From contig NZ_BNEA01000015.1 in NCBI RefSeq assembly GCF_016860525.1, positions 992,001 through 1,056,000 on the forward strand: a stretch of 64,000 nucleotides of DNA, written 5' to 3'. This DNA is from Streptomyces rubradiris. GTDB taxonomy: Bacteria > Actinomycetota > Actinomycetes > Streptomycetales > Streptomycetaceae. The translations under genes were made by a program, and so were the position numbers. Shown one piece after another: positions 1 to 64,000 of this stretch. Every line of letters starts with the position of its first letter. Within the stretch, counting starts at the first letter, position 1. The notes beneath the pieces are model-generated. The model worked only from the letters and a program-made list of their open reading frames with translations, was not told where the DNA came from and made no database searches.

Positions 1-744
1 GCCGAAGGTGCCGGCGAGTTCGGCCTCCTGCTCGGCGAGGGTGCCGCTGGTGGTGGTGAAGTCGGTGAGCGCGGCGAGGATGTCGGGGGCGGCGTCCGCG
101 TAGACATGGCTGACCTTCACCAGTTCCTTGAGGTCGCGGTTGAGCGTGGGCAGCTGGGGGTTGAACCGGCGCAGGTGCGCGTCGAGCCGGGTGAGGGTGG
201 CGCCGAGCCGGTCGCCGCGGCCCTCCAGGGCCTGGGAGACGGCGGAGAGGGTGGCGGAGAGCTTGTGCGGCTGGACGGCGGTGAGCATCGGCAGCACGTT
301 GTCGAGGACCTGCTGGAGTTCCACGGCGTTCGCGGAGCGGTCCTGCGGGATGACGGCCCCGGCGGTCAGCGGCCGTGGCGAGGGGCGCGCGGGCGGTACG
401 AGCGCGACGTACCGTTCGCCGAACAGCGTGGTCGGCAGCATCTGCGCGCGCACGTCGGACGGCACCCGGTCGAGGGCGCCGGGTTTCATGGCGAGGGTGA
501 GCCGGGCGCCGTCGCCGGTGGCGTGGACGGCGCGGACCTCGCCGACGACGACGCCGCGCAGTTTGACCTCGGCGCCCAGGTGCATCTCGTTGCCGACGCT
601 GCCGGTCTCGACGACCACCGGGGCGGAGTCGGTGAACCTCTTGTCGTAGACGGCGACGGCCAGCCAGATCAGCAGGGCGGGCACCAGCAGGAACACCACC
701 CCGGCGAAGCGGCGGCGCAGCGTGTCGCCTCGTGGTCGGCTCAT
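1..744 (-). CDS. Mce/MlaD family protein, first Mce of the operon (3' end outside window)
   Basis: This is the substrate-binding, lipid-shuttling subunit of an Mce ABC importer. The ATG at 744-742 lies one base after the stop of the upstream permease, so the genes are probably coupled. The visible 248 residues show a short basic N-terminus, one membrane anchor at about residues 14-33, then an MCE/MlaD domain (about 40-115, with the LRGVVVGEV and PTTLFGERYVAL segments), followed by the helical region typical of Mce proteins. The gene continues past base 1, so its length cannot be judged. Actinobacterial mce operons usually carry several mce genes in a row, and more are expected beyond the edge. 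By family, the substrate is a lipid or sterol; nothing here fixes which. Confidence 0.9.
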   Translation of the reverse strand, partial: MSRPRGDTLRRRFAGVVFLLVPALLIWLAVAVYDKRFTDSAPVVVETGSVGNEMHLGAEVKLRGVVVGEVRAVHATGDGARLTLAMKPGALDRVPSDVRAQMLPTTLFGERYVALVPPARPSPRPLTAGAVIPQDRSANAVELQQVLDNVLPMLTAVQPHKLSATLSAVSQALEGRGDRLGATLTRLDAHLRRFNPQLPTLNRDLKELVKVSHVYADAAPDILAALTDFTTTSGTLAEQEAELAGTFG

Positions 745-745
745 C

Positions 746-1552
746 TCACCCCGCCACCTTCACGGTCGTGGTCGCGCCCCACAGGGCGAGCGACAGGAAG
801 AAGTCGGTGACGCTGATCAGCACGATGGCGTTGCGTACGGACCGGCCCACGGCGACGCCGACGCCGGCCGGGCCGCCGGCGGCGCGGTAGCCGTAGTAGC
901 AGTGGGCGAGGATCACCATCACGCTGAAGATCAGCACCTTCAGCACGGACAGGAGCACGTCCGTCGGGGAGAGGAACAGGTTGAAGTAGTGGTCGTAGGT
1001 GCCCCGCGACTGGCCGTTGAACAGGACGGTGACCAGTCGGGAGGACAGGTAGGAGGAGAGCAGGCCGATCGCGTAGAGGGGGATGATGGCGACGACCCCG
1101 GCGATGACGCGGGTGGTGACGAGGTAGGGCATGGAGCGGATGCCCATGCCTTCGAGGGCGTCGACCTCCTCGTTGATGCGCATGGCGCCGAGCTGCGCGG
1201 TGAAGCCGGCGCCGACGGTCGCGGAGAGGGCGAGCCCGGCGACGAGGGGGGCGATCTCGCGGGTGTTGAAGTAGGCGGAGACGAATCCGGTGAACGCGGC
1301 GGTGCCGATCTGGTCGAGGGCCGCGTACCCCTGGAGTCCGACGACGGTCCCGGTGAACAGGGTCATCGCGATCATCACGCCGATGGTGCCGCCGATGACG
1401 CCGAGCCCTCCGGTGCCGAAGGCGACCTCGGCGAGGAGGCGCTGGACCTCTTTGAGGTAGCGGCGCAGGGCGCGCGGGATCCACAGCAGGGCCCGGGTGT
1501 AGAAGAGCAGGTGGTCGCCGGAGCGGTCGAGCCAGGCGAGCGGGGAGGCCAT
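746..1552 (-). CDS. YrbE/MlaE-family permease of Mce transporter (second permease)
   Basis: Membrane permease of the Mce importer, 268 residues, the usual size for YrbE/MlaE proteins. About five hydrophobic segments are visible, with the conserved central region that includes GAGFTAQLGAMRINEEVDAL (the family's EExDAL-type coupling motif facing the ATPase). It follows the other permease by 6 bp and precedes the Mce gene by 1 bp, so it is part of one operon. It corresponds to YrbE-B by position. Actinobacterial systems carry paired, non-identical YrbE proteins that probably form a heterodimer. Confidence 0.93.
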   Translation of the reverse strand: MASPLAWLDRSGDHLLFYTRALLWIPRALRRYLKEVQRLLAEVAFGTGGLGVIGGTIGVMIAMTLFTGTVVGLQGYAALDQIGTAAFTGFVSAYFNTREIAPLVAGLALSATVGAGFTAQLGAMRINEEVDALEGMGIRSMPYLVTTRVIAGVVAIIPLYAIGLLSSYLSSRLVTVLFNGQSRGTYDHYFNLFLSPTDVLLSVLKVLIFSVMVILAHCYYGYRAAGGPAGVGVAVGRSVRNAIVLISVTDFFLSLALWGATTTVKVAG

Positions 1553-1558
1553 CGCGGG

Positions 1559-2323
1559 TCAGCCCCCCTTCGGCGGGACGATCCGGAGGTACAGGACCGT
1601 CATGACCATGTTGACGAAGAAGAGCAGGAGGAAGGTGATGACGACGGACTGGTTGACGGCGTCGCCGACCCCCTTGGGACCGCCACGCGGGTTGAGCCCC
1701 CGGAAGGCGGCGACGATACCCGCGATGAACCCGAAGACCAGGGCCTTGAGTTCGCTGATGTAGAGATCGGCCGGCTGGGCGAGGGAGGAGAAGCTGGACA
1801 GGTAGGCGGCGGGGGTGCCGTCCTGCAGGATGACGTTGAAGAAGTAGCCGCCGAGGGTGCCGACGACGGAGACCAGGCCGTTGAGCAGGACCGCCACGCC
1901 CATGGTGGCCAGCACCCGGGGCACGACCAGGCGCTGGACGGGCGAGACGCCCATGACCTCCATGGCCTCCAGCTCTTCGCGGATCTTGCGGGAGCCCAGG
2001 TCGGCGCAGATGGCGGAGCCGCCGGCGCCGGCGATCAGCAGGGCGACGATGAGCGGGCTGGCCTGCTGGACGACGGCGAGCACGCTGGCGCCCCCGGTGA
2101 AGGACTGGGCGCCCAGTTGCCGGGTGAGCGAGCCGACCTGGAGCGCGATGACCGCGCCGAAGGGGATGGAGACGAGAGCGGCGGGCAGGATGGTGACTCC
2201 GGCGACGAACCAGAACTGCTCGATGAACTCGCGGAACTGGAAGGGCCGCCGGAACATGGCACGGCCGACCTCGACGGCGAGCGCGAAGAGCCGCCCGGTC
2301 TGCCGCAGCGCTCCGGTGATCAT
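1559..2323 (-). CDS. YrbE/MlaE-family permease of Mce transporter (first permease)
   Basis: Permease subunit of 254 residues paired with the next gene. Hydrophobic segments alternate with the MlaE signature: the SPLIVALLIAGAGGSAICAD stretch followed by IREELEAMEVMGVSP, the expected ATPase-contact motif. Its ATG overlaps the ATPase stop codon as ATGA (2320-2323), indicating translational coupling. It corresponds to YrbE-A by position. Both permeases are plausibly active since no residues or segments look missing. Confidence 0.93.
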   Translation of the reverse strand: MITGALRQTGRLFALAVEVGRAMFRRPFQFREFIEQFWFVAGVTILPAALVSIPFGAVIALQVGSLTRQLGAQSFTGGASVLAVVQQASPLIVALLIAGAGGSAICADLGSRKIREELEAMEVMGVSPVQRLVVPRVLATMGVAVLLNGLVSVVGTLGGYFFNVILQDGTPAAYLSSFSSLAQPADLYISELKALVFGFIAGIVAAFRGLNPRGGPKGVGDAVNQSVVITFLLLFFVNMVMTVLYLRIVPPKGG

Positions 2324-3327
2324 GCGCCGCTCCCGGCGGCGGGGATCGGCCGGGTGGGTGGCGCGGCGCTGTCCGCGTAGGTCCGCAGGATGGCGGCGCG
2401 GGCGGCGGAGGGCAGTTGGTCGATCATCCGCAGGACGCGTTCCCGCCGTCGGGTGACGGCGCGGCGGTACGGCAGTCCGGGCGACGGCTCCAGCTGCGGC
2501 ACGATCCTGCGGGGCTCGGCGGTGGCGCGGGCGGTGCTCGCCTCGGCCGCGAGGGTGGCCGCGTCCTTCTCCTCCGACATTCCGATGGGGCCTTCACGCC
2601 GGCCGGCGAGGAACTGGGCGACCACCGGTTCCTCGCTGGTGAGCAGCACCTCGCGCGGGCCGAAGGTGACGAGTTCGCGCCGGAAGAGCATCCCCATGTT
2701 GTCGGGCACGGTGGCGGCGATGTCGAGGTTGTGGGTGACGATGAGCATCGTCGCGTCGAGCTGCGCGTTCAGGTCGATCAGCAGCTGGGAGAGGTAGGCG
2801 GTGCGGACCGGGTCGAGGCCGGAGTCCGGTTCGTCACAGAGGATGATCTGCGGGTCCAGCACGAGCGCGCGGGCCAGTCCGGCCCGTTTGCGCATGCCTC
2901 CGCTGATCTCCCCCGGCAGTTTGCCCTCCGCGCCCAGCAGTCCGACGATCTCGATCCGCTCCATGACGATGCGGCGGATCTCCGACTCCTTCTTGCGGGT
3001 GTGCTCGCGCAACGGGAAGGCGATATTGTCGAACAGCGACATGGATCCGAACAGGGCCCCGTCCTGGAACATGAGCCCGAACAACTTACGGGTCTCATAG
3101 ATTTCCCGCTCGGGGCTGTTCACCATGTCCACCCCATTGATGAGCACCCGGCCTTTCTCGGGTTTGAGCAGCCCGACGAGCGACTTCAGGAAGACGGTCT
3201 TCCCGGTGCCGGACGGCCCCAGCATGACGCTTACTTCTCCGGCCGGAAGAGTGAGTGTCACGTCCCGCCAGATGCTCTGCTTACCGAAGGACTTGGTCAG
3301 ACCTTCGACCACCACTTCGACGCCCAT
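2320..3327 (-). CDS. Mce transporter ATPase (MkL/MlaF type)
   Basis: ATP-binding subunit that energises the Mce importer. In order: Walker A GPSGTGKT near residue 38, Q-loop in FGLMFQDGALF, the signature ISGGMRKRAGLARAL, Walker B IILCDEPDSGLDPV and the H-loop VTHNL. About 90 residues follow the core domain; long C-terminal tails are known in the actinobacterial MkL/MceG group. The start is secure: an almost perfect ribosome site (GGAGGTGAT) precedes the ATG. First gene of the operon; an upstream TTAC-n6-GTAA operator candidate lies at 3575-3590. Unlike mycobacterial MceG, it is encoded inside the operon. Confidence 0.94.
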   Translation of the reverse strand: MGVEVVVEGLTKSFGKQSIWRDVTLTLPAGEVSVMLGPSGTGKTVFLKSLVGLLKPEKGRVLINGVDMVNSPEREIYETRKLFGLMFQDGALFGSMSLFDNIAFPLREHTRKKESEIRRIVMERIEIVGLLGAEGKLPGEISGGMRKRAGLARALVLDPQIILCDEPDSGLDPVRTAYLSQLLIDLNAQLDATMLIVTHNLDIAATVPDNMGMLFRRELVTFGPREVLLTSEEPVVAQFLAGRREGPIGMSEEKDAATLAAEASTARATAEPRRIVPQLEPSPGLPYRRAVTRRRERVLRMIDQLPSAARAAILRTYADSAAPPTRPIPAAGSGA

Positions 3328-3574
3328 ATCACCTCCAGCGGACGCAGGTTGGTTCCGTGTGCACGGGTGCGCGCGTCAACTCGGGGCGCAGCCCGCCGGC
3401 ATCGGGTGCGGCGCCACAACCCCCGCCGCCGGCCCGGCGTTTGTCACCCCGCAGACAATCCCGCTCCGCCCGTCCGCGCCTCGGCGCGGACAGGACGGGC
3501 CGGCGGCCGGAAGGCATCCGCCACGGCTCGGCCGGCGGGGGTCGCCGACCTGGCACCGAGCACCGCACCGGCAC

Positions 3575-3590
3575 GTTACGGCCCAGTAAC
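3575..3590. promoter_or_regulatory. Candidate TetR-type operator upstream of mce operon
   Basis: GTTACGGCCCAGTAAC has GTTAC/GTAAC arms. It shares TTAC-nn-C-n-CAGTAA with the strong palindrome in front of the lipase gene at 17694-17711. It lies about 250 bp upstream of the mce ATPase start. The regulator is not identified; TetR-type control of mce loci is known in actinobacteria. Function is inferred. Confidence 0.45.
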
Positions 3591-3778
3591 CGCGGGGGGC
3601 AATACAGGGTTCCAGGTTTTCGGTGAGTCCCGGTCCGGCCATGCGAAATCTGTCACGGCGCAGACAAACCCGCCTGCGGAACTTGTCGCAGAGTGAGCGA
3701 TCCGGCCCCGTGCGGGCAGGCCGGGGACACCATCTCCCGCACCGCCGAAGAGCCCCGGCTTTGGCAGCGGATGACTAA

Positions 3779-4615
<837 letters not shown>

Positions 4616-4624
4616 GGCGCCGCC

Positions 4625-4673
4625 GTCCGCGTCCGCCCGGCCGGTCACGCACCCCGGCCGGGCGGACGCGGAC
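4625..4673 (+). terminator. Strong hairpin terminator
   Basis: Perfect 20-bp inverted repeat (arms 4625-4644 and 4654-4673) with a 9-nt loop, starting 9 bp after the stop of the 3980 gene. There is no T-run, as is usual for Streptomyces terminators. It separates the gene from the next one at 4739. Confidence 0.85.
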
Positions 4674-4738
4674 CGCCCGGCCCCGCCCCCGGCGCCGTTC
4701 CCCCTTGTCCCCACCGGTGTACGACCGACTGGAGCTGT

Positions 4739-6349
4739 ATGAGAGGCCATCGCGCCGCCGCGCCGCGGCTGCCCCGGGTCCGCGCCCGCACCTCGGCCAT
4801 CGGCGCGTTCGTGGTGCTCGCCGCCATGGTCCCGGCCGCGGTCTCGGCCGCGGGCACCCAGGAGGCGGATGTCGCGCTCCCCTACGTCTGCCGGCTGCCC
4901 TCGGGAGAACAGCCCGCGACGGTACGCGTCACGGCAGGCTTCCCCGCCACCGCCGAGGCGGGCAGGGCGTTCACCCCCACCGGTGTCACCACCACCGTCG
5001 AGCTGCCGGCCGCAGCGGTGGCGGACCTCGCCCGCGGCCGGGCGGCCGGCGTGCGCGCGGTGACCCGCCTCGGGGTCGGCATCGCGCAGGGCGAGGCGGC
5101 GGCCGAGGCGACCTGGCGCGGTACCGCGCGGCCGGCCGCCCTGCCCGCCTCGGGACCCCTGACGCTGACCGCGACGGGCGAAGTCCCCTCCGTCACCGCC
5201 CGCGTGGCCGGCGACCTCGCCTTCTCCGCCCGCGCCCTCGACCTCGATCTGGCGCTCGACACCCCGGACGGCACCGCCGCCGACCCCGCCGCGCTGACCA
5301 TCGGCTGCTCGCTCGCCGAGGACGCGCCCGAGCGGGGCCTGCTGGCCACCGTACCGATCGGGCCGGACCCCGGGCCCCCGGCCACCACCCCCGCCTCACC
5401 GACGCCCTCCGTCCCGGCGCCGGACGGCGGCTCACCCGGGGCGTCCGGCAGCCCGCACGCCCCGAACGAGCAGACCGGCCAGGACGGCCGGGACGATCAG
5501 AAGGGCCGGGCGCCGACGGTGACGGAACGGGCCCCGCGAGGTGCCGCCACCCGCCGCCCGGACGCCCCGCCCTGCCGCTACGACGAGCGGCACCCGTCCA
5601 CCTCGGCATCGCTGAACGCCTACATCACCGGCTACACCAACGTGCGCAAGCTCGCCGGAGCCTCCCTGATCCCCCTGTCCTGCGCGCTGATCGAGCAGGG
5701 CCCCACCGACATCGAGCTCTTCCCGGACTACAGCGGGGGCTATCTCACCCAGCACTCGCAGGGAACGCTCTGGTACCGGGGCGAGCCGCGGACCCCTCCG
5801 TTCCAGGCGACCTTCCTGACCTTCGGCTTCGTGCCGACGAAGGCCACCATGGTGCTGGAGCAGACGGGGCCCATGACCATGGACGGCAAGGGCGAGACCT
5901 CGTTCGTCACCCAGTTCACCAAGCTGGAGACACGGATCCGGGTCCCGCTGGTCCTGCGGGTGACCGCCCTGGAGGTCAACGGGACCCCGCTGGACGTCGG
6001 TACCGGCTGCCGGACGCGGTCCCCGCTGCGCTCGGAGGAGCCCGAGCCCGCGAAGTTCCCCGGTGACCACCTGGTGCTGACCGGCCGCAGCTCGCACCAG
6101 CCCCCCGCCCTGCCCGTCGGCTATCTGCTCAGCTCCGGCGGCCCGCTGACCGGTGAGGTGACCATCCCCGCCTTCACCCACTGCGGCGGCAAGGGCGAGA
6201 ACCTCGACCGCCTGCTCACCGCCTCGGTGTCCGGCCCCGGCAACTACGTCAAGCAGATGCAGGGCCAGACCTGCGCGGTGCAGGTCTTCAACCCCGACCA
6301 GTGCACCAAGGACCTGCAACCCCTCGTCATTCCCGTCCCCGAGCGCTGA
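4739..6349 (+). CDS. Secreted DUF6801-type protein with C-terminal beta domain
   Basis: A 536-residue exported protein. An N-terminal signal/anchor segment (about residues 17-40) is followed by a region that resembles DUF6801 (about 42-205, with conserved YVCRLPSG and GCSLAEDAP Cys segments). A Pro/Gly/Asp-rich linker (about 205-280) leads to a second beta-rich domain (about 290-515). That last domain carries GCRT near residue 422 and an ending of the form P-x-x-T-x-CG-x3-L...SGPGN near 485-500. The same pattern ends the lipase-like protein at 17756, so the two are probably related. No catalytic motif is seen. A surface binding protein that works with the mce importer is plausible. DUF6801 is assigned from memory of the family. 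Confidence 0.75.
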   Translation: MRGHRAAAPRLPRVRARTSAIGAFVVLAAMVPAAVSAAGTQEADVALPYVCRLPSGEQPATVRVTAGFPATAEAGRAFTPTGVTTTVELPAAAVADLARGRAAGVRAVTRLGVGIAQGEAAAEATWRGTARPAALPASGPLTLTATGEVPSVTARVAGDLAFSARALDLDLALDTPDGTAADPAALTIGCSLAEDAPERGLLATVPIGPDPGPPATTPASPTPSVPAPDGGSPGASGSPHAPNEQTGQDGRDDQKGRAPTVTERAPRGAATRRPDAPPCRYDERHPSTSASLNAYITGYTNVRKLAGASLIPLSCALIEQGPTDIELFPDYSGGYLTQHSQGTLWYRGEPRTPPFQATFLTFGFVPTKATMVLEQTGPMTMDGKGETSFVTQFTKLETRIRVPLVLRVTALEVNGTPLDVGTGCRTRSPLRSEEPEPAKFPGDHLVLTGRSSHQPPALPVGYLLSSGGPLTGEVTIPAFTHCGGKGENLDRLLTASVSGPGNYVKQMQGQTCAVQVFNPDQCTKDLQPLVIPVPER

Positions 6350-6396
6350 GCCGTCCCCGCTCGGCACTTCCCCCTTCGCCCCGGAAGGCCACCACC

Positions 6397-7338
6397 ATGC
6401 CCCGGCTCTCCACCCGCACCCGGCTCTGTGCCGTCGCCGCCCTCACCGCGCTCGGCACCCTCGCCTCCATCGGCGGCGCGACGGCCGCCGACCCCACGCT
6501 GAACGGTCAGTGGGCCCCCTTCACCCGCTGCCCCGTGGACGCCCCGGCGATGCTGGCCGCCGACGGTTCCGACCGGACCCCGCAGTGCGTGGTCTCCACC
6601 TCGGCCAGCGGCTCCATCAAGCTGGGCAAGACCACCGTGGTCACGGGCCGGACCAACCTCCAGTTCGGTGTCGTGCAGAACGCGGACGGCACCAGCACCG
6701 TCGTCGCCCCGCCCTCCGGCGCGCTGGTCGCCGACTCCGCCACCGTCCCCGGCGGTCTGCTCGGCCTGATGTGCCCGAGCGACATCCCGGTGATCACCGG
6801 CATCTGCCAGACCCTCAGCGACGCCAAGCTGAACAAGATCACCGCCACCATGGAGTCCGTCGGCGCGCCGTACGCCTTCGACCAGACCGCGGGCGTCCTG
6901 AAGGACATGCCGATCATCGCCCTGCCGGTCCGCGTCCACCTGCAGAACCCGCTCCTCGGCGACAACTGCTACATCGGGTCGGCGTCCGCGCCGATCGTGC
7001 TGCGCCCGAAGAACCTCGACTACCCGGCGTTCGGGATGACCTTCTTCAAGGGGGACGGCACGGCCGACGACGCCGGCGAGATGAGCCGGATCGACCTCAC
7101 CGGCGCCCCGCAGAACGACAGCAGCTTCGCGGTACCGGGGGCCACCGGCTGCGGCCTGAACGTCGGCCTGATCAACGCCGCCGTCAACGCCAAGACCGGC
7201 CTGCCCTCCGCCGCCGGGAACAACAGCCTCACCCTGAACAACGCCCAGACCTCCCTGGCCGGCCTGACCGCGCCCGGCACCGTCGTACCCGACGCCGGCA
7301 AGGTGCTCGCCCGCGACTGGCACTCCGCCGTCCGGTGA
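6397..7338 (+). CDS. Secreted protein, probable partner of the DUF6801 protein
   Basis: A 313-residue exported protein: Sec signal peptide (RLSTRTR, hydrophobic core, cleavage near ATAAD at residues 28-31), then a mature beta-rich protein. It has a Cys-containing segment GDNCYIGSASAPI, and an ending with VPGATGCGLNVGLIN followed by PSAAGNNSL. These resemble the CG and GN landmarks in the last domain of the preceding gene and of the lipase at 17756. The ATG at 6397 begins the signal peptide; earlier in-frame starts would add an implausible basic extension. It lies 48 bp after the preceding gene, so it is likely in one transcript. Function unknown. Confidence 0.72.
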   Translation: MPRLSTRTRLCAVAALTALGTLASIGGATAADPTLNGQWAPFTRCPVDAPAMLAADGSDRTPQCVVSTSASGSIKLGKTTVVTGRTNLQFGVVQNADGTSTVVAPPSGALVADSATVPGGLLGLMCPSDIPVITGICQTLSDAKLNKITATMESVGAPYAFDQTAGVLKDMPIIALPVRVHLQNPLLGDNCYIGSASAPIVLRPKNLDYPAFGMTFFKGDGTADDAGEMSRIDLTGAPQNDSSFAVPGATGCGLNVGLINAAVNAKTGLPSAAGNNSLTLNNAQTSLAGLTAPGTVVPDAGKVLARDWHSAVR

Positions 7339-7412
7339 CGGCCACGGCCCGGCCGTTTCCGGGCGGCGAGCTTCGCCGGGCACCGGCGTAATCCGCCTGA
7401 ACGGTGTACACC

Positions 7413-7458
7413 CGGCGGCCGAGTTGATTAAGTGTCAGCACCCAGACCGGTGTGACAC
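7413..7458. promoter_or_regulatory. Palindromes upstream of PucR-type regulator
   Basis: A perfect 10-bp palindrome GGTGTACACC (7413-7422) and an inverted repeat GTGTCA-n15-TGACAC (7432-7458) lie 90-135 bp before the regulator gene. They may be self-regulatory sites. Evidence is symmetry and position only. Confidence 0.3.
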
Positions 7459-7548
7459 CTGGTGGACCGGTCCGGGCGCCGTCCGCGCGAGGCGGGCGGT
7501 GCCCGGCCGGCCACCTCGCCGGACACTTCTGAGCGCAAGAGGTGACTT

Positions 7549-8760
7549 ATGCCCTCGATCGCACGGTCCCCCGAGGTCGGCGAACCGCTCGGCCCCCTCC
7601 CCAAGAGGTTCGCGGCCTTCATACGGCCCGAACTGCCGGGCCTGCTCAACGAGATACGAGCGGAGGTCACCCGCGCCTACCCGGTGTACGGCCGGCTGCT
7701 CAACGGGCCGAGCGGGGACGCGATCCGCCAGGGCGTGGAACTGGCGGTGGTGACCTTCGTGGACCGGGTGGCCGATCCCGGCAAGCGCTCGGAAGCCCGC
7801 GACGAACTGCTGCGCAGGTTCGGCCGGGTGGAGGCGTACGAAGGCCGCGACCTGCACACCCTGCAAGGCGCCTACCGCCTCGGGGCGCGGATCACGCTGC
7901 GCCGCGCCAAGACGATCGGGCGGCAGCACAACCTCTCCCCCGCCCTCGTCCTCTCCTTCGCCGACGCCCTCTTCGCCTACGTCGACGAGCTGGAGGCGGT
8001 CACCCGTGAGGGGTACGCGGAGGTGCGGGAGCGGGCCGCCTCCGAGGTGTCCGCGTTACGAAGACGCCTGCTGCACCTCATCCTGGCCGCACCGCCGCTG
8101 CCCGGGACCACCGTCACCGAGCTGGCCGAGGCGGCCGGCTGGGAGCTGCCCCTACGGTGCACCCTGGTCGCGCTGCGCCCCCCGGTGGCCGACCGCGTCC
8201 AGGCCGCGCTCGACGAGGACGTCCTCGTCGACCTCGACATGCCCCAGCCCCACCTGCTCGTCCCCGGCAGCCTCACCCCGCAGCGCCTGGCGATGCTCCG
8301 CAAGGCGCTGTCCGGCACCCGTGCCGTGCTCGGTCTCACCGTCCCGCTCGGCCAGGCCGCCGACTCGGTGCGCTGGGCGCGCCGCATCCTGCAACTGGTG
8401 GACGACGGAGTGGTCCCCAACGCCCCGCTGATCGCCTGCGAGGACCACCTCACCACCCTGTGGCTGTTGTCCGACCAGGCCCTGGCCGACCATCTCGCGG
8501 CCCGCGAACTGGCCCCGCTCGACGGGCTCCCGCCCAGTCGGCGCGGCCGGCTCATCGAGACCCTGCGGGTCCACATCTCCACCCGCGCGCCCGCGGAGCA
8601 GGTGGGCGAGATGCTGGGCGTCCACGCCCAGACCGTCCGCTACCGCCTGCGCACCCTGGACTCCCACCTCGGCGACCGGCTCGCCGACCCCGAGCACCGT
8701 TTCGCCCTGGAGGTCGCCCTGCGCGCGCTGCACCTGCGGGGGCACGACGGCCCGCGGTGA
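7549..8760 (+). CDS. PucR/CdaR-type transcriptional regulator
   Basis: A 403-residue DNA-binding regulator. The N-terminal 150 residues are helical with no recognised sensor domain. The middle matches the GGDEF-like fold typical of this family, and the C-terminus (about 335-395) is the PucR helix-turn-helix with VHAQTVRYRLRTLDSHLG, the family's signature. Members regulate secondary metabolism or nutrient catabolism genes. The ATG at 7549 follows AAGAGGTGA at a good distance. It is encoded just downstream of the secreted-protein genes and could control them, but equally could act elsewhere. It is not of TetR type, so it is not an obvious match for the TTAC-n6-GTAA sites. Confidence 0.87.
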   Translation: MPSIARSPEVGEPLGPLPKRFAAFIRPELPGLLNEIRAEVTRAYPVYGRLLNGPSGDAIRQGVELAVVTFVDRVADPGKRSEARDELLRRFGRVEAYEGRDLHTLQGAYRLGARITLRRAKTIGRQHNLSPALVLSFADALFAYVDELEAVTREGYAEVRERAASEVSALRRRLLHLILAAPPLPGTTVTELAEAAGWELPLRCTLVALRPPVADRVQAALDEDVLVDLDMPQPHLLVPGSLTPQRLAMLRKALSGTRAVLGLTVPLGQAADSVRWARRILQLVDDGVVPNAPLIACEDHLTTLWLLSDQALADHLAARELAPLDGLPPSRRGRLIETLRVHISTRAPAEQVGEMLGVHAQTVRYRLRTLDSHLGDRLADPEHRFALEVALRALHLRGHDGPR

Positions 8761-8988
8761 GGCGGCACGGTACGTCGCGTGGGAACGGGCGGCCGGGGCG
8801 GCCCCGCCGGCGGACGACAGCGCCGTGCGCGCTCCGCCGGCCCCTCCACCCGACGGCCGATGACGGCAGCGCCGTACGTGCCCCGCCAGAACCTCGCCCG
8901 GCGGCCGCTCCCCCGAGCACCGGCCCGTCGGCCCCGGGGCGACCGGATACAGTGCGGCGACACGGCAGCCCGGTCAGGGAGGGGAAGC

Positions 8989-10209
8989 GTGACCGACACC
9001 AGCAGCACCCGGCCCGCCGAGGGCGGGGCGCGAGCACCGCGGCGGAGCCTGCCGCACCGCCTGCTGCGCCACCTCCCCCTGATCGCCCCCGTGCTGCTGT
9101 GGGCCGTGCCCTGCTGGGTGCTCCTGTACGCCGGCCAGCACTGGCCGCTGCCCGGCACACTGGCCGGCACCGTCCTGTTCGCCGCCGGCCTCGTCGGTAT
9201 GCCGCTCGCGATGGCGCGCGGACACGGGCGGCGCCGGCAGGACCGGGCCGCGATCGTCGGTGACACCCTGCTGGGCGCCAGTTGGGTGCTGTTCACCTGG
9301 TCCGTTCTGCTCGGCGTCCTGTTGCGGCCCGCCCTGACCGTGGCCGGCGTCGAGGACGGTCAGGGCCGGGCCCGGATCGTCACGTGGGCCGTCCTCGGCG
9401 TGACCGCCGCGCTGCTCGCCTGGGGGTACGCCGAGGCCCGCCGCGTGCCGCGCGTGCGCCGGGTCGACGTGGAACTCCCGCGCCTGGGCGCCGGGCTGGA
9501 CGGGCTGCGGGTCGTCCTCGTCACCGACACCCACTACGGCCCGCTCGACCGCGCCCGCTGGTCGGCGCGGGTGTGCGAGAGGGTGAACACCCTGGAGGCC
9601 GACCTGGTGTGCCACACCGGCGACATCGCGGACGGCACGGCCGCACAGCGCCGCGCCCAGGCCGCCCCGCTCGGTACCGTGCGGGCCACCCGTGCCCGGG
9701 TCTATGTCACCGGCAACCACGAGTACTACAGCGAGGCGCAGGGCTGGGTCGACCTGATGGACGAGCTGGGCTGGGAGCCGCTGCGCAACCGCCACCTGCT
9801 GCTCGAACGCGGCGGCGACACCCTCGTGGTCGCCGGCGTGGACGACGTCACCGCCGAGTCCTCCGGTCTGGCGGGCCACCGCGCCCACCTCGCCGGAGCC
9901 CTGGACGGCGCCGATCCCGGGCTGCCCGTCCTCCTCCTGGCGCACCAGCCCAAGTTCGTCGACCGGGCGGCAGCCGCCGGCATCGACCTCCAGCTCTCCG
10001 GCCACACCCACGGCGGCCAGATCTGGCCCTTCCACCATCTGGTCCGCCTCGACCAGCCCGCCCTCGCCGGCCTCTCCCGCCATGGCACCCGCACCCTCCT
10101 GTACACCAGCCGCGGCACCGGCTTCTGGGGCCCGCCGTTCCGGGTCTTCGCCCCCAGCGAGATCACCCTGCTCGTGCTCCGCTCCCCGCACCCGTCGACC
10201 TCGTCGTAA
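8989..10209 (+). CDS. Membrane-anchored metallophosphoesterase
   Basis: A 406-residue enzyme of the calcineurin-like phosphoesterase superfamily (YkuE/YaeI-like). The first 150 residues hold about four membrane helices. The catalytic domain (about 165-395) has all the metal-binding motifs: VTDTHYG, GDIADG, GNHEYY, LLAHQP and GHTHGGQ. The GTG at 8989 follows AGGGAGGGGAAG and gives a sensible basic N-terminus before the first helix; an upstream in-frame ATG at 8779 would add 70 low-complexity residues. The substrate is unknown; relatives act on phosphodiesters or lipid-linked phosphates at the membrane. Confidence 0.88.
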   Translation: MTDTSSTRPAEGGARAPRRSLPHRLLRHLPLIAPVLLWAVPCWVLLYAGQHWPLPGTLAGTVLFAAGLVGMPLAMARGHGRRRQDRAAIVGDTLLGASWVLFTWSVLLGVLLRPALTVAGVEDGQGRARIVTWAVLGVTAALLAWGYAEARRVPRVRRVDVELPRLGAGLDGLRVVLVTDTHYGPLDRARWSARVCERVNTLEADLVCHTGDIADGTAAQRRAQAAPLGTVRATRARVYVTGNHEYYSEAQGWVDLMDELGWEPLRNRHLLLERGGDTLVVAGVDDVTAESSGLAGHRAHLAGALDGADPGLPVLLLAHQPKFVDRAAAAGIDLQLSGHTHGGQIWPFHHLVRLDQPALAGLSRHGTRTLLYTSRGTGFWGPPFRVFAPSEITLLVLRSPHPSTSS

Positions 10210-10233
10210 CACGGGTGTCACGCCACGGAAATA

Positions 10234-10255
10234 CGAAACTTTCGAGCGAAATTCG
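10234..10255. promoter_or_regulatory. CGAAA-type operator boxes of the xylanase promoter
   Basis: CGAAACTTTCG (10234-10244) and CGAAATTCG (10247-10255) are adjacent palindromes; a third related box, CGATATTTCG, lies at 10333-10342. CGAAA/TTTCG repeats are known from promoters of Streptomyces xylanase genes, where they act as negative sites. This suggests xylan-inducible expression of the gene at 10477. Confidence 0.7.
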
Positions 10256-10281
10256 GAATCTTTTCCTGCGGGGAGTATTGA

Positions 10282-11907
<1,626 letters not shown>

Positions 11908-11984
11908 GGAAACCCTCCGCCGACGGCGGGCGGCCGGACGCACGCCGCCACCGCCTGCTCGGGCTGCCGTGACTCGCCCGCACC

Positions 11985-12025
11985 CCGGAGTGGAGCCAGG
12001 CCGGATGCTCCTGGCTCCACTCCGG
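11985..12025. terminator. Bidirectional hairpin terminator
   Basis: Perfect 16-bp inverted repeat (arms 11985-12000 and 12010-12025) with a 9-nt loop between the convergent xylanase and lysA-like genes. It serves both. Confidence 0.88.
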
Positions 12026-12036
12026 AACCGGCCCTG

Positions 12037-13371
12037 CTACAGGCCGACGTCCCGGCCGCGGATGTCCGCCATGGACTCGCGGCGGACCAGGAGGCGGGCG
12101 TGGCCGTCGCGTACGGCGGCCACGGGCGGGCGGCCGACCAGGTTGTAGCCGGAGGCCATGGACAGGTGGTACGCGCCCGCCACGGGCACGGCGAGCAGGT
12201 CGCCGGGGCGGACGTCGGCGGGCAGTTCGGCGTCGGCGGCCAGGATGTCGCCCGCTTCGCAGTGCCGGCCCGCCACGGTGACGCGGGCCCGTTCCGCGGT
12301 GCTGTGCCGGCCGGCCAGGCGGGGGGCGTAGCGGACGCCGTACAGGGCCGGGCGGGGGTTGTCGCTCATGCCGCCGTCCACGGCCACGAAGACGTTCCCG
12401 CCCGAGCGCTTCACGGACAGCACGCGGTACACAGCGACACCGGCGGGGCCCGCGATCGCCCGCCCCGGCTCGATGACCAGCCGGGGGACGGGGAGTCCGG
12501 CGGCGGCGCAGGAGCCGGCGAGTTCCCTGCGCACCTTGCGGGCCAGTGACGTCAGGTCCAGGGCGTCCTCGCCGGGGCGGTAGGCGATGCCGTGCCCGCC
12601 ACCGAGGTCGAGTTCGGGCAGGACCAGCCCGTGCTGTTCGCGCAGGCGGGCCATCAGGCCGACCATGCGGCGCACGGCCGCGAGATACGGCTTGACACTG
12701 GTGATCTGTGAGCCCAGGTGGCAGTGCAGCCCGGTGAGTTCGAGCTGCGGCCGGCCCAGGATGCGGGCGATGGCGTGCTGGGCGTGGCCGTCGGTGAGGG
12801 AGAGCCCGAACTTCTGGTCGTCCGTGCCGGTGCGGATCTTCTCGTGGCCGCCCGCGCCGATGCCGGGCACGACGCGCACCATGACCTTCTGGTGGCCGCC
12901 GGGGCCCACGGCGGCGGCCAGCCGGGCGATCTCCGAGGGGCTGTCGATGACGACGCGGCCCACGCCCAGGCGGAGTGCCGTCTCCAGGTCCCGCGGGGAC
13001 TTGGCGTTGCCGTGCAGCACCATCCGCTCCGGCGGGAAGCCGGCGGTGACCGCGAGCTCCAGCTCGCCGGCCGAGCAGACGTCCAGGCCGAGGCCCTCCT
13101 CGTCCATCCAGCGGGCCATGGCCCGGCACAGGAACGCCTTGGCCGCGTAGAGGACTTCGGCGTCCGGGAAGGCGTTCCGGTAGGTGCGGCAGCGGTCGCG
13201 CACCTCGGCCTCGTCGAGGACGTAGACGGGGGTGCCGAAGCGGTCGGCCAGCTCCGTGAGCGGTACTCCGCCCACGGCCAGGTCGCCGGGGCGGGACTCG
13301 GTGGCCGAAGCGGGCCACACCGACAGCTCGGCGAGGGCCGCGGGGACGGCGGATTCGTGAACGGTGGTCAT
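12037..13371 (-). CDS. lysA: Diaminopimelate decarboxylase-like PLP enzyme
   Basis: A 444-residue fold-type III PLP decarboxylase of the LysA family, which converts meso-diaminopimelate to lysine. Visible motifs are the PLP lysine in LYAAKAFLC, HCHLGSQI, the glycine loop DLGGGHG, EPGRAI for phosphate binding, and CEAGDIL with the active-site Cys, then AGAYHLSMAS. The start at 13371 follows GGAGAGC. Most Streptomyces have a main lysA elsewhere with hom/thr genes. This copy sits with an SseB-like gene instead, so it may be a second, specialised decarboxylase; the exact substrate is not certain. An overlapping upstream frame extends it by about 120 Arg-rich residues and is not credible. Confidence 0.85.
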   Translation of the reverse strand: MTTVHESAVPAALAELSVWPASATESRPGDLAVGGVPLTELADRFGTPVYVLDEAEVRDRCRTYRNAFPDAEVLYAAKAFLCRAMARWMDEEGLGLDVCSAGELELAVTAGFPPERMVLHGNAKSPRDLETALRLGVGRVVIDSPSEIARLAAAVGPGGHQKVMVRVVPGIGAGGHEKIRTGTDDQKFGLSLTDGHAQHAIARILGRPQLELTGLHCHLGSQITSVKPYLAAVRRMVGLMARLREQHGLVLPELDLGGGHGIAYRPGEDALDLTSLARKVRRELAGSCAAAGLPVPRLVIEPGRAIAGPAGVAVYRVLSVKRSGGNVFVAVDGGMSDNPRPALYGVRYAPRLAGRHSTAERARVTVAGRHCEAGDILAADAELPADVRPGDLLAVPVAGAYHLSMASGYNLVGRPPVAAVRDGHARLLVRRESMADIRGRDVGL

Positions 13372-13394
13372 CGCCTGCTCTCCTTCCAGCCGGT

Positions 13395-13736
13395 TCACCG
13401 GGCCGTGGCGGCCAGGGCCGCCGCCGGGACGGCCGGGACGGCCGGCGCCGGCGCGCAGGCCGTGAAAGGCGGGTCGATCGTGACGGTGGTGACGCCGAGC
13501 GGTGCGGTCAGTGTGCGCAGTGCGGGCTCGGCGAGACGGATCCACGCCTGACCGGTGCCGAGGGCCGCGACGAGCCCGCGCTCGGAGGTGAAGCCGACGG
13601 CCGAGCGGTCGCCGAGCTGGGTACGGAAGAGGCGGACCACAGACCCGGAGGGGCCCGGCCGGACCGGGACGTACAGGGGTCCGGCCGGGAACCGATCGGA
13701 GGGCTCGGGGTCTTCGCCGTATGGGAGTTCTTCCAC
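13395..13736 (-). CDS. SAV_915/SseB-like small protein
   Basis: A 113-residue protein resembling the SseB N-terminal domain as seen in the Streptomyces SAV_915 family. It has the pattern PLYVPVRP, VVRLFRTQLGDRSAVGFTS and the closing PLGVTTVTIDP. The last 25 residues are Ala/Pro-rich. GTG start at 13736. It ends 23 bp before the lysA-like gene on the same strand, so the two probably share a transcript. The biochemical role of this family is unknown. Confidence 0.7.
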   Translation of the reverse strand: MEELPYGEDPEPSDRFPAGPLYVPVRPGPSGSVVRLFRTQLGDRSAVGFTSERGLVAALGTGQAWIRLAEPALRTLTAPLGVTTVTIDPPFTACAPAPAVPAVPAAALAATAR

Positions 13737-13963
13737 GGGACACCTACCAGGAGAGTGCTGGGGTGCCCCGGTCGCCGGACGGCGGACCGGGGCTCGCCAT
13801 CGACGCTAAGCCCGTCCGCGCCCGGTCACCGGCCCCTCCTGACGGAACGCTGACGATGGCCGGGACGACCTTGACGGGGTGCTGACGTGCCGGGTGGGCA
13901 CCAGCGCTCGGGGGGCCGGCCGGGGCGCACTCACCGGCCGGCTGCCGAAGGGATGCCTCCCCC

Positions 13964-14398
13964 TCAGGAGACCTTCTCACTGACCTCCGTACGCCGGTCG
14001 TACTCGGCGCGGGCCACCGCGATCTCCTCCTGATGCTCCTCGGTCCAGGTCACCAGCGCCTGGATGGTGTCGTGCAACGTCACGCCCAGCGGCGTCAGTT
14101 CGTAGTCCACCCGGGGCGGCACCACCGGGTGGACGGTGCGGCGCACCAGCCCGTCCCGCTCCAGTTGACGCAGGGTCACCGTCAGCATCCGCTGGCTGAT
14201 GCCCTCGATGCTGTGGCGCAGCTGGTTGAAGCGCAGGCTGCGGTTCTCCAGGAGTGCGATGACCAGGAGCGACCACTTGTCGGCGACGCGGTCCAGGATC
14301 TGGCGGACCTCGCACCCCTCGCGGACGTCCCACTGAAGGACGTTGTAGTCCTCGGTACCCGCGCAGTGCCTCGGTGACTTCGAAGTGCCTTCTTCCAT
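13964..14398 (-). CDS. HxlR-family transcriptional regulator
   Basis: A 144-residue winged-helix regulator. The HxlR pattern is clear: a conserved early Cys in REGCEVRQILDRVADKWSLLVI, then LRFNQLRHSIEGISQRMLTVTLRQLERDGLVRR, and YELTPLG in the wing. HxlR proteins respond to redox or aromatic/aldehyde stress, often through that Cys. It is transcribed divergently from an MFS efflux gene 184 bp away and probably represses it. An inverted repeat at 14407-14452 lies just upstream of its start. Confidence 0.92.
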   Translation of the reverse strand: MEEGTSKSPRHCAGTEDYNVLQWDVREGCEVRQILDRVADKWSLLVIALLENRSLRFNQLRHSIEGISQRMLTVTLRQLERDGLVRRTVHPVVPPRVDYELTPLGVTLHDTIQALVTWTEEHQEEIAVARAEYDRRTEVSEKVS

Positions 14399-14406
14399 GG
14401 GGCCTC

Positions 14407-14452
14407 AGCCTGTCGGATGATTCCGGCAGTTACAACAGGGAACCGACAGGCT
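14407..14452. promoter_or_regulatory. Candidate HxlR operator
   Basis: AGCCTGTCGG (14407-14416) and its exact reverse complement CCGACAGGCT (14443-14452) flank the divergent promoter region of the HxlR and MFS genes. The role is inferred from symmetry and location. Confidence 0.45.
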
Positions 14453-14582
14453 CTCGCGTAACCGGGGTGCGCACCCGTGGAATCGAGCCCTTTTCCTCGA
14501 TTCCCCTCGTCCATGTCCGGACTCCGCGGATTTCCCGCGCGTCCGTCCGTCAGGCAACCTCGGCATTCTCAAGGAGACTTCA

Positions 14583-16028
14583 GTGTCCACAGTGCAATCC
14601 CCGTCGGGCGGCGACACCGGTCGCATGAGCGGGCGCGCCCGGGGCGTGCTGTTCGTGCTGTGCGGCGCGATCTTCCTGGAGGGCATCGACGTGGCCATGC
14701 TCAATGTGGCCCTCCCGTCGATCCGTGACGACCTCGGGATGTCCACCGGCACGCTGCAATGGGTGGTGAGCGCCTACGTCCTCGGCTACGGCGGGTTCAT
14801 GCTGCTCGGCGGCCGGGCGGCGGACCTCTTCGGCCGGCGCCGGATGTTCGTGTTCTGGCTGGCGGTGTTCCTGCTGTTCTCAGGCCTGGGCGGGCTGGCG
14901 ACCGAGGGCTGGATGCTGCTCGTCGCCCGGTTCGTGACCGGTGTCGCCGCGGCCTTCATGGCCCCGGCCGGCCTGTCGATCATCACCACCGGCTTCGCCG
15001 AGGGCCCCCAGCGCACCAAGGCCCTGCTGGTCTACTCCGGCACCGCCGCCGGCGGCTTCTCCATCGGCCTGGTCGTCGGCGGTCTGCTCACCGCGGTGAG
15101 CTGGCGGTGGGTGTTCTTCGCCCCGGTGATCCTCTCGGCGGTCATCCTGCTCGCCGCCGTCGCCCTCCTCCCCGCCTCGCCCCGCCCCGACCGGCGGGGC
15201 CGGCCCGTCGACCTGGCCGGCGCCGTCACCGTGACCGGCGCGATCCTGCTGCTGGTGTTCGCCGTCGAACGCGCCACGCACGTCGACGCTGTCCGGACGA
15301 CCGGCACGGTCGCGGTCAGTCTCGCGCTGTTCCTCGCCTTCGCCGTCGTCGAGCGCAAGTCGTCGGCGCCGCTGGTGCGGCTCGGCCTGCTCCGGCGCGG
15401 CGGACTGGTCCGCGCCAACCTCGCCGCGCTGCTCTTCTCCGGCGGGTTCTTCGGCTTCCAGTTCATCGTCACGCTCTACCTGCAGGAACTGCGCGGCTGG
15501 TCGGCCCTCCAGACCAGCTTCGCGATGATCGTGATCGGCGTCGACACGGTGCTGTCGCCGACGCTCACGCCCAAGCTGGTCGACAGGTTCGGCAACGCCC
15601 GGGTCATCTTCGGCGGACTGGTGCTGGCCTGCCTGGCGTACGCCCTGATGCTGCCGCTGGAGGCGGACTGGAGCTACGCGCTGATGTTCCCGAGCCTGCT
15701 CGTACTGGGCCTGGCCTTCTCCCTCGCGTACGGGCCGCTCACCATCGCCGGCACCGAGGGCGTCGAGGAGGAGGAGCAGGGCGTCGCCGGCGGACTGCTG
15801 TACACCAGCTTCCAGTTCGGCGCCGCGATCGGCCTGTCCGCGGCCGCCGCCGTCGACATCGCGGCCACCGACGGCTCCTCGCCCGGTGAACTCCTCGACG
15901 GCTACCAGGCGGCCCTGGTCGTGCCGCTCGTCGCCGCGCTCGGTGCCGCGCTGATCAGCGCCTTCGGCCTGCGCAAGCGCGCGGACGACGTGACCGGCGC
16001 ACCCACGCCCGCGTCGGCCGAGGTCTAG
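14583..16028 (+). CDS. MFS drug-efflux transporter (DHA2/EmrB-QacA type)
   Basis: A 481-residue multi-spanning exporter with about 14 predicted helices. Family motifs include DVAMLNVALPSIRDDL in helix 1, WVVSAYVLGYGG, the loop motif GGRAADLFGRRRMF between helices 2 and 3, and motif C-like GPQRT...TAAGGFSIGLVVGG. GTG start at 14583 after AAGGAGA. It is divergent from the HxlR regulator, the usual layout for an inducible multidrug or organic-compound efflux pump. No iron box is present, so there is no reason to tie it to the siderophore locus. Confidence 0.9.
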   Translation: MSTVQSPSGGDTGRMSGRARGVLFVLCGAIFLEGIDVAMLNVALPSIRDDLGMSTGTLQWVVSAYVLGYGGFMLLGGRAADLFGRRRMFVFWLAVFLLFSGLGGLATEGWMLLVARFVTGVAAAFMAPAGLSIITTGFAEGPQRTKALLVYSGTAAGGFSIGLVVGGLLTAVSWRWVFFAPVILSAVILLAAVALLPASPRPDRRGRPVDLAGAVTVTGAILLLVFAVERATHVDAVRTTGTVAVSLALFLAFAVVERKSSAPLVRLGLLRRGGLVRANLAALLFSGGFFGFQFIVTLYLQELRGWSALQTSFAMIVIGVDTVLSPTLTPKLVDRFGNARVIFGGLVLACLAYALMLPLEADWSYALMFPSLLVLGLAFSLAYGPLTIAGTEGVEEEEQGVAGGLLYTSFQFGAAIGLSAAAAVDIAATDGSSPGELLDGYQAALVVPLVAALGAALISAFGLRKRADDVTGAPTPASAEV

Positions 16029-16085
16029 CCACCGCCCGTACCGCCCCGGCCGGCTCCCAGCGACCGGACACCCGGTTCCCGCGCC

Positions 16086-16125
16086 GCGCCGCCCCGGCCG
16101 AACACCCGTCGGGCCGGGGCGGCGC
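16086..16125. terminator. Bidirectional hairpin terminator
   Basis: A 14-bp perfect inverted repeat (16086-16099 and 16112-16125) with a 12-nt loop between the convergent MFS and HEAT-repeat genes. Confidence 0.8.
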
Positions 16126-16140
16126 CTTGGTGGAGCCGGC

Positions 16141-17529
16141 CTACGGCGCCGCCGCCCGCCGCAGGACGCGCAGCGCCTCCCGCGCCTCGTCCCGGTAGCG
16201 GCCGGCGACGAACGACCGCTGGTGTTCGAAGTGCTCGACGACGATCGCCTCCGCCTCCGGCGCGCCGCCGCGGGCCAGCGCGAGCAGGGCCGGGCCGTGG
16301 GGGTGCCGCATCATCGGGTCGGCGAGCAGCCGCAGCAGGTGGGGGAGGGCCTCGGCGGCGGGGCGCCCGGCCAGGGCGCGTTCGGCCGCGGCCTGGACGG
16401 ACCGCTGGTACGGCGGGTGCGCCAGCCGCGCCAGGGCCGTGGTGCACTCCGGCCCGGGGCAGGCCGCGAGCGCCGTGACCAGGGCGCGGAGGGTGTCGCT
16501 CGGCCAGTGGTCACGGACGGCCAGGCCGGGAAGGGCGCAGAGGGCGGCGGCGGCCGGCGGGCCGCTGCGCGCCAGGGAGTCGACTGCCGCCCGTACGGTC
16601 TCCGGTTCCGGGTCGGACGCCAGGTGCGTGAGGGCGGTGATCGCTGGTGCCGTGGGGAAGCTCCCGAGGGATGGGGCGGCCGGCAGCCGGAGCGACTCGG
16701 AGTCCGAGCGGGCCGCGTCCAGCAGCGCCGGAAGGGCCTCGTGGGCGCCGATCCGTCCCAGCGCCGTGACCGCGCGCGCCCGCAGGGCGGTCGCCTCCTC
16801 CTCGTCCCCGGCCAGTGCCACCAGCGCCGGGACGGCCGGACGGTGGCCGAGCAGGCCCAGCGCGTCGGCGGCGGCGCGGCGCAGGTCGGGCGGCTCGTCG
16901 GCGGCGAGGGCCGCGAGCAGTGCGGGGGCTGCGCCCTCGTGCCGCAGCAGGCCGAGCGCGATCGCCGCGCCTCGCCGGGACACCGGCGTGCCCACGTCCC
17001 GGCGCCCGCCGCCCGGCCCGTCGTCGCCCGCGCCGAGCAGCCGCAGCAGTTCCGCTGCGGGCGGCTCCGGCAGCCGGGCCAGCGTCGCCGCGGCGGCCTC
17101 GACGGTCCGCCGCTCGGGCAGCGCACGCTCCAGCAGCGCCGCCCCCACCACCCGCCCGGCCCGGGAGTCGACCGCTCCGAACGCTCCGAGCGCCCGCACG
17201 GCGGCCCTGCGCAGCTCGGCCGGCAGTGCCGGGTCCAGCAGCGGCAGAAGTCCCTCCGCCTCTTCGGCGAAGCGCGGCTCACCGGAGCAGCGCGAGGCGA
17301 ACAGCTCCGGCCGCTCGGTCATCACCTCGCAGATGACGACGCACGCGGCCTCGTACGGGTAAGCCTCCTGCGGATGCGGACGCGGAAGGTGCTCCCGGCG
17401 CTTGCGGAGCAAGTGGCCCCGCGGGTCCCGCAGGAGCCACCGCGTCCGCGCCCGCCCCTGCTCGCTCCGGGCCAGCAGCCGTCCGGCCAGGCGCGCCGTC
17501 TCGCGGTCGGGGCCGCGCAACAGCCCCAC
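16141..17529 (-). CDS. HEAT-repeat protein with apparently damaged 5' end
   Basis: A 462-residue protein made almost entirely of HEAT/PBS-lyase-type repeats, e.g. RRAAVRALGAFGAV, RRAAADALGLLGH and LRARAVTALGRIGAH; it is a protein-binding scaffold with no catalytic motif. The first usable start is GTG at 17529, but repeat-like sequence in the same frame (TPHPVRRAALRALLELPGQE) continues upstream to a stop at 17674-17676 with no start. An ATG at 17677-17675 in another frame would join it if one C were absent from the C5 run just inside. So the gene is either frameshifted, N-terminally truncated, or carries a sequence error. Confidence 0.75.
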   Translation of the reverse strand: MGLLRGPDRETARLAGRLLARSEQGRARTRWLLRDPRGHLLRKRREHLPRPHPQEAYPYEAACVVICEVMTERPELFASRCSGEPRFAEEAEGLLPLLDPALPAELRRAAVRALGAFGAVDSRAGRVVGAALLERALPERRTVEAAAATLARLPEPPAAELLRLLGAGDDGPGGGRRDVGTPVSRRGAAIALGLLRHEGAAPALLAALAADEPPDLRRAAADALGLLGHRPAVPALVALAGDEEEATALRARAVTALGRIGAHEALPALLDAARSDSESLRLPAAPSLGSFPTAPAITALTHLASDPEPETVRAAVDSLARSGPPAAAALCALPGLAVRDHWPSDTLRALVTALAACPGPECTTALARLAHPPYQRSVQAAAERALAGRPAAEALPHLLRLLADPMMRHPHGPALLALARGGAPEAEAIVVEHFEHQRSFVAGRYRDEAREALRVLRRAAAP

Positions 17530-17681
17530 CAGCGGTTCGATCCGGGAAGCGGCCAGCCATGGCTCCTGTCCCGGCAGTTCGAGCAGCGCCCGCAGCGCCG
17601 CCCGGCGGACCGGGTGCGGCGTCTCCGCGGTGCGGACGATGTGCGACAGCGCGGGCCCGGCGCGGGGGTTCCCTCATGGGC

Positions 17682-17711
17682 TTACCGGCGGTAACTTACT
17701 CCGCAGTAAGT
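17682..17711. promoter_or_regulatory. Tandem palindromic operators of the lipase gene
   Basis: TTACCGGCGGTAA (17682-17694) overlaps a perfect inverted repeat ACTTACT-CCGC-AGTAAGT (17694-17711), 45-75 bp before the lipase start. The second shares TTAC-nn-C-n-CAGTAA with the site upstream of the mce operon. The symmetry and length suit a TetR-family dimer, but no TetR gene is visible nearby. Confidence 0.6.
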
Positions 17712-17755
17712 AAGGATCTGATCCAACCGGACGCTCCCGCATAAGGAGATCAACG

Positions 17756-19531
17756 GTGAAAAGCCTGGTCAGAAAGCTGACGGCAAGAGCCTTACCCCTG
17801 GCGCTGGCCGCCGCCGGTATCGCCGCGCTGCCCGCGACGGCCGGCGCGGCCGCTGTCGCCGCACCCGCCCACGGCACCCTGCTGACGTCCGCCCCGGCGG
17901 CCGTGAAGCTGGGCACCGGGGCGCCCGCCGTGAACGCCTGGCACATCTCGTACGCGTCGACCGACTCACGAGGCGGCGCGAACACCGTCACCGGAACGGT
18001 TCTCGTGCCCGCCACCGCATGGTCCGGCGGCTCGGCACGGCCCCTGGTGGCGTACGCGCCCGGGACCCACGGGCTGGCGTCGAGGTGCGCGCCGTCCGCG
18101 CAGCTCGCGGCCGGAACGGACTACGAGACGGCGAACATCGTGGCGCTGCTGAAGAAGAACTGGGCCGTGGTCGTCACCGACTACGCCGGATACGGGGCCG
18201 GGCAGACACCGACGTACCTGGCGGGCCGGTCCCAGGGGCAGGCGGTGCTGGACTCGGCGCTCGCCGCGTTCCAGGTGCCGGGAAGCGGGCTGAGCGGCAG
18301 CGCGATGACGGCGGTCTGGGGCTACTCGCAGGGCGGGCAGTCGGCCGGATGGGCCGGTCAGCTCGAACCGTCGTACGCCTCGTCGCTGAACCTGGCCGGT
18401 GTGGTCGCGGGCGGTGTGCCGGGCGACTTCAAGGCGTCGGCGCGCTACCTCAACGGCAGCACCGGAGCGTCCTTCCTGCTGCAAGGGGTCGTGGGGCTCG
18501 CGGCCGAGTACCCGGACAAGATCCCCTTCGACGAGCTGGTCAACGACGCGGGACGGGCGGCCGTCGCGGACGCGAAGGACAAGTGCGTCTTCGAGACGCT
18601 CTTCGACTACATCAACGACGACATCAAGCAGTACACGGCGGACGGCCGCACGCTGGACGAGCTGATGGCCATCGGGTCCGTGGGCGAGGTGCTGGGCGAG
18701 CAGGACCTGGGCGGTGCGAAGATCCAGGCACCGGTGTACCAGTACCACGGGCAGGCGGACGAGATCCTGCCGCTCGACCAGGCCATCAGCCTGAAGAAGC
18801 GCTACTGCTCGCGGGGCACGGCGGTGAAGTTCGACGTATACCCGAGCGAGCACATCGCCACCCAGTTCCAGGCCGCGCCGAACGTCACCAAGTGGCTCAC
18901 CGACCGGTTCGACGGCAAGCCGCAGCTCGTCGGCGACTGCCTGAACATCCTTCCGCCGCCCCGCTCCACGGCCAACCCCGGCGGCGGCGACTTCGTCGTC
19001 TCGCTGGACAAGTGGCTGCTCAAGGGCGGCCTCCAGCTCAAGACGCTGGGCGAGACGGTGCTCATGCCGGAGGGGTCCACCTTCACGGCGGACACCGACC
19101 TGACGGCCCGGCGGCTCGACGGCTCCCTCGCCGTGCCGACGTTCCTGGAACACCTGCGGGTGATCGGGCTGCCGGTGCAGGCGCGCATCGGGCTGAAGTC
19201 GGAGGGGACGAGCGGCACCGTCTCGCTGGACGACGCGGGGCGGCTGGCCATCCACGGCAAGGCGCTCGCCACCGTGGAGATCGTGTCCGCCGGTGAGCTG
19301 GGAGTCCACATCCCGCTGGGCTGCCGGACCGCCGAACCCGTCGAGTTCGCGCTGGACTTCGAGGGACCGGTCGCCGCGCTCGGCAGCGGCGGGCTGACGT
19401 TCTCCGGAACGACCGCCTTCCCCTCCCTGACCGACTGCGGACTGTTCGGGCCGGCGCTCAGCCTGGCCTTCTCCGGCCCCGGCAACGGCTACACCTTCAC
19501 GGTCGTGCCCCCGGCACCCAAGTCGTACTGA
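17756..19531 (+). CDS. Secreted lipase/esterase with extra C-terminal beta domain
   Basis: A 591-residue exported alpha/beta hydrolase of the secretory-lipase (LIP) group. The signal peptide covers about residues 1-33. The hydrolase domain (about 60-395) has the nucleophile elbow GYSQGG near 190, a likely Asp in GQADEILP and a His in SEHIATQ. The final 165 residues form a separate beta-rich domain with GCRT near 521 and DCG...SGPGN near 560-575. This matches the last domain of the secreted DUF6801 protein at 4739. GTG start at 17756 after AAGGAGA. It probably releases fatty acids or sterols from esters outside the cell, feeding the mce importer; that link is inferred from the shared domain and operator. 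Confidence 0.85.
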   Translation: MKSLVRKLTARALPLALAAAGIAALPATAGAAAVAAPAHGTLLTSAPAAVKLGTGAPAVNAWHISYASTDSRGGANTVTGTVLVPATAWSGGSARPLVAYAPGTHGLASRCAPSAQLAAGTDYETANIVALLKKNWAVVVTDYAGYGAGQTPTYLAGRSQGQAVLDSALAAFQVPGSGLSGSAMTAVWGYSQGGQSAGWAGQLEPSYASSLNLAGVVAGGVPGDFKASARYLNGSTGASFLLQGVVGLAAEYPDKIPFDELVNDAGRAAVADAKDKCVFETLFDYINDDIKQYTADGRTLDELMAIGSVGEVLGEQDLGGAKIQAPVYQYHGQADEILPLDQAISLKKRYCSRGTAVKFDVYPSEHIATQFQAAPNVTKWLTDRFDGKPQLVGDCLNILPPPRSTANPGGGDFVVSLDKWLLKGGLQLKTLGETVLMPEGSTFTADTDLTARRLDGSLAVPTFLEHLRVIGLPVQARIGLKSEGTSGTVSLDDAGRLAIHGKALATVEIVSAGELGVHIPLGCRTAEPVEFALDFEGPVAALGSGGLTFSGTTAFPSLTDCGLFGPALSLAFSGPGNGYTFTVVPPAPKSY

Positions 19532-19745
19532 GCCACTCCCGCCGAGGCCGGCCGGGCGGATCACGGTGTTCCCCACGCGCACCGTACGGTGGCCGGGCAC
19601 GACCCCGTCGCCCGGTCACCGGCCGGCCGGCCGAGCCGCGTCTCCTGGGACAGGACGCGCACCCGGCCTCCGGGCAGGTCCTCCACCGGCCAGGCGTGCG
19701 GCACGTCCGGCCGCTCCAAGGCCCGCTGCCCGCCCGGCCCCGCCC

Positions 19746-20822
19746 TCACAGCCGCGCCCCCCTCCGCTCGCCCCGCAGGAGCCACGCCAGGTACGCGCCG
19801 CCGGCCACGCCGGTCAGGACGCCGACCGGGAGCAGGGCCGAGCCGGTCAGGCGTTGTGTGGCGAGGTCGGCCGCGGTGAGCAGGAGGGCGCCCGTCCAGG
19901 CGGCGGGCAGGACGTTGGGGCCGGCCGCGCGGGTCATCCGGCGTGCGAGCTGGGGCGCGGCCATCGCCACGAACGGGACCGGCCCGGCCGCCGCGACGGC
20001 CAGCGCCGTCAGTCCCGTACCGGCGCTCAGCAGGATCAGGCGGCTGCGCTCGGGCGGCACGCCCAGCGCGGCGGCGGTGTCGTCGCCCATCTCCAGCATG
20101 GTCAGGCGCCGCGCGTACCCCAGGACGACCGGCCCGAGCACCGCCACGCCGAGCGCGGCGACGGTGACGTCGCTCCAGTCCCGGGCGTTGAGCGAACCGA
20201 TCGTCCAGCTCGCCGCCTGCGCCGCCTTGCCGATGTCGGCGCGCAGGTACAGGAAGTTGGTGACCGCGCCCAGCACCGCGGAGGCGCCGATGCCGACGAG
20301 CACCAGCCGGTAGCCGTGCACCCCCCGCTTCCAGGCCAGCAGGTAGACCGCCGCGGCCGTGGCACAGCCGCCGGACACGGCGCCGACGGCCGTCTGCGTC
20401 GTGCCCGCGTCCAGCACGATGATGGCGACGAGCGCGCCGGCCGAGGCGCCGTTGCCGAAGCCGATGACGTCGGGGCTGCCGAGCGGGTTGCGGGTGAGCG
20501 ACTGGAACACCGCGCCCGCCATGCCCATCCCGAACCCGACGAGCGCGGCGACCAGGGCGCGCGGCAGCCGGAGGTCGAGGACCACGAAGCCGGCGCCCGG
20601 CGGCCCGTCGCCGAACAGGGTCCGCACCACCTCGGCCGGGGACAGCGCGTACGTCCCGGTGCCGAGGGCGAGGACCATCGCGAGGGCGGCCAGCGCGGCC
20701 AGCAGCACGCAGACCAGGACCGCCCGGGGGTCGTACCGCAGCGACCAGCGCCCCGTGCGCAACAGCCCGCGCCGCAGGTCGACGTGGACGGCCGGGCGCT
20801 TCTCCTCCCGCACCGGAGTCAC
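19746..20822 (-). CDS. Fe(III)-siderophore ABC permease (FecCD family, second subunit)
   Basis: A 358-residue inner-membrane permease of a ferric-siderophore importer. FecCD features are visible: LRLPRALVAALVGFGMGMAG, the SLTRNPLGSPDVIGFGNGAS segment, and the ATPase-contact region TAAALGVPPERSR. The GTG at 20822 overlaps the upstream permease stop as GTGA, so the two are translationally coupled. A longer open frame that reaches back to 21983 reads antisense-like Arg/Gly-rich sequence and is rejected. No ATPase gene follows. Confidence 0.93.
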   Translation of the reverse strand: MTPVREEKRPAVHVDLRRGLLRTGRWSLRYDPRAVLVCVLLAALAALAMVLALGTGTYALSPAEVVRTLFGDGPPGAGFVVLDLRLPRALVAALVGFGMGMAGAVFQSLTRNPLGSPDVIGFGNGASAGALVAIIVLDAGTTQTAVGAVSGGCATAAAVYLLAWKRGVHGYRLVLVGIGASAVLGAVTNFLYLRADIGKAAQAASWTIGSLNARDWSDVTVAALGVAVLGPVVLGYARRLTMLEMGDDTAAALGVPPERSRLILLSAGTGLTALAVAAAGPVPFVAMAAPQLARRMTRAAGPNVLPAAWTGALLLTAADLATQRLTGSALLPVGVLTGVAGGAYLAWLLRGERRGARL

Positions 20823-21886
20823 AGCTGGGCCACCTTCCGCTGCCGCACCAGATGGATGAAGAGGAGTCCGCCGAGGAACGCGGTGACGGTGCCGACCTCG
20901 ATCTCCGACGGCGGGACGACGATCCGCCCGACGACGTCCGAGACGAGCAGCAGCACCGGGGCGAACACCGCGCAGTACGGCATGAGCCAGCGCGGGTCGG
21001 GGCCGCAGAAGGCGCGGGCGGCATGCGGGATCATCAGGCCGATGAAGGCGATCGGGCCGCACACGGCGGTCGCGCCGCCGCACAGCAGGGTGATGGCGAC
21101 GACGGACAGCACCCGTACCCGCCGCACCCGCGTGCCGAGCGCCAGCGCGTGGTCCTCGCCGAGCGCGATCGCGCCGAGCGGCCGGGCCAGCGCGAAGGCG
21201 AGCAGCGCGCCGGCCACCAGCAGCGGTGCCACGGTGAGCAGGAGGGACACGTCGCGCTTCGCGAGAGTGCCGACCGACCAGTACCGCATCTCGTCGAGGG
21301 TGCTCAGGTGCCACAGCGAGAGGCCGTTGACGTAGCCGAACAGGGCCGCGTTGACGGCGGTTCCGGCGAGCGCGAGCCGGACCGGGGTGGCCCATCGGCC
21401 GCCGCCGAGGGCGTGCACCGCGGTGGCGGCGACGGCCGCGCCGGCCAGGGCGAACCACAGGTACCCGGTGAACGAGGTGATGTCCAGGACGCCGATCGCG
21501 GTGACCACGGCCGCGGAGGCGCCCGCGTTGACGCCGAGCAGACCGGGGTCGGCGAGCGGGTTGCGGGTCAGGGTCTGCATGATCGCGCCGCCCAGGCCCA
21601 GGGCCGCGCCGACCGCGACGCCGATCAGCGTGCGCGGCAGTCTCAACTCCCGCACGATCGCGTCGTTCTCGGTGCCCGACGGGGTGAACAGGCCGGACCA
21701 GACCTGGTCGAGGGGGATTCCCTTGGTGCCCACGGCCAGTGACAGGGCGGCCGCCGCCGCCAGCAGCACGACTCCGAGGAGCAGACCGGCCGGGCGCAGC
21801 GCGGCCCGGGTGCGCGCGGTCCGGGAGCCGGGTGCCGCGTCCGGGGCGGTGTCCGGCGGCGGGGCGGACGCGGTGGCGGCGCTCAT
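20819..21886 (-). CDS. Fe(III)-siderophore ABC permease (FecCD family, first subunit)
   Basis: A 355-residue permease with the FecCD pattern: LRLPRTLIGVAVGAALGLGG, QTLTRNPLADPGLLGVNAGA and FIGLMIPHAARAF. The ATG at 21886 begins a normal cytoplasmic N-terminus. An in-frame ATG at 21976 is possible and would put the iron box (21995-22013) right at the start, so the exact start is uncertain. First gene of a two-permease unit transcribed away from the siderophore-synthesis operon and controlled by the same iron box. Confidence 0.9.
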   Translation of the reverse strand: MSAATASAPPPDTAPDAAPGSRTARTRAALRPAGLLLGVVLLAAAAALSLAVGTKGIPLDQVWSGLFTPSGTENDAIVRELRLPRTLIGVAVGAALGLGGAIMQTLTRNPLADPGLLGVNAGASAAVVTAIGVLDITSFTGYLWFALAGAAVAATAVHALGGGRWATPVRLALAGTAVNAALFGYVNGLSLWHLSTLDEMRYWSVGTLAKRDVSLLLTVAPLLVAGALLAFALARPLGAIALGEDHALALGTRVRRVRVLSVVAITLLCGGATAVCGPIAFIGLMIPHAARAFCGPDPRWLMPYCAVFAPVLLLVSDVVGRIVVPPSEIEVGTVTAFLGGLLFIHLVRQRKVAQL

Positions 21887-21994
21887 GAGGCCGCCGCCGC
21901 GCGGGCTCGGCACCGGGCCCGGTACCGCGGCCGGCGCCGGGGAACGGACACCGTTTTCGGCCGATGGTGTGCACACATTCCAATGGACATGTGC

Positions 21995-22013
21995 TTAGCT
22001 TAGGCTAACCTAA
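21995..22013. promoter_or_regulatory. Iron box (DmdR/IdeR operator), divergent
   Basis: TTAGCTTAGGCTAACCTAA is a near-perfect 19-bp match to the actinobacterial iron box. It sits between the permease unit (minus) and the esterase/biosynthesis operon (plus), which starts 74 bp away. Both are expected to be repressed by Fe-loaded DmdR. Confidence 0.9.
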
Positions 22014-22086
22014 CCGGTGTTGTTGACGATCACGTCGACAACCGGTCACCCCTGCGCGCCTCAACCGCGGTTCACGGAGAACACCG

Positions 22087-23403
22087 ATGACCAGCCTGTC
22101 CAGTTCCGCCCCGAATGACACAGCGTCGGACGTCCGTCCGGTGCGGGTCACCGGCCCGCGCGTCGCCCGCCTCCTGGCGGAGACGGCCGGGGCGGACGCG
22201 GCCCGCCGCACCGCGACGGCCACCGAGTTCTGGCGCGAGGCGGAACGTTCGGGCACGCCGCTGGTCGAAGAGATCGACGGCGATCCGGGGCACCGCGCGG
22301 TCACCTTCCTGTGGCGGGGTCACCGCGCCACCCGGCAGGTGCTGTTCAGCGGCAACCGCATCACCGACCGCGCCCGGCTCGCCGATTCGCTCCTGGAGCG
22401 GGTCCCGGGGACCGACGTCTGGCATCTGGGGCTGCGGCTGCGCGCCGACCACCGGGGCTCGTACCGGCTGGCCGCCGACATCTCGCTGCGCGAGCCGCCG
22501 GCCGACCCGGACGCCCTCCAGCAGCGGTTGCGCTCGCTCGCCGCGCACGCGGCGCCGGATCCGCTGAACCCCCGCAGGATCGCGGCGCGTTGGCAGTCCG
22601 CCGACAGTTCCGTCTTCGCGCTGCCGGACGCCCCGGCCCAGCCGTGGTCCGGCCGCCGGGGCACCGTGCCGGCCGGGCGCGTCGAACGCCACCGGGTGAC
22701 GGCCGCGGCCCCGGTCGGTGACCGGGACGCCTGGGTCTACCTGCCGCCGGAAACCGGACGCGGGGACGGAACACCGCTGCCGGTGGCCGTGGTGTGCGAC
22801 GGCGACATGTGGTTCGGGCGGCTGGGTCTCGCCGACACGCTCGACGCGATGATCGCCGACGGGGCGCTGCCGCCGCTGGCCGTCGTCGCCCCGGACGCCG
22901 TGGACCGGGCCGCCCGCCGGCGCGACCTCGGCGCCCGGGAGCCGTTCGTCGCCTTCCTGGCCGACGACCTGCTGCCCTGGGCGGCGGGCCGCTGGCCGAT
23001 CACCACCGACCCGCGCCGGACGGTGGTCGCCGGGCAGAGCCTCGGCGGCATGACCGCCCTGTACGCCGGATACCTGCGGCCCGACCGGTTCGGCAACGTC
23101 CTGGCCCAGTCGCCCTCCCTGTGGTGGCGGCCGGGGCTGCCGTCCCCGTCCGGCCCCAAACCCCCCGTGTACGGCGACCCCTGGCTCGTCGCCCGCTTCA
23201 AGGCCGAGCCGCCGCGCCCCCTGACCGTCCATCTGGACGTGGGGCTGCACGAGGGCGCCATGGCCGACCACGCCCGCGTCCTGTACGACACCCTGCGCGC
23301 GGGCGGCCACCGGGTCACCTTCGACGCCTTCAACGGCGGCCACGACTACGCCTGCTGGCACGGCGCGCTGGCCGACGGCCTGGCCCGGCTGCTGGCCGGC
23401 TGA
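22087..23403 (+). CDS. fes: Enterochelin esterase-like protein (Fes family), copy 1
   Basis: A 438-residue cytoplasmic hydrolase that should open ferric catecholate lactones so that iron can be released. The N-terminal Fes domain (about 40-190) includes [16 protein letters not shown] and VTFLWRG; the alpha/beta hydrolase domain carries GQSLGG with the nucleophile Ser near residue 317 and a final NGGHDYACW with the catalytic His. ATG at 22087 after ACGGAGA. First gene of the biosynthetic operon, under the divergent iron box. A second, diverged copy closes the locus at 33720. Confidence 0.92.
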
Positions 23404-23468
23404 GCCCCCGGCCGGGACTCAGAGAACCATTTCCCGCCCACCACCCCCGACCCAGGAGTACTTCTTCC

Positions 23469-24455
23469 ATGTCCACCCGACGTTCCACCCGCAGAACCCT
23501 CCTGACCTCCGCCGCCGCGGTACTGACCGGAGCCGTCCTCCTCACCGGCTGCGGGAGCGACGACGGCGACGGCGACGGTGCCGGCGCGAGCGGCAAGGAG
23601 ACGGGCACCCGTCACCTCACCGATGCCACGGGCCGCGAGGTCGACGTGCCGTCCGCCCCGAAGAAGGTCGTCACGCTGAGCGAGCCCACCCTGGACGCCG
23701 CCCTGGCGCTCGGTGTCGAGCCGGTCGGCGCCACCGCGGGCCGCGGGCAGAAGGGCGTCTCCACCTACCTCGCCGGCAAGGCGGGCAAGGCGCAGGTGGT
23801 CGCCACGGTCGCCGAGGCCGACATGGAGAAGGTCGCCGCGCTCCGGCCCGACCTGATCCTGCTCGACGAGACGACGGCCGTGAAGACCCAGGTCTCCAAG
23901 CTGGAGTCGATAGCCCCGACGGTGGTCACCGCCAAGCTCAACGAGGACTGGAAGAAGGCGTTCACGGCCACGGCCGACGCCCTGGACAAGGAGTCAGAGG
24001 CCCAGAAGATCATCAGTGGCTTCGACGCGGACCTGGCCGCCGCCAAGAAGAAGCTCGGCGCCAACGCGGGCGCGTCGGTCAGCGTGGTCCGCTGGCAGAA
24101 CGGCGCCCCGTCGGCGGTCGGCCGCGGCGTGGGCCACGTCGGCTCCACCCTCTCGGACCTGGGCCTCGGCCGGCCCGCGGCCCAGCAGGGCGTGGGCAGC
24201 GGCCACAGCGAGCCGGTGAGCCTGGAGAAGCTGTCCGCCATCGACGCCGACTGGCTGGTCCTCGGCACCCTCGGCGACAAGGCCGACGGCGAGAAGGCGT
24301 ACGCCGAGGCGAAGAAGGTCCCCAACTTCGGCAAGCTGAAGGCCGAGCGGAACGGCCACGTCATCGTCGTCCAGGGCTCCGCCTGGAACAGCGCCGGCGG
24401 CCCGCTCGCCGCGCGGATCGTCCTGGACGACCTGACGAAGGCGCTCGTGTCGTGA
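23469..24455 (+). CDS. Siderophore-binding lipoprotein (FepB/FecB type)
   Basis: A 328-residue extracellular ligand-binding lipoprotein that delivers ferric siderophore to the permeases. Signal peptide with lipobox LLTGC (Cys near residue 28), preceded by [11 protein letters not shown], which also looks Tat-like. The mature domain begins [14 protein letters not shown] and contains [21 protein letters not shown], the usual class III binding-protein opening. ATG at 23469 after CAGGAG. Its stop overlaps the dhbA start as GTGA. Confidence 0.92.
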
Positions 24456-25225
24456 GCGCCACCGGTCTCGACGGCCGCCTCGCCCTCGTGACGGGGGCCG
24501 GCCGGGGCATCGGCGCCGCGGTGGTCGCGGCCCTCGTCGCGGAGGGCGCCCGGGTGGTCGCCACGGACCTCGCGTTCGGCGACGCGGCGGCGCCCGGGGA
24601 ACGGGTCACCGCCCGGACCCTGGACGTCACCGACGCCGCCGCCGTGGAGACGCTGGTCGCGGAGACCGAGGACACCCTCGGCCCGCTGGACGTCGCCGTG
24701 AACGTCGCCGGCGTCCTGCGCGACGCACCGGTCACCGAACTCACCGACGAGGAGTGGGCGGCGCACTTCGCGGTCAACTCCACCGGCGTCTTCCACGTCT
24801 CACGCGCCGTCGCCCGCCGCATGACCGGACGCGGCCGGGGCAGCATCGTCACCGTCGCCTCCAACGCGGCCGGCATCCCGCGCGCGAACCTCGCCGCGTA
24901 CGCCGCCTCCAAGGCGGCCGCGGTGATGTTCACCAAGTGCCTCGGTCTGGAGGTCGCCCGGCAGGGCGTGCGCTGCAACACGGTCTCCCCGGGCTCGACC
25001 ATGACCGACATGCAGCGCGCCCTGTGGGCCGGGGGCGACGAGGAGTCCTCGGTGCGACGGGTGATCGACGGGGACCCGGCGTCCTACCGCACCGGCATCC
25101 CGCTCGGCCGGATCGCCGACCCCGCCGACATCGCCGACGCCGTCGTCTTCCTGGCCTCCGACCGGGCCCGGCACATCACGATGCACGACCTGTACGTCGA
25201 CGGCGGCGCCACCTTGCGGGCCTGA
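24452..25225 (+). CDS. dhbA: 2,3-dihydro-2,3-dihydroxybenzoate dehydrogenase
   Basis: A 257-residue short-chain dehydrogenase (EntA/DhbA type) that oxidises 2,3-dihydro-DHB to 2,3-dihydroxybenzoate with NAD. Motifs: TGAGRGIG cofactor loop near residue 15, NVAG, catalytic Ser in VASNAAG and YAASK with catalytic Tyr and Lys, then [14 protein letters not shown]. The GTG start overlaps the lipoprotein stop by 4 bp. Third gene of the siderophore operon. Confidence 0.93.
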
Positions 25226-25264
25226 CCACACCCCGGTCCGGCCCCTCCCTCACTGGAGACTGAG

Positions 25265-26464
25265 ATGTCCGTTTCCCTGCACGCACCCACCGCGTTCGCG
25301 CCCGTCTCCCCCGGCGCGGCCACCTCCCTGCTCGACGCCTACAGCCCGGCCACCGACCGGTTCGTGGCCACCCCCCACCGGACGCTGCTGGGCCGCGGCA
25401 CCGCCGCCGTCATACCCGACGACTCCCGCCCGCCGGCCGTGCGGGTGCGCGAGACCCTCGACGGGCTGCGCCGGCCGGGAGCCGCGGCGCCGGTCGTCGT
25501 CGGCGCGCTGCCCTTCGCCCCCGACGGCCCGGCCGCGCTGGCGGTGCCCGACGTGGTGCACTGGGCACCGCCGCTGCGTGAGGACCCGCTGGTCGCGCTG
25601 CCGGTGCCGCACGACGCGGACCGGCCCCGCTGGCGGGTCGAGGAAGTGCCCCCGCCCGAGCGGTACGGCGCCGCCGTCGCGGCGGCGGTCGCCCGCATGC
25701 GGGCCGGCGAGTTCGACAAGGTCGTCCTCGCCCGCAGCCTGGAACTGACCTCGGACCGCGCCCCCGACCTGCCGGCGATGCTGCGCCGGCTGGCCCGCCG
25801 CGACCCGTCCGGCTACACCTTCGCGGTGCCCGGCGGACCGGGCCGCACCCTGATCGGCGCCAGCCCGGAACTGCTGGTGGCCCGGCAGGGCGGCCGGCTG
25901 ACCGCCAACCCGCTCGCGGGCTCGGCGCCGCGCAGCGAGGACCTGGCCGAAGATGTGCGGCGCGCGGTCGCGCTGCTGGAGTCCGAGAAGGACCTTCACG
26001 AACACGCCGTGGTGGTGGCCGCCGTACGGGAGGCGCTGGCGCCGTTCTGCGCCACCCTCCAGGTGCCCGAGCGGCCGACGCTGGTGCGCACCGCCGCGAT
26101 GTGGCACCTGTCGACCACGGTCACCGGCGAGCTGGCCGACCCCGGCGCCGTCAGCGCGCTGGACCTGGCGTCCGCGCTGCACCCCACGCCCGCCGTGTGC
26201 GGCACCCCCACCGACCTGGCCCGGCGGGTGATCGCCGAGTCGGAGCCCTTCGACCGGGGCGCCTACACCGGGATGGTCGGCTGGCAGGACGCCGACGGTG
26301 ACGGCGAGTGGGTCGTGACGATCCGCTGCGCCGAGGCCGAGGGCAACACGCTGCGCCTGTTCGCCGGGGCCGGGGTCGTGGCCGCGTCGACGCCGGAGGC
26401 CGAGACCGCCGAGACCGCCGCCAAGTTCCGTACCTTCCTGCACGCCGTCGGAGCCTCCCTGTGA
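25265..26464 (+). CDS. dhbC: Isochorismate synthase
   Basis: A 399-residue chorismate-utilising enzyme (EntC/DhbC) that makes isochorismate, the first step of DHB synthesis. The C-terminal domain shows [22 protein letters not shown], the NPLAGSAPR segment, [10 protein letters not shown] and the Mg-binding [15 protein letters not shown] at 25265 after TGGAGACTGAG. Its stop overlaps the start of dhbE by 4 bp (GTGA). Confidence 0.94.
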
Positions 26465-28089
26465 CCCTCACCCCCGGAGTGGACGCCCCCACCTGGCCGC
26501 CCGAGTTCGCCGAGCGCTACCGCGCCGCCGGCTACTGGCGCGGCCAGACCTTCGGTGACATGCTCCGCGAGCGTGCCGCCGCCCATCCCGACCGGACCGC
26601 CCTGGTCGACCCGGCGCCCGAGCGCCGTACCTGGACGTACCGGGAGCTGGACGAGCGGGCCGACCGGCTGGCCGCCGGGTTCCTCGCGCGCGGCATCCGC
26701 AAGGGCGACCGGGTCGTCGTGCAGCTGCCGAACACCGGCGAGTTCGTCGAGGTGGTCTTCGCCCTGTTCCGGATCGGCGCGCTGCCGGTGTACGCGCTGC
26801 CCGCGCACCGCGAGACGGAGATCGCGCACTTCTGCTCGTTCACCGAGGCCGTCGCGTACGTGGTCCCGGACCGGCACGCCGGCTACGACCACCGGGAGCT
26901 GGCCGCGCGGATGCTGGAGCGGACGCCGTCCCTGAGGCACGTCTTCGTGGCCGGTGATCCCGGCGGGCACACCGCGCTGAGCGAGGTGTCGTGCGAGCCG
27001 TCGGGGCCGTTCGACGGGCCCGAGCCGCACGAGCTGGCCTTCCTCCAGCTGTCCGGCGGCACGACGGGGCTGAACAAGCTGATCCCGCGCACCCACGACG
27101 ACTACATGTACTCGCTGCGGGGCTCGAACGAGATCTGCGGGGTGGACGGCGGCACCCGGTTCCTGGTCGTGCTGCCCGCCGCGCACAACTTCCCGATGAG
27201 TTCGCCGGGCTGGCTCGGCGTGCTGTACGCGGGCGGCACGGTGGTGCTCTGCCCGAAGCCCGACCCGGCGACCGCGTTCCCGCTCGTCGAGAGCGAGCGG
27301 ATCACCATGACGGGCCTGGTGCCGCCGCTGGCCCTGGTGTGGACGGACGCCGCTCGCGCCACCGAGCACGACCTGTCCGGCCTGGAGCTGGTCCTGGTCG
27401 GCGGCGCCAAGTTCAGCGAGTCGGCGGCCCGCCGGCTGGAGCCCGCGCTCGGGTGCCGGCTGATGCAGGTCTTCGGCATGGCGGAGGGCCTGGTCAGCTA
27501 CACGCGCCTGGACGACGACACCGAGACCGTCGTCACCACCCAGGGCCGGCCCATCTCCCCGGACGACGAGATACGCGTCGTCGACGACGAGGACAACGAG
27601 GTACCGGAGGGCGCGTCCGGGCACCTGCTCACCCGCGGCCCGTACACCATCCGCGGCTACTGGCGGGCCCCCGACCACAACCGCCGCTCGTTCACCGAGG
27701 ACGGCTTCTACCGCACCGGCGACATCGTGCGCCGCCTGCCCAGCGGCCACCTCGTCGTGGAGGGCCGGGCCAAGGACCAGATCAACCGGGGCGGCGAGAA
27801 GATCGCGCCGGAGGAGGTCGAGAACATCATCCTCGCCCACCCGGCCGTGCACGACGTGTCCGTGGTCGCCGTCCCCGACGAGTACCTCGGCGAACGCTCC
27901 CTCGCCTACGTCATCCTGCGCGAGGGCGCCGAGCCGCTGAAGCCGGTGGCGGTCAAACGGTTCGTCCGCGAGCGGGGCATCGCCGCGTACAAGGTCCCCG
28001 ACCTCGTGGAGTTCGTCGACGCCTTCCCGCAGACCGGCGTCGGCAAGATCAGCAAGAAGCACCTGCGGTCCGCCGCCGAACAGTCCTGA
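26461..28089 (+). CDS. dhbE: 2,3-dihydroxybenzoate-AMP ligase
   Basis: A 542-residue stand-alone adenylation enzyme (EntE/DhbE) that activates DHB as the acyl-AMP and loads it on the aryl carrier protein. The phosphate loop reads [16 protein letters not shown]. The aryl-acid pocket segment [13 protein letters not shown] is the form found in DHB-specific enzymes. YRTGDIVR and the C-terminal GKISKKHLR (catalytic Lys) are intact. GTG at 26461 overlaps the dhbC stop. Confidence 0.95.
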
Positions 28090-28108
28090 CCCTCCGAGAG
28101 GCTCCCCC

Positions 28109-28741
28109 ATGGCACTTCCCGCCATCACCCCCTACCCGCTCCCGGCACCGGACGAGCTGCCCGCGGGCCGCGTGGCCTGGACCGTGGACCCGGCGCGTGC
28201 CGTCCTGCTCGTGCACGACCTGCAACAGCACTTCCTCGGCGCCTTCCCGGCCGGCGAGCAGCCCCTGACCGGCATGCTCGCCAACACCGCGCGGCTGCTG
28301 AAGGCGTACCGCCGGCTCGGCGTACCGGTCGTCTACTCCGCCCAGCGCGGCGGCCAGACGCCCGAACAGCGCGGTCTCCAGCTGGACTTCTGGGGTCCCG
28401 GCGTCGCCGACGACCCGGAGAGGCTCGCCGTGCCCGGCGTCGTCGCCCCGGCGGACGGCGACACGGTGCTGACCAAATGGAAGTACAGCGCGTTCGTCCG
28501 CACCGAACTGGCGGAGCTGATGCGGGACAAGGGCCGCGACCAGATCGTCATCACCGGCGTGTACGCGCACATCGGGGTGCTGATGACCGCCGCCGACGCC
28601 TGGCAGCGGGACCTGCAGGCGTTCGTCGTCGCGGACGCGGTCGCGGACTTCTCCCGCGCGGACCACGACATGGCCCTGCGCTACGCCGCCGGCCGCTGCG
28701 CGGTCGTCACCACCACCGACACACTGCTCCAGGAGGCCTGA
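28109..28741 (+). CDS. dhbB: Isochorismatase (isochorismate hydrolase)
   Basis: A 210-residue isochorismatase that converts isochorismate to 2,3-dihydro-DHB. The catalytic Asp lies in VLLVHDLQQHF, with TKWKYSAF (Lys) and the conserved VYAHIGVLMTAADAW in place of the Cys motif of other superfamily members, as in EntB. It ends after the hydrolase domain. The C-terminal aryl carrier domain normally fused in EntB/DhbB is instead the next separate gene, 3 bp downstream. Confidence 0.94.
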   Translation: MALPAITPYPLPAPDELPAGRVAWTVDPARAVLLVHDLQQHFLGAFPAGEQPLTGMLANTARLLKAYRRLGVPVVYSAQRGGQTPEQRGLQLDFWGPGVADDPERLAVPGVVAPADGDTVLTKWKYSAFVRTELAELMRDKGRDQIVITGVYAHIGVLMTAADAWQRDLQAFVVADAVADFSRADHDMALRYAAGRCAVVTTTDTLLQEA

Positions 28742-28744
28742 GGC

Positions 28745-28968
28745 ATGGCGCTCACCGTCGAACAGATCCGTACCGATGTCGCCGACTGCCTCGGTGAGGA
28801 CCCGGCGGACATACCCGTCGACCAGAACCTGGTCGACTACGGCCTGGACTCGGTCCGCGTCATGGCGCTGCTGGAGCGGTGGCGCCACGAGCACGCCGTG
28901 ACCGCCGATTTCGCGGACCTCGCCGAGCGGCCCGCCATCGAGGCGTGGGCCCGGCTGCTGGGGGCGGC

Positions 28969-28972
<4 letters not shown>
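28745..28972 (+). CDS. Free-standing aryl carrier protein
   Basis: A 75-residue carrier domain that receives DHB from DhbE and presents it to the NRPS. The phosphopantetheine site is Ser in YGLDSVRVM (near residue 36). The four-helix carrier length is complete. It starts 3 bp after the dhbB stop and its own stop overlaps the NRPS ATG (ATGA), so synthesis is coupled. It equals the C-terminal domain of EntB as a separate gene. Confidence 0.93.
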
Positions 28973-32843
<3,871 letters not shown>

Positions 32844-32847
<4 letters not shown>

Positions 32848-33038
32848 GCGCCGACACCGCCGGACCCTTCGACGCCCCGTGCGACGAGGGCGCGGACAGC
32901 CATCTGGTGCTGGAGAACGCGGACGGGCTGCGGTCCCTGTGGCCGGCCTGGTGTGCGGTGCCGGCCGGCTGGACGGCCCGGTTCGGCCCGGCCCCGCACG
33001 CGGCGTGCCTGCGCGTGGCGGAGACGGGCCGGGGATGA
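32844..33038 (+). CDS. MbtH-like NRPS accessory protein
   Basis: A 64-residue MbtH-family protein, which binds and activates NRPS adenylation domains. The family core N-x-E-x-Q-x-S-x-W-P-x5-P-x-GW is seen as NADGLRSLWPAWCAVPAGW. Two usually conserved positions differ: Asp replaces Glu and Leu replaces Gln. It begins with a 4-bp overlap with the NRPS stop and ends with a 4-bp overlap with the next gene, so it is firmly in the operon. EntF-type A domains are known clients of MbtH-like proteins (YbdZ in E. coli). Confidence 0.85.
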
Positions 33039-33793
33039 GCGCGGTGACGGCGGTGCGGTCGGCCGCGCGGCGGGACGCGTCCCTGTGGCTGGTGCGCGTC
33101 CCCGCCCCGGACGCACCGCCGGACGCCGCCCTCCTGGGCGTCCTCGACCCGGTCGAGCGCCGGCGGGCGGCGGCGCTGCGGCGGCCCGCCGACCGGGCGC
33201 TGTACGTGGCCGCCCACGGCACGCTGCGCCGCCTGCTGGGCGGCCGGCTGGGCCTGCCGCCCGCCGGGGTGGCGCTGACCCGGCTGCCGTGCCCCGGCTG
33301 CGGCGGGCCGCACGGCCGTCCCGCCGTCGCCGGACCGGCCGGTGACCGCCTGCACTTCTCCCTCTCGCACACCGCCGGCCTCGCCCTGCTGGCCCTGGCC
33401 GGGCGGCCGGTCGGCGTCGACGTCGAGCGGGTGCCCGGACCGGGCCCGGCCGAGGACGCCGCCCGGGCCCTGCACCGCGCCGAACGGGAAGAGCTGGCGC
33501 GGCTGGCGCCGGGGGCCCGCCCCGGCGCCTTCGCGCGCTGCTGGACCCGCAAGGAGGCGTGGCTGAAGGCGACGGGCGAGGGCCTTTCCGGCGAGGCCCT
33601 GCGCGGGCGGTACCTCGGCACCGGGCCCCGGCCCGCCGCGGTGCCCGGCTGGCGTGTCACCGATGTCGTGGTGCCGCCCGGCTGGGCCGCCGCCTGCGCG
33701 GTGCGCGAGGAGAGCCGGGTCAGCGGCCCAGGAGCGCCACGAGGCCGTCGGCCAGCTCGGTGCGCCAGCACAGGTAGTCGTGACCGCCGTTGA
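33035..33793 (+). CDS. Sfp/EntD-type 4'-phosphopantetheinyl transferase
   Basis: A 252-residue enzyme that adds phosphopantetheine to the carrier protein and the NRPS carrier domain. Motifs: FSLSHTAGLALLAL, VGVDVERV (Mg-binding Asp and Glu) and the WTRKEAWLKATGEGL block. The ATG overlaps the MbtH-like gene by 4 bp. It is the last gene of the operon. Its last 74 bp overlap the 3' end of the convergent esterase gene, and the final 30 or so residues are Arg/Gly-rich, beyond the conserved domain. Confidence 0.92.
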   Translation: MSAVTAVRSAARRDASLWLVRVPAPDAPPDAALLGVLDPVERRRAAALRRPADRALYVAAHGTLRRLLGGRLGLPPAGVALTRLPCPGCGGPHGRPAVAGPAGDRLHFSLSHTAGLALLALAGRPVGVDVERVPGPGPAEDAARALHRAEREELARLAPGARPGAFARCWTRKEAWLKATGEGLSGEALRGRYLGTGPRPAAVPGWRVTDVVVPPGWAAACAVREESRVSGPGAPRGRRPARCASTGSRDRR

Positions 33794-34988
33794 ACTCCCG
33801 GTAGGAGGAGTCGTGGTACCCCCGTTCCCGCAGGGTGTCGCGCAGCCGTCGGGCGGCGGGCAGCGCCACCCACTCCTGCTCGCCGAAGGAGAGCCGGAAC
33901 CGCACCGGCAGCCGGGGCGCGGCGGCGAGCGCCCGGGTGAGCCACTCGGCGTCCTCCCCGACGGGCCACCAGAAGGAGCCCGACTGGACGAGCGCGTTGC
34001 CGAAGCGGTGCGGGGCGGCCACGGCCGCGTAGGCGGCGGTGAGCCCGCCCAGGCTCTGCCCGGCGACGACGGTGCGCGCCGGGTCGGCGGTGACGGGCAG
34101 GTGCCCGGCCGCCCACGGCAGCAGTTCGTCCGCGAGGTGGGCGACGTAGTCGGGGCGGCAGCTCAGCTCCGTCCAGCGGGTGGCTTCGTCGACGGCTTCC
34201 GGCAGTACGGCGGCCAGGGGCGGGAGGCGTCCGTCGGCGATGAGGTTGTCCAGCAGGTGCGCGAGGCCGAGCCGGGGTCCCCAGTGCTCGCCGTCCAGCA
34301 GCACCAGCACCGGGAGCCCGCCGGCCGGGGCCTCGCCGGCCGGCGCGTACAGCCAGACCCGCCGGTTTCCGCCCGGCCGGGCGCACGGCATCCGGTGCTC
34401 GGTGAGGGTGCCGTGCGCGATGTCCGGCCGGGGCCGCCAGTCGCCCGCGTCGGGGGCGGCGGGGAGTTCGGCGTACGACACCCGCCCGCCGCCCCAGCGG
34501 CGCGGCAAAAAGCGGTCGTTGAACGGGTCGGGGCGGGGCCGGGACCGCAGACGGCGCCAGTAGCCGTCCGTGTCCGCGGCTTCCACGTCCCCTTCGTCGA
34601 CGTGGAAGTCGTACGTACCGCGCCAGTCGTGCCTGAGCCGCAGGGTCCAGTGCCATACGTCCGTGCCCGGCAGGTGTGTCATCAGGTTGCCCGCGGGGTC
34701 GCGGGGGTCGCCCAGCTTGTTGGGCAGCACCTCGACGGCCCGGGTGGCCGGGGTGCCGCGCCACAGGAACGTCACCGCCCGGTGCTCGGGGTCGCCCTGC
34801 GGATCGGGCCCCACCAGCGGCGTGCCGAGGCGCCGCACTTCCCTCCAGAACTCTTCCGTGCCGTCCGGTCCGGGCAGCGCGCGGACCGGCTCGGTGAGCC
34901 GCGGTACGGGGTGCGGCCGGGGCAGGCGGGGCGGGCGGTTCGCCGTGGCCCGGGGCGGGGCGGTGAAAACGGTGTGCGCGGAATCCAT
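33720..34988 (-). CDS. fes: Enterochelin esterase-like protein (Fes family), copy 2
   Basis: A 422-residue paralogue of the esterase at 22087, with the Fes N-terminal domain (EEFWREVRRLGTPLV, VTFLWRGTPATRA) and hydrolase domain with GQSLGG and a final NGGHDYLCW. The two copies differ enough to have different substrate preference, for example intact trilactone against linear fragments. I chose the ATG at 34988; a TTG at 35009 would leave no room for a ribosome site next to the iron box. Convergent with the PPTase gene and overlapping it by 74 bp. Confidence 0.9.
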   Translation of the reverse strand: MDSAHTVFTAPPRATANRPPRLPRPHPVPRLTEPVRALPGPDGTEEFWREVRRLGTPLVGPDPQGDPEHRAVTFLWRGTPATRAVEVLPNKLGDPRDPAGNLMTHLPGTDVWHWTLRLRHDWRGTYDFHVDEGDVEAADTDGYWRRLRSRPRPDPFNDRFLPRRWGGGRVSYAELPAAPDAGDWRPRPDIAHGTLTEHRMPCARPGGNRRVWLYAPAGEAPAGGLPVLVLLDGEHWGPRLGLAHLLDNLIADGRLPPLAAVLPEAVDEATRWTELSCRPDYVAHLADELLPWAAGHLPVTADPARTVVAGQSLGGLTAAYAAVAAPHRFGNALVQSGSFWWPVGEDAEWLTRALAAAPRLPVRFRLSFGEQEWVALPAARRLRDTLRERGYHDSSYREFNGGHDYLCWRTELADGLVALLGR

Positions 34989-35010
34989 TTGACTGCTCAC
35001 GATCTTCAAA

Positions 35011-35029
35011 TTAGGTTAGGCTTACCTTA
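35011..35029. promoter_or_regulatory. Iron box (DmdR/IdeR operator), second site
   Basis: TTAGGTTAGGCTTACCTTA matches the iron-box consensus closely. It lies 22 bp upstream of the second esterase gene and about 185 bp upstream of the divergent YncE-like gene. Both may be iron-repressed, the esterase more surely. Confidence 0.88.
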
Positions 35030-35213
35030 CTTGATCGCACGCCGCTTCGCAGGCCGGCCGTTCGCCGCCTTCGACGTGCCTTCCTCCTCTCCGGACGCGA
35101 CGCCGCCGTACCGCGCGGCCCGCGCACGGCGCGTGAAACCTCCTTTCGAACCACCTGTCCCGAACAGTTCCGCACCCCGCACGACACCCACACGACAAGG
35201 GAGTACTCCCACC

Positions 35214-36269
35214 ATGTCCCACATCGGCACCCGCACCCACCGCCGTACCGCGATCGCCTCGGCCGTCTCCGTGGCGGTCGCCGCCGGCTGCGTCCTGACC
35301 CTGACGGGCACCGCCTCCGCGCACACCGGCGGCTCGTCCGTCAGCACGGCCAAGCTCACCAAGGGCCTGTACCAGTCGGCCTACTCCGAGCGGAACCACG
35401 TGCTGTGGGTCACCGCCGCCGTCGGCCGCCCGCCGGTCACCGAGTCCCACCTGCTGAAGGTCGACCCCAGGACCCTCACCGTGAAGTCGGACATCACCCC
35501 GCCGGTCACCGACGCCGCCACCGGTGCGGTCGAGGCCGTCTACGGCGTCGCCGTGGACGACGAGCACAACACCGTCTGGACGACCAACACCCGCAACAAC
35601 ACGGTGTCCGTCTACAGCCAGCGCACCGGCAAGCACCTCGCCACCCTGCCGAACGTCGGCCACGCCCGCGAGATCGTCGTGGACGAGCGGCACGACACCG
35701 TCTGGGCGAGCGCCTTCGGCGACGGCAGCCTCGTCGCCTTCGACAGCAAGACCTTCAAGGAGAAGCAGCGCGTCACCGTCGACGGCTCCGGCCCGGCCGG
35801 CCTGGCCGTCAACGAGAAGACCGGCACGGTCTACGCCGCCGACATGACCAACGACCGGCTCATCGCGGTGAAGCGCGGCTCCACGACCCCGGTCTTCATC
35901 CCGGCCGGGGACGGCGCGATCTCCGTCTCCCTGTCGAAGAACGGCAAGACCGCCTACACCGCCGACCAGACCTCGGGCACCGTGTCCGTGATCGACCTCA
36001 GGAAGGGCGTCGTCACCAAGTCGGTGGCGACCGGCGCGGGTGCCCTGTCGGTCGCCGCCGACGAGCGCTCCGGCGACGTCCTGGTCGTCAACCGCACCGC
36101 CGCCAACGTCACCCGCGTCGACGTCAGGAAGGGCGTCGTCGAGGAGACCGTGGCCACCGGCGCCAACCCGAACCACGTGGAGATCGCCGACGGCACCGCC
36201 TACGTGGTCGACAAGTCGGGCGCCGGCGCGGCCGCGGACACCCTCACCGAGATCCGCCTCGCCCGCTGA
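35214..36269 (+). CDS. Secreted YncE-like beta-propeller protein
   Basis: A 351-residue exported protein. Signal peptide to about residue 36 (ending TASAHT), then a seven-bladed propeller of YncE type with repeated units such as VYGVAVDDEHNTVWTTNTRNNTVSVY, each about 40-45 residues. No catalytic motif. ATG at 35214 after AAGGGAG. E. coli yncE is Fur-regulated, and here the gene lies divergent from a Fes gene across an iron box, so a part in iron or heme acquisition is reasonable though unproven. Confidence 0.8.
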   Translation: MSHIGTRTHRRTAIASAVSVAVAAGCVLTLTGTASAHTGGSSVSTAKLTKGLYQSAYSERNHVLWVTAAVGRPPVTESHLLKVDPRTLTVKSDITPPVTDAATGAVEAVYGVAVDDEHNTVWTTNTRNNTVSVYSQRTGKHLATLPNVGHAREIVVDERHDTVWASAFGDGSLVAFDSKTFKEKQRVTVDGSGPAGLAVNEKTGTVYAADMTNDRLIAVKRGSTTPVFIPAGDGAISVSLSKNGKTAYTADQTSGTVSVIDLRKGVVTKSVATGAGALSVAADERSGDVLVVNRTAANVTRVDVRKGVVEETVATGANPNHVEIADGTAYVVDKSGAGAAADTLTEIRLAR

Positions 36270-36285
36270 CGCTCCCCCGGCACCG

Positions 36286-36332
36286 GCGCCCGGCACGCAC
36301 CGCCACGGCAGGCGGCGGCGCGTGCCGGGCGC
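36286..36332 (+). terminator. Hairpin terminator after YncE-like gene
   Basis: A 13-bp perfect inverted repeat (36286-36298 and 36320-36332) with a 21-nt loop that is itself GC-rich, 17 bp after the stop. Confidence 0.75.
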
Positions 36333-36357
36333 ACGAGAACCGGGTGGGCGGCGCCCC

Positions 36358-37451
36358 TCAGACGCCGTGACGGCGCGGCCACAGGACCAGGTGCCGGTCC
36401 TGGTCGCCGACGAGGGGATCGGCGACGTACGCGGCGCGTCCGTCGACGGCGGAGGGCATGACGAAGGCGGGGCACGAAGGCGTGGGCGAGCAGACCGGGA
36501 CGCTCCACCGCCCGCTGGTGGCGGACGATGCAGGCCACGCGGCGCCGGACGGCCTTCTCCAGGGGCAGGTGGAAGAGGACCTCGGTGCGGGCGCCGTCAC
36601 CGATCTCCAGGGTGCGGGGGCCGCACGCGGACGACCCGACCCGGTACCGGCCGTCCGCCTCCCGCTCCACCTGCACCTCCGCGTCGCGGCTGGTGACCGA
36701 CGCCGCCTTGACGACGATCGGGGTTTTTGGTCTCGGCCGCGTCCGCGGAGAACACGGCCGGCGGCCGGGTGGCCGCGACGAAGTCCCCGACGGACTCGTA
36801 CCAGCCCAACTCCCGTGTCACCGAGGTGGATTCCCCGGGCGCCAGACGCGCACCGGTTGCCCGCCGAACGCGTCCGGGTTGCGGGCGTGATCGGTGACGT
36901 GGAGGGCCAGGTGGCCGCGGACACGGGAATGCGACGCCTGGTTGCGGGGCTCCACCGAGTTGGCCCGCACCGCCCCCTCCCGCACGATCAGGCCGAGGCA
37001 GCGCCCCTCGCCCGACATCGGCTGGGCCAGTGCCCACGCCCACGTGCCTCCGGTGAACAGGTGGGCGTGCACGGCCCCTTCGAGCGAGGCGCGGGCGTCG
37101 CGGTACCGGTCGGCGACGGGTGTCCGGACGCCGAGGCCGGTGACGGCGAGCGGCTCGTCGGCGCTGTTGACGGCCGTGTAGCGCTCACGCAGCACGGCCG
37201 GGTCCGCCACGGAACGGCTCGCCTCCACCCGGTCCCCGGGCAGCGGGGTGTGCACCGCCCCCACGGTGCCGCGCGTCGACCGCGGTCGGGCCGGCGTGAG
37301 CCAGCGGGCCGTACCCCTGTCCGTCACCAGGTGCCCGGCCTCCCGCTGGTGTTCCACCGAGTGCCACGGGGCCGTGGTCCGGTCGAGCAGGAAGCGCCGC
37401 ACCGGGGCCCGCGCGTCCAACCCAGCGCGGCCGTCCGCGGCCGTCGTTCAC
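36358..37451 (-). pseudogene. Decayed N-terminal fragment of a glycosidase-like gene
   Basis: Protein-like sequence runs along the minus strand but changes frame at least three times. Segments in order are NDGRGRPRWV (start about 37451), then FLLDRTTAPWHSVEHQREAG to NPDAFGGQPV (37420-36850), then TRELGWYESVGDFVAATRPP, then VGSSACGPRTLEIGDGARTE to AVERPGLLAHAFVP (to about 36470), then a last frame ending at 36358. Together they read like the start of a large secreted or cytosolic carbohydrate-active protein (six-hairpin glycosidase-like, weak recognition). No single frame covers it and the catalytic part is absent. It is a remnant, divergent from the GntR gene. Confidence 0.65.
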
Positions 37452-37465
37452 CTCCTGAGAAGTGA

Positions 37466-37491
37466 GAACAGAATCGTTGACAATTCTGTTC
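37466..37491. promoter_or_regulatory. GntR operator candidate (autoregulatory)
   Basis: A perfect 9-bp-arm inverted repeat GAACAGAAT-n8-ATTCTGTTC, 43 bp upstream of the GntR gene. Within it AATCGTTGACAA (37472-37483) matches 10 of 12 bases of AATCGTCAACAA at 41782-41793 in front of the transporter gene, so one or both symmetries are likely bound by this GntR protein. Confidence 0.6.
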
Positions 37492-37533
37492 GCCTAGATT
37501 TAGCGTCGACAGGCACTCACTCAGGGAGGGCAG

Positions 37534-38187
37534 ATGCCGAAGGAAGCCCGTCCAGGCTCCGGAGAGCAGGCCAAGCAGTACGCGCTGGAGCGGCTCAGGA
37601 AGGCGATCCTGCGGGGCGAGATGGCGCCGGCCCAGCGGCTGGTTGAGAACGAACTCGCCGAGACGTACGGCGTCACGCGTGCCAGCATGCGTGCCGCACT
37701 GCTGGAGCTGACCTCCGAGGGGCTGGTCGAGCGGATCCGCAACCGCGGTTCGCGGGTGCGGGTGGTCACGGTCGAGGAGGCAGTGGAGATCACGGAGTGC
37801 CGGATGGTGCTCGAAGGGCTGTGCGCGGCCAAGGCGGCGACCGAGGCCGACGACGCGCAACTCGACGAGCTGACCGGCCTGGGCGAGGCCATGGCCAAGG
37901 CGGTCGCCGACGGCGACCCGGTCACCTACTCCGAGCTCAACCACGACCTCCACGCCCTGATCCGGGACATCTCCGGCCAGCACACGGCCGTCGGTCTCCT
38001 GGAGCGGCTCAACGCGCAACTGGTGCGCCATCGCTTCCAGTTGGCGCTGCGGCCGGGCCGTCCACAGCAGTCCCTGAGTGAGCACCTGGCCGTGATCGAA
38101 GCGATCAGGGCCAGGGATCCGCAAGCGGCCGAGACGGCCGTTCGCGCCCACCTCAGCAGCGTGATCGACGCCCTGCGCGCCGACTGA
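37534..38187 (+). CDS. GntR/FadR-subfamily transcriptional regulator
   Basis: A 217-residue regulator: winged helix at about 15-80 (NELAETYGVTRASMRAALLEL, VERIRNRGSRV) and an all-helical FCD ligand domain (about 90-210) with the metal/ligand residues in LNHDLHALI and EHLAVIEAI. Members sense organic acids. ATG at 37534 after AGGGAGG. It is followed by the ring-cleavage operon 48 bp downstream and is probably its repressor, relieved by a pathway intermediate. Confidence 0.92.
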   Translation: MPKEARPGSGEQAKQYALERLRKAILRGEMAPAQRLVENELAETYGVTRASMRAALLELTSEGLVERIRNRGSRVRVVTVEEAVEITECRMVLEGLCAAKAATEADDAQLDELTGLGEAMAKAVADGDPVTYSELNHDLHALIRDISGQHTAVGLLERLNAQLVRHRFQLALRPGRPQQSLSEHLAVIEAIRARDPQAAETAVRAHLSSVIDALRAD

Positions 38188-38235
38188 AACGCGCTCCTGG
38201 GGCGGGTGCCGCACCTGTCACCAAGGAGATGCAGC

Positions 38236-38994
38236 ATGACCCACGGCAACGGCGCACCCGCCACCACCCCGCCCCGGTCGACCCTCGTCGTCACCGCACA
38301 CGCCGGTGACTTCGTGTGGCGGGCGGGCGGCGCCATCGCCCTGGCCGCCTCCCGCGGCGAGCAGGTCACCATCGCGTGCCTGACCTTCGGCGAGCGCGGC
38401 GAGTCGGCGAAGGCGTGGCGGGAAGGGAAGAAGCTCGACGAGATCAAGGCGATCCGCCGTGACGAGGCCGAGCGCGCCGCCGCGACGCTCGGCGCCGAGG
38501 TCCGCTTCTTCGACGCCGGCGACTACCCGCTGATCGCCACCACCGAACTGACCGACCGGCTCGTCTCCGTCTACCGGGAGACGCAGCCGGACATCGTGCT
38601 CACGCATCCGGTCCAGGACCCGTACAACGGCGACCACCCGGCCGCCAACCGCATGGCCCTGGAGGCCCGGGTCCTCGCCCAGGCCATCGGCTACCCCGGC
38701 GAGGGCGAGATCATCGGCGCCCCGCCCGTCTTCTACTTCGAGCCGCACCAACCCGAGATGAGCGGCTTCAGGCCCGAGGTCCTCCTCGACATCACCGAGG
38801 TCTGGGACACCAAGCGCAAGGCCATGGAGTGCCTGGGCGCACAACGGCACCTGTGGGACTACTACACCGATCTCGCCGTACGCCGAGGGGTGCAGCTCAA
38901 GCGGAACGCCGGACCCAACCTGGGCCTGGCGCACAAGACCATGGCCGAGGCGTACATGCGGCCCTATCCGCAGATCGCGAAGGAGCTCGCCTGA
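38236..38994 (+). CDS. galB: 4-oxalomesaconate hydratase (PIG-L family)
   Basis: A 252-residue member of the PIG-L fold that closely resembles Pseudomonas GalB. It has VVTAHAGDFVWRAGGAIAL in place of the deacetylase HPDDE motif, CLTFGERGESAKAWR, FFDAGDYPL, PYNGDHPAANRMA, IGAPPVFYFEPHQPEM and DITEVWDTKRKAMECLGAQ. GalB hydrates the enol form of 4-oxalomesaconate to 4-carboxy-4-hydroxy-2-oxoadipate in gallate catabolism. The ATG at 38236 follows AAGGAGAT. Its stop overlaps the next start (TGATG). Confidence 0.88.
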   Translation: MTHGNGAPATTPPRSTLVVTAHAGDFVWRAGGAIALAASRGEQVTIACLTFGERGESAKAWREGKKLDEIKAIRRDEAERAAATLGAEVRFFDAGDYPLIATTELTDRLVSVYRETQPDIVLTHPVQDPYNGDHPAANRMALEARVLAQAIGYPGEGEIIGAPPVFYFEPHQPEMSGFRPEVLLDITEVWDTKRKAMECLGAQRHLWDYYTDLAVRRGVQLKRNAGPNLGLAHKTMAEAYMRPYPQIAKELA

Positions 38995-39689
38995 TGCCCG
39001 GCGTGATCGTCACCAACCCGCCCAAGGCCGACCCGGAGGACGTCGAGGCGCTCGCCGGCCACGGCACGGCCACCGTCGGCGAGGCCATGGGCCGCACCGG
39101 CTTCCTCGGCACTCATCTGCGCCCGGTCCAGCAGGGCGTCCGTGTCGCGGGCACCGCCGTCACGGTGCTGTGCTGGCCCGGCGACAACCTCATGATCCAC
39201 GCGGCGGTCGAGCAGTGCGGCGCGGGTGACATCCTCGTCGTCACCACCACCTCGCCCTGCGCGGACGGCCTGTTCGGGGAGTTGTTCGCCACCGCCCTCG
39301 CCCGTCGCGGAGTGCGTGGCGTCGTGATGAACACCGGCATCCGCGACACCGCCGAGCTGCGCGCGATGGGCTTCCCCGCCTGGTCCGCCGCCGTCAGCCC
39401 GCAGGGCACCGTCAAGGCGACCGGCGGCAGCGTGAACGTACCCATCGCGATCGGCGGCCAGGTGATCCGCCCCGGTGACGTGATCGTCGCCGACGACGAC
39501 GGCGTGGTGGTCGTCCCGCGTGAGCGCGCCCGCGCCACCGCCGAGGCGTCCGAGGCCCGCGAGCGGAAGGAGGCCGGGGCCCGCGCCGCCTTCCTGGAGG
39601 GTCAACTCGGCCTGGACCGCTACGGGTTGCGCGAGACACTCGAACGGCTCGGGGTGACCTACCGGCCGTACGAGGAGGACGGGTCATGA
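38994..39689 (+). CDS. galC: 4-carboxy-4-hydroxy-2-oxoadipate aldolase (RraA-like)
   Basis: A 231-residue enzyme of the HMG/CHA aldolase-RraA fold. It has the metal/substrate motif with GELFATALARRGVRGVVMNTGIRD (Arg-Asp pair) and a late VIVADDDGVVVVP. It splits 4-carboxy-4-hydroxy-2-oxoadipate into pyruvate and oxaloacetate, the final step of the gallate and protocatechuate 4,5-cleavage routes. It overlaps galB by 1 bp and the next gene by 4 bp (ATGA), so it is tightly coupled. Confidence 0.88.
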   Translation: MPGVIVTNPPKADPEDVEALAGHGTATVGEAMGRTGFLGTHLRPVQQGVRVAGTAVTVLCWPGDNLMIHAAVEQCGAGDILVVTTTSPCADGLFGELFATALARRGVRGVVMNTGIRDTAELRAMGFPAWSAAVSPQGTVKATGGSVNVPIAIGGQVIRPGDVIVADDDGVVVVPRERARATAEASEARERKEAGARAAFLEGQLGLDRYGLRETLERLGVTYRPYEEDGS

Positions 39690-40768
39690 CCGGCCCCACG
39701 GAGGTCCGCTGCATGCTGATGCGCGGCGGCACCTCCAAGGGCGCCTACTTCCTGGCCGGTGACCTGCCCGCCGAACCGGCCGTCCGCGACGGGCTGTTGC
39801 TGCGGGTCATGGGCAGCCCGGACCCGCGCCAGATCGACGGCCTCGGTGGCGCCCACCCGCTCACGAGCAAGGTCGCCGTGGTGGCCCCGTCGGCCGGCCC
39901 CGAGGCCGACGTGGACTACCTCTTCCTCCAGGTCGCCGTGGACAAGGCGGAGGTGTCGGACCGTCAGAACTGCGGCAACCTGCTCGCCGGGGTGGGCCCG
40001 TTCGCCGTCGAGCGCGGCCTCGTACGAGCGGGGAACGACGTGACATCCGTGCGCATCCGCATGGTGAACACCGGCGACCTCGCCACGGCGACGTTCCCGA
40101 CTCCGGACGGCCGCGTCGACTACCGCGGCGACACGGAAATCTCCGGGGTGCCCGGGAGTGCCGCCGCCGTGGTCATCGAATTCCCGCCGGGCAAAGGAAA
40201 GTTGCTGCCCACCGGCAACGCGCGTGACACCGTCGCGGGCGTCGAGGTCACGTGCGTCGACAACGGCATGCCGACCGTCCTGATCCCGGCCGAGGCCCTC
40301 GACGTCACCGGTCACGAGGACCCGGAGGAGCTGGAGGCGAACCAGGAACTCACCGCCCGGCTCCACGACATCCGGCTGGCGGCCGGACGGCTGATGGGGC
40401 TCGGCGACGTCACCGCCACCACCGTCCCCAAGCTCACCCTCCTCTCGCCGCCCCGCCACGGCGGCGCCGTCACCACCCGCACCTTCGTCCCGGCCCGCGT
40501 CCACACCTCCATCGGCGTCCTCGGCGCCGCCGGCGTGGCGGCCGGGCTGCGGATCGAGGGAAGCGTCGCGCACGGCATCGCGGCCCTCCCCGAGGACGGC
40601 GACCGGCTCCGCATCGAGCATCCCAGCGGATGCACCGACATCGACAGCAGCATCGAACGCGCTCCCGACGGCGGCCCGAGAGCCCGTCGCACCGCCGTCG
40701 TCCGCACCGCCCGCAAGATCTTCGACGGCACCGTCTTCCCCGTACCCCGCACAGGAGGTCGCTCATGA
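39686..40768 (+). CDS. galD: 4-oxalomesaconate tautomerase (PrpF family)
   Basis: A 360-residue PrpF-fold isomerase. Visible are the opening MLMRGGTSKGAYF, the active-site Cys in DRQNCGN, and NTGDLATATFPT. In this setting it matches GalD, which converts the keto form of 4-oxalomesaconate to the enol form used by GalB. The alternative PrpF role (methylaconitate isomerase) is unlikely without propionate genes nearby. It overlaps both neighbours by 4 bp. Confidence 0.87.
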   Translation: MTGPTEVRCMLMRGGTSKGAYFLAGDLPAEPAVRDGLLLRVMGSPDPRQIDGLGGAHPLTSKVAVVAPSAGPEADVDYLFLQVAVDKAEVSDRQNCGNLLAGVGPFAVERGLVRAGNDVTSVRIRMVNTGDLATATFPTPDGRVDYRGDTEISGVPGSAAAVVIEFPPGKGKLLPTGNARDTVAGVEVTCVDNGMPTVLIPAEALDVTGHEDPEELEANQELTARLHDIRLAAGRLMGLGDVTATTVPKLTLLSPPRHGGAVTTRTFVPARVHTSIGVLGAAGVAAGLRIEGSVAHGIAALPEDGDRLRIEHPSGCTDIDSSIERAPDGGPRARRTAVVRTARKIFDGTVFPVPRTGGRS

Positions 40769-41718
40769 CCCCGCCCCTCGGCGACATCGCCCACATCGGC
40801 CACGCCCAGCTGTTCACCCCGGATCTGGACGCCTCCGTCGCCTTCTTCACCGACTTCCTGGGCCTGACCGTCAACGGACAGGACGGCGACACCGTCTACC
40901 TGCGGACCTTCGACGACTACGAGCACCACAGCCTCGTCCTCACCGCCCGCGACCGGCCCGGCCTCGGCCGCCTCGCCCTGCGCACCTCCAGCGAGGAGGC
41001 GCTCCGGCGGCGGGTGCGGGCCATCGAGGCGGCGGGCGGCGCCGGCCACTGGGCCGAGGACGAACCCGGACTGGGCAAGCTCTACGTCACCACCGACCCG
41101 GACGGCCACGAACACGCCCTGTACTGGGAGAGCGAGTACTACCAGGCCCCCGACGCGCTCAAGCCGTCCCTCAAGAACCAGCCACAGGCCAAGCCCAACC
41201 GCGGCGTCGGCGTACGCCGCCTGGACCACGTCAACTTCCTCGCCGCCGACGTCCTCGCCAACGCCGAGTTCCAGGAACAGGTCCTCGGCGCCCGCCCCAC
41301 CGAGCAGATCCGGCTCGACTCCGGGAAGATCGCGGCACGCTGGCTGACGTACACCGACAAGTCGTACGACGTCGTCTACACCTCCGACTGGACCGGCAGC
41401 GCGGGCCGCCTGCACCACATCGCCTTCGCCACCGACACCCGCGAGGACATCCTGCGCGCCGCCGACCTCGCCATCGACACCGGCGTCTTCATCGAGACGG
41501 GACCGCACAAGCACGCCATCCAGCAGACGTTCTTCCTCTACGTCTACGAACCCGGCGGCAACCGCGTCGAACTGTGCAACCCGCTCACCCGCCTCGTCCT
41601 CGCCCCCGACTGGCCACTGATCACGTGGACCGAGGAGGAGCGCGGGAAGGGCCAGGCATGGGGCCTGAAGACCATCGAGTCCTTCCACACGCACGGCACG
41701 CCCCCCGTGCGGCCCTGA
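40765..41718 (+). CDS. VOC-family (type I) extradiol ring-cleavage dioxygenase
   Basis: A 317-residue two-domain vicinal-oxygen-chelate dioxygenase like catechol 2,3-dioxygenase. The iron ligands are seen as His in LDHVNF (about 154), His in LHHIAF (about 217) and Glu in GNRVELCNP (about 270); Tyr in FFLYVYEPGG fits the usual second-shell residue. It is the only ring-cleaving enzyme of the operon. The neighbours handle 4-oxalomesaconate, the direct product of gallate 4,5-cleavage, so it is a candidate gallate dioxygenase. Known GalA/DesB enzymes belong instead to the unrelated LigB (type II) family. The ATG overlaps galD by 4 bp. Confidence 0.85.
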   Translation: MTPPLGDIAHIGHAQLFTPDLDASVAFFTDFLGLTVNGQDGDTVYLRTFDDYEHHSLVLTARDRPGLGRLALRTSSEEALRRRVRAIEAAGGAGHWAEDEPGLGKLYVTTDPDGHEHALYWESEYYQAPDALKPSLKNQPQAKPNRGVGVRRLDHVNFLAADVLANAEFQEQVLGARPTEQIRLDSGKIAARWLTYTDKSYDVVYTSDWTGSAGRLHHIAFATDTREDILRAADLAIDTGVFIETGPHKHAIQQTFFLYVYEPGGNRVELCNPLTRLVLAPDWPLITWTEEERGKGQAWGLKTIESFHTHGTPPVRP

Positions 41719-41734
41719 TCCGACCCGCGCTCAC

Positions 41735-41769
41735 CGGCCCCGGGGACGGCCGCACGTACCCCGGGGCCG
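41735..41769 (+). terminator. Hairpin terminator after dioxygenase gene
   Basis: An 11-bp perfect inverted repeat (41735-41745 and 41759-41769), 17 bp after the stop. It separates the catabolic operon from the transporter promoter. Confidence 0.7.
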
Positions 41770-41781
41770 AATCGTTGCCTA

Positions 41782-41804
41782 AATCGTCAACAAAAGCGTT
41801 GACG
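41782..41804. promoter_or_regulatory. GntR operator candidate of the transporter gene
   Basis: AATCGTCAACAA (41782-41793) repeats the motif upstream of the GntR gene. It overlaps a perfect inverted repeat CGTCAAC-n6-GTTGACG (41785-41804), about 180 bp before the transporter start. This suggests the transporter is co-regulated with the catabolic operon. Confidence 0.55.
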
Positions 41805-41985
41805 TCATGGTGATGGGCTTCTTAACGTCTACGCCACAGCGGCCCGAGGCTCCCCGCACGCGGAGACCACAGCTCAGGGGCACGCTCCCCCGCCCTCCCC
41901 GCCCTCCCCGTCCTCACCGCCCTCACCGCCCTCGCGGCCAGAAACCGGGGTCCCGCCACGACGTCCCGCACGAGAGGAAACAACG

Positions 41986-43299
41986 ATGTCCTCCTCCGCC
42001 ACCTCCCCGCTCGCCCAGGCGACCGGGCCGGCGGCCCGCCGCAGCCGCACCGCCGTCATCGCCCTGTGCTGGGGACTCGTCCTCCTCGACGGCATCGACA
42101 CGTTCATCTACGGCTCCGTCCTCCCGAAGATGCTCGGCGGCCACGACCTCGGCCTCACCCCCGACACCGCGGGCACCATCGGCAGCTACGCCAACTTCGG
42201 CATGCTGCTCGGCACGATCCTGTCCGGCATGGCCTCGAACTGGATCGGTCGCCGCGTCACCGTCTTCGTCAGCGTCGCGATCTTCACCCTCGCCACGCTG
42301 GGCACCGGCTGGTCCCAGTCCTCCGGCCAGTTCGGGATCTACCGTTTCGTGTGCGGCTTCGGCCTCGGCGCACTGCTGCCGATCGCGATCTCGTACGGCA
42401 TGGAATTCACCAGCCGCGGCCGCCGCGCCCTGGCCACCGGCGTCATCATGACCGCCCACCAGACCGGCGGCGCCCTGGCCCCGCTGATCGCGCTCTGGCT
42501 GGTCGACGACCACGGCTGGCGAACGGCCTTCATCGCCTCCGCGACCCCCGCCCTCATCCTGCTCCCGGTCGCCTTCAAGCTGCTGCCCGAGTCGCCGACC
42601 AACCTGCTCACCCGCGGCCGCCGCGCCGACGCCGAGCTGCTCGCCGCCGACTACGGCACCGAACTGGCCGAGCCGAAGACGAACGGCGCGGACAAGCTGG
42701 ACGCGCTGAAGAATCTCTTCCGGCGCGGCCAGTGGTCCACCACCGTGTGCTTCTGGCTGACCTCCTTCGCGGGGCTGCTCCTGGTCTACGGAGTCGGCCA
42801 GTGGCTGCCGAAGATCATGGTCGACCTCGGTCACGACACCGGTGACTCGTTGCTGTTCTCGACGTTCCTGAACGTCGGCGGCATCTGCGGCATGCTCATC
42901 GCCGGCCGCACCGCCGACCGGATCGGCCCGCGCAAGGTCGTCATCGCCTGGTTCGTCCTGACCGCGGTCTTCGTCCACCTCATGGGCGTCCAGATGTCGG
43001 TCGGCGTCCTGTACGCGGTGGTCTTCTGCGCCGGACTGCTGCTCTTCTCCGGCCAGACCATGGTCTACGCGACGGTCGGCACCCACCACAACGACGAGGA
43101 CCGTCCCACCGCCCTCGGCTGGGTCTCCGGCATGGGCCGCTTCGGCGCCATCTTCGGCCCGTGGATCGGCGGCGCCCTGGTCGAGGCCGGCAACGCCGAC
43201 ATCGGTTTCACGATGTACGCCGGCGCCGCCCTCTTCGGCGCCCTCATGATGACGCTGGCCGCCCTCACCATCAAGACACGCACGGCCGCGCGGGCCTGA
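41986..43299 (+). CDS. MFS aromatic-acid:H+ symporter (AAHS family)
   Basis: A 437-residue 12-helix transporter. AAHS hallmarks are the helix-1 motif LLDGIDTFIYGSVLP with the conserved Asp residues, GMASNWIGRRVTVF in loop 2-3, and the loop 8-9 counterpart AGRTADRIGPRKVV. Relatives import protocatechuate, 4-hydroxybenzoate or gallate. It is placed next to the ring-cleavage operon under a shared operator motif, so it probably imports the pathway's aromatic acid. ATG at 41986 after AGAGGAAAC. Confidence 0.9.
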   Translation: MSSSATSPLAQATGPAARRSRTAVIALCWGLVLLDGIDTFIYGSVLPKMLGGHDLGLTPDTAGTIGSYANFGMLLGTILSGMASNWIGRRVTVFVSVAIFTLATLGTGWSQSSGQFGIYRFVCGFGLGALLPIAISYGMEFTSRGRRALATGVIMTAHQTGGALAPLIALWLVDDHGWRTAFIASATPALILLPVAFKLLPESPTNLLTRGRRADAELLAADYGTELAEPKTNGADKLDALKNLFRRGQWSTTVCFWLTSFAGLLLVYGVGQWLPKIMVDLGHDTGDSLLFSTFLNVGGICGMLIAGRTADRIGPRKVVIAWFVLTAVFVHLMGVQMSVGVLYAVVFCAGLLLFSGQTMVYATVGTHHNDEDRPTALGWVSGMGRFGAIFGPWIGGALVEAGNADIGFTMYAGAALFGALMMTLAALTIKTRTAARA

Positions 43300-43512
43300 C
43301 CGCGAACAGCCGGACAGGACCCACCGGCACCGGGACTGCGGCGCCGGGGCCGACCGCCCCCCACCAGGCGGCCCCTGCCACCGGTGCCGCCGGATGTAAG
43401 AGAGTGCAGAACCTTGTGCCACGCCCGCGCCGGTGTCCGCCCGTCGCACGCCGCCGGAGCAGCGGCGCGGTCGCTACCGCGTCGGCAAGGAGCCCCGAGC
43501 ATGGACCCGCGG

Positions 43513-44211
43513 TCACGCCCCGGCAATGTCCAGGAGGACCTGCGCCAGTTCGCGTGGCTGGGAGAACATCGGCCAGTGGCCGGTGTCCATCTCGATCAAC
43601 CGCCAGTGCCCGCCGGCCAGCAGCCTGGCTACGTCGTCGCTCGGCTCGGGGTCACCGAGCGTGCACTTGATGTACGTCGCGGGGAGGTCGTCGAGCGGCC
43701 TTTCCAGCACGGCGGGTTCGATCAGAGTGGCCCCTGGGTGCGGCGTCGAACCGCCCACGATCCGTGCGATCTGCTCGTCGGTGAGACCGTGGCCCTCGAA
43801 GTGGGCCGCGGGCGCGACCGGCCAGAATCCTCCGTTGTCGGCTATCGACGCCCTCACCATCGCCCCGCCGTCCGGCCAGGCGGCAACGAACGGTTCACCA
43901 TCGGCCGGAACGCTGGAGTCGAGGAAGACCGCGTGCGCCAGCCGGTCGCCGATCCGCCCGGCGGCCTGACCGCTCGGGACGCCCGAGTAGCTGTGACCCA
44001 CCAGAACAACATCACGCAGGTTTCGGCTCTCGACCTCATCGAGGATGTCCTGGACGTGGGTCTGCTGCCCAGCCGGCACGCCTCGCTTCTCCGCGAGACC
44101 GGACAGCGTCAGCGGGTGGACGCCATGGCCGGCCACACGCAGATGCGGCACCACGTCGTCCCACGCCCACGATCCGAGTCTCGCACCCGCGATCAGCACA
44201 AAATTTGCCAT
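43513..44211 (-). CDS. Alpha/beta hydrolase (EstC/MenH-like)
   Basis: A 232-residue alpha/beta hydrolase: oxyanion region VLIAGARLGSWAWDDVVPHL, nucleophile elbow VGHSYSG near residue 72, a likely Asp in KCTLGDPEPS, and His in MDTGHWPM. This resembles plant-type methylesterase/hydroxynitrile-lyase-like bacterial esterases. The substrate is unknown. It is a lone gene at the edge of the accessory region, convergent with the transporter gene; the 213 bp between them hold no gene or clear terminator. Confidence 0.85.
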   Translation of the reverse strand: MANFVLIAGARLGSWAWDDVVPHLRVAGHGVHPLTLSGLAEKRGVPAGQQTHVQDILDEVESRNLRDVVLVGHSYSGVPSGQAAGRIGDRLAHAVFLDSSVPADGEPFVAAWPDGGAMVRASIADNGGFWPVAPAAHFEGHGLTDEQIARIVGGSTPHPGATLIEPAVLERPLDDLPATYIKCTLGDPEPSDDVARLLAGGHWRLIEMDTGHWPMFSQPRELAQVLLDIAGA

Positions 44212-45411
44212 GGCCGCACCGTAGCGAAGCGGCCACGGCGACCACCCCGGACATACTTCCGGTACATGCCCTTGGCTTGGTCTTCACCCCGTGCGGCGAC
44301 GCCGCGAGGTCGTCGAATTCCGGGGCGGGAGAGTTTCGGCGCGCCGGCCGGGCAGGCGGCTGTCGGGCGGATGCGCCCTGGCCCCCAATCGGTCCCCAAG
44401 GGGCGCGTCCGTCCTGCCTCTTCAAAGTGGCTCCTGTGTCTGACGCCCGGTGCATCGCAATGTGCTCGGCCAGCGCGATGGAGCCATCGCGAAGGTCCAC
44501 ACCCCCCGCGCTCCTCATCCGTGGCTGCCCGACGTTCGGGCCTGCGTGCAGCCCCCGACAGGAGCCGGCGAGCTCCACAGGCAGTGGGCAACGCTCGCCG
44601 TCGCACCGAAGAACGGGACGGTCAAGACAGCTTCGAAGCGGCTCTACTGTCTCAGGCCACGACGGCCATCCGTCTACGCGGTCGGGGAGCACAGGGTTCC
44701 CCAACCGCAGCCAGTTACTTGGAGGCAGTGATGGCCGTGGTCAAACCGCAGATCGCCGCCTCGCTACAGATTTCAGGGCAACATGCCTGGGCTCACCCTC
44801 TGTGCTGACGGCGAAGGCGGCTTCGATGAGGTCGTCGGCGGCTTCCCTCGCCTGCTGGAAGCAGTGCGGGAAGCGCCGTACGAGCGAGGACGCGCTGACA
44901 CCGACGCGCTCGGCGACCATGAGGACGTCCAGGGCCATGCGGTGATCCTTCAGCCACGTCGAGACGCGGGCGTCTCGTACGACACCTGTGGTGGCATCGC
45001 TCGATAGGCATTGTCCCGGTTCCCGATGCTGCGCATCTCATTTCAGCCAACCTGGATGCACCAATCTGGATTCGGAATGAATCTTCCCATTTCTACGCAG
45101 GTGAGAGTCAGCCATAAGTAGCGCGGTGCGGTAGCTCGACATATGTACCGTTTTCTCCTGTGCGAACGCCTGCACCCGGCAAAAGCGGGGACGCTCCTGT
45201 CAGGGAGAGTGTAGAGGCCTCCGGAACCCTTCACGGGCCTTGCAGCAGCGTGCAAGAAATCAATATGCCCCCTGGACTTCCCAGTGCTGCTTCGCCATCC
45301 TGACGGGTGTCAGGAGCCCAGAGTGGTGAAGCAGGCGTATGTCATGCGGATCCGCGATTACCCGCGTCCCTGACTAGACCTGCAGGCCGGCCACCAGGGG
45401 GGATTCGCACA
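44212..45411. other. 1.2-kb stretch with little coding signal
   Basis: GC content falls and open frames are short with poor codon bias. The only protein-like piece is a helix-turn-helix fragment on the minus strand (44741-44938). I saw no tRNA, integrase or clear repeat. The stretch opens the accessory region and looks like a decayed insertion boundary. Confidence 0.5.
44741..44938 (-). pseudogene. Helix-turn-helix fragment, possibly TetR remnant
   Basis: A 65-residue frame opening MALDVLMVAERVGVSASSLV and continuing RRFPHCFQQAREAADDLIEA. This reads like the DNA-binding end of a TetR-type regulator (AERxGVSxSxLxRxF). No ligand domain follows; the frame closes after 20 unrelated residues. In-frame sequence continues upstream without a clear start. 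Probably a remnant. Confidence 0.35.
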
Positions 45412-45954
45412 ATGTCTTTTGCTGTGAGGTGTGCGTCGGGTGCAGCCGGGCTTACCACTGCTGCGCTGATTCTAGCCGTTCCGTCGGTTTATGCCGCCGA
45501 ACAGACCGAGGCGCCGGTGGCGTCGTTCGCCGATGCCGGCACGCGTGCGATAGCCGCGCAGGACCGGGAGGCGGTACAAGCCGCGGCAACGCTATGCGGC
45601 GACGGCTACACGCTGATCTATGCGGAACGCCTACCCGACGAGCGCCGCTGGGGCACGCTGTTCACTTACATGAACTGGTCCGATTATTCAGCAGGGCGTG
45701 GGTGTGCAGTGTTCGACAACAATCTCGGTGTTTCGAAGTACATGAAGCTCAGCATCTGCGAGAGCACAATCGAATCCCCGGAATGCGTTACAGACGCGGG
45801 CAACTTTTCCCAATACGCTGGCCCGGTATATTCGAAAACCTACTGGAAATATCAGCAATGTTCCAAGGTCACCGCAATCATGAAAAACTCCGCGAGTGAC
45901 AGTGATGCTGCCGCTCTCATCAATCGCAGACTTTCCGTGGGTACATGTAACTAG
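45412..45954 (+). CDS. Secreted SapA-like (spore-associated) protein
   Basis: A 180-residue exported protein. Signal peptide to about residue 27 (ending VYAAE). The mature region has CGDGYTLI, YMNWSDYSAGRGCAVFDNN and NFSQYAGPVYSKTYW with conserved-looking Cys. This matches the layout of Streptomyces spore-associated protein A (CGxGY..., YAGPVY, Cys near the end). Similarity is by eye only. Codon use is less GC-biased than in the core genes, which suggests transfer. The ATG at 45412 follows AGGGGGGAT. Function of the family is unclear; members associate with aerial hyphae or spores. Confidence 0.55.
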   Translation: MSFAVRCASGAAGLTTAALILAVPSVYAAEQTEAPVASFADAGTRAIAAQDREAVQAAATLCGDGYTLIYAERLPDERRWGTLFTYMNWSDYSAGRGCAVFDNNLGVSKYMKLSICESTIESPECVTDAGNFSQYAGPVYSKTYWKYQQCSKVTAIMKNSASDSDAAALINRRLSVGTCN

Positions 45955-46096
45955 GGTATGTGTGTGTCCGGCGCCAGGTCAGTAGCCGTGCCTTCCTGAG
46001 GGCGTACTGGTCGAGCTTCGACCCACTGCGGTCTTCAATCGGCAGATCAGATCGGGCGCTCCGTGCCTTTTCCGCAAATAATGCTCAGGTGGTCAC

Positions 46097-48310
46097 ATGG
46101 CCGACGAGATGGTGCGTCTCGCGCAAAGGTTCGTCAACCAAACGTACGGCAGTCGAATAGGGATGTTCGTAGAGGAGGACGGCCAGACGGGCTGGAGCAC
46201 CATGTTCGCGCTCACCCGCGCCCTTCAGTACGAGCTCGGCATTACGTCGTTATCCGACAACTTCGGCCCCACTACGGTGAGCCTGCTGCAGTCGCAATAT
46301 CCGAGACTCAATGCTTCGACCGTGCCGTCCGACGACTTCTGTCGAATAATCCAGTCCGGGCTCTACTGCAAAGGGTATGACGGAAGTGGCCTGGACGGCA
46401 GCTATAACTCCCGCGTCCAGGATTCCGTGGCCGAGATGAAGTCGGATATGGGCGTCGCCGGCACTGATCCTGGTGGTGATCTGACACCGAAGGTCTTCAA
46501 AGGCCTTTTGAACATGGATGCTTATGTCACGGTCAACGGTGGCTCGGACAGTATCCGCAGTGTCCAGCAATGGCTCAACGGCCGGTTCGTCGGGCGTCAG
46601 GACTTCTTCATCATCCCCTGTGACGGCCATCACTCGCGCAACGTAGCCAAGTCTCTGCTGCTGGCGGTGCAGTACATGCTGGGAATGGCGGACGGAGTCG
46701 CCAATGGCGTGTTCGGCCCGGGCACGAAGGCCGGGCTGCGCGAGCACTCTCTCTCCACCGGATCGACCGGAACATGGGTGCAGTTGTTCTCGGCCGGCAT
46801 GATCTTGAACCAGCGGCCGGTTTCCTTCACCAGCAGCTTCACCTCCTCACTGGCCGATGCCGTTCGTGACTTCCAGTCCTTCGTGAAGCTTCCTATCACC
46901 GGGCAGGGAGACTTCTCCACATGGGCCTCCCTCCTGGTGTCTTACGGCGACCAGGACCGCAGCGGAGAGGCGTGCGACGGGGTCAAGACCATCACTGCCG
47001 CGCGTGCGCAGACACTGGTGGCGCAGGGCATCAAGTATGTCGGCCGCTACCTCACCAACCCCGACCCCACGGATCTGCCGGAAAAGGCAGTACAGCCAGG
47101 GGAATTGGGAACGATCGCCGCGCACGGCCTGCGCTGCTTCCCTATCTACCAGACCTACGGACGCTCCGCCGTCGGTTTCAGCTATGCCCAAGGCCGGGCG
47201 GCGGGCCAGGCCGCCGCAAACGCAGCCCGCGATCACGGCTTCAGGCGTGGTACCCGGATTTTTTTCGCCGTGGACTTCGATGCGTACGACTACGAGATCA
47301 CGGACAACGTCCTGCCGCACTTCAAGGGAATCTCGGACGCACTCGCTGCGGACGGCGGTTATTACACCGCCGGGGTGTACGGGCCACGGAACGTCTGTAT
47401 CCGCGTCGGCGAGGCCGGGCACTCCGGGGCCTCCTTCGTCTCCGACATGTCCTCCGGATTCTCCGGGAACTTCGGTTACCCGCTGCCGGCGGACTGGGCC
47501 TACGACCAGATCGTGACTCGGACCCTGGGGGCAGGGGACGGTTCGATCAACATCGACATCAATGTCGCCTCTGGACGCGACACGGGCCAGGGCTCCTTCG
47601 ACCCCCCACGCAACCCCACCCAGCCAGATAGCGTACTCGAACCCTCCGTTACCGGAGCCATGTCAACAGACATCGGCGCCTACATGGAATCCATCGGATT
47701 CCCCCTGGACGGAGGCACAAGGTCGTACCAGCACTGGAAGTGTTATGACAGCACTGTCGCGGCACATGACGATTTGATCACCGAACTGTCCGTCCGGTAC
47801 GGCATGCGCAAGGCGCTCATCCAGACATCCGCGTACTGGGAGATGCGGCACATCGACCCCATGGACGAGCTCGCCGATCTATCCGTCATCACCACCTACA
47901 ACACCACCGGAGAGTTCAACGATCATTCCACCGGCATCGGTCAATGTGGGGGTAAGAGCGCTGTCCTTGCCTGGAACCACTGCATCAGCAAGGGGTACGT
48001 TTCGGGGCAGATCCGCGACCCGGGCAGTGATGACGACCTGTACGCGGTATGGAAGCAAGTTCACGACAGCGAAGAGTTCGCACTGCGGACCGTATGCATG
48101 GTCCACCTGTGGGGCGCGGACGGCAAGCCCGGTGACGCTAAACAGGAGGAGGTGCTTCGGTCGATGCGGCTGGATTACGCAGAGAGTGAGGTCTACGAGC
48201 TCCTCCGTCGTTACCAGGGCTCCGGTGATCAGGCCGTAGAGGACGCCAGAAAGCGAATGGGGGTGTACCAGCTCATGGAGAAGTACAACGCGATCTCCCG
48301 CAGTGTCTGA
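46097..48310 (+). CDS. DUF1906 glycoside-hydrolase-like protein with lysozyme-like C-terminus
   Basis: A 737-residue multidomain protein. Residues about 1-290 look like repeated peptidoglycan-binding-type helical modules (FGPTTVSLLQSQYP, GVFGPGTKAGLR, ITGQGDFSTWASLL). Residues about 300-505 match the DUF1906/Rv2525c glycosidase-like barrel (IKYVGRYLTN, CFPIYQTYG, FFAVDFDAYDY, AGVYGP, ADWAYDQ). Residues about 530-735 carry a lysozyme/transglycosylase-like pattern (SAYWEMRHIDPMDELAD, FNDHSTGIGQCGG) with a possible catalytic Glu; this last call is inference. No signal peptide is present, so it acts inside, is released by lysis, or leaves by a special route. The role is probably cell-wall degradation. 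Confidence 0.72.
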   Translation: MADEMVRLAQRFVNQTYGSRIGMFVEEDGQTGWSTMFALTRALQYELGITSLSDNFGPTTVSLLQSQYPRLNASTVPSDDFCRIIQSGLYCKGYDGSGLDGSYNSRVQDSVAEMKSDMGVAGTDPGGDLTPKVFKGLLNMDAYVTVNGGSDSIRSVQQWLNGRFVGRQDFFIIPCDGHHSRNVAKSLLLAVQYMLGMADGVANGVFGPGTKAGLREHSLSTGSTGTWVQLFSAGMILNQRPVSFTSSFTSSLADAVRDFQSFVKLPITGQGDFSTWASLLVSYGDQDRSGEACDGVKTITAARAQTLVAQGIKYVGRYLTNPDPTDLPEKAVQPGELGTIAAHGLRCFPIYQTYGRSAVGFSYAQGRAAGQAAANAARDHGFRRGTRIFFAVDFDAYDYEITDNVLPHFKGISDALAADGGYYTAGVYGPRNVCIRVGEAGHSGASFVSDMSSGFSGNFGYPLPADWAYDQIVTRTLGAGDGSINIDINVASGRDTGQGSFDPPRNPTQPDSVLEPSVTGAMSTDIGAYMESIGFPLDGGTRSYQHWKCYDSTVAAHDDLITELSVRYGMRKALIQTSAYWEMRHIDPMDELADLSVITTYNTTGEFNDHSTGIGQCGGKSAVLAWNHCISKGYVSGQIRDPGSDDDLYAVWKQVHDSEEFALRTVCMVHLWGADGKPGDAKQEEVLRSMRLDYAESEVYELLRRYQGSGDQAVEDARKRMGVYQLMEKYNAISRSV

Positions 48311-48386
48311 GGAAACACTGCCTCCGGGTACTTTTGGTTCTATCGAACAATCACTCGTGTTCTCCGTCGAACGGGAAGCATGCTTC

Positions 48387-49136
48387 ATGAGCTTGTCCAG
48401 GCGAGACCTCTTGAATGCCGCAGTGGTGGCCACCGCGGTGACCACCCTGCCCGCCTCAGGCCTCCTTTCCTCCGCTGCCCACGCCATCCCCAAGGCTCCT
48501 GATCCGAAGCAGCTCCGTGCGTCCATCCAGCGATTGGTTGAGCGGAACGAGCGAGTTCTCACTGGGCAGACCTCCCGCAACGGCTGGGAAATGGAGCGGG
48601 TCGCTGACGACCACGGCCACGTCTACACGCGGCCCGTACCGGGTACTCCCCTCGACGGTATCCAGGTCCGTATGGGCCCGGTGGAAACACTCCTGGTGCA
48701 TGTCCTGAGGCGTTTCCATTACGAGATTGACGAGTTGAGAAAGGGTGACGTCGTGGGCTGGCGCGCCCCGAGCGAAGTCCGCAAGGGTTTGGCGGAGTCG
48801 AACCAGGCGTCGGGGACCGCTGTGCAGGTCCGTCCCGGCTTCTACCCGCTCGGAAGCCGAGGCGGCTTTTTCCCTTTTCAACTCGCGGTAATTCGCGACA
48901 TCCTTGCCGAACTCGAAGGCCTGGTTCGCTGGGGCGGTGACGAACCACGGCCAGACGAAGCGTTGTTCTTCATCGATGTCCGGCCCGGCAACGTGCGGCT
49001 CATCGAGACCGCCGAGCGGATCCGCGCATTATCCAATACCCCCGGCGAGGGTGCCGGATCCTCCATCGACGTCTCTTCTCCCGAGCGGCGTAGGGCCGCC
49101 GAAACCATGGAGCGGCTTCAGCGATCCGCCCTTTGA
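48387..49136 (+). CDS. Tat-exported protein of unknown function
   Basis: A 249-residue protein. The chosen ATG at 48387 starts a twin-arginine signal (SLSRRDLLNAAVVATAV, cleavage near SAAHA at residue 34). An earlier GTG at 48303, overlapping the preceding stop, would bury the signal under 28 residues. The mature part is alpha/beta with a well-formed PGFYPLGSRGGFFPF segment and no motif I recognise. It follows the DUF1906 protein by 76 bp, probably in the same transcript, so it may be its exported partner or inhibitor. Confidence 0.6.
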   Translation: MSLSRRDLLNAAVVATAVTTLPASGLLSSAAHAIPKAPDPKQLRASIQRLVERNERVLTGQTSRNGWEMERVADDHGHVYTRPVPGTPLDGIQVRMGPVETLLVHVLRRFHYEIDELRKGDVVGWRAPSEVRKGLAESNQASGTAVQVRPGFYPLGSRGGFFPFQLAVIRDILAELEGLVRWGGDEPRPDEALFFIDVRPGNVRLIETAERIRALSNTPGEGAGSSIDVSSPERRRAAETMERLQRSAL

Positions 49137-49350
49137 GATCACGCACGTTGCCTGTGGGCCCGCGCTTCTGTACCGGTGGAGTGGTTGGGAACGAGGAGGG
49201 CGCCGCGGCCAGGTTGACCACCTATAACGCCGCCAACGACCGCACCACCCTGCAGTAGATCATGCTGTCAAGGGATGTGCGCTGTGATCCAGTAGCGTCC
49301 AGATACCTCATACCGCACATGGATACTGGACCGCGTCAAGGAGGACGTAA

Positions 49351-49779
49351 ATGAAGTATCGGTTACGAAGGCTGGTAGCTGTTGCGGTGACTGCTCTCGT
49401 GACAACACTGCCTACCAACGCGCATGCTGCGGGATACCAGGACTACCGTTCCTGCGACACTACGGGTGCCAGCGGAAGCGCGACGGTCATCGGGAAGTAC
49501 CGACTCCCCGGGGGTTACGCTGAGGAGAGAAGCGTGACATTGGGAGTCAAGGACATTGCCTCAGACGGCCACCACGTCCGGGTGCGCCTGCTGACTAGCA
49601 GATATACAGACCTGTCGATCCGGTACTGGCCATGGCGAGCCAACTATGACGGTTACGGCACGGCTAAGGTATGGGAAACCACGGTACAGGACGCAGTGGA
49701 CGGCATCTACAACGTCGGCGTCGAAGTAGCCACGTTTGAAGGCGATGACCGCCTGCACTATTGCACGGACTGGTTCTGA
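49351..49779 (+). CDS. Small secreted protein of unknown function
   Basis: A 142-residue exported protein with signal peptide (KYRLRRLVAVAVTALV, cleavage after NAHAA near residue 27). The mature part is 115 residues, rich in Tyr, Gly and Asp, with two Cys (near the start and end) that may form a disulfide. ATG at 49351 after AAGGAGG. Codon use is less GC-biased than in core genes. It lies just before an IS element. Confidence 0.6.
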   Translation: MKYRLRRLVAVAVTALVTTLPTNAHAAGYQDYRSCDTTGASGSATVIGKYRLPGGYAEERSVTLGVKDIASDGHHVRVRLLTSRYTDLSIRYWPWRANYDGYGTAKVWETTVQDAVDGIYNVGVEVATFEGDDRLHYCTDWF

Positions 49780-49841
49780 CTGGCGACTTACTACTCCAGC
49801 AGCGGTCCGTGTCCTGAGCCGGCAGTTGTCGTTGTCCCGGT

Positions 49842-51062
49842 ATGGAGGGGATGGCTGAAGTCGCTTCCTGGGCTGCCGAGTTGGATTCGGTGTTCGCGCG
49901 GGTTGCGGGGAGGTTCGGCCGGGCGGATCTGCGGTGGCGGATGCGGGACTACGTCCGTGGTCTGCTGGGACGGGCGACCCGCAAGAACGGCTGGCAGCTC
50001 GCGGAATGGGCTGGGCACCGCACTCCGGACGGCTTCCAGCGGTTGCTGAACAGCAGCGTCTGGGACGCGGATGCTCTGCGTCATGATGTCCGCGAGTACG
50101 TGGCGGAACGACTGGGGCGGGACGGGGTGCTGATCATCGACGGCACCGGGTTCGTCAAGAAGGGCACCACCTCGGCCGGGGTCGGCCGGCAGTACACCGG
50201 CACCTCCGGAAAGATCGACAACTGCCAGATCGGGGTGTTCGCCGCCTACGCCACCGGCTCGGGCCGGGCGTTGATCGACCGGGAGCTCTACCTGCCCAAG
50301 TCCTGGACCTCCGACCGTGAGCAGTGCCGGGCCACCAAGATCCCTGACGAGCGGACGTTCGCGACGAAGGGCGAGCTGGCCCGGGACATCGTCCGCCGTT
50401 GCCTGGCCGCCGGCCTGCCCGCCGCCTGGGTCACTGCGGACGAGGCTTATGGACAGGACTGGCGCTTTCGCCGCCTGCTCGAGCAGCTCGGCGTCGGCTA
50501 CGTGGTGGCAGTGCCCAAGTCCCAGCAGATCAAGTCCCTGGCCGGGATCTGGCGCATCGACCAACTCATCGAGGATGCTCCTGCTGATGCCTGGCAGCGG
50601 CTGTCTTGCGGCGACGGGGCGAAGGGCCCGCGAGTCTACGACTGGGCTGCGGCCAAACTTCCTGCCAACTTCATCTTCGATCCCGACCCGCCGACCCATC
50701 ACCGCTGGGTGATGGCCCGGCGCAGCCTGTCAGACCCCGGCAAGGTCGCCTACTACCTGGCCTACGCACCCACCGGCATCGAGCTCTGCGACCTGGCCCG
50801 CATCGCCGGCAGCCGCTGGGCGATCGAGGAGTGCTTCCAGGCAGCGAAGAACGAGTGCGGCCTGGACGAGTACGAGGTCCGTCGATACGTGGGCTGGTAC
50901 CGGCACATCACAATCGCACCAGTCGATGCCGTGATAACCATCCACGGCATAATTGATCTCGTACTGAGCTGCGGACGCTGGGGCAGACGCCAGAGCGATG
51001 CATGCGCCGACCCCAATGATGGCCATCCAGACCTTACGAGCAGACACCACAGTACCCCCTGA
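49842..51062 (+). pseudogene. IS701-family transposase, 3'-truncated and chimeric
   Basis: Residues 1 to about 355 are a typical IS701-family DDE transposase: IIDGTGFVKKGTTSAGVGRQ with the first Asp, WVTADEAYGQD with the second Asp, and SRWAIEECFQAAKNECGLDEYEVR with the catalytic Glu. Homology stops after GWYRHIT near base 50915, where the family normally continues for several dozen more residues. The remaining frame reads through foreign DNA that encodes, on the other strand, the start of a secreted protein. The element's right end is therefore missing and the transposase is probably inactive. Confidence 0.8.
50915..51047 (-). pseudogene. 5' remnant of a secreted-protein gene cut by the IS701-like element
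   Basis: A minus-strand start (GTG at 51047, or 51050) follows AGGGGG and encodes SARKVWMAIIGVGACIALAS and then APASAAQYEINYAVDGYH, a good signal peptide and a short mature part. The frame then enters the IS701-like element near 50915 and loses sense. It was one of several small secreted proteins in this region. Confidence 0.6.
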
Positions 51063-51299
51063 ATTTTTTGACGCAGCACTCAATGGATCGGCCTGTCTGC
51101 ATTGCCGAGACGGGCAGGATTCGCGATTTCTGCGTGATGCAAGGATCCCAGGTAAGTCTCTACACCTCATTGACTATGCACGCTAAGCATTTGTCTATTC
51201 GCGCAGGGCGGGCTGCCACTGTCTCCTACTCGCCACTCGCTGCCCCCAGCCATCAGCGGCCAGAGCTAACGATTTAACTCCTGGCCATTTAAGCCACCT

Positions 51300-52142
51300 T
51301 TTCAGTTGGCGTGATCTTGCGGCAGTCTGAGCTGATGACTGCTGCGCTTGTCGAGCGGATGGCGCCGAAAGACCTGTGGAAGCTGTTCCAGCGGGTGGTG
51401 CCGCCGACACCGGTCCGTCCGCAGGGGGAGGGCGTCGTCGGCGAGGGGACCGCGAGGCACTGGCCGCGATCACCTTCGCGGCCCCCACGGGCTGCACCCA
51501 GAACCAACTACCGCCGGGCTTCGGTCTGTCCGGGGTGACCACCTTCCGCAGGTTCACCGAGTGGACTGAGGCCCGGGTGTGGGCCAAGCTCCACCGCCTG
51601 CTCTTGGACGAACTCGGCGCCCGGGGCGAGCCGGACTGGTCGCGATGCGCGATCGACTCCGTCAGCGTCCGGACCCTCAAAGGGGGCACCTGACGGGACC
51701 GAATCCGACCGACCGCGGCAAAAAGGGATCGAAAATCCACCTTACCGTCGACCGTACCGGCCTGCCCCTGTCGATCGGCATCTCCGCCGCCAACCTCCAC
51801 GACAGCCAGGCCCTCATCCCGCTCGTCCGCGGCATCCCGTCCATACGCTCCCGCCGTGGTCCTCGCCGCCGGCGCCCCGGCAAGCTGCACGGAGACAAGG
51901 GCTACGGCTACCAGCACCTGCGGCGATGACTGGCTTCCCGCGGCATCCGACACCGCCTCGCCCGCAAGGGCGTCGAGTCCTCACAACGCCTGGGACGACA
52001 CCGCTGGGTCGTGGAGCGAACCATGTCCTGGCTGTCCGGCTGCCGACGCCTCCACCGCCGCTACGAGCACAAGCCGGAACACTTCCTCGCTTTCACCTCC
52101 ATCGCCGCGACACTCATATGCCACCGCCGACAGCCCAAGTGA
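51300..52142 (+). pseudogene. Decayed IS5-family transposase
   Basis: The parts of an IS5-group DDE transposase lie in three frames: APKDLWKLFQRVVPPTPVRP (from about 51360), then CTQNQLPPGFGLSGVTTFRRF to DWSRCAIDSVSVRTLKGG (to 51690), then GPNPTDRGKKGSKIHLTVDR to GDKGYGYQHLRR. An in-frame TGA at 51927-51929 follows, after which homology resumes with RHRWVVERTMSWLSGCRR to 52142. At least two frameshifts and one stop make it inactive. Imperfect terminal repeats may lie near 51289-51308 and 52134-52155. Confidence 0.8.
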
Positions 52143-54484
52143 AATGGCGTCTTCACCCGATGCGAGGTTCGAAGCAGCCTGATCTACTCCCCACGCGCCG
52201 GCGAAGCACACTGCTTGTTGCGTCCGTCCCTCCCACGGATGCGCACCCATCGGAGGGCCAGCACGTCGGCCAGAGCGCGGCCGACAGCCCGGAAGAGCGT
52301 GGGGCTGCGCCCGGCGCTCCGACTTCCATCGACGCCCGAGGAGGTGAAGCCGGGCTTCGACTACCTCTTGGAGCTGCAGCAACCCGCCGCACCTACGGAA
52401 CCAGGAGACCGCCTGAACAGCATCGCGAAGCACCTGATGACCCATCAGAACGAGCGCCAAATGAGCGTCAAGGTATCACCCGTAACGCCCATAGCGCACA
52501 TCATGCGCACCCACCGAAACCGCAGGTCAGCGGCCCTTTTCGACGGGATCCAGAATCACCACACACTCCACATGATGCGTCATAGGAAAGATGTCGGCCT
52601 GCGCGAGTCGGGAAAAGTCCCAAGTCAGAGCTCACTTTCCTGACTTACCGTGCCTCGAGATGATGGCGAGAGCGTCAAACGAGCGTCATGGCCGACAGCC
52701 TGTCCTGTCCACTCGACTGAGCTGCCACAACCAGTTCCCGACAGACTCCGCCTCGCTCACTCCAGACATCGGCGCGCTCATCATGAGCCGCACGCCTTCT
52801 CTGGCTGACGACTACCAAAGGACACCGGTGAGCTCCTGCCGGACGCCGATGAACATTTCTGGTGAGGAGGCCGAGGACCTCGCGCTCTACCAGGAGAAGT
52901 GCCGACGGCGTCTGCTGGAGTCGCCGGAAGAGTTACACGGCTCGACCAAGGGGTCGTGGAGCTGCCGGTGCACCCCGCAAACTGGTCGGTCGCACCGAGC
53001 GCACCCTGCGTGAGCACACCTTCCCTTAGCTCGCCTCACCGCAGGTTTCCGGGAAGGCGCGCGCCTTCCCGGTACGCTGCTGCCACCCGCCTCGGTGCAA
53101 GACGCACGGCGACAGGACAGTCCCTCCTGCGGTCGGCGCCCCGGCGATCTGAATCATGACACCGCGTCAGGCGACAGCCCTACGGCTCTTGTCGCTTCCT
53201 GCGCGATGCCTGCGCAGCGCTGGATTTCCGGTCCTCCGTGCCCGCGTCATCGGAGCGGTGGCCGGAGAGTCCGTCTCCGCGGTGAGTGGCCTGACGGCGT
53301 GGGGCTCGCGTGCCTCAATCCCCTCAGTCCCAGGGATAGGGTCGGCCTGTACGAGTACGGAAGCGGAACGTCTGCGGTGTCCGTGTCCGGGACGGGCAGG
53401 ACGTTCCGACGCTGCAGCTGGGAGACGCTGAGCAGCGATGGCATGAGAACACCATCGAGTAGCTCATTCTGAGCCGACTGCAGCTCGATCAAATGTCACA
53501 GGACGGCGAGCACATACTGAAGTTCATCGCTCCAGGCGGTGTGCCACCGGTCCGGCAGAAGTTGGTCCAGTCGGCTGACGGCCCGGCGAGACAGCGGTCC
53601 CGTCCTGTGTTTCAACCAGCCGTCGAGAACGTTTTGTCCGCTGACTTAGTATCGCGCACCACTTGAGTCACCGACCCGAAGCCGCCCTGAACGAAGCGGA
53701 GTTCCAGCGCAACGCGCCTGTCGCGCTCCGACGAAGCCCCCAGAGCAGCCTCCGCCTTGAGCAGTCGGTGCTCGGCCGGGGCGCCGCGAGAACCAGTCCT
53801 CATCGAGAACGACAGGAGCCGTGTCCACGGCGACGGCGAGCTCCCCGGCGTCTTCCGGTATCTGCGGCTCGGCGACATCAGGCCCCTCCGGTCCCGCCAC
53901 TCCCCGGCCCTCCGCCTCTGTTCCCGAGTCAGCGGCACCCCTCACCCTGCCCGCCGCCGCTCACCCGCCTCGCGAGCCGTCAGCCCAGCCAGTCGGATTA
54001 CCCCGTCGAGAGCGCGAGACACCCCTGATCCATCGACGTGCTCATGACGCGCAAGAAGTGCCCGCACCCGACCGATACACGGTGACACATTTTCTCCACG
54101 GGACGATGCAACCTTTTCCACATCCGGAGTGTCCGCGTCTATATGCACGCGTGCGCCCTGAACGGGCAGACCGAGCCGGGACAGCTCACCCGCAGCCGGG
54201 CCTGCACGACCGGCCCGAACCACCAGACGCCCCGCCCAGCCGACGGTCTGATCGTCACGCCGCCCACTCCACTCACTTCACGCCAAGAAGAAAAGATGTC
54301 CGTTGACAACGCTAACGGAGATTCATCTACCCAGGACCCTTCAGATTGTGTACAGTGACGGCTGCCTCACTGTCTGTTCTGACACGATGGGCCGTGCGGC
54401 AGCAGATGAGGGGGGCGTTCCCGCCGGTTAGCCGGTCGGCCACCGCGAGAACGCGAGCAGAGGGTAGAGGGCAGAGGAGCGGCA
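52143..54484. other. 2.3-kb stretch without a convincing gene
   Basis: Open frames are short and mutually overlapping, with weak codon bias and no recognisable domains; base composition is mixed. It probably holds gene remnants and the promoter region of the downstream helicase operon. A TTGACA hexamer lies at 54303-54308. A 20-codon ORF with a purine-rich leader lies at 54296-54358. Confidence 0.5.
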
Positions 54485-57400
54485 GTGAGCCACGAGCTCG
54501 TCGACGGCAGATTCCGCATCGTGCGCGTCATCGGCAGGGGCAACATGGGGGAAGTCCATCAGGCCGAGGACCTGCACGCTCCTGAGGGTTCGCCCGAGCG
54601 CAAGGTCGCCGTGAAGACGATCCTTCGCCGCCGCACCGGAATCCGGATCGACACCAGCGGCGACACCAAAGCTGTGGAGCGCTTCGCCCGCGAAGTGGGC
54701 ATCATGCGGCACCTGGATCACCATCCCAACCTCACCCGGCTCATCGAGGGCGGCATCGCTGCGGACTGCGACGGTCTGCCGTACCTGGCGATGGAGTACC
54801 TGGACGGCAGCTCGCTGCGCGATCTCATCGATGAGGAGCCGCAGCTCCCCGTCTCCTGGGTCGCCGCCGTCGGAGCGCAGGTCGCCGCTGGCCTCGCCGC
54901 CGCGCACGCCCAGGGCGTGGTTCACCGGGACCTGAAGCCCTCCAACGTCATGATCACGAGGGGCGGCACCGTTAAGGTGCTCGACTTCGGCATGGGCAGC
55001 ATCGTCGACGACTCGGACCAGACCCGCCTGACCAGTACGGGCGTCAGCGTGGGCACCGCCCGGTACATGGCTCCGGAGCAGTGCCAGGCCAAGCAGGTGA
55101 CTCAGGCCGCCGACCTGTACGCGCTGGGCTGCATCCTCTACGAGATGCTGGTCGGCGTCCCTCCGTTCACCAGCGAATCGGCGTACGAGCTGGCGGAGCG
55201 CCATGTCCACCAGGAACCGAGCCCGGTCCGCGCGATCCGCGCGGAGATTCCCCCTGAGCTGGCCCGTCTCGTGGACCGGCTGCTCGCCAAGAAGCCTGCC
55301 GACCGCCCGGCCGACGCTGTGGCCGTACGGGATGCGCTCCTTCCGCTTGCCCTACCGTCTGGGGACGGCTCCCTGGTTCCCACCTGGAGCCACCTGGACC
55401 CCACACTCCCCCTGCGGGAGGAGCCCCCGGCGCCGACCGCTCCCCAGGAGCAACCGCCCGCTCTGGTGACGTCCTCCGGCAACGCCATGGACGTCTTCGG
55501 CGTCCACCAGGCACTCATCCGCGACTACCGCTCCTTCACCGAGGGCGGCACCGTCATCCGCGACGAGCGCGTCAAGGCGTACGTCGAAAAGGATCTCGAC
55601 GACAAGTCTCAGTGGCCCAACCCCTGGCTGTCGCTAAACCCGTTCTTCCAGGGCGGCGGCACGGTAGTGGAACTCGCTCAGCAGAAGGTGCTGCACCCGG
55701 AATGCGCCCGCATCTTCCAGGCGAAGAAGACGGAGGGCGGCACCGTCTGCGACGGCCGGCCCCTGCTCCTCCACCAGCACCAGCGTGACGCCATCGACGC
55801 CGCCGCCTCCGGAGCGTCGTACGTCCTGACGACCGGCACAGGATCCGGCAAGTCGCTCTCCTACATCGTCCCGATCGTCGACAAGGTGCTGCGCCAGCGC
55901 GACGCCGAGGGCCCGAACGCGGCGAAGCGGGTGCGGGCGATCATCGTGTATCCGATGAACGCGCTCGCCAACAGTCAGCTGCGCGAGCTGGAGAAGTACC
56001 TGCGCGACGGCTACGGCACCGGCCGTGAGCCGGTCACCTTCGCCCGCTACACGGGTCAGGAGGACGACGCCAAGCGCAAGGAGATCCGCGACAACCCGCC
56101 GGACATCCTGCTCACCAACTACGTCATGCTTGAGCTGATGCTGACCCGCCCGGCCGACCGGGCGAGCCTGATCAGGATGGCCCAGGGCCTGGAGTTCCTC
56201 GTCTTCGACGAACTGCACACCTACCGCGGCCGCCAGGGCGCCGACGTGGCCCTGCTGATCCGCCGTGTCCGGGAGGCCTGCCGGACGGAGAACCTTCAGT
56301 GCATCGGCACGTCGGCCACGATGTCGACCGAGGGCACGCTGGAGGACCAGCGACGCGTGGTCGCCGATGTGGCGAGCAAGCTGTTCGGGACGACGGTCCA
56401 GCCCGAGCACGTCATCGGTGAGACCCTGGTCCGCGCGACCGACGAGGCGCCCGACACCGTGCCGGCCGAACGCCTCACCTCACCCGCTCCGCGCGCCTAC
56501 GACGACCTGGTGCGCGACCCGCTGGCCCGCTGGATCGAGGACCGGTTCGGACTGGTCGAGGACGAGACCACCGGCAGTCTCGTACGCCGGCCGCCGACAC
56601 AGATCGAGGTCGCCGCGGACGAGTTGCACGAGAGCTCCGGCGTCGACGAGGAACTGTGCGCGCAGGCGATCCGTGACACCCTTGAGGCCGGCTCGCAGGC
56701 ACTCAACCCCCGCAACGAACGTCCCATGTTCGCGTTCCGCCTGCACCAGTTTCTCTCCAAGGGCGACACCGTCTACGTCACCCTGGAGCACAAGTCCTCC
56801 CGCCACCTCACCCGTTCCTACCAGCTCGAACAGCCGGGCAGCGGCGGCAAGTTGCTGATGCCGCTCGCCTTCTGCCGGGAGTGCGGGCAGGAGTACCTGA
56901 CGGTTTGGCGCACGGAGAAGGACGGCGAGGTGCGCTACGAAGCCCGCCGTGACACCTCGGCGACCGGTGGCCGACAAGGAGACGGCTATCTGTACGTGGA
57001 CCACGAGCGCGAGTGGCCGTCCAATGTGCAGTACGCGGTCGACGACCGCCGACTGCCCGAGTCCTGGCTGGAGTTGGACGACAAGGGCCAGGAGGTCGTC
57101 AAGCGCGCGTACCGCGACCGCGTTCCGAAGGCCGTCACCGTCGACCCGTTCGGCCACGAGGGCCGGGGCGAGCTGAAGGCCGCGTTCATCCCCTCCCCCT
57201 TCCTGTTCTGCCTGCACTGCGGTGTGGCCTACGAGCAGACACGCGGCCGCGACTTCGCCAAGCTGGCCACGCTGGACCAGGAGGGCCGTTCCTCCGCGAC
57301 CTCACTGGTCTCGGCGTCGATCGTGCGCTCCCTGAAGTCGGTGCCGGAGGAGGCCCTGGACAAGGAGGCGCGCAAGCTCCTCACCTTCGTCGACAACCGG

Positions 57401-60400
57401 CAGGACGCGTCCCTCCAGGCGGGTCACTTCAACGACTTCGTGCAGATCACCCAGCTGCGCGGAGCGCTGTACCGGGCGGCCCTGGACGCCGGCGAGGACG
57501 GCCTGCACCACGAGGAGCTCGCCTCCGCCGTGACCAACGCGCTCGCCGTCTCCCCCGTCGACTACACCGGCGAGGCCGACCTGCCCCCGTCGCTGGCGCG
57601 CAACGCCGCCCGAACGCTGCGGGATGTGGTCGCCTTCCGGCTCTACCTCGACCTGGAACGCGGCTGGCGCATCACCATGCCCAACCTGGAGCAGACCGGA
57701 CTGCTGGAGATCGACTACGAGGACCTGGACTGGGTCGCCGCCAAGCAGGACCGCTGGGAAGGCACCCACCAGGCGCTGCGGGACGCCGACCCGGCGCTGC
57801 GGGCGGAGGTGATGAAGGCGCTGCTGGACGAGATGCGACGCTCGCTCGCCATCGACGTGTCGTACTTCCGCGACGACACCTTCGACTCCCTTCAGCGGGC
57901 CAGCGAGGAACGGCTCGTGGACCCGTGGATCCTGTCCTCCGCCGACAAGCCCCGCGTCGGCACCGCCTACCCGCATCCCTCCCGGCCGGGCATGGACCGC
58001 TCCAGCCTGTTCCTGTCGGCACGCGGCAAATATGGCAAGTACCTGCGACGGGCCGACCGCACCTTCCGTGACCTCGACCAGGACGACCTCCAGCTGATCA
58101 TCACGGAGCTGCTGAAGGTGCTAACCAAGGCGGGCCTGGTGAAGGAGGTGGAGGCGGCGCCGCAGCGGGCCGGCCGCTTCCGCAGGACGGCGTCGACCAC
58201 CACGACCGGATATCGAGTGGCCGCCCAGTCGCTGGTGTGGCGCGCCGGCAAGGGCGAGTCGGGCGCGCACGACCCGCTGACCCGCACCTACCAGAGCGGC
58301 GACGGTCCGCGCATCAACACGTTCTTCCTCAAGCTGTACCGGGAGACGGCCGATGCCCTGGCCGGCCTGTATGCCCGCGAACACACCGCGCAGGTGTCTC
58401 CGGAGGACCGTGAGGCGCGTGAAGAGGCCTTCCGCAAGGCGGAGTTGAAGCTGCTGTACTGCTCCCCCACCATGGAGCTGGGCGTCGACATCTCCTCGCT
58501 CAACGCGGTGATGATGCGCAATGTGCCGCCCACCCCCGCGAACTACGCCCAGCGTTCGGGTCGCGCGGGCCGCAGCGGCCAGCCCGCCCTCGTGACGACG
58601 TACTGCGCGACCGGCAACAGCCACGACCAGTACTACTTCCGTCGCTCCGAGCGCATGGTGGCGGGCGCGGTCGCCCCGCCCCGCCTGGACCTCGCCAACG
58701 AGGATCTGGTCCTCTCGCACCTCCAGGGCATCTGGATCGCCGAGGCGGGGCTGCGCCTGGGGCGCTCCATCCCGGAGGTGCTGGATGTGTCGTACCCGGA
58801 CACGGGCGACCGCCCCGATCCGGCCCTGCACCTGCTGCCCGACATCCGGGACGCGGCGTACGACGAGGGTGCCCAGCGGCGCACGGTCGACGCGGCCCTG
58901 CGTGTCCTCGGCCCGCTGTTCAGGGAGTTCGCCGAGACGACGTGGTGGCACGACGACTGGATCGACGACAAGGTCCGCACCGTCGCCGAGCGCTTCAACC
59001 GCGCCTTCGACCGCTGGCGCGGCCTGTTCCGCGCCGCGCTCGACGACCAGTACGTCCAGAACAAGCGGCGCCTGGACTACAGCCTCACCGAGAGCGACCG
59101 CAACCGCGCCAACGCCCGCCGCCGTGAGGCGGAGACACAGCTCAACCTGCTGATGAACGAGAGCGTGGACAGCAAGTCGGTCCTCTCCGACTTCAACCCG
59201 TACCGCTACCTGGCCTCCGAGGGCTTCCTGCCCGGCTACAGCTTCCCCCGCCTGCCGCTCGCCGCGTACATCCCGACGATCGGCCGCCGCCGGGGCGACG
59301 GCGACTACCTCCAGCGCCCCCGCTTCCTCGCCATCCGCGAGTTCGGTCCCGGCGCGCTCATCTACCACGAGGGCGCCCGCTACCAGGTGACCCGCATCCA
59401 GCTGCCCCCGGACTCCTCCGGCGAGCTGACCACGGGCGAGGCCCGCCGCTGCGAGAACTGCGGCTATCACCACGAGCCCAAGGACCGCGAGGACCGCTGC
59501 GGTTTCTGCAACGAGACGCTGGGCGCGGCGACCTACGGCCTGCTGCACCTGCACACCGTCTACACCACCCGCCGTGAGCGGATCTCCTCGGACGAGGAGG
59601 AGCGGCGCCGGGCCGGCTTCCGGCTGGAGACGTCGTACCGCTTCCACGACCACGGTGCCCGCAAGGGCCGCCTCAACGCGAAGATCACCGATTCCGCGGG
59701 CGGGCAGCTCGCCGAGATCGCGTACGGCGACTCCGCGACCGTCCGCATCACCAACACCGGCCGGGTCCGCGCCCGTACGGATGAGCCGCCGGGCTACTGG
59801 CTGGACCTGGCTGACGGCCGCTGGATGAACGACAGGGACGCGGCCGAGGCCTCCGGCGACTCCAGCGAGCTCCCGCTGGTCGACTCGGACGGCAACGAGC
59901 GGCGCCGCAAGAAGCGCGTCATCCCGTTCGTCGAGGACCGCCGCAACATCCTGGTCGTCACTCTCGACGAGGCGCTGCCCGAGCCGATCGCGCTCACCCT
60001 GATGTACGCGCTGGAGCGGGGCATCGAGGCCGAGTTCGAGCTGGAGGACGCCGAGCTGTCCAGCGAGCTGCTGCCGCCGGACGAGGGGCCGAGGCGCCGC
60101 ATCCTGTTCATGGAGGCAGCGGAGGGCGGCGCGGGCGTACTGCGCCGCCTCCAGGCGGAGGACGACGCCCTCGCCAAGGCGGCCCGCCGCGCCCTGGAGA
60201 TCTGCCACTTCTCGCGGGACGGCAAGGACGAGGGCGGCGAGGAGCACCGCCCGGGACGCGCCTGCGCGCTCGGCTGCTACGACTGCCTGCTCACCTACGG
60301 CAATCAGCTCGACCACGCCCAGATCAACCGGCACACGGTGGCCGGGCTGCTGGTGCGGTTTGCGTCGGCGTCGGCGAGCCGCGAGTCACGCGGCGAGTCC

Positions 60401-60787
60401 CGCTCCGAACAGTTCCGGCGCCTGCTCGCCGAGTCGGACCCGGCGCCTGGCCCCACCCCGCTGGAGGAGTCCGCCGCCGAGCTGGCCGCGAAGGGCGACT
60501 TCCTGGGCTGGGTCAAGGCGTGCGGGCTGCGCCTCCCGGACGAGAAGGACGTCCTCCTGACGGAGGCGAACGCGGCACCGGACTTCGTGTACCGGCTGCC
60601 GGGCGCCAATGTCGCCGTGTTCGTCGACGGACCCGGCACGGAGCAGAGCGCCCTGCGGGACGCCGACGCGGAGGAGCGGCTGTTCGACGCCACCTGGGAC
60701 GTCGTCCGCTTCCCGCACGGCGCCGACTGGGCCGCCATCGCCGCCACCCACACCCGCTATTTCGGCTCCCCGGCCGCAGGCCACTGA
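54485..60787 (+). CDS. Ser/Thr protein kinase fused to DEAD/DEAH helicase with DUF1998-type C-terminus
   Basis: A 2100-residue fusion. Residues about 8-275 are a complete Hanks-type kinase: GRGNMGEV loop, VAVKTI Lys, HRDLKPSN, DFG in KVLDFGMG, MAPEQ. Residues about 400-1400 are a superfamily 2 helicase: TGTGSGKS (about 450), IIVYPMNALANSQLREL, FDELHTYRG (about 575), GTSATMS, and after a long insert SPTMELGVDISSLN and QRSGRAGR (about 1360). Cys pairs (CRECGQEY, CLHCGVAY, CENCG...CGFC) and a C-terminal CALGCYDCLLTYGNQLDH match DUF1998/MZB, as in DrmB and DruE. All catalytic motifs look intact. GTG at 54485. It leads an operon with an SNF2 helicase and a probable DNA methyltransferase, which points to phage defence. 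Confidence 0.9.
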   Translation: MSHELVDGRFRIVRVIGRGNMGEVHQAEDLHAPEGSPERKVAVKTILRRRTGIRIDTSGDTKAVERFAREVGIMRHLDHHPNLTRLIEGGIAADCDGLPYLAMEYLDGSSLRDLIDEEPQLPVSWVAAVGAQVAAGLAAAHAQGVVHRDLKPSNVMITRGGTVKVLDFGMGSIVDDSDQTRLTSTGVSVGTARYMAPEQCQAKQVTQAADLYALGCILYEMLVGVPPFTSESAYELAERHVHQEPSPVRAIRAEIPPELARLVDRLLAKKPADRPADAVAVRDALLPLALPSGDGSLVPTWSHLDPTLPLREEPPAPTAPQEQPPALVTSSGNAMDVFGVHQALIRDYRSFTEGGTVIRDERVKAYVEKDLDDKSQWPNPWLSLNPFFQGGGTVVELAQQKVLHPECARIFQAKKTEGGTVCDGRPLLLHQHQRDAIDAAASGASYVLTTGTGSGKSLSYIVPIVDKVLRQRDAEGPNAAKRVRAIIVYPMNALANSQLRELEKYLRDGYGTGREPVTFARYTGQEDDAKRKEIRDNPPDILLTNYVMLELMLTRPADRASLIRMAQGLEFLVFDELHTYRGRQGADVALLIRRVREACRTENLQCIGTSATMSTEGTLEDQRRVVADVASKLFGTTVQPEHVIGETLVRATDEAPDTVPAERLTSPAPRAYDDLVRDPLARWIEDRFGLVEDETTGSLVRRPPTQIEVAADELHESSGVDEELCAQAIRDTLEAGSQALNPRNERPMFAFRLHQFLSKGDTVYVTLEHKSSRHLTRSYQLEQPGSGGKLLMPLAFCRECGQEYLTVWRTEKDGEVRYEARRDTSATGGRQGDGYLYVDHEREWPSNVQYAVDDRRLPESWLELDDKGQEVVKRAYRDRVPKAVTVDPFGHEGRGELKAAFIPSPFLFCLHCGVAYEQTRGRDFAKLATLDQEGRSSATSLVSASIVRSLKSVPEEALDKEARKLLTFVDNRQDASLQAGHFNDFVQITQLRGALYRAALDAGEDGLHHEELASAVTNALAVSPVDYTGEADLPPSLARNAARTLRDVVAFRLYLDLERGWRITMPNLEQTGLLEIDYEDLDWVAAKQDRWEGTHQALRDADPALRAEVMKALLDEMRRSLAIDVSYFRDDTFDSLQRASEERLVDPWILSSADKPRVGTAYPHPSRPGMDRSSLFLSARGKYGKYLRRADRTFRDLDQDDLQLIITELLKVLTKAGLVKEVEAAPQRAGRFRRTASTTTTGYRVAAQSLVWRAGKGESGAHDPLTRTYQSGDGPRINTFFLKLYRETADALAGLYAREHTAQVSPEDREAREEAFRKAELKLLYCSPTMELGVDISSLNAVMMRNVPPTPANYAQRSGRAGRSGQPALVTTYCATGNSHDQYYFRRSERMVAGAVAPPRLDLANEDLVLSHLQGIWIAEAGLRLGRSIPEVLDVSYPDTGDRPDPALHLLPDIRDAAYDEGAQRRTVDAALRVLGPLFREFAETTWWHDDWIDDKVRTVAERFNRAFDRWRGLFRAALDDQYVQNKRRLDYSLTESDRNRANARRREAETQLNLLMNESVDSKSVLSDFNPYRYLASEGFLPGYSFPRLPLAAYIPTIGRRRGDGDYLQRPRFLAIREFGPGALIYHEGARYQVTRIQLPPDSSGELTTGEARRCENCGYHHEPKDREDRCGFCNETLGAATYGLLHLHTVYTTRRERISSDEEERRRAGFRLETSYRFHDHGARKGRLNAKITDSAGGQLAEIAYGDSATVRITNTGRVRARTDEPPGYWLDLADGRWMNDRDAAEASGDSSELPLVDSDGNERRRKKRVIPFVEDRRNILVVTLDEALPEPIALTLMYALERGIEAEFELEDAELSSELLPPDEGPRRRILFMEAAEGGAGVLRRLQAEDDALAKAARRALEICHFSRDGKDEGGEEHRPGRACALGCYDCLLTYGNQLDHAQINRHTVAGLLVRFASASASRESRGESRSEQFRRLLAESDPAPGPTPLEESAAELAAKGDFLGWVKACGLRLPDEKDVLLTEANAAPDFVYRLPGANVAVFVDGPGTEQSALRDADAEERLFDATWDVVRFPHGADWAAIAATHTRYFGSPAAGH

Positions 60788-60816
60788 CGGATCACCAAGA
60801 GGATTTGACGATCACC

Positions 60817-63753
60817 ATGGCATTCACGTTCTCCGCCGGATCCCTGGTCAAGGCCCGTGGCCGCGAGTGGGTCGTACTCCCCGAGAGCGAGCCCGACCTG
60901 CTGGTGCTGCGCCCGCTGGGCGGCTCGGACGACGACATCGCGGCGGTGTTCCCCTTCGAGCCGGTCGAGGAGGCCCGTTTCGCGCCGCCCGAGCCGACCG
61001 ACCTCGGCGACCAGCGGGCCGCGGGCCTGCTGCGCACGGCGCTGCGAGTGGGCTTCCGCTCGGGCGCGGGCCCGTTCCGCTCGCTGGCCAGCATCGCGGT
61101 GGAGCCGCGCGCGTACCAACTCGTACCGCTGCTGATGGCCCTGCGCCAGAAGACGGTCCGCATGCTCATCTCGGACGACGTGGGTATCGGCAAGACGGTC
61201 GAGGCGGGCCTGATCGCGAGCGAACTGCTGGCGCAGGGCGAGGCGACGGGTCTGGCGGTCCTGTGCTCCCCCGCGCTGGCCGAACAGTGGCAGCAGGAAC
61301 TGCGCAGCAAGTTCGGCATCGACGCTGAGCTGGTGCTGGCGTCGACGGTGTCGCGGCTGGAGCGCGGCCTGGATCTGGGGCAGTCGCTGTTCGACAAGCA
61401 CCCTAACGTGATCGTGTCCACGGACTTCATCAAGTCCCCGCGCCACCGGGACGACTTCGTTCGTCACTGCCCCGACCTGGTGATCGTGGACGAGGCGCAC
61501 ACCTGCGTGACCGCCGACGACACCTCCGCGAGCGCCCAGAGCCAGCTGCGTCACGAGCTGCTGCGCCGCGTGGCGGAGGACGCCGACCGCCACCTGCTGC
61601 TGGTCACTGCGACCCCGCACAGCGGCAAGGAGTCGGCGTTCCGGAACCTGCTCGGGCTGGTCAAGCATGAGCTGGCGCATGTGAACCTGGAGTCGGAGGC
61701 GGGCAGGAAGCTGCTGGCCCAGCACTTCGTGGCACGCAAGCGGGCGGACGTAAGGCAGTACCTGACGAAGGAGGACGGCCTGGCGGACGACTCCCTCACG
61801 GAGCGCACGGCCTTCCCGTCGGACCGCTACTTCAAGGACGAGACGTACAAGCTGTCCCCCGAGTACCGGGCGCTGCTGGACGACGCGATCGCCTACGCGA
61901 GTGAGCGGGTCGAGGAGGCGGGCGGCCAGGGCAAGCGGGAGGCCCGTATCGCCTGGTGGTCGGCGATCGCGCTGCTGCGCTCGCTGGTGTCGTCGCCTAG
62001 GGCTGCGGCGCAGACTCTGACGACGCGTTCGGCGGCGGCGATCGCGGCGAGCGCGGAGGAGGCCGACAAGCTGGGTGCCCCGCTGAACAGTGACGCGGCG
62101 GACAGCGACGCCATGGAGGGCATGGACGTGGCGCCGGGCGCGGAGACGGACGAAGGTTCCGCGAAGTCCCGGCTGGCCGAACTGGCCGAACGTGCCGCGC
62201 AGTTGGAAGGCCCGGAGAAGGACCTCAAGCTGAAGGCGCTCATCAAGCACCTCAAGGCGCTGCTGGCTGACGGCTACAACCCGATCGTCTTCTGCCGCTA
62301 CATCCCGACGGCGAAGTACCTGGCCGAGCAGTTGGCGAACGACCCGGAGAAGAAGAAGCGCGGTCCGCTGGGCGCGAAGACGGTCGTGAAGGCGGTCACG
62401 GGTGAGCTGTCTCCGCAGCAGCGCATCGAGCGGATCGAGGAGCTGGCGGCGGAGGCCGGCGAGGACGCGGCGGCCCGCCGGGTCCTGATCGCCACGGACT
62501 GCCTGTCGGAAGGTGTGAACCTCCAGCACTACTTCGACGCCGTGGTCCACTACGACCTGGCCTGGAACCCGACCCGCCACGACCAGCGCGAGGGCCGCGT
62601 CGACCGCTACGGCCAGCGCCGCGACGAGGTACGGGTCATCACGCTCTACGGCGACGACAACGGCATCGACGGCAAGGTCCTGGAGGTGCTGATCAAGAAG
62701 CACCGCCAGATCAAGAAGGACCTGGGCATCTCGGTGTCCGTCCCGGACGAGCTCTCCACGGGCGTGACGGACGCGATCGTGGAGTGGCTGCTGATGCGCG
62801 GCCGCGAGGACCAGGACGCACTGTTCAGCGCGGACGCGTTCAAGGTGAGCAAGGAGAAGCTGGAGAACGACTGGAACTCGGCGGCGGAGCGCGAGCGCAC
62901 CTCCCGCTCCCGTTTCGCACAGCGCTCGATCCACCCGGAGGAGGTGGCCCGCGAGGTCGCCTCGATCCGGGAGGCACTGGGCGGGGCGGGCGAGATCCGG
63001 ACGTTCGTACGGGAGTCTCTGGGCGCGCTCGGTGCCGTGCTCCGGGGCGAGGGCGAGGACTTCACGGCGCAGGTCGGCGGCACGCCAGCGGGCCTGCGGG
63101 ACGCGCTCGCGTCGACCGTGGGCGCGGACGTGATCGAGAAGGACCGCGCGATCCCGTTCCGGACCGATCCGGCGGTGGCACGCGGTGAGGCAGCCCTGGT
63201 GCGCACGGACCCGGTCGTGGGCGCGCTCGCGTCCCACGTCCTGAACGCCGCCCTGGACACCCAGGCGGAGGGCGCCCGCCCGGCCCGCCGCTGCGGTGTG
63301 ATCACGACGGACGCGGTGAGTACGCGAACGACGTTGCTGCTGGTCCGCTACCGCTTCCACCTCACCCTGCCCTCCCGGCACGGCGAGCGCCAGCTGGTGG
63401 CGGAGGACGCCCGGCTGCTGGCGTTCGAGGGCGCACCGAGGAACGCGGTGTGGCTGCCGCAGGAGCGGGCGGCCGAACTGCTGGACGCGACGGCCTCGGA
63501 GAACACGGACCCGCACTTCGGCGAGCGGACGATGGCCCGCATTCTCGGACAGCTGACCGATGTGGACGAGCATCTGAAGGCGTACGGCGAGGAGCTGGCC
63601 GCCGAACTGGACGCCGCCCACCGCCGGGTGCGCGCCGCGTCCGGCGAGATCGTCCGCGGCTTGTCGGTCACGGCCCAGAAGGAAGCCGACATCCTCGGCG
63701 CCTACGTCTACCTCCCCGCCACCACCTCTGTTCCCGCTGGAGCGTCCGCCTGA
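60817..63753 (+). CDS. SNF2-family helicase, DrmD-like
   Basis: A 978-residue superfamily 2 ATPase. An N-terminal beta region (about 1-90) precedes the helicase core: RAYQLVPLLMAL, DDVGIGKTVEAGL (about 118-130), IVDEAHTC (about 223), TATPHSG (about 265), a Glu/Lys-rich insert, then CLSEGVNLQHY and DQREGRVDRYGQ (about 565-598). This RapA/HepA-like form is that of DrmD, the SNF2 helicase of class 1 DISARM. The C-terminal 380 residues are helical. ATG at 60817, 29 bp after the kinase-helicase gene; the stop overlaps the next start (TGATG). Confidence 0.87.
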   Translation: MAFTFSAGSLVKARGREWVVLPESEPDLLVLRPLGGSDDDIAAVFPFEPVEEARFAPPEPTDLGDQRAAGLLRTALRVGFRSGAGPFRSLASIAVEPRAYQLVPLLMALRQKTVRMLISDDVGIGKTVEAGLIASELLAQGEATGLAVLCSPALAEQWQQELRSKFGIDAELVLASTVSRLERGLDLGQSLFDKHPNVIVSTDFIKSPRHRDDFVRHCPDLVIVDEAHTCVTADDTSASAQSQLRHELLRRVAEDADRHLLLVTATPHSGKESAFRNLLGLVKHELAHVNLESEAGRKLLAQHFVARKRADVRQYLTKEDGLADDSLTERTAFPSDRYFKDETYKLSPEYRALLDDAIAYASERVEEAGGQGKREARIAWWSAIALLRSLVSSPRAAAQTLTTRSAAAIAASAEEADKLGAPLNSDAADSDAMEGMDVAPGAETDEGSAKSRLAELAERAAQLEGPEKDLKLKALIKHLKALLADGYNPIVFCRYIPTAKYLAEQLANDPEKKKRGPLGAKTVVKAVTGELSPQQRIERIEELAAEAGEDAAARRVLIATDCLSEGVNLQHYFDAVVHYDLAWNPTRHDQREGRVDRYGQRRDEVRVITLYGDDNGIDGKVLEVLIKKHRQIKKDLGISVSVPDELSTGVTDAIVEWLLMRGREDQDALFSADAFKVSKEKLENDWNSAAERERTSRSRFAQRSIHPEEVAREVASIREALGGAGEIRTFVRESLGALGAVLRGEGEDFTAQVGGTPAGLRDALASTVGADVIEKDRAIPFRTDPAVARGEAALVRTDPVVGALASHVLNAALDTQAEGARPARRCGVITTDAVSTRTTLLLVRYRFHLTLPSRHGERQLVAEDARLLAFEGAPRNAVWLPQERAAELLDATASENTDPHFGERTMARILGQLTDVDEHLKAYGEELAAELDAAHRRVRAASGEIVRGLSVTAQKEADILGAYVYLPATTSVPAGASA

Positions 63754-64000
63754 TGTCCGCCACCACCCGCAACCAGGTGTTCACCGCCATCCACACGGTC
63801 GGGGGGCTGCTGCCGGCCGACATGCTCCTGAGAATCTCGGAGGGCAAGGATGTCCCGGGCTCCAAGCCCGCCGACTACGGCCTGCCCTCCTCGCGCTCGG
63901 TACGGGACGAGGCGGAACGCGGCTGGGAGTACCTCAAGCCGCTGTGGCGGGAGCTGCGCCGACGGCTGCCGGAGAACCGGGAGACGGGCGTGCCCGCCGC
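63753..64000 (+). CDS. Probable adenine DNA methyltransferase, N-terminus only
   Basis: The first 82 residues of a gene that runs off the window, starting 1 bp inside the SNF2 gene stop. The sequence has TRNQVFTAIHTVGGLLPADM, RISEGKDVPGSKPADYGLPS and SVRDEAERGWEYLKPLW. From memory this opening is typical of large Eco57I-type/DrmMI-like adenine methyltransferases in actinobacteria that follow DrmD-like helicases. The catalytic NPPY motif is not in view, so the call rests on that resemblance and on context. Confidence 0.5.
   Translation, partial: MSATTRNQVFTAIHTVGGLLPADMLLRISEGKDVPGSKPADYGLPSSRSVRDEAERGWEYLKPLWRELRRRLPENRETGVPA

Follow-up and report, generated by a model that had tools for sequence, protein, structure and literature searches.

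The three genes at the right-hand end of the window (the whole 64,000-nucleotide stretch analysed here, G000:C15:992001-1056000, from a 9.05 Mb host genome) probably form an ARMADA Type I anti-phage operon whose helicase carries a fused protein kinase. ARMADA is a DISARM-related kind of system named in 2025, and the available text of the preprint by Bell et al. 2025 gives the Type I order as a YprA-like helicase, then a BrxHII/RapA-like SNF2 protein, then a PglX-like methyltransferase (PMC12458937). The operon was assigned by comparing its predicted parts and their order with that published description, and because both match, it was assigned to ARMADA Type I and not to DISARM. The new feature is the kinase joined to the ARMADA helicase: the word "kinase" has 0 occurrences in the main text of the ARMADA paper (PMC12458937), and in a search of the open-access PMC literature on titles, abstracts and word counts, none of the matches listed reported a kinase-fused ARMADA.

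All three genes lie on the forward strand. ORF A (54485..60787, GTG start, 2100 aa) encodes an ArmC-like helicase of the YprA family with a fused kinase. ORF B (60817..63753, 978 aa) encodes an ArmA-like SNF2 helicase resembling DrmD, RapA and BrxHII, and ORF C, whose start is in the window (63753..64000), encodes an ArmB-like N6-adenine methyltransferase according to profile matches and motifs. ORF C runs beyond the window edge to a full length of 1382 aa (L006:754-4902). The gap between ORF A and ORF B is 29 bp, and ORF B and ORF C overlap by 1 bp (TGATG), which bears out the account given in the sequence-only reading of three tightly spaced genes for a giant helicase with a DUF1998 part, an SNF2 protein and a methyltransferase. 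The upstream flank is IS-rich, as that reading also held, with an IS transposase (DDE_5 in Pfam) at 49842..51062 on the forward strand and an IS4/5 DUF4096 piece at 51376-51693.

ORF A opens with a Ser/Thr kinase domain (residues 11-276, 54515..55312, on the forward strand like all features of ORF A; Pfam Pkinase, 160 bits), and in its sequence the catalytic residues are intact. The kinase scores 265 bits against the NCBIfam PknB model, which has a cut-off of 450, and PknB also supplies its nearest solved chains among the matches listed. At the fusion junction stands the ATG of Met335 (55487..55489), the point at which unfused helicases start. Pfam then finds a DEAD/RecA1 part (residues 431-614, 55775..56326), a helicase C-terminal or RecA2 match (residues 1294-1365, 58364..58579) and an MZB/DUF1998 zinc-binding part (residues 1839-1935, 59999..60289), in which three cysteines are invariant in 76/76 fused rows. 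Together with the Pkinase match, these confirm the kinase-helicase fusion proposed earlier. The protein ends in a Vsr-like domain (residues about 1985-2097, 60437..60775) whose motif histidine is replaced; erosion of the Vsr motif affects 62 of 76 fused copies, including this one. A tie between nuclease loss and kinase gain was considered and rejected: rows without a kinase lack VDGPxH just as frequently (20 of 28, with an unusable fragment among them), so that the loss seems unconnected to the kinase.

The top PADLOC models for ORF A were DruE (337 and 305 bits) and kinases, and neither DrmA nor DrmB was among its best 25 of 70 models. Sequence matches to solved structures also make ORF A YprA-like (among the matches listed). 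The sequence-only reading had proposed that DrmA and DrmB occur here as one polypeptide; ORF A is indeed a single protein, but the one that it most resembles is DruE.

The kinase is strongly conserved. Of 16 kinase positions inspected, 15 are identical in all 77 fused proteins, and the first glycine of the loop is kept in 69/77, while the linker between kinase and helicase is variable. Of 78 fused rows, one of them a duplicate, 77 still have the start methionine of the ancestral helicase at the junction (76 recognised by pattern, L046 by eye). An internal second start at this methionine was considered and rejected because 68 of the 76 pattern-matched cases have none of six Shine-Dalgarno-like words upstream; the junction methionine therefore looks like a relic and not a start.

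ORF B matches Helicase_C, DEAD and SNF2-rel_dom in Pfam, and its nearest solved relative by sequence is RapA (among the matches listed). The earlier description of this second gene as DrmD-like stood as to likeness (276 bits in PADLOC, 307 bits in NCBIfam), but not as to the curated NCBIfam DrmD cut-off of 610, which was not reached. A separate observation concerns naming. ORF B (60817-63753) matches the PADLOC DpdE model PDLC02853 over its whole length with 1957 bits, yet against NCBIfam DpdE it scores 162 bits with a cut-off of 500, which places it outside Dpd. PADLOC may therefore label ARMADA genes as Dpd.

ORF C matches Eco57I, MmeI_Mtase and N6_Mtase in Pfam, and in PADLOC it matches DrmMI (236 bits) and type IIG enzymes. 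It carries the motifs DPACGSG and NPPWD, in agreement with the adenine methyltransferase predicted as third gene. The sequence past 64000 thus continues an adenine methyltransferase, and not genes unrelated to methylation or nucleic acids, which the sequence-only reading had named as the outcome that would count against it. Over 72 operons, DPACGSG is present in 72/72, and the second motif is NPPWD in 44/72 and NPPWE in 28/72.

A survey of co-occurrence, as suggested earlier, found that, of 77 distinct fused loci, 76 have a relative of ORF B and 76 a relative of ORF C; both are missing only from L080, which ends at a contig edge. This pairing argues that the grouping of the operon is not chance. 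The ORF C relative is complete in 72 of the 76 loci, cut by the sequence end in L096, L111 and L112, and covered to 83% in L093. Across 72 operons, and with shared ancestry not corrected for, the identities of the kinase, the helicase and ORF B are correlated (rho 0.89-0.92; 0.92 for kinase and helicase, 0.92 for helicase and ORF B), and residues 800-1250 of ORF C are uncorrelated with the helicase (rho 0.04). Helicase pairs that are at least 90% identical have ORF C variable regions less than 40% identical in 37/178 cases, and pairs less than 75% identical have variable regions more than 70% identical in 13/1523. An absence of correlation with the helicase is expected of a swappable DNA-recognition region, and the variable region of ORF C behaves as such a region would.

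The helicase core was found in 34 of 199 genomes of the same genus. Of these, 28 have a frame of at least 2000 aa (29 places, 68-100% identity), two of the 28 also having an unfused copy; the remainder are four genomes with unfused copies only, one copy cut by a contig end and one in two pieces. Across the class the core is present in 33 of 394 genomes, where 13 have frames of at least 2000 aa, all at 60% identity or more, and frames of 1700-2000 aa occur at 56% identity or less; in one more genome, G489, the fused copy is broken. In the phylum it is present in 17 of 296 genomes and fused in only the two of the same genus. Among plasmid matches (40 of 75 records), one from Streptomyces extends into the kinase, the remaining 39 beginning at query residues 327-336, and phages gave one distant match in 50,697 records.

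Altogether at least 78 fused loci were collected, at least 77 of them distinct (a named-genome scan with at least 75 loci, plus additional regions). The duplicate, L191, repeats L071 and was dropped from the counts. Outside both the fused and the kinase-less counts are L103, L105 and L197 (G489), which are broken, L066, L073 and L117, which lie at contig ends, and L203, which is partial. The genome-survey and locus counts share strains (for example G195 and L064) and are not additive. Fused proteins occur in seven families: Streptomycetaceae, Nocardiopsidaceae, Actinopolysporaceae, Thermomonosporaceae, Micromonosporaceae, Pseudonocardiaceae and Streptosporangiaceae. The distribution of the operon is patchy, and at some sites it may be decaying (L103, L105, G489 and G136). 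Judged from these sequences, the kinase-helicase fusion is a stable one, retained by many soil actinobacteria.

The history of the kinase was followed with a FastTree tree of helicases, which has 109 rows, all of them relatives of ORF A; the position of one row, L165, a short stray fragment, carries no meaning. All 77 fused rows fall into one clade (support 0.945), within which a single kinase-less row, L075, is nested. L075 keeps ORF A, ORF B and ORF C without the kinase, and a fused copy, L074, occurs in the same genome. This row probably represents one nested kinase loss, so the system does not absolutely depend on the kinase. Searches with tblastn (E 1e-10) detected no kinase in the sequence examined around the 28 kinase-less rows, L075 included. 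The sister of the fused clade consists of four Streptomyces loci (L146-L149), and the two clades are joined with support 1.0. In these four loci a stand-alone, divergent kinase gene lies beside the unfused helicase and is transcribed away from it. In the best kinase tree, the four separate kinases join a genome paralogue (99/96) and not the fused kinases, but a tree with fused and separate kinases as one clade was not rejected (p-AU 0.274). Kinase recruitment would thus have happened once, or twice in sister lineages, and either history would tie the kinase to this helicase.

In 25 of 77 fused loci a gene for a sigma-70-like protein (regions 2, 3 and 4) lies directly upstream and is divergent; five of the 25 matches are shorter than 250 aa. 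Beyond it, 20 of those 25 loci, or 20/77 fused loci, have drmA and drmB, where upstream sequence of at least 7 kb is present in only 59 of the 77. The 20 loci all fall within one 41-member subclade, with repeated losses. Representative drmA products score 890 bits against DrmA (cut-off 950), and drmB products score 434 bits against DrmB (cut-off 240). drmA is present in 1 of 28 kinase-less loci (Nocardioides, L009) and in 0 of 4 loci with a separate kinase. Relatives of ORF B or ORF C were absent from six drmA-bearing upstream stretches (tblastn, E 1e-4), a search that leaves room for unrelated methyltransferases.

The sigma-70-like protein is a giant of about 1150-1290 aa (L225:1722-5450, L230:1415-4849), with a C-terminal half without a Pfam match and a sigma part that resembles PADLOC MzaA (141 bits). 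The C-terminal half was found in 7 of 181 genomes (surveys of 101 and 80, taken as non-overlapping, with the C-terminal half of one protein as the only query), five times beside a kinase-fused operon. In G078 the sigma match is at the end of another contig, and the operon, also at a contig end, adjoins the initial part of a sigma gene (L054). In G136 a deletion scar was seen (G136:C1 near 6549300-6550100, L251), where kinase residues 1-104 are joined directly to the end of ORF C; sigma, drmA and drmB are still standing there. Two plasmids were also observed. L009, on the conjugative plasmid pNOCA01 of Nocardioides sp. JS614, has drmA, drmB and a kinase-less ARMADA Type I-like operon with McrBC adjoining, and L010, on plasmid MP1 of Deinococcus radiodurans, has an ARMADA Type I-like operon whose methyltransferase gene is annotated as two parts and after which come an IS630 element and McrBC.

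The window has only a remnant of the divergent sigma-70-like gene, at 53954..54187 on the reverse strand (82 aligned columns, 51% identity, E 1e-10), with no open frame around it and a stop codon just behind. The unexpected drmA-drmB pair is absent from the window: the 20 kb upstream of its operon gave no drmAB match and hold IS elements. The back-to-back arrangement suggests that parts of DISARM and of ARMADA, treated until now as distinct systems, may cooperate. On a tentative reading, which we consider possible but rather doubtful, the kinase-fused ARMADA operon, the divergent sigma-70-like gene and drmA-drmB would be one compound system in the Streptomyces/Kitasatospora lineage, in which DrmA-DrmB would borrow the SNF2 protein and the methyltransferase, and the kinase and sigma-like protein would control both arms. 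The window would then descend from such a locus by decay, with the kinase arm retained and the DrmAB arm gone.

Directly downstream of ORF C lie three overlapping genes (L006:4938-9282), encoding a 539-aa and a 204-aa protein, both without a Pfam match, and an Hsp70 joined to a Zc3h12a/NYN RNase domain. They are followed by EcsC, a Gabija pair (GajA 608 bits, GajB 358 bits in PADLOC), a 431-aa protein without a match and a McrB-like AAA protein with DUF4357. The GajA (L006:11939-14434), next to GajB, has an extra N-terminal HATPase_c_2 domain at residues 25-125. With Gabija and the McrB-like protein following the operon, the surroundings are a defense island, as had been suspected. Membership of the Hsp70-NYN module in the system was considered and rejected, and the module is treated as island cargo: relatives of all three of its proteins were found together at only L044, L046, L050 and L068, a lower bound of four, as the scanned loci reach 2-3 kb past ORF C. 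The drmC/PLD-type genes that the sequence-only reading proposed to look for past 64000 did not appear, as no PLD nuclease matched in 10 downstream proteins (Pfam) or 9 (PADLOC), among the matches listed. No GajB-like gene is among the three genes next after ORF C, and the GajB further on pairs with GajA.

By its anatomy, the operon most likely encodes an anti-phage helicase system that is guided by methylation and carries its own kinase switch. The anatomy, conservation and co-variation described here are the basis for this, and the remainder comes from inference and from experiments on ARMADA Type II, which in E. coli is experimentally anti-phage and, in the available text, is reported to act directly and non-abortively (PMC12458937). 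The methyltransferase would mark the host's DNA at a site particular to each strain. Incoming DNA that lacks the mark would be recognised by the SNF2 protein and the helicase, which would unwind or block it, or cut it where the Vsr site is intact. The kinase would be the switch, phosphorylating the system's own proteins once the helicase engages target DNA and so gating their action, whether by activating or by restraining it. Kinases have precedents in defense proteins: the MAD6 and PD-T4-6 profiles match the kinase of ORF A, and PglW and some DndF proteins contain kinases, according to the available text of PMC12839542.

The main rival keeps the same ARMADA system and makes the kinase its effector, phosphorylating host or phage proteins after the helicase senses phage DNA and thereby halting growth. 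The PD-T4-6, MAD6 and MkoA profiles that match here describe kinases that are, or belong to, other defense proteins, and an effector role has been proposed in print for the PglW kinase of BREX Type 2 (PMC12839542, available text). The eroded nuclease motif of most fused copies would leave room for another effector, but that motif is missing as often without a kinase, and the direct, non-abortive action reported for Type II does not suit growth arrest; we regard an effector kinase as possible, though unlikely. A DISARM variant with DrmA and DrmB as one polypeptide, the interpretation offered by the sequence-only reading, is very improbable. It would explain the DrmD and DrmMI matches of ORF B and ORF C and the drmA-drmB genes that adjoin 20/77 related loci, but ORF A is nearest to DruE (best 25 of 70), no DrmC was found in the 10 (Pfam) or 9 (PADLOC) downstream proteins, the NCBIfam DrmD cut-off was missed, and the helicase-SNF2-methyltransferase order is that of ARMADA Type I. 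That interpretation was thus partly upheld, in the fusion, the DrmD-like gene, the methyltransferase and the defense setting, and was set aside as to DISARM membership. A housekeeping DNA-repair helicase of the MrfA/YprA kind with incidental neighbors would fit the MZB/DUF1998 part and the YprA similarity, but hardly the patchy presence (34/199, 33/394 and 17/296 genomes of genus, class and phylum), the pairing with SNF2 and methyltransferase genes in 76/77 fused loci, the swapped ORF C variable region or the defense-gene neighbors, and we give it almost no credence. The gated ARMADA operon is therefore the preferred reading, and a clade-wide fused kinase with intact catalytic residues suggests that part of ARMADA is probably controlled or armed by protein phosphorylation.

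Compared with ARMADA Type I as described in the available text of PMC12458937, the operon is alike in its helicase-SNF2-methyltransferase order, its DUF1998 part within a one-polypeptide YprA-family helicase and its commonness in Actinomycetota. It differs by the N-terminal Ser/Thr kinase, which is fused here and a separate adjacent gene in the sister clade, and, in a Vsr-like C-terminal domain that may correspond to the Vsr-type nuclease domain of Type I, by the eroded motif of the window's copy. Type I is described as also having inserted domains of the BrxA-like, beta-barrel and MarR-like kinds. ARMADA Type II has the same three homologous proteins, but in the same text its helicase gene is third and is followed by a RelE-GajB-like gene, whereas here the helicase comes first and the genes after the methyltransferase encode the 539-aa protein, the 204-aa protein and Hsp70-NYN; the layout is thus not that of Type II. 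DISARM class 1 shares the DrmD-like and DrmMI-like proteins, but its DrmA and DrmB are separate, where this operon has one helicase-DUF1998 protein nearest to DruE and no DrmC was found. The DruE of Druantia is the best non-kinase PADLOC match of ORF A (337 and 305 bits), but the neighbors of ORF A are SNF2 and methyltransferase genes and not other druantia genes.

The PglW of BREX Type 2 and the kinase-bearing DndF proteins are alike in having a kinase inside a large multi-domain DNA-modification defense protein (PMC12839542). As that source's available text describes it, PglW consists of NERD, pseudokinase, winged-helix and STAND parts and has no YprA helicase, and ORF A scores 51 bits against an NCBIfam PglW cut-off of 990 (PMC12839542 for the domains). 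The other BREX Type 2 proteins, PglZ and a BrxC-type protein, were not among the best 25 PADLOC models per downstream protein. Mokosh MkoA is alike in being a long defense protein that starts with a kinase, and the separate kinase of L146 matches positions 7-265 of the 1112 of the MkoA profile. The remainder of MkoA is a helicase of COG1112, a family other than YprA, and MkoA pairs with a PLD nuclease. In the operon described here, by contrast, the kinase is joined to a YprA helicase that pairs with SNF2 and methyltransferase genes.
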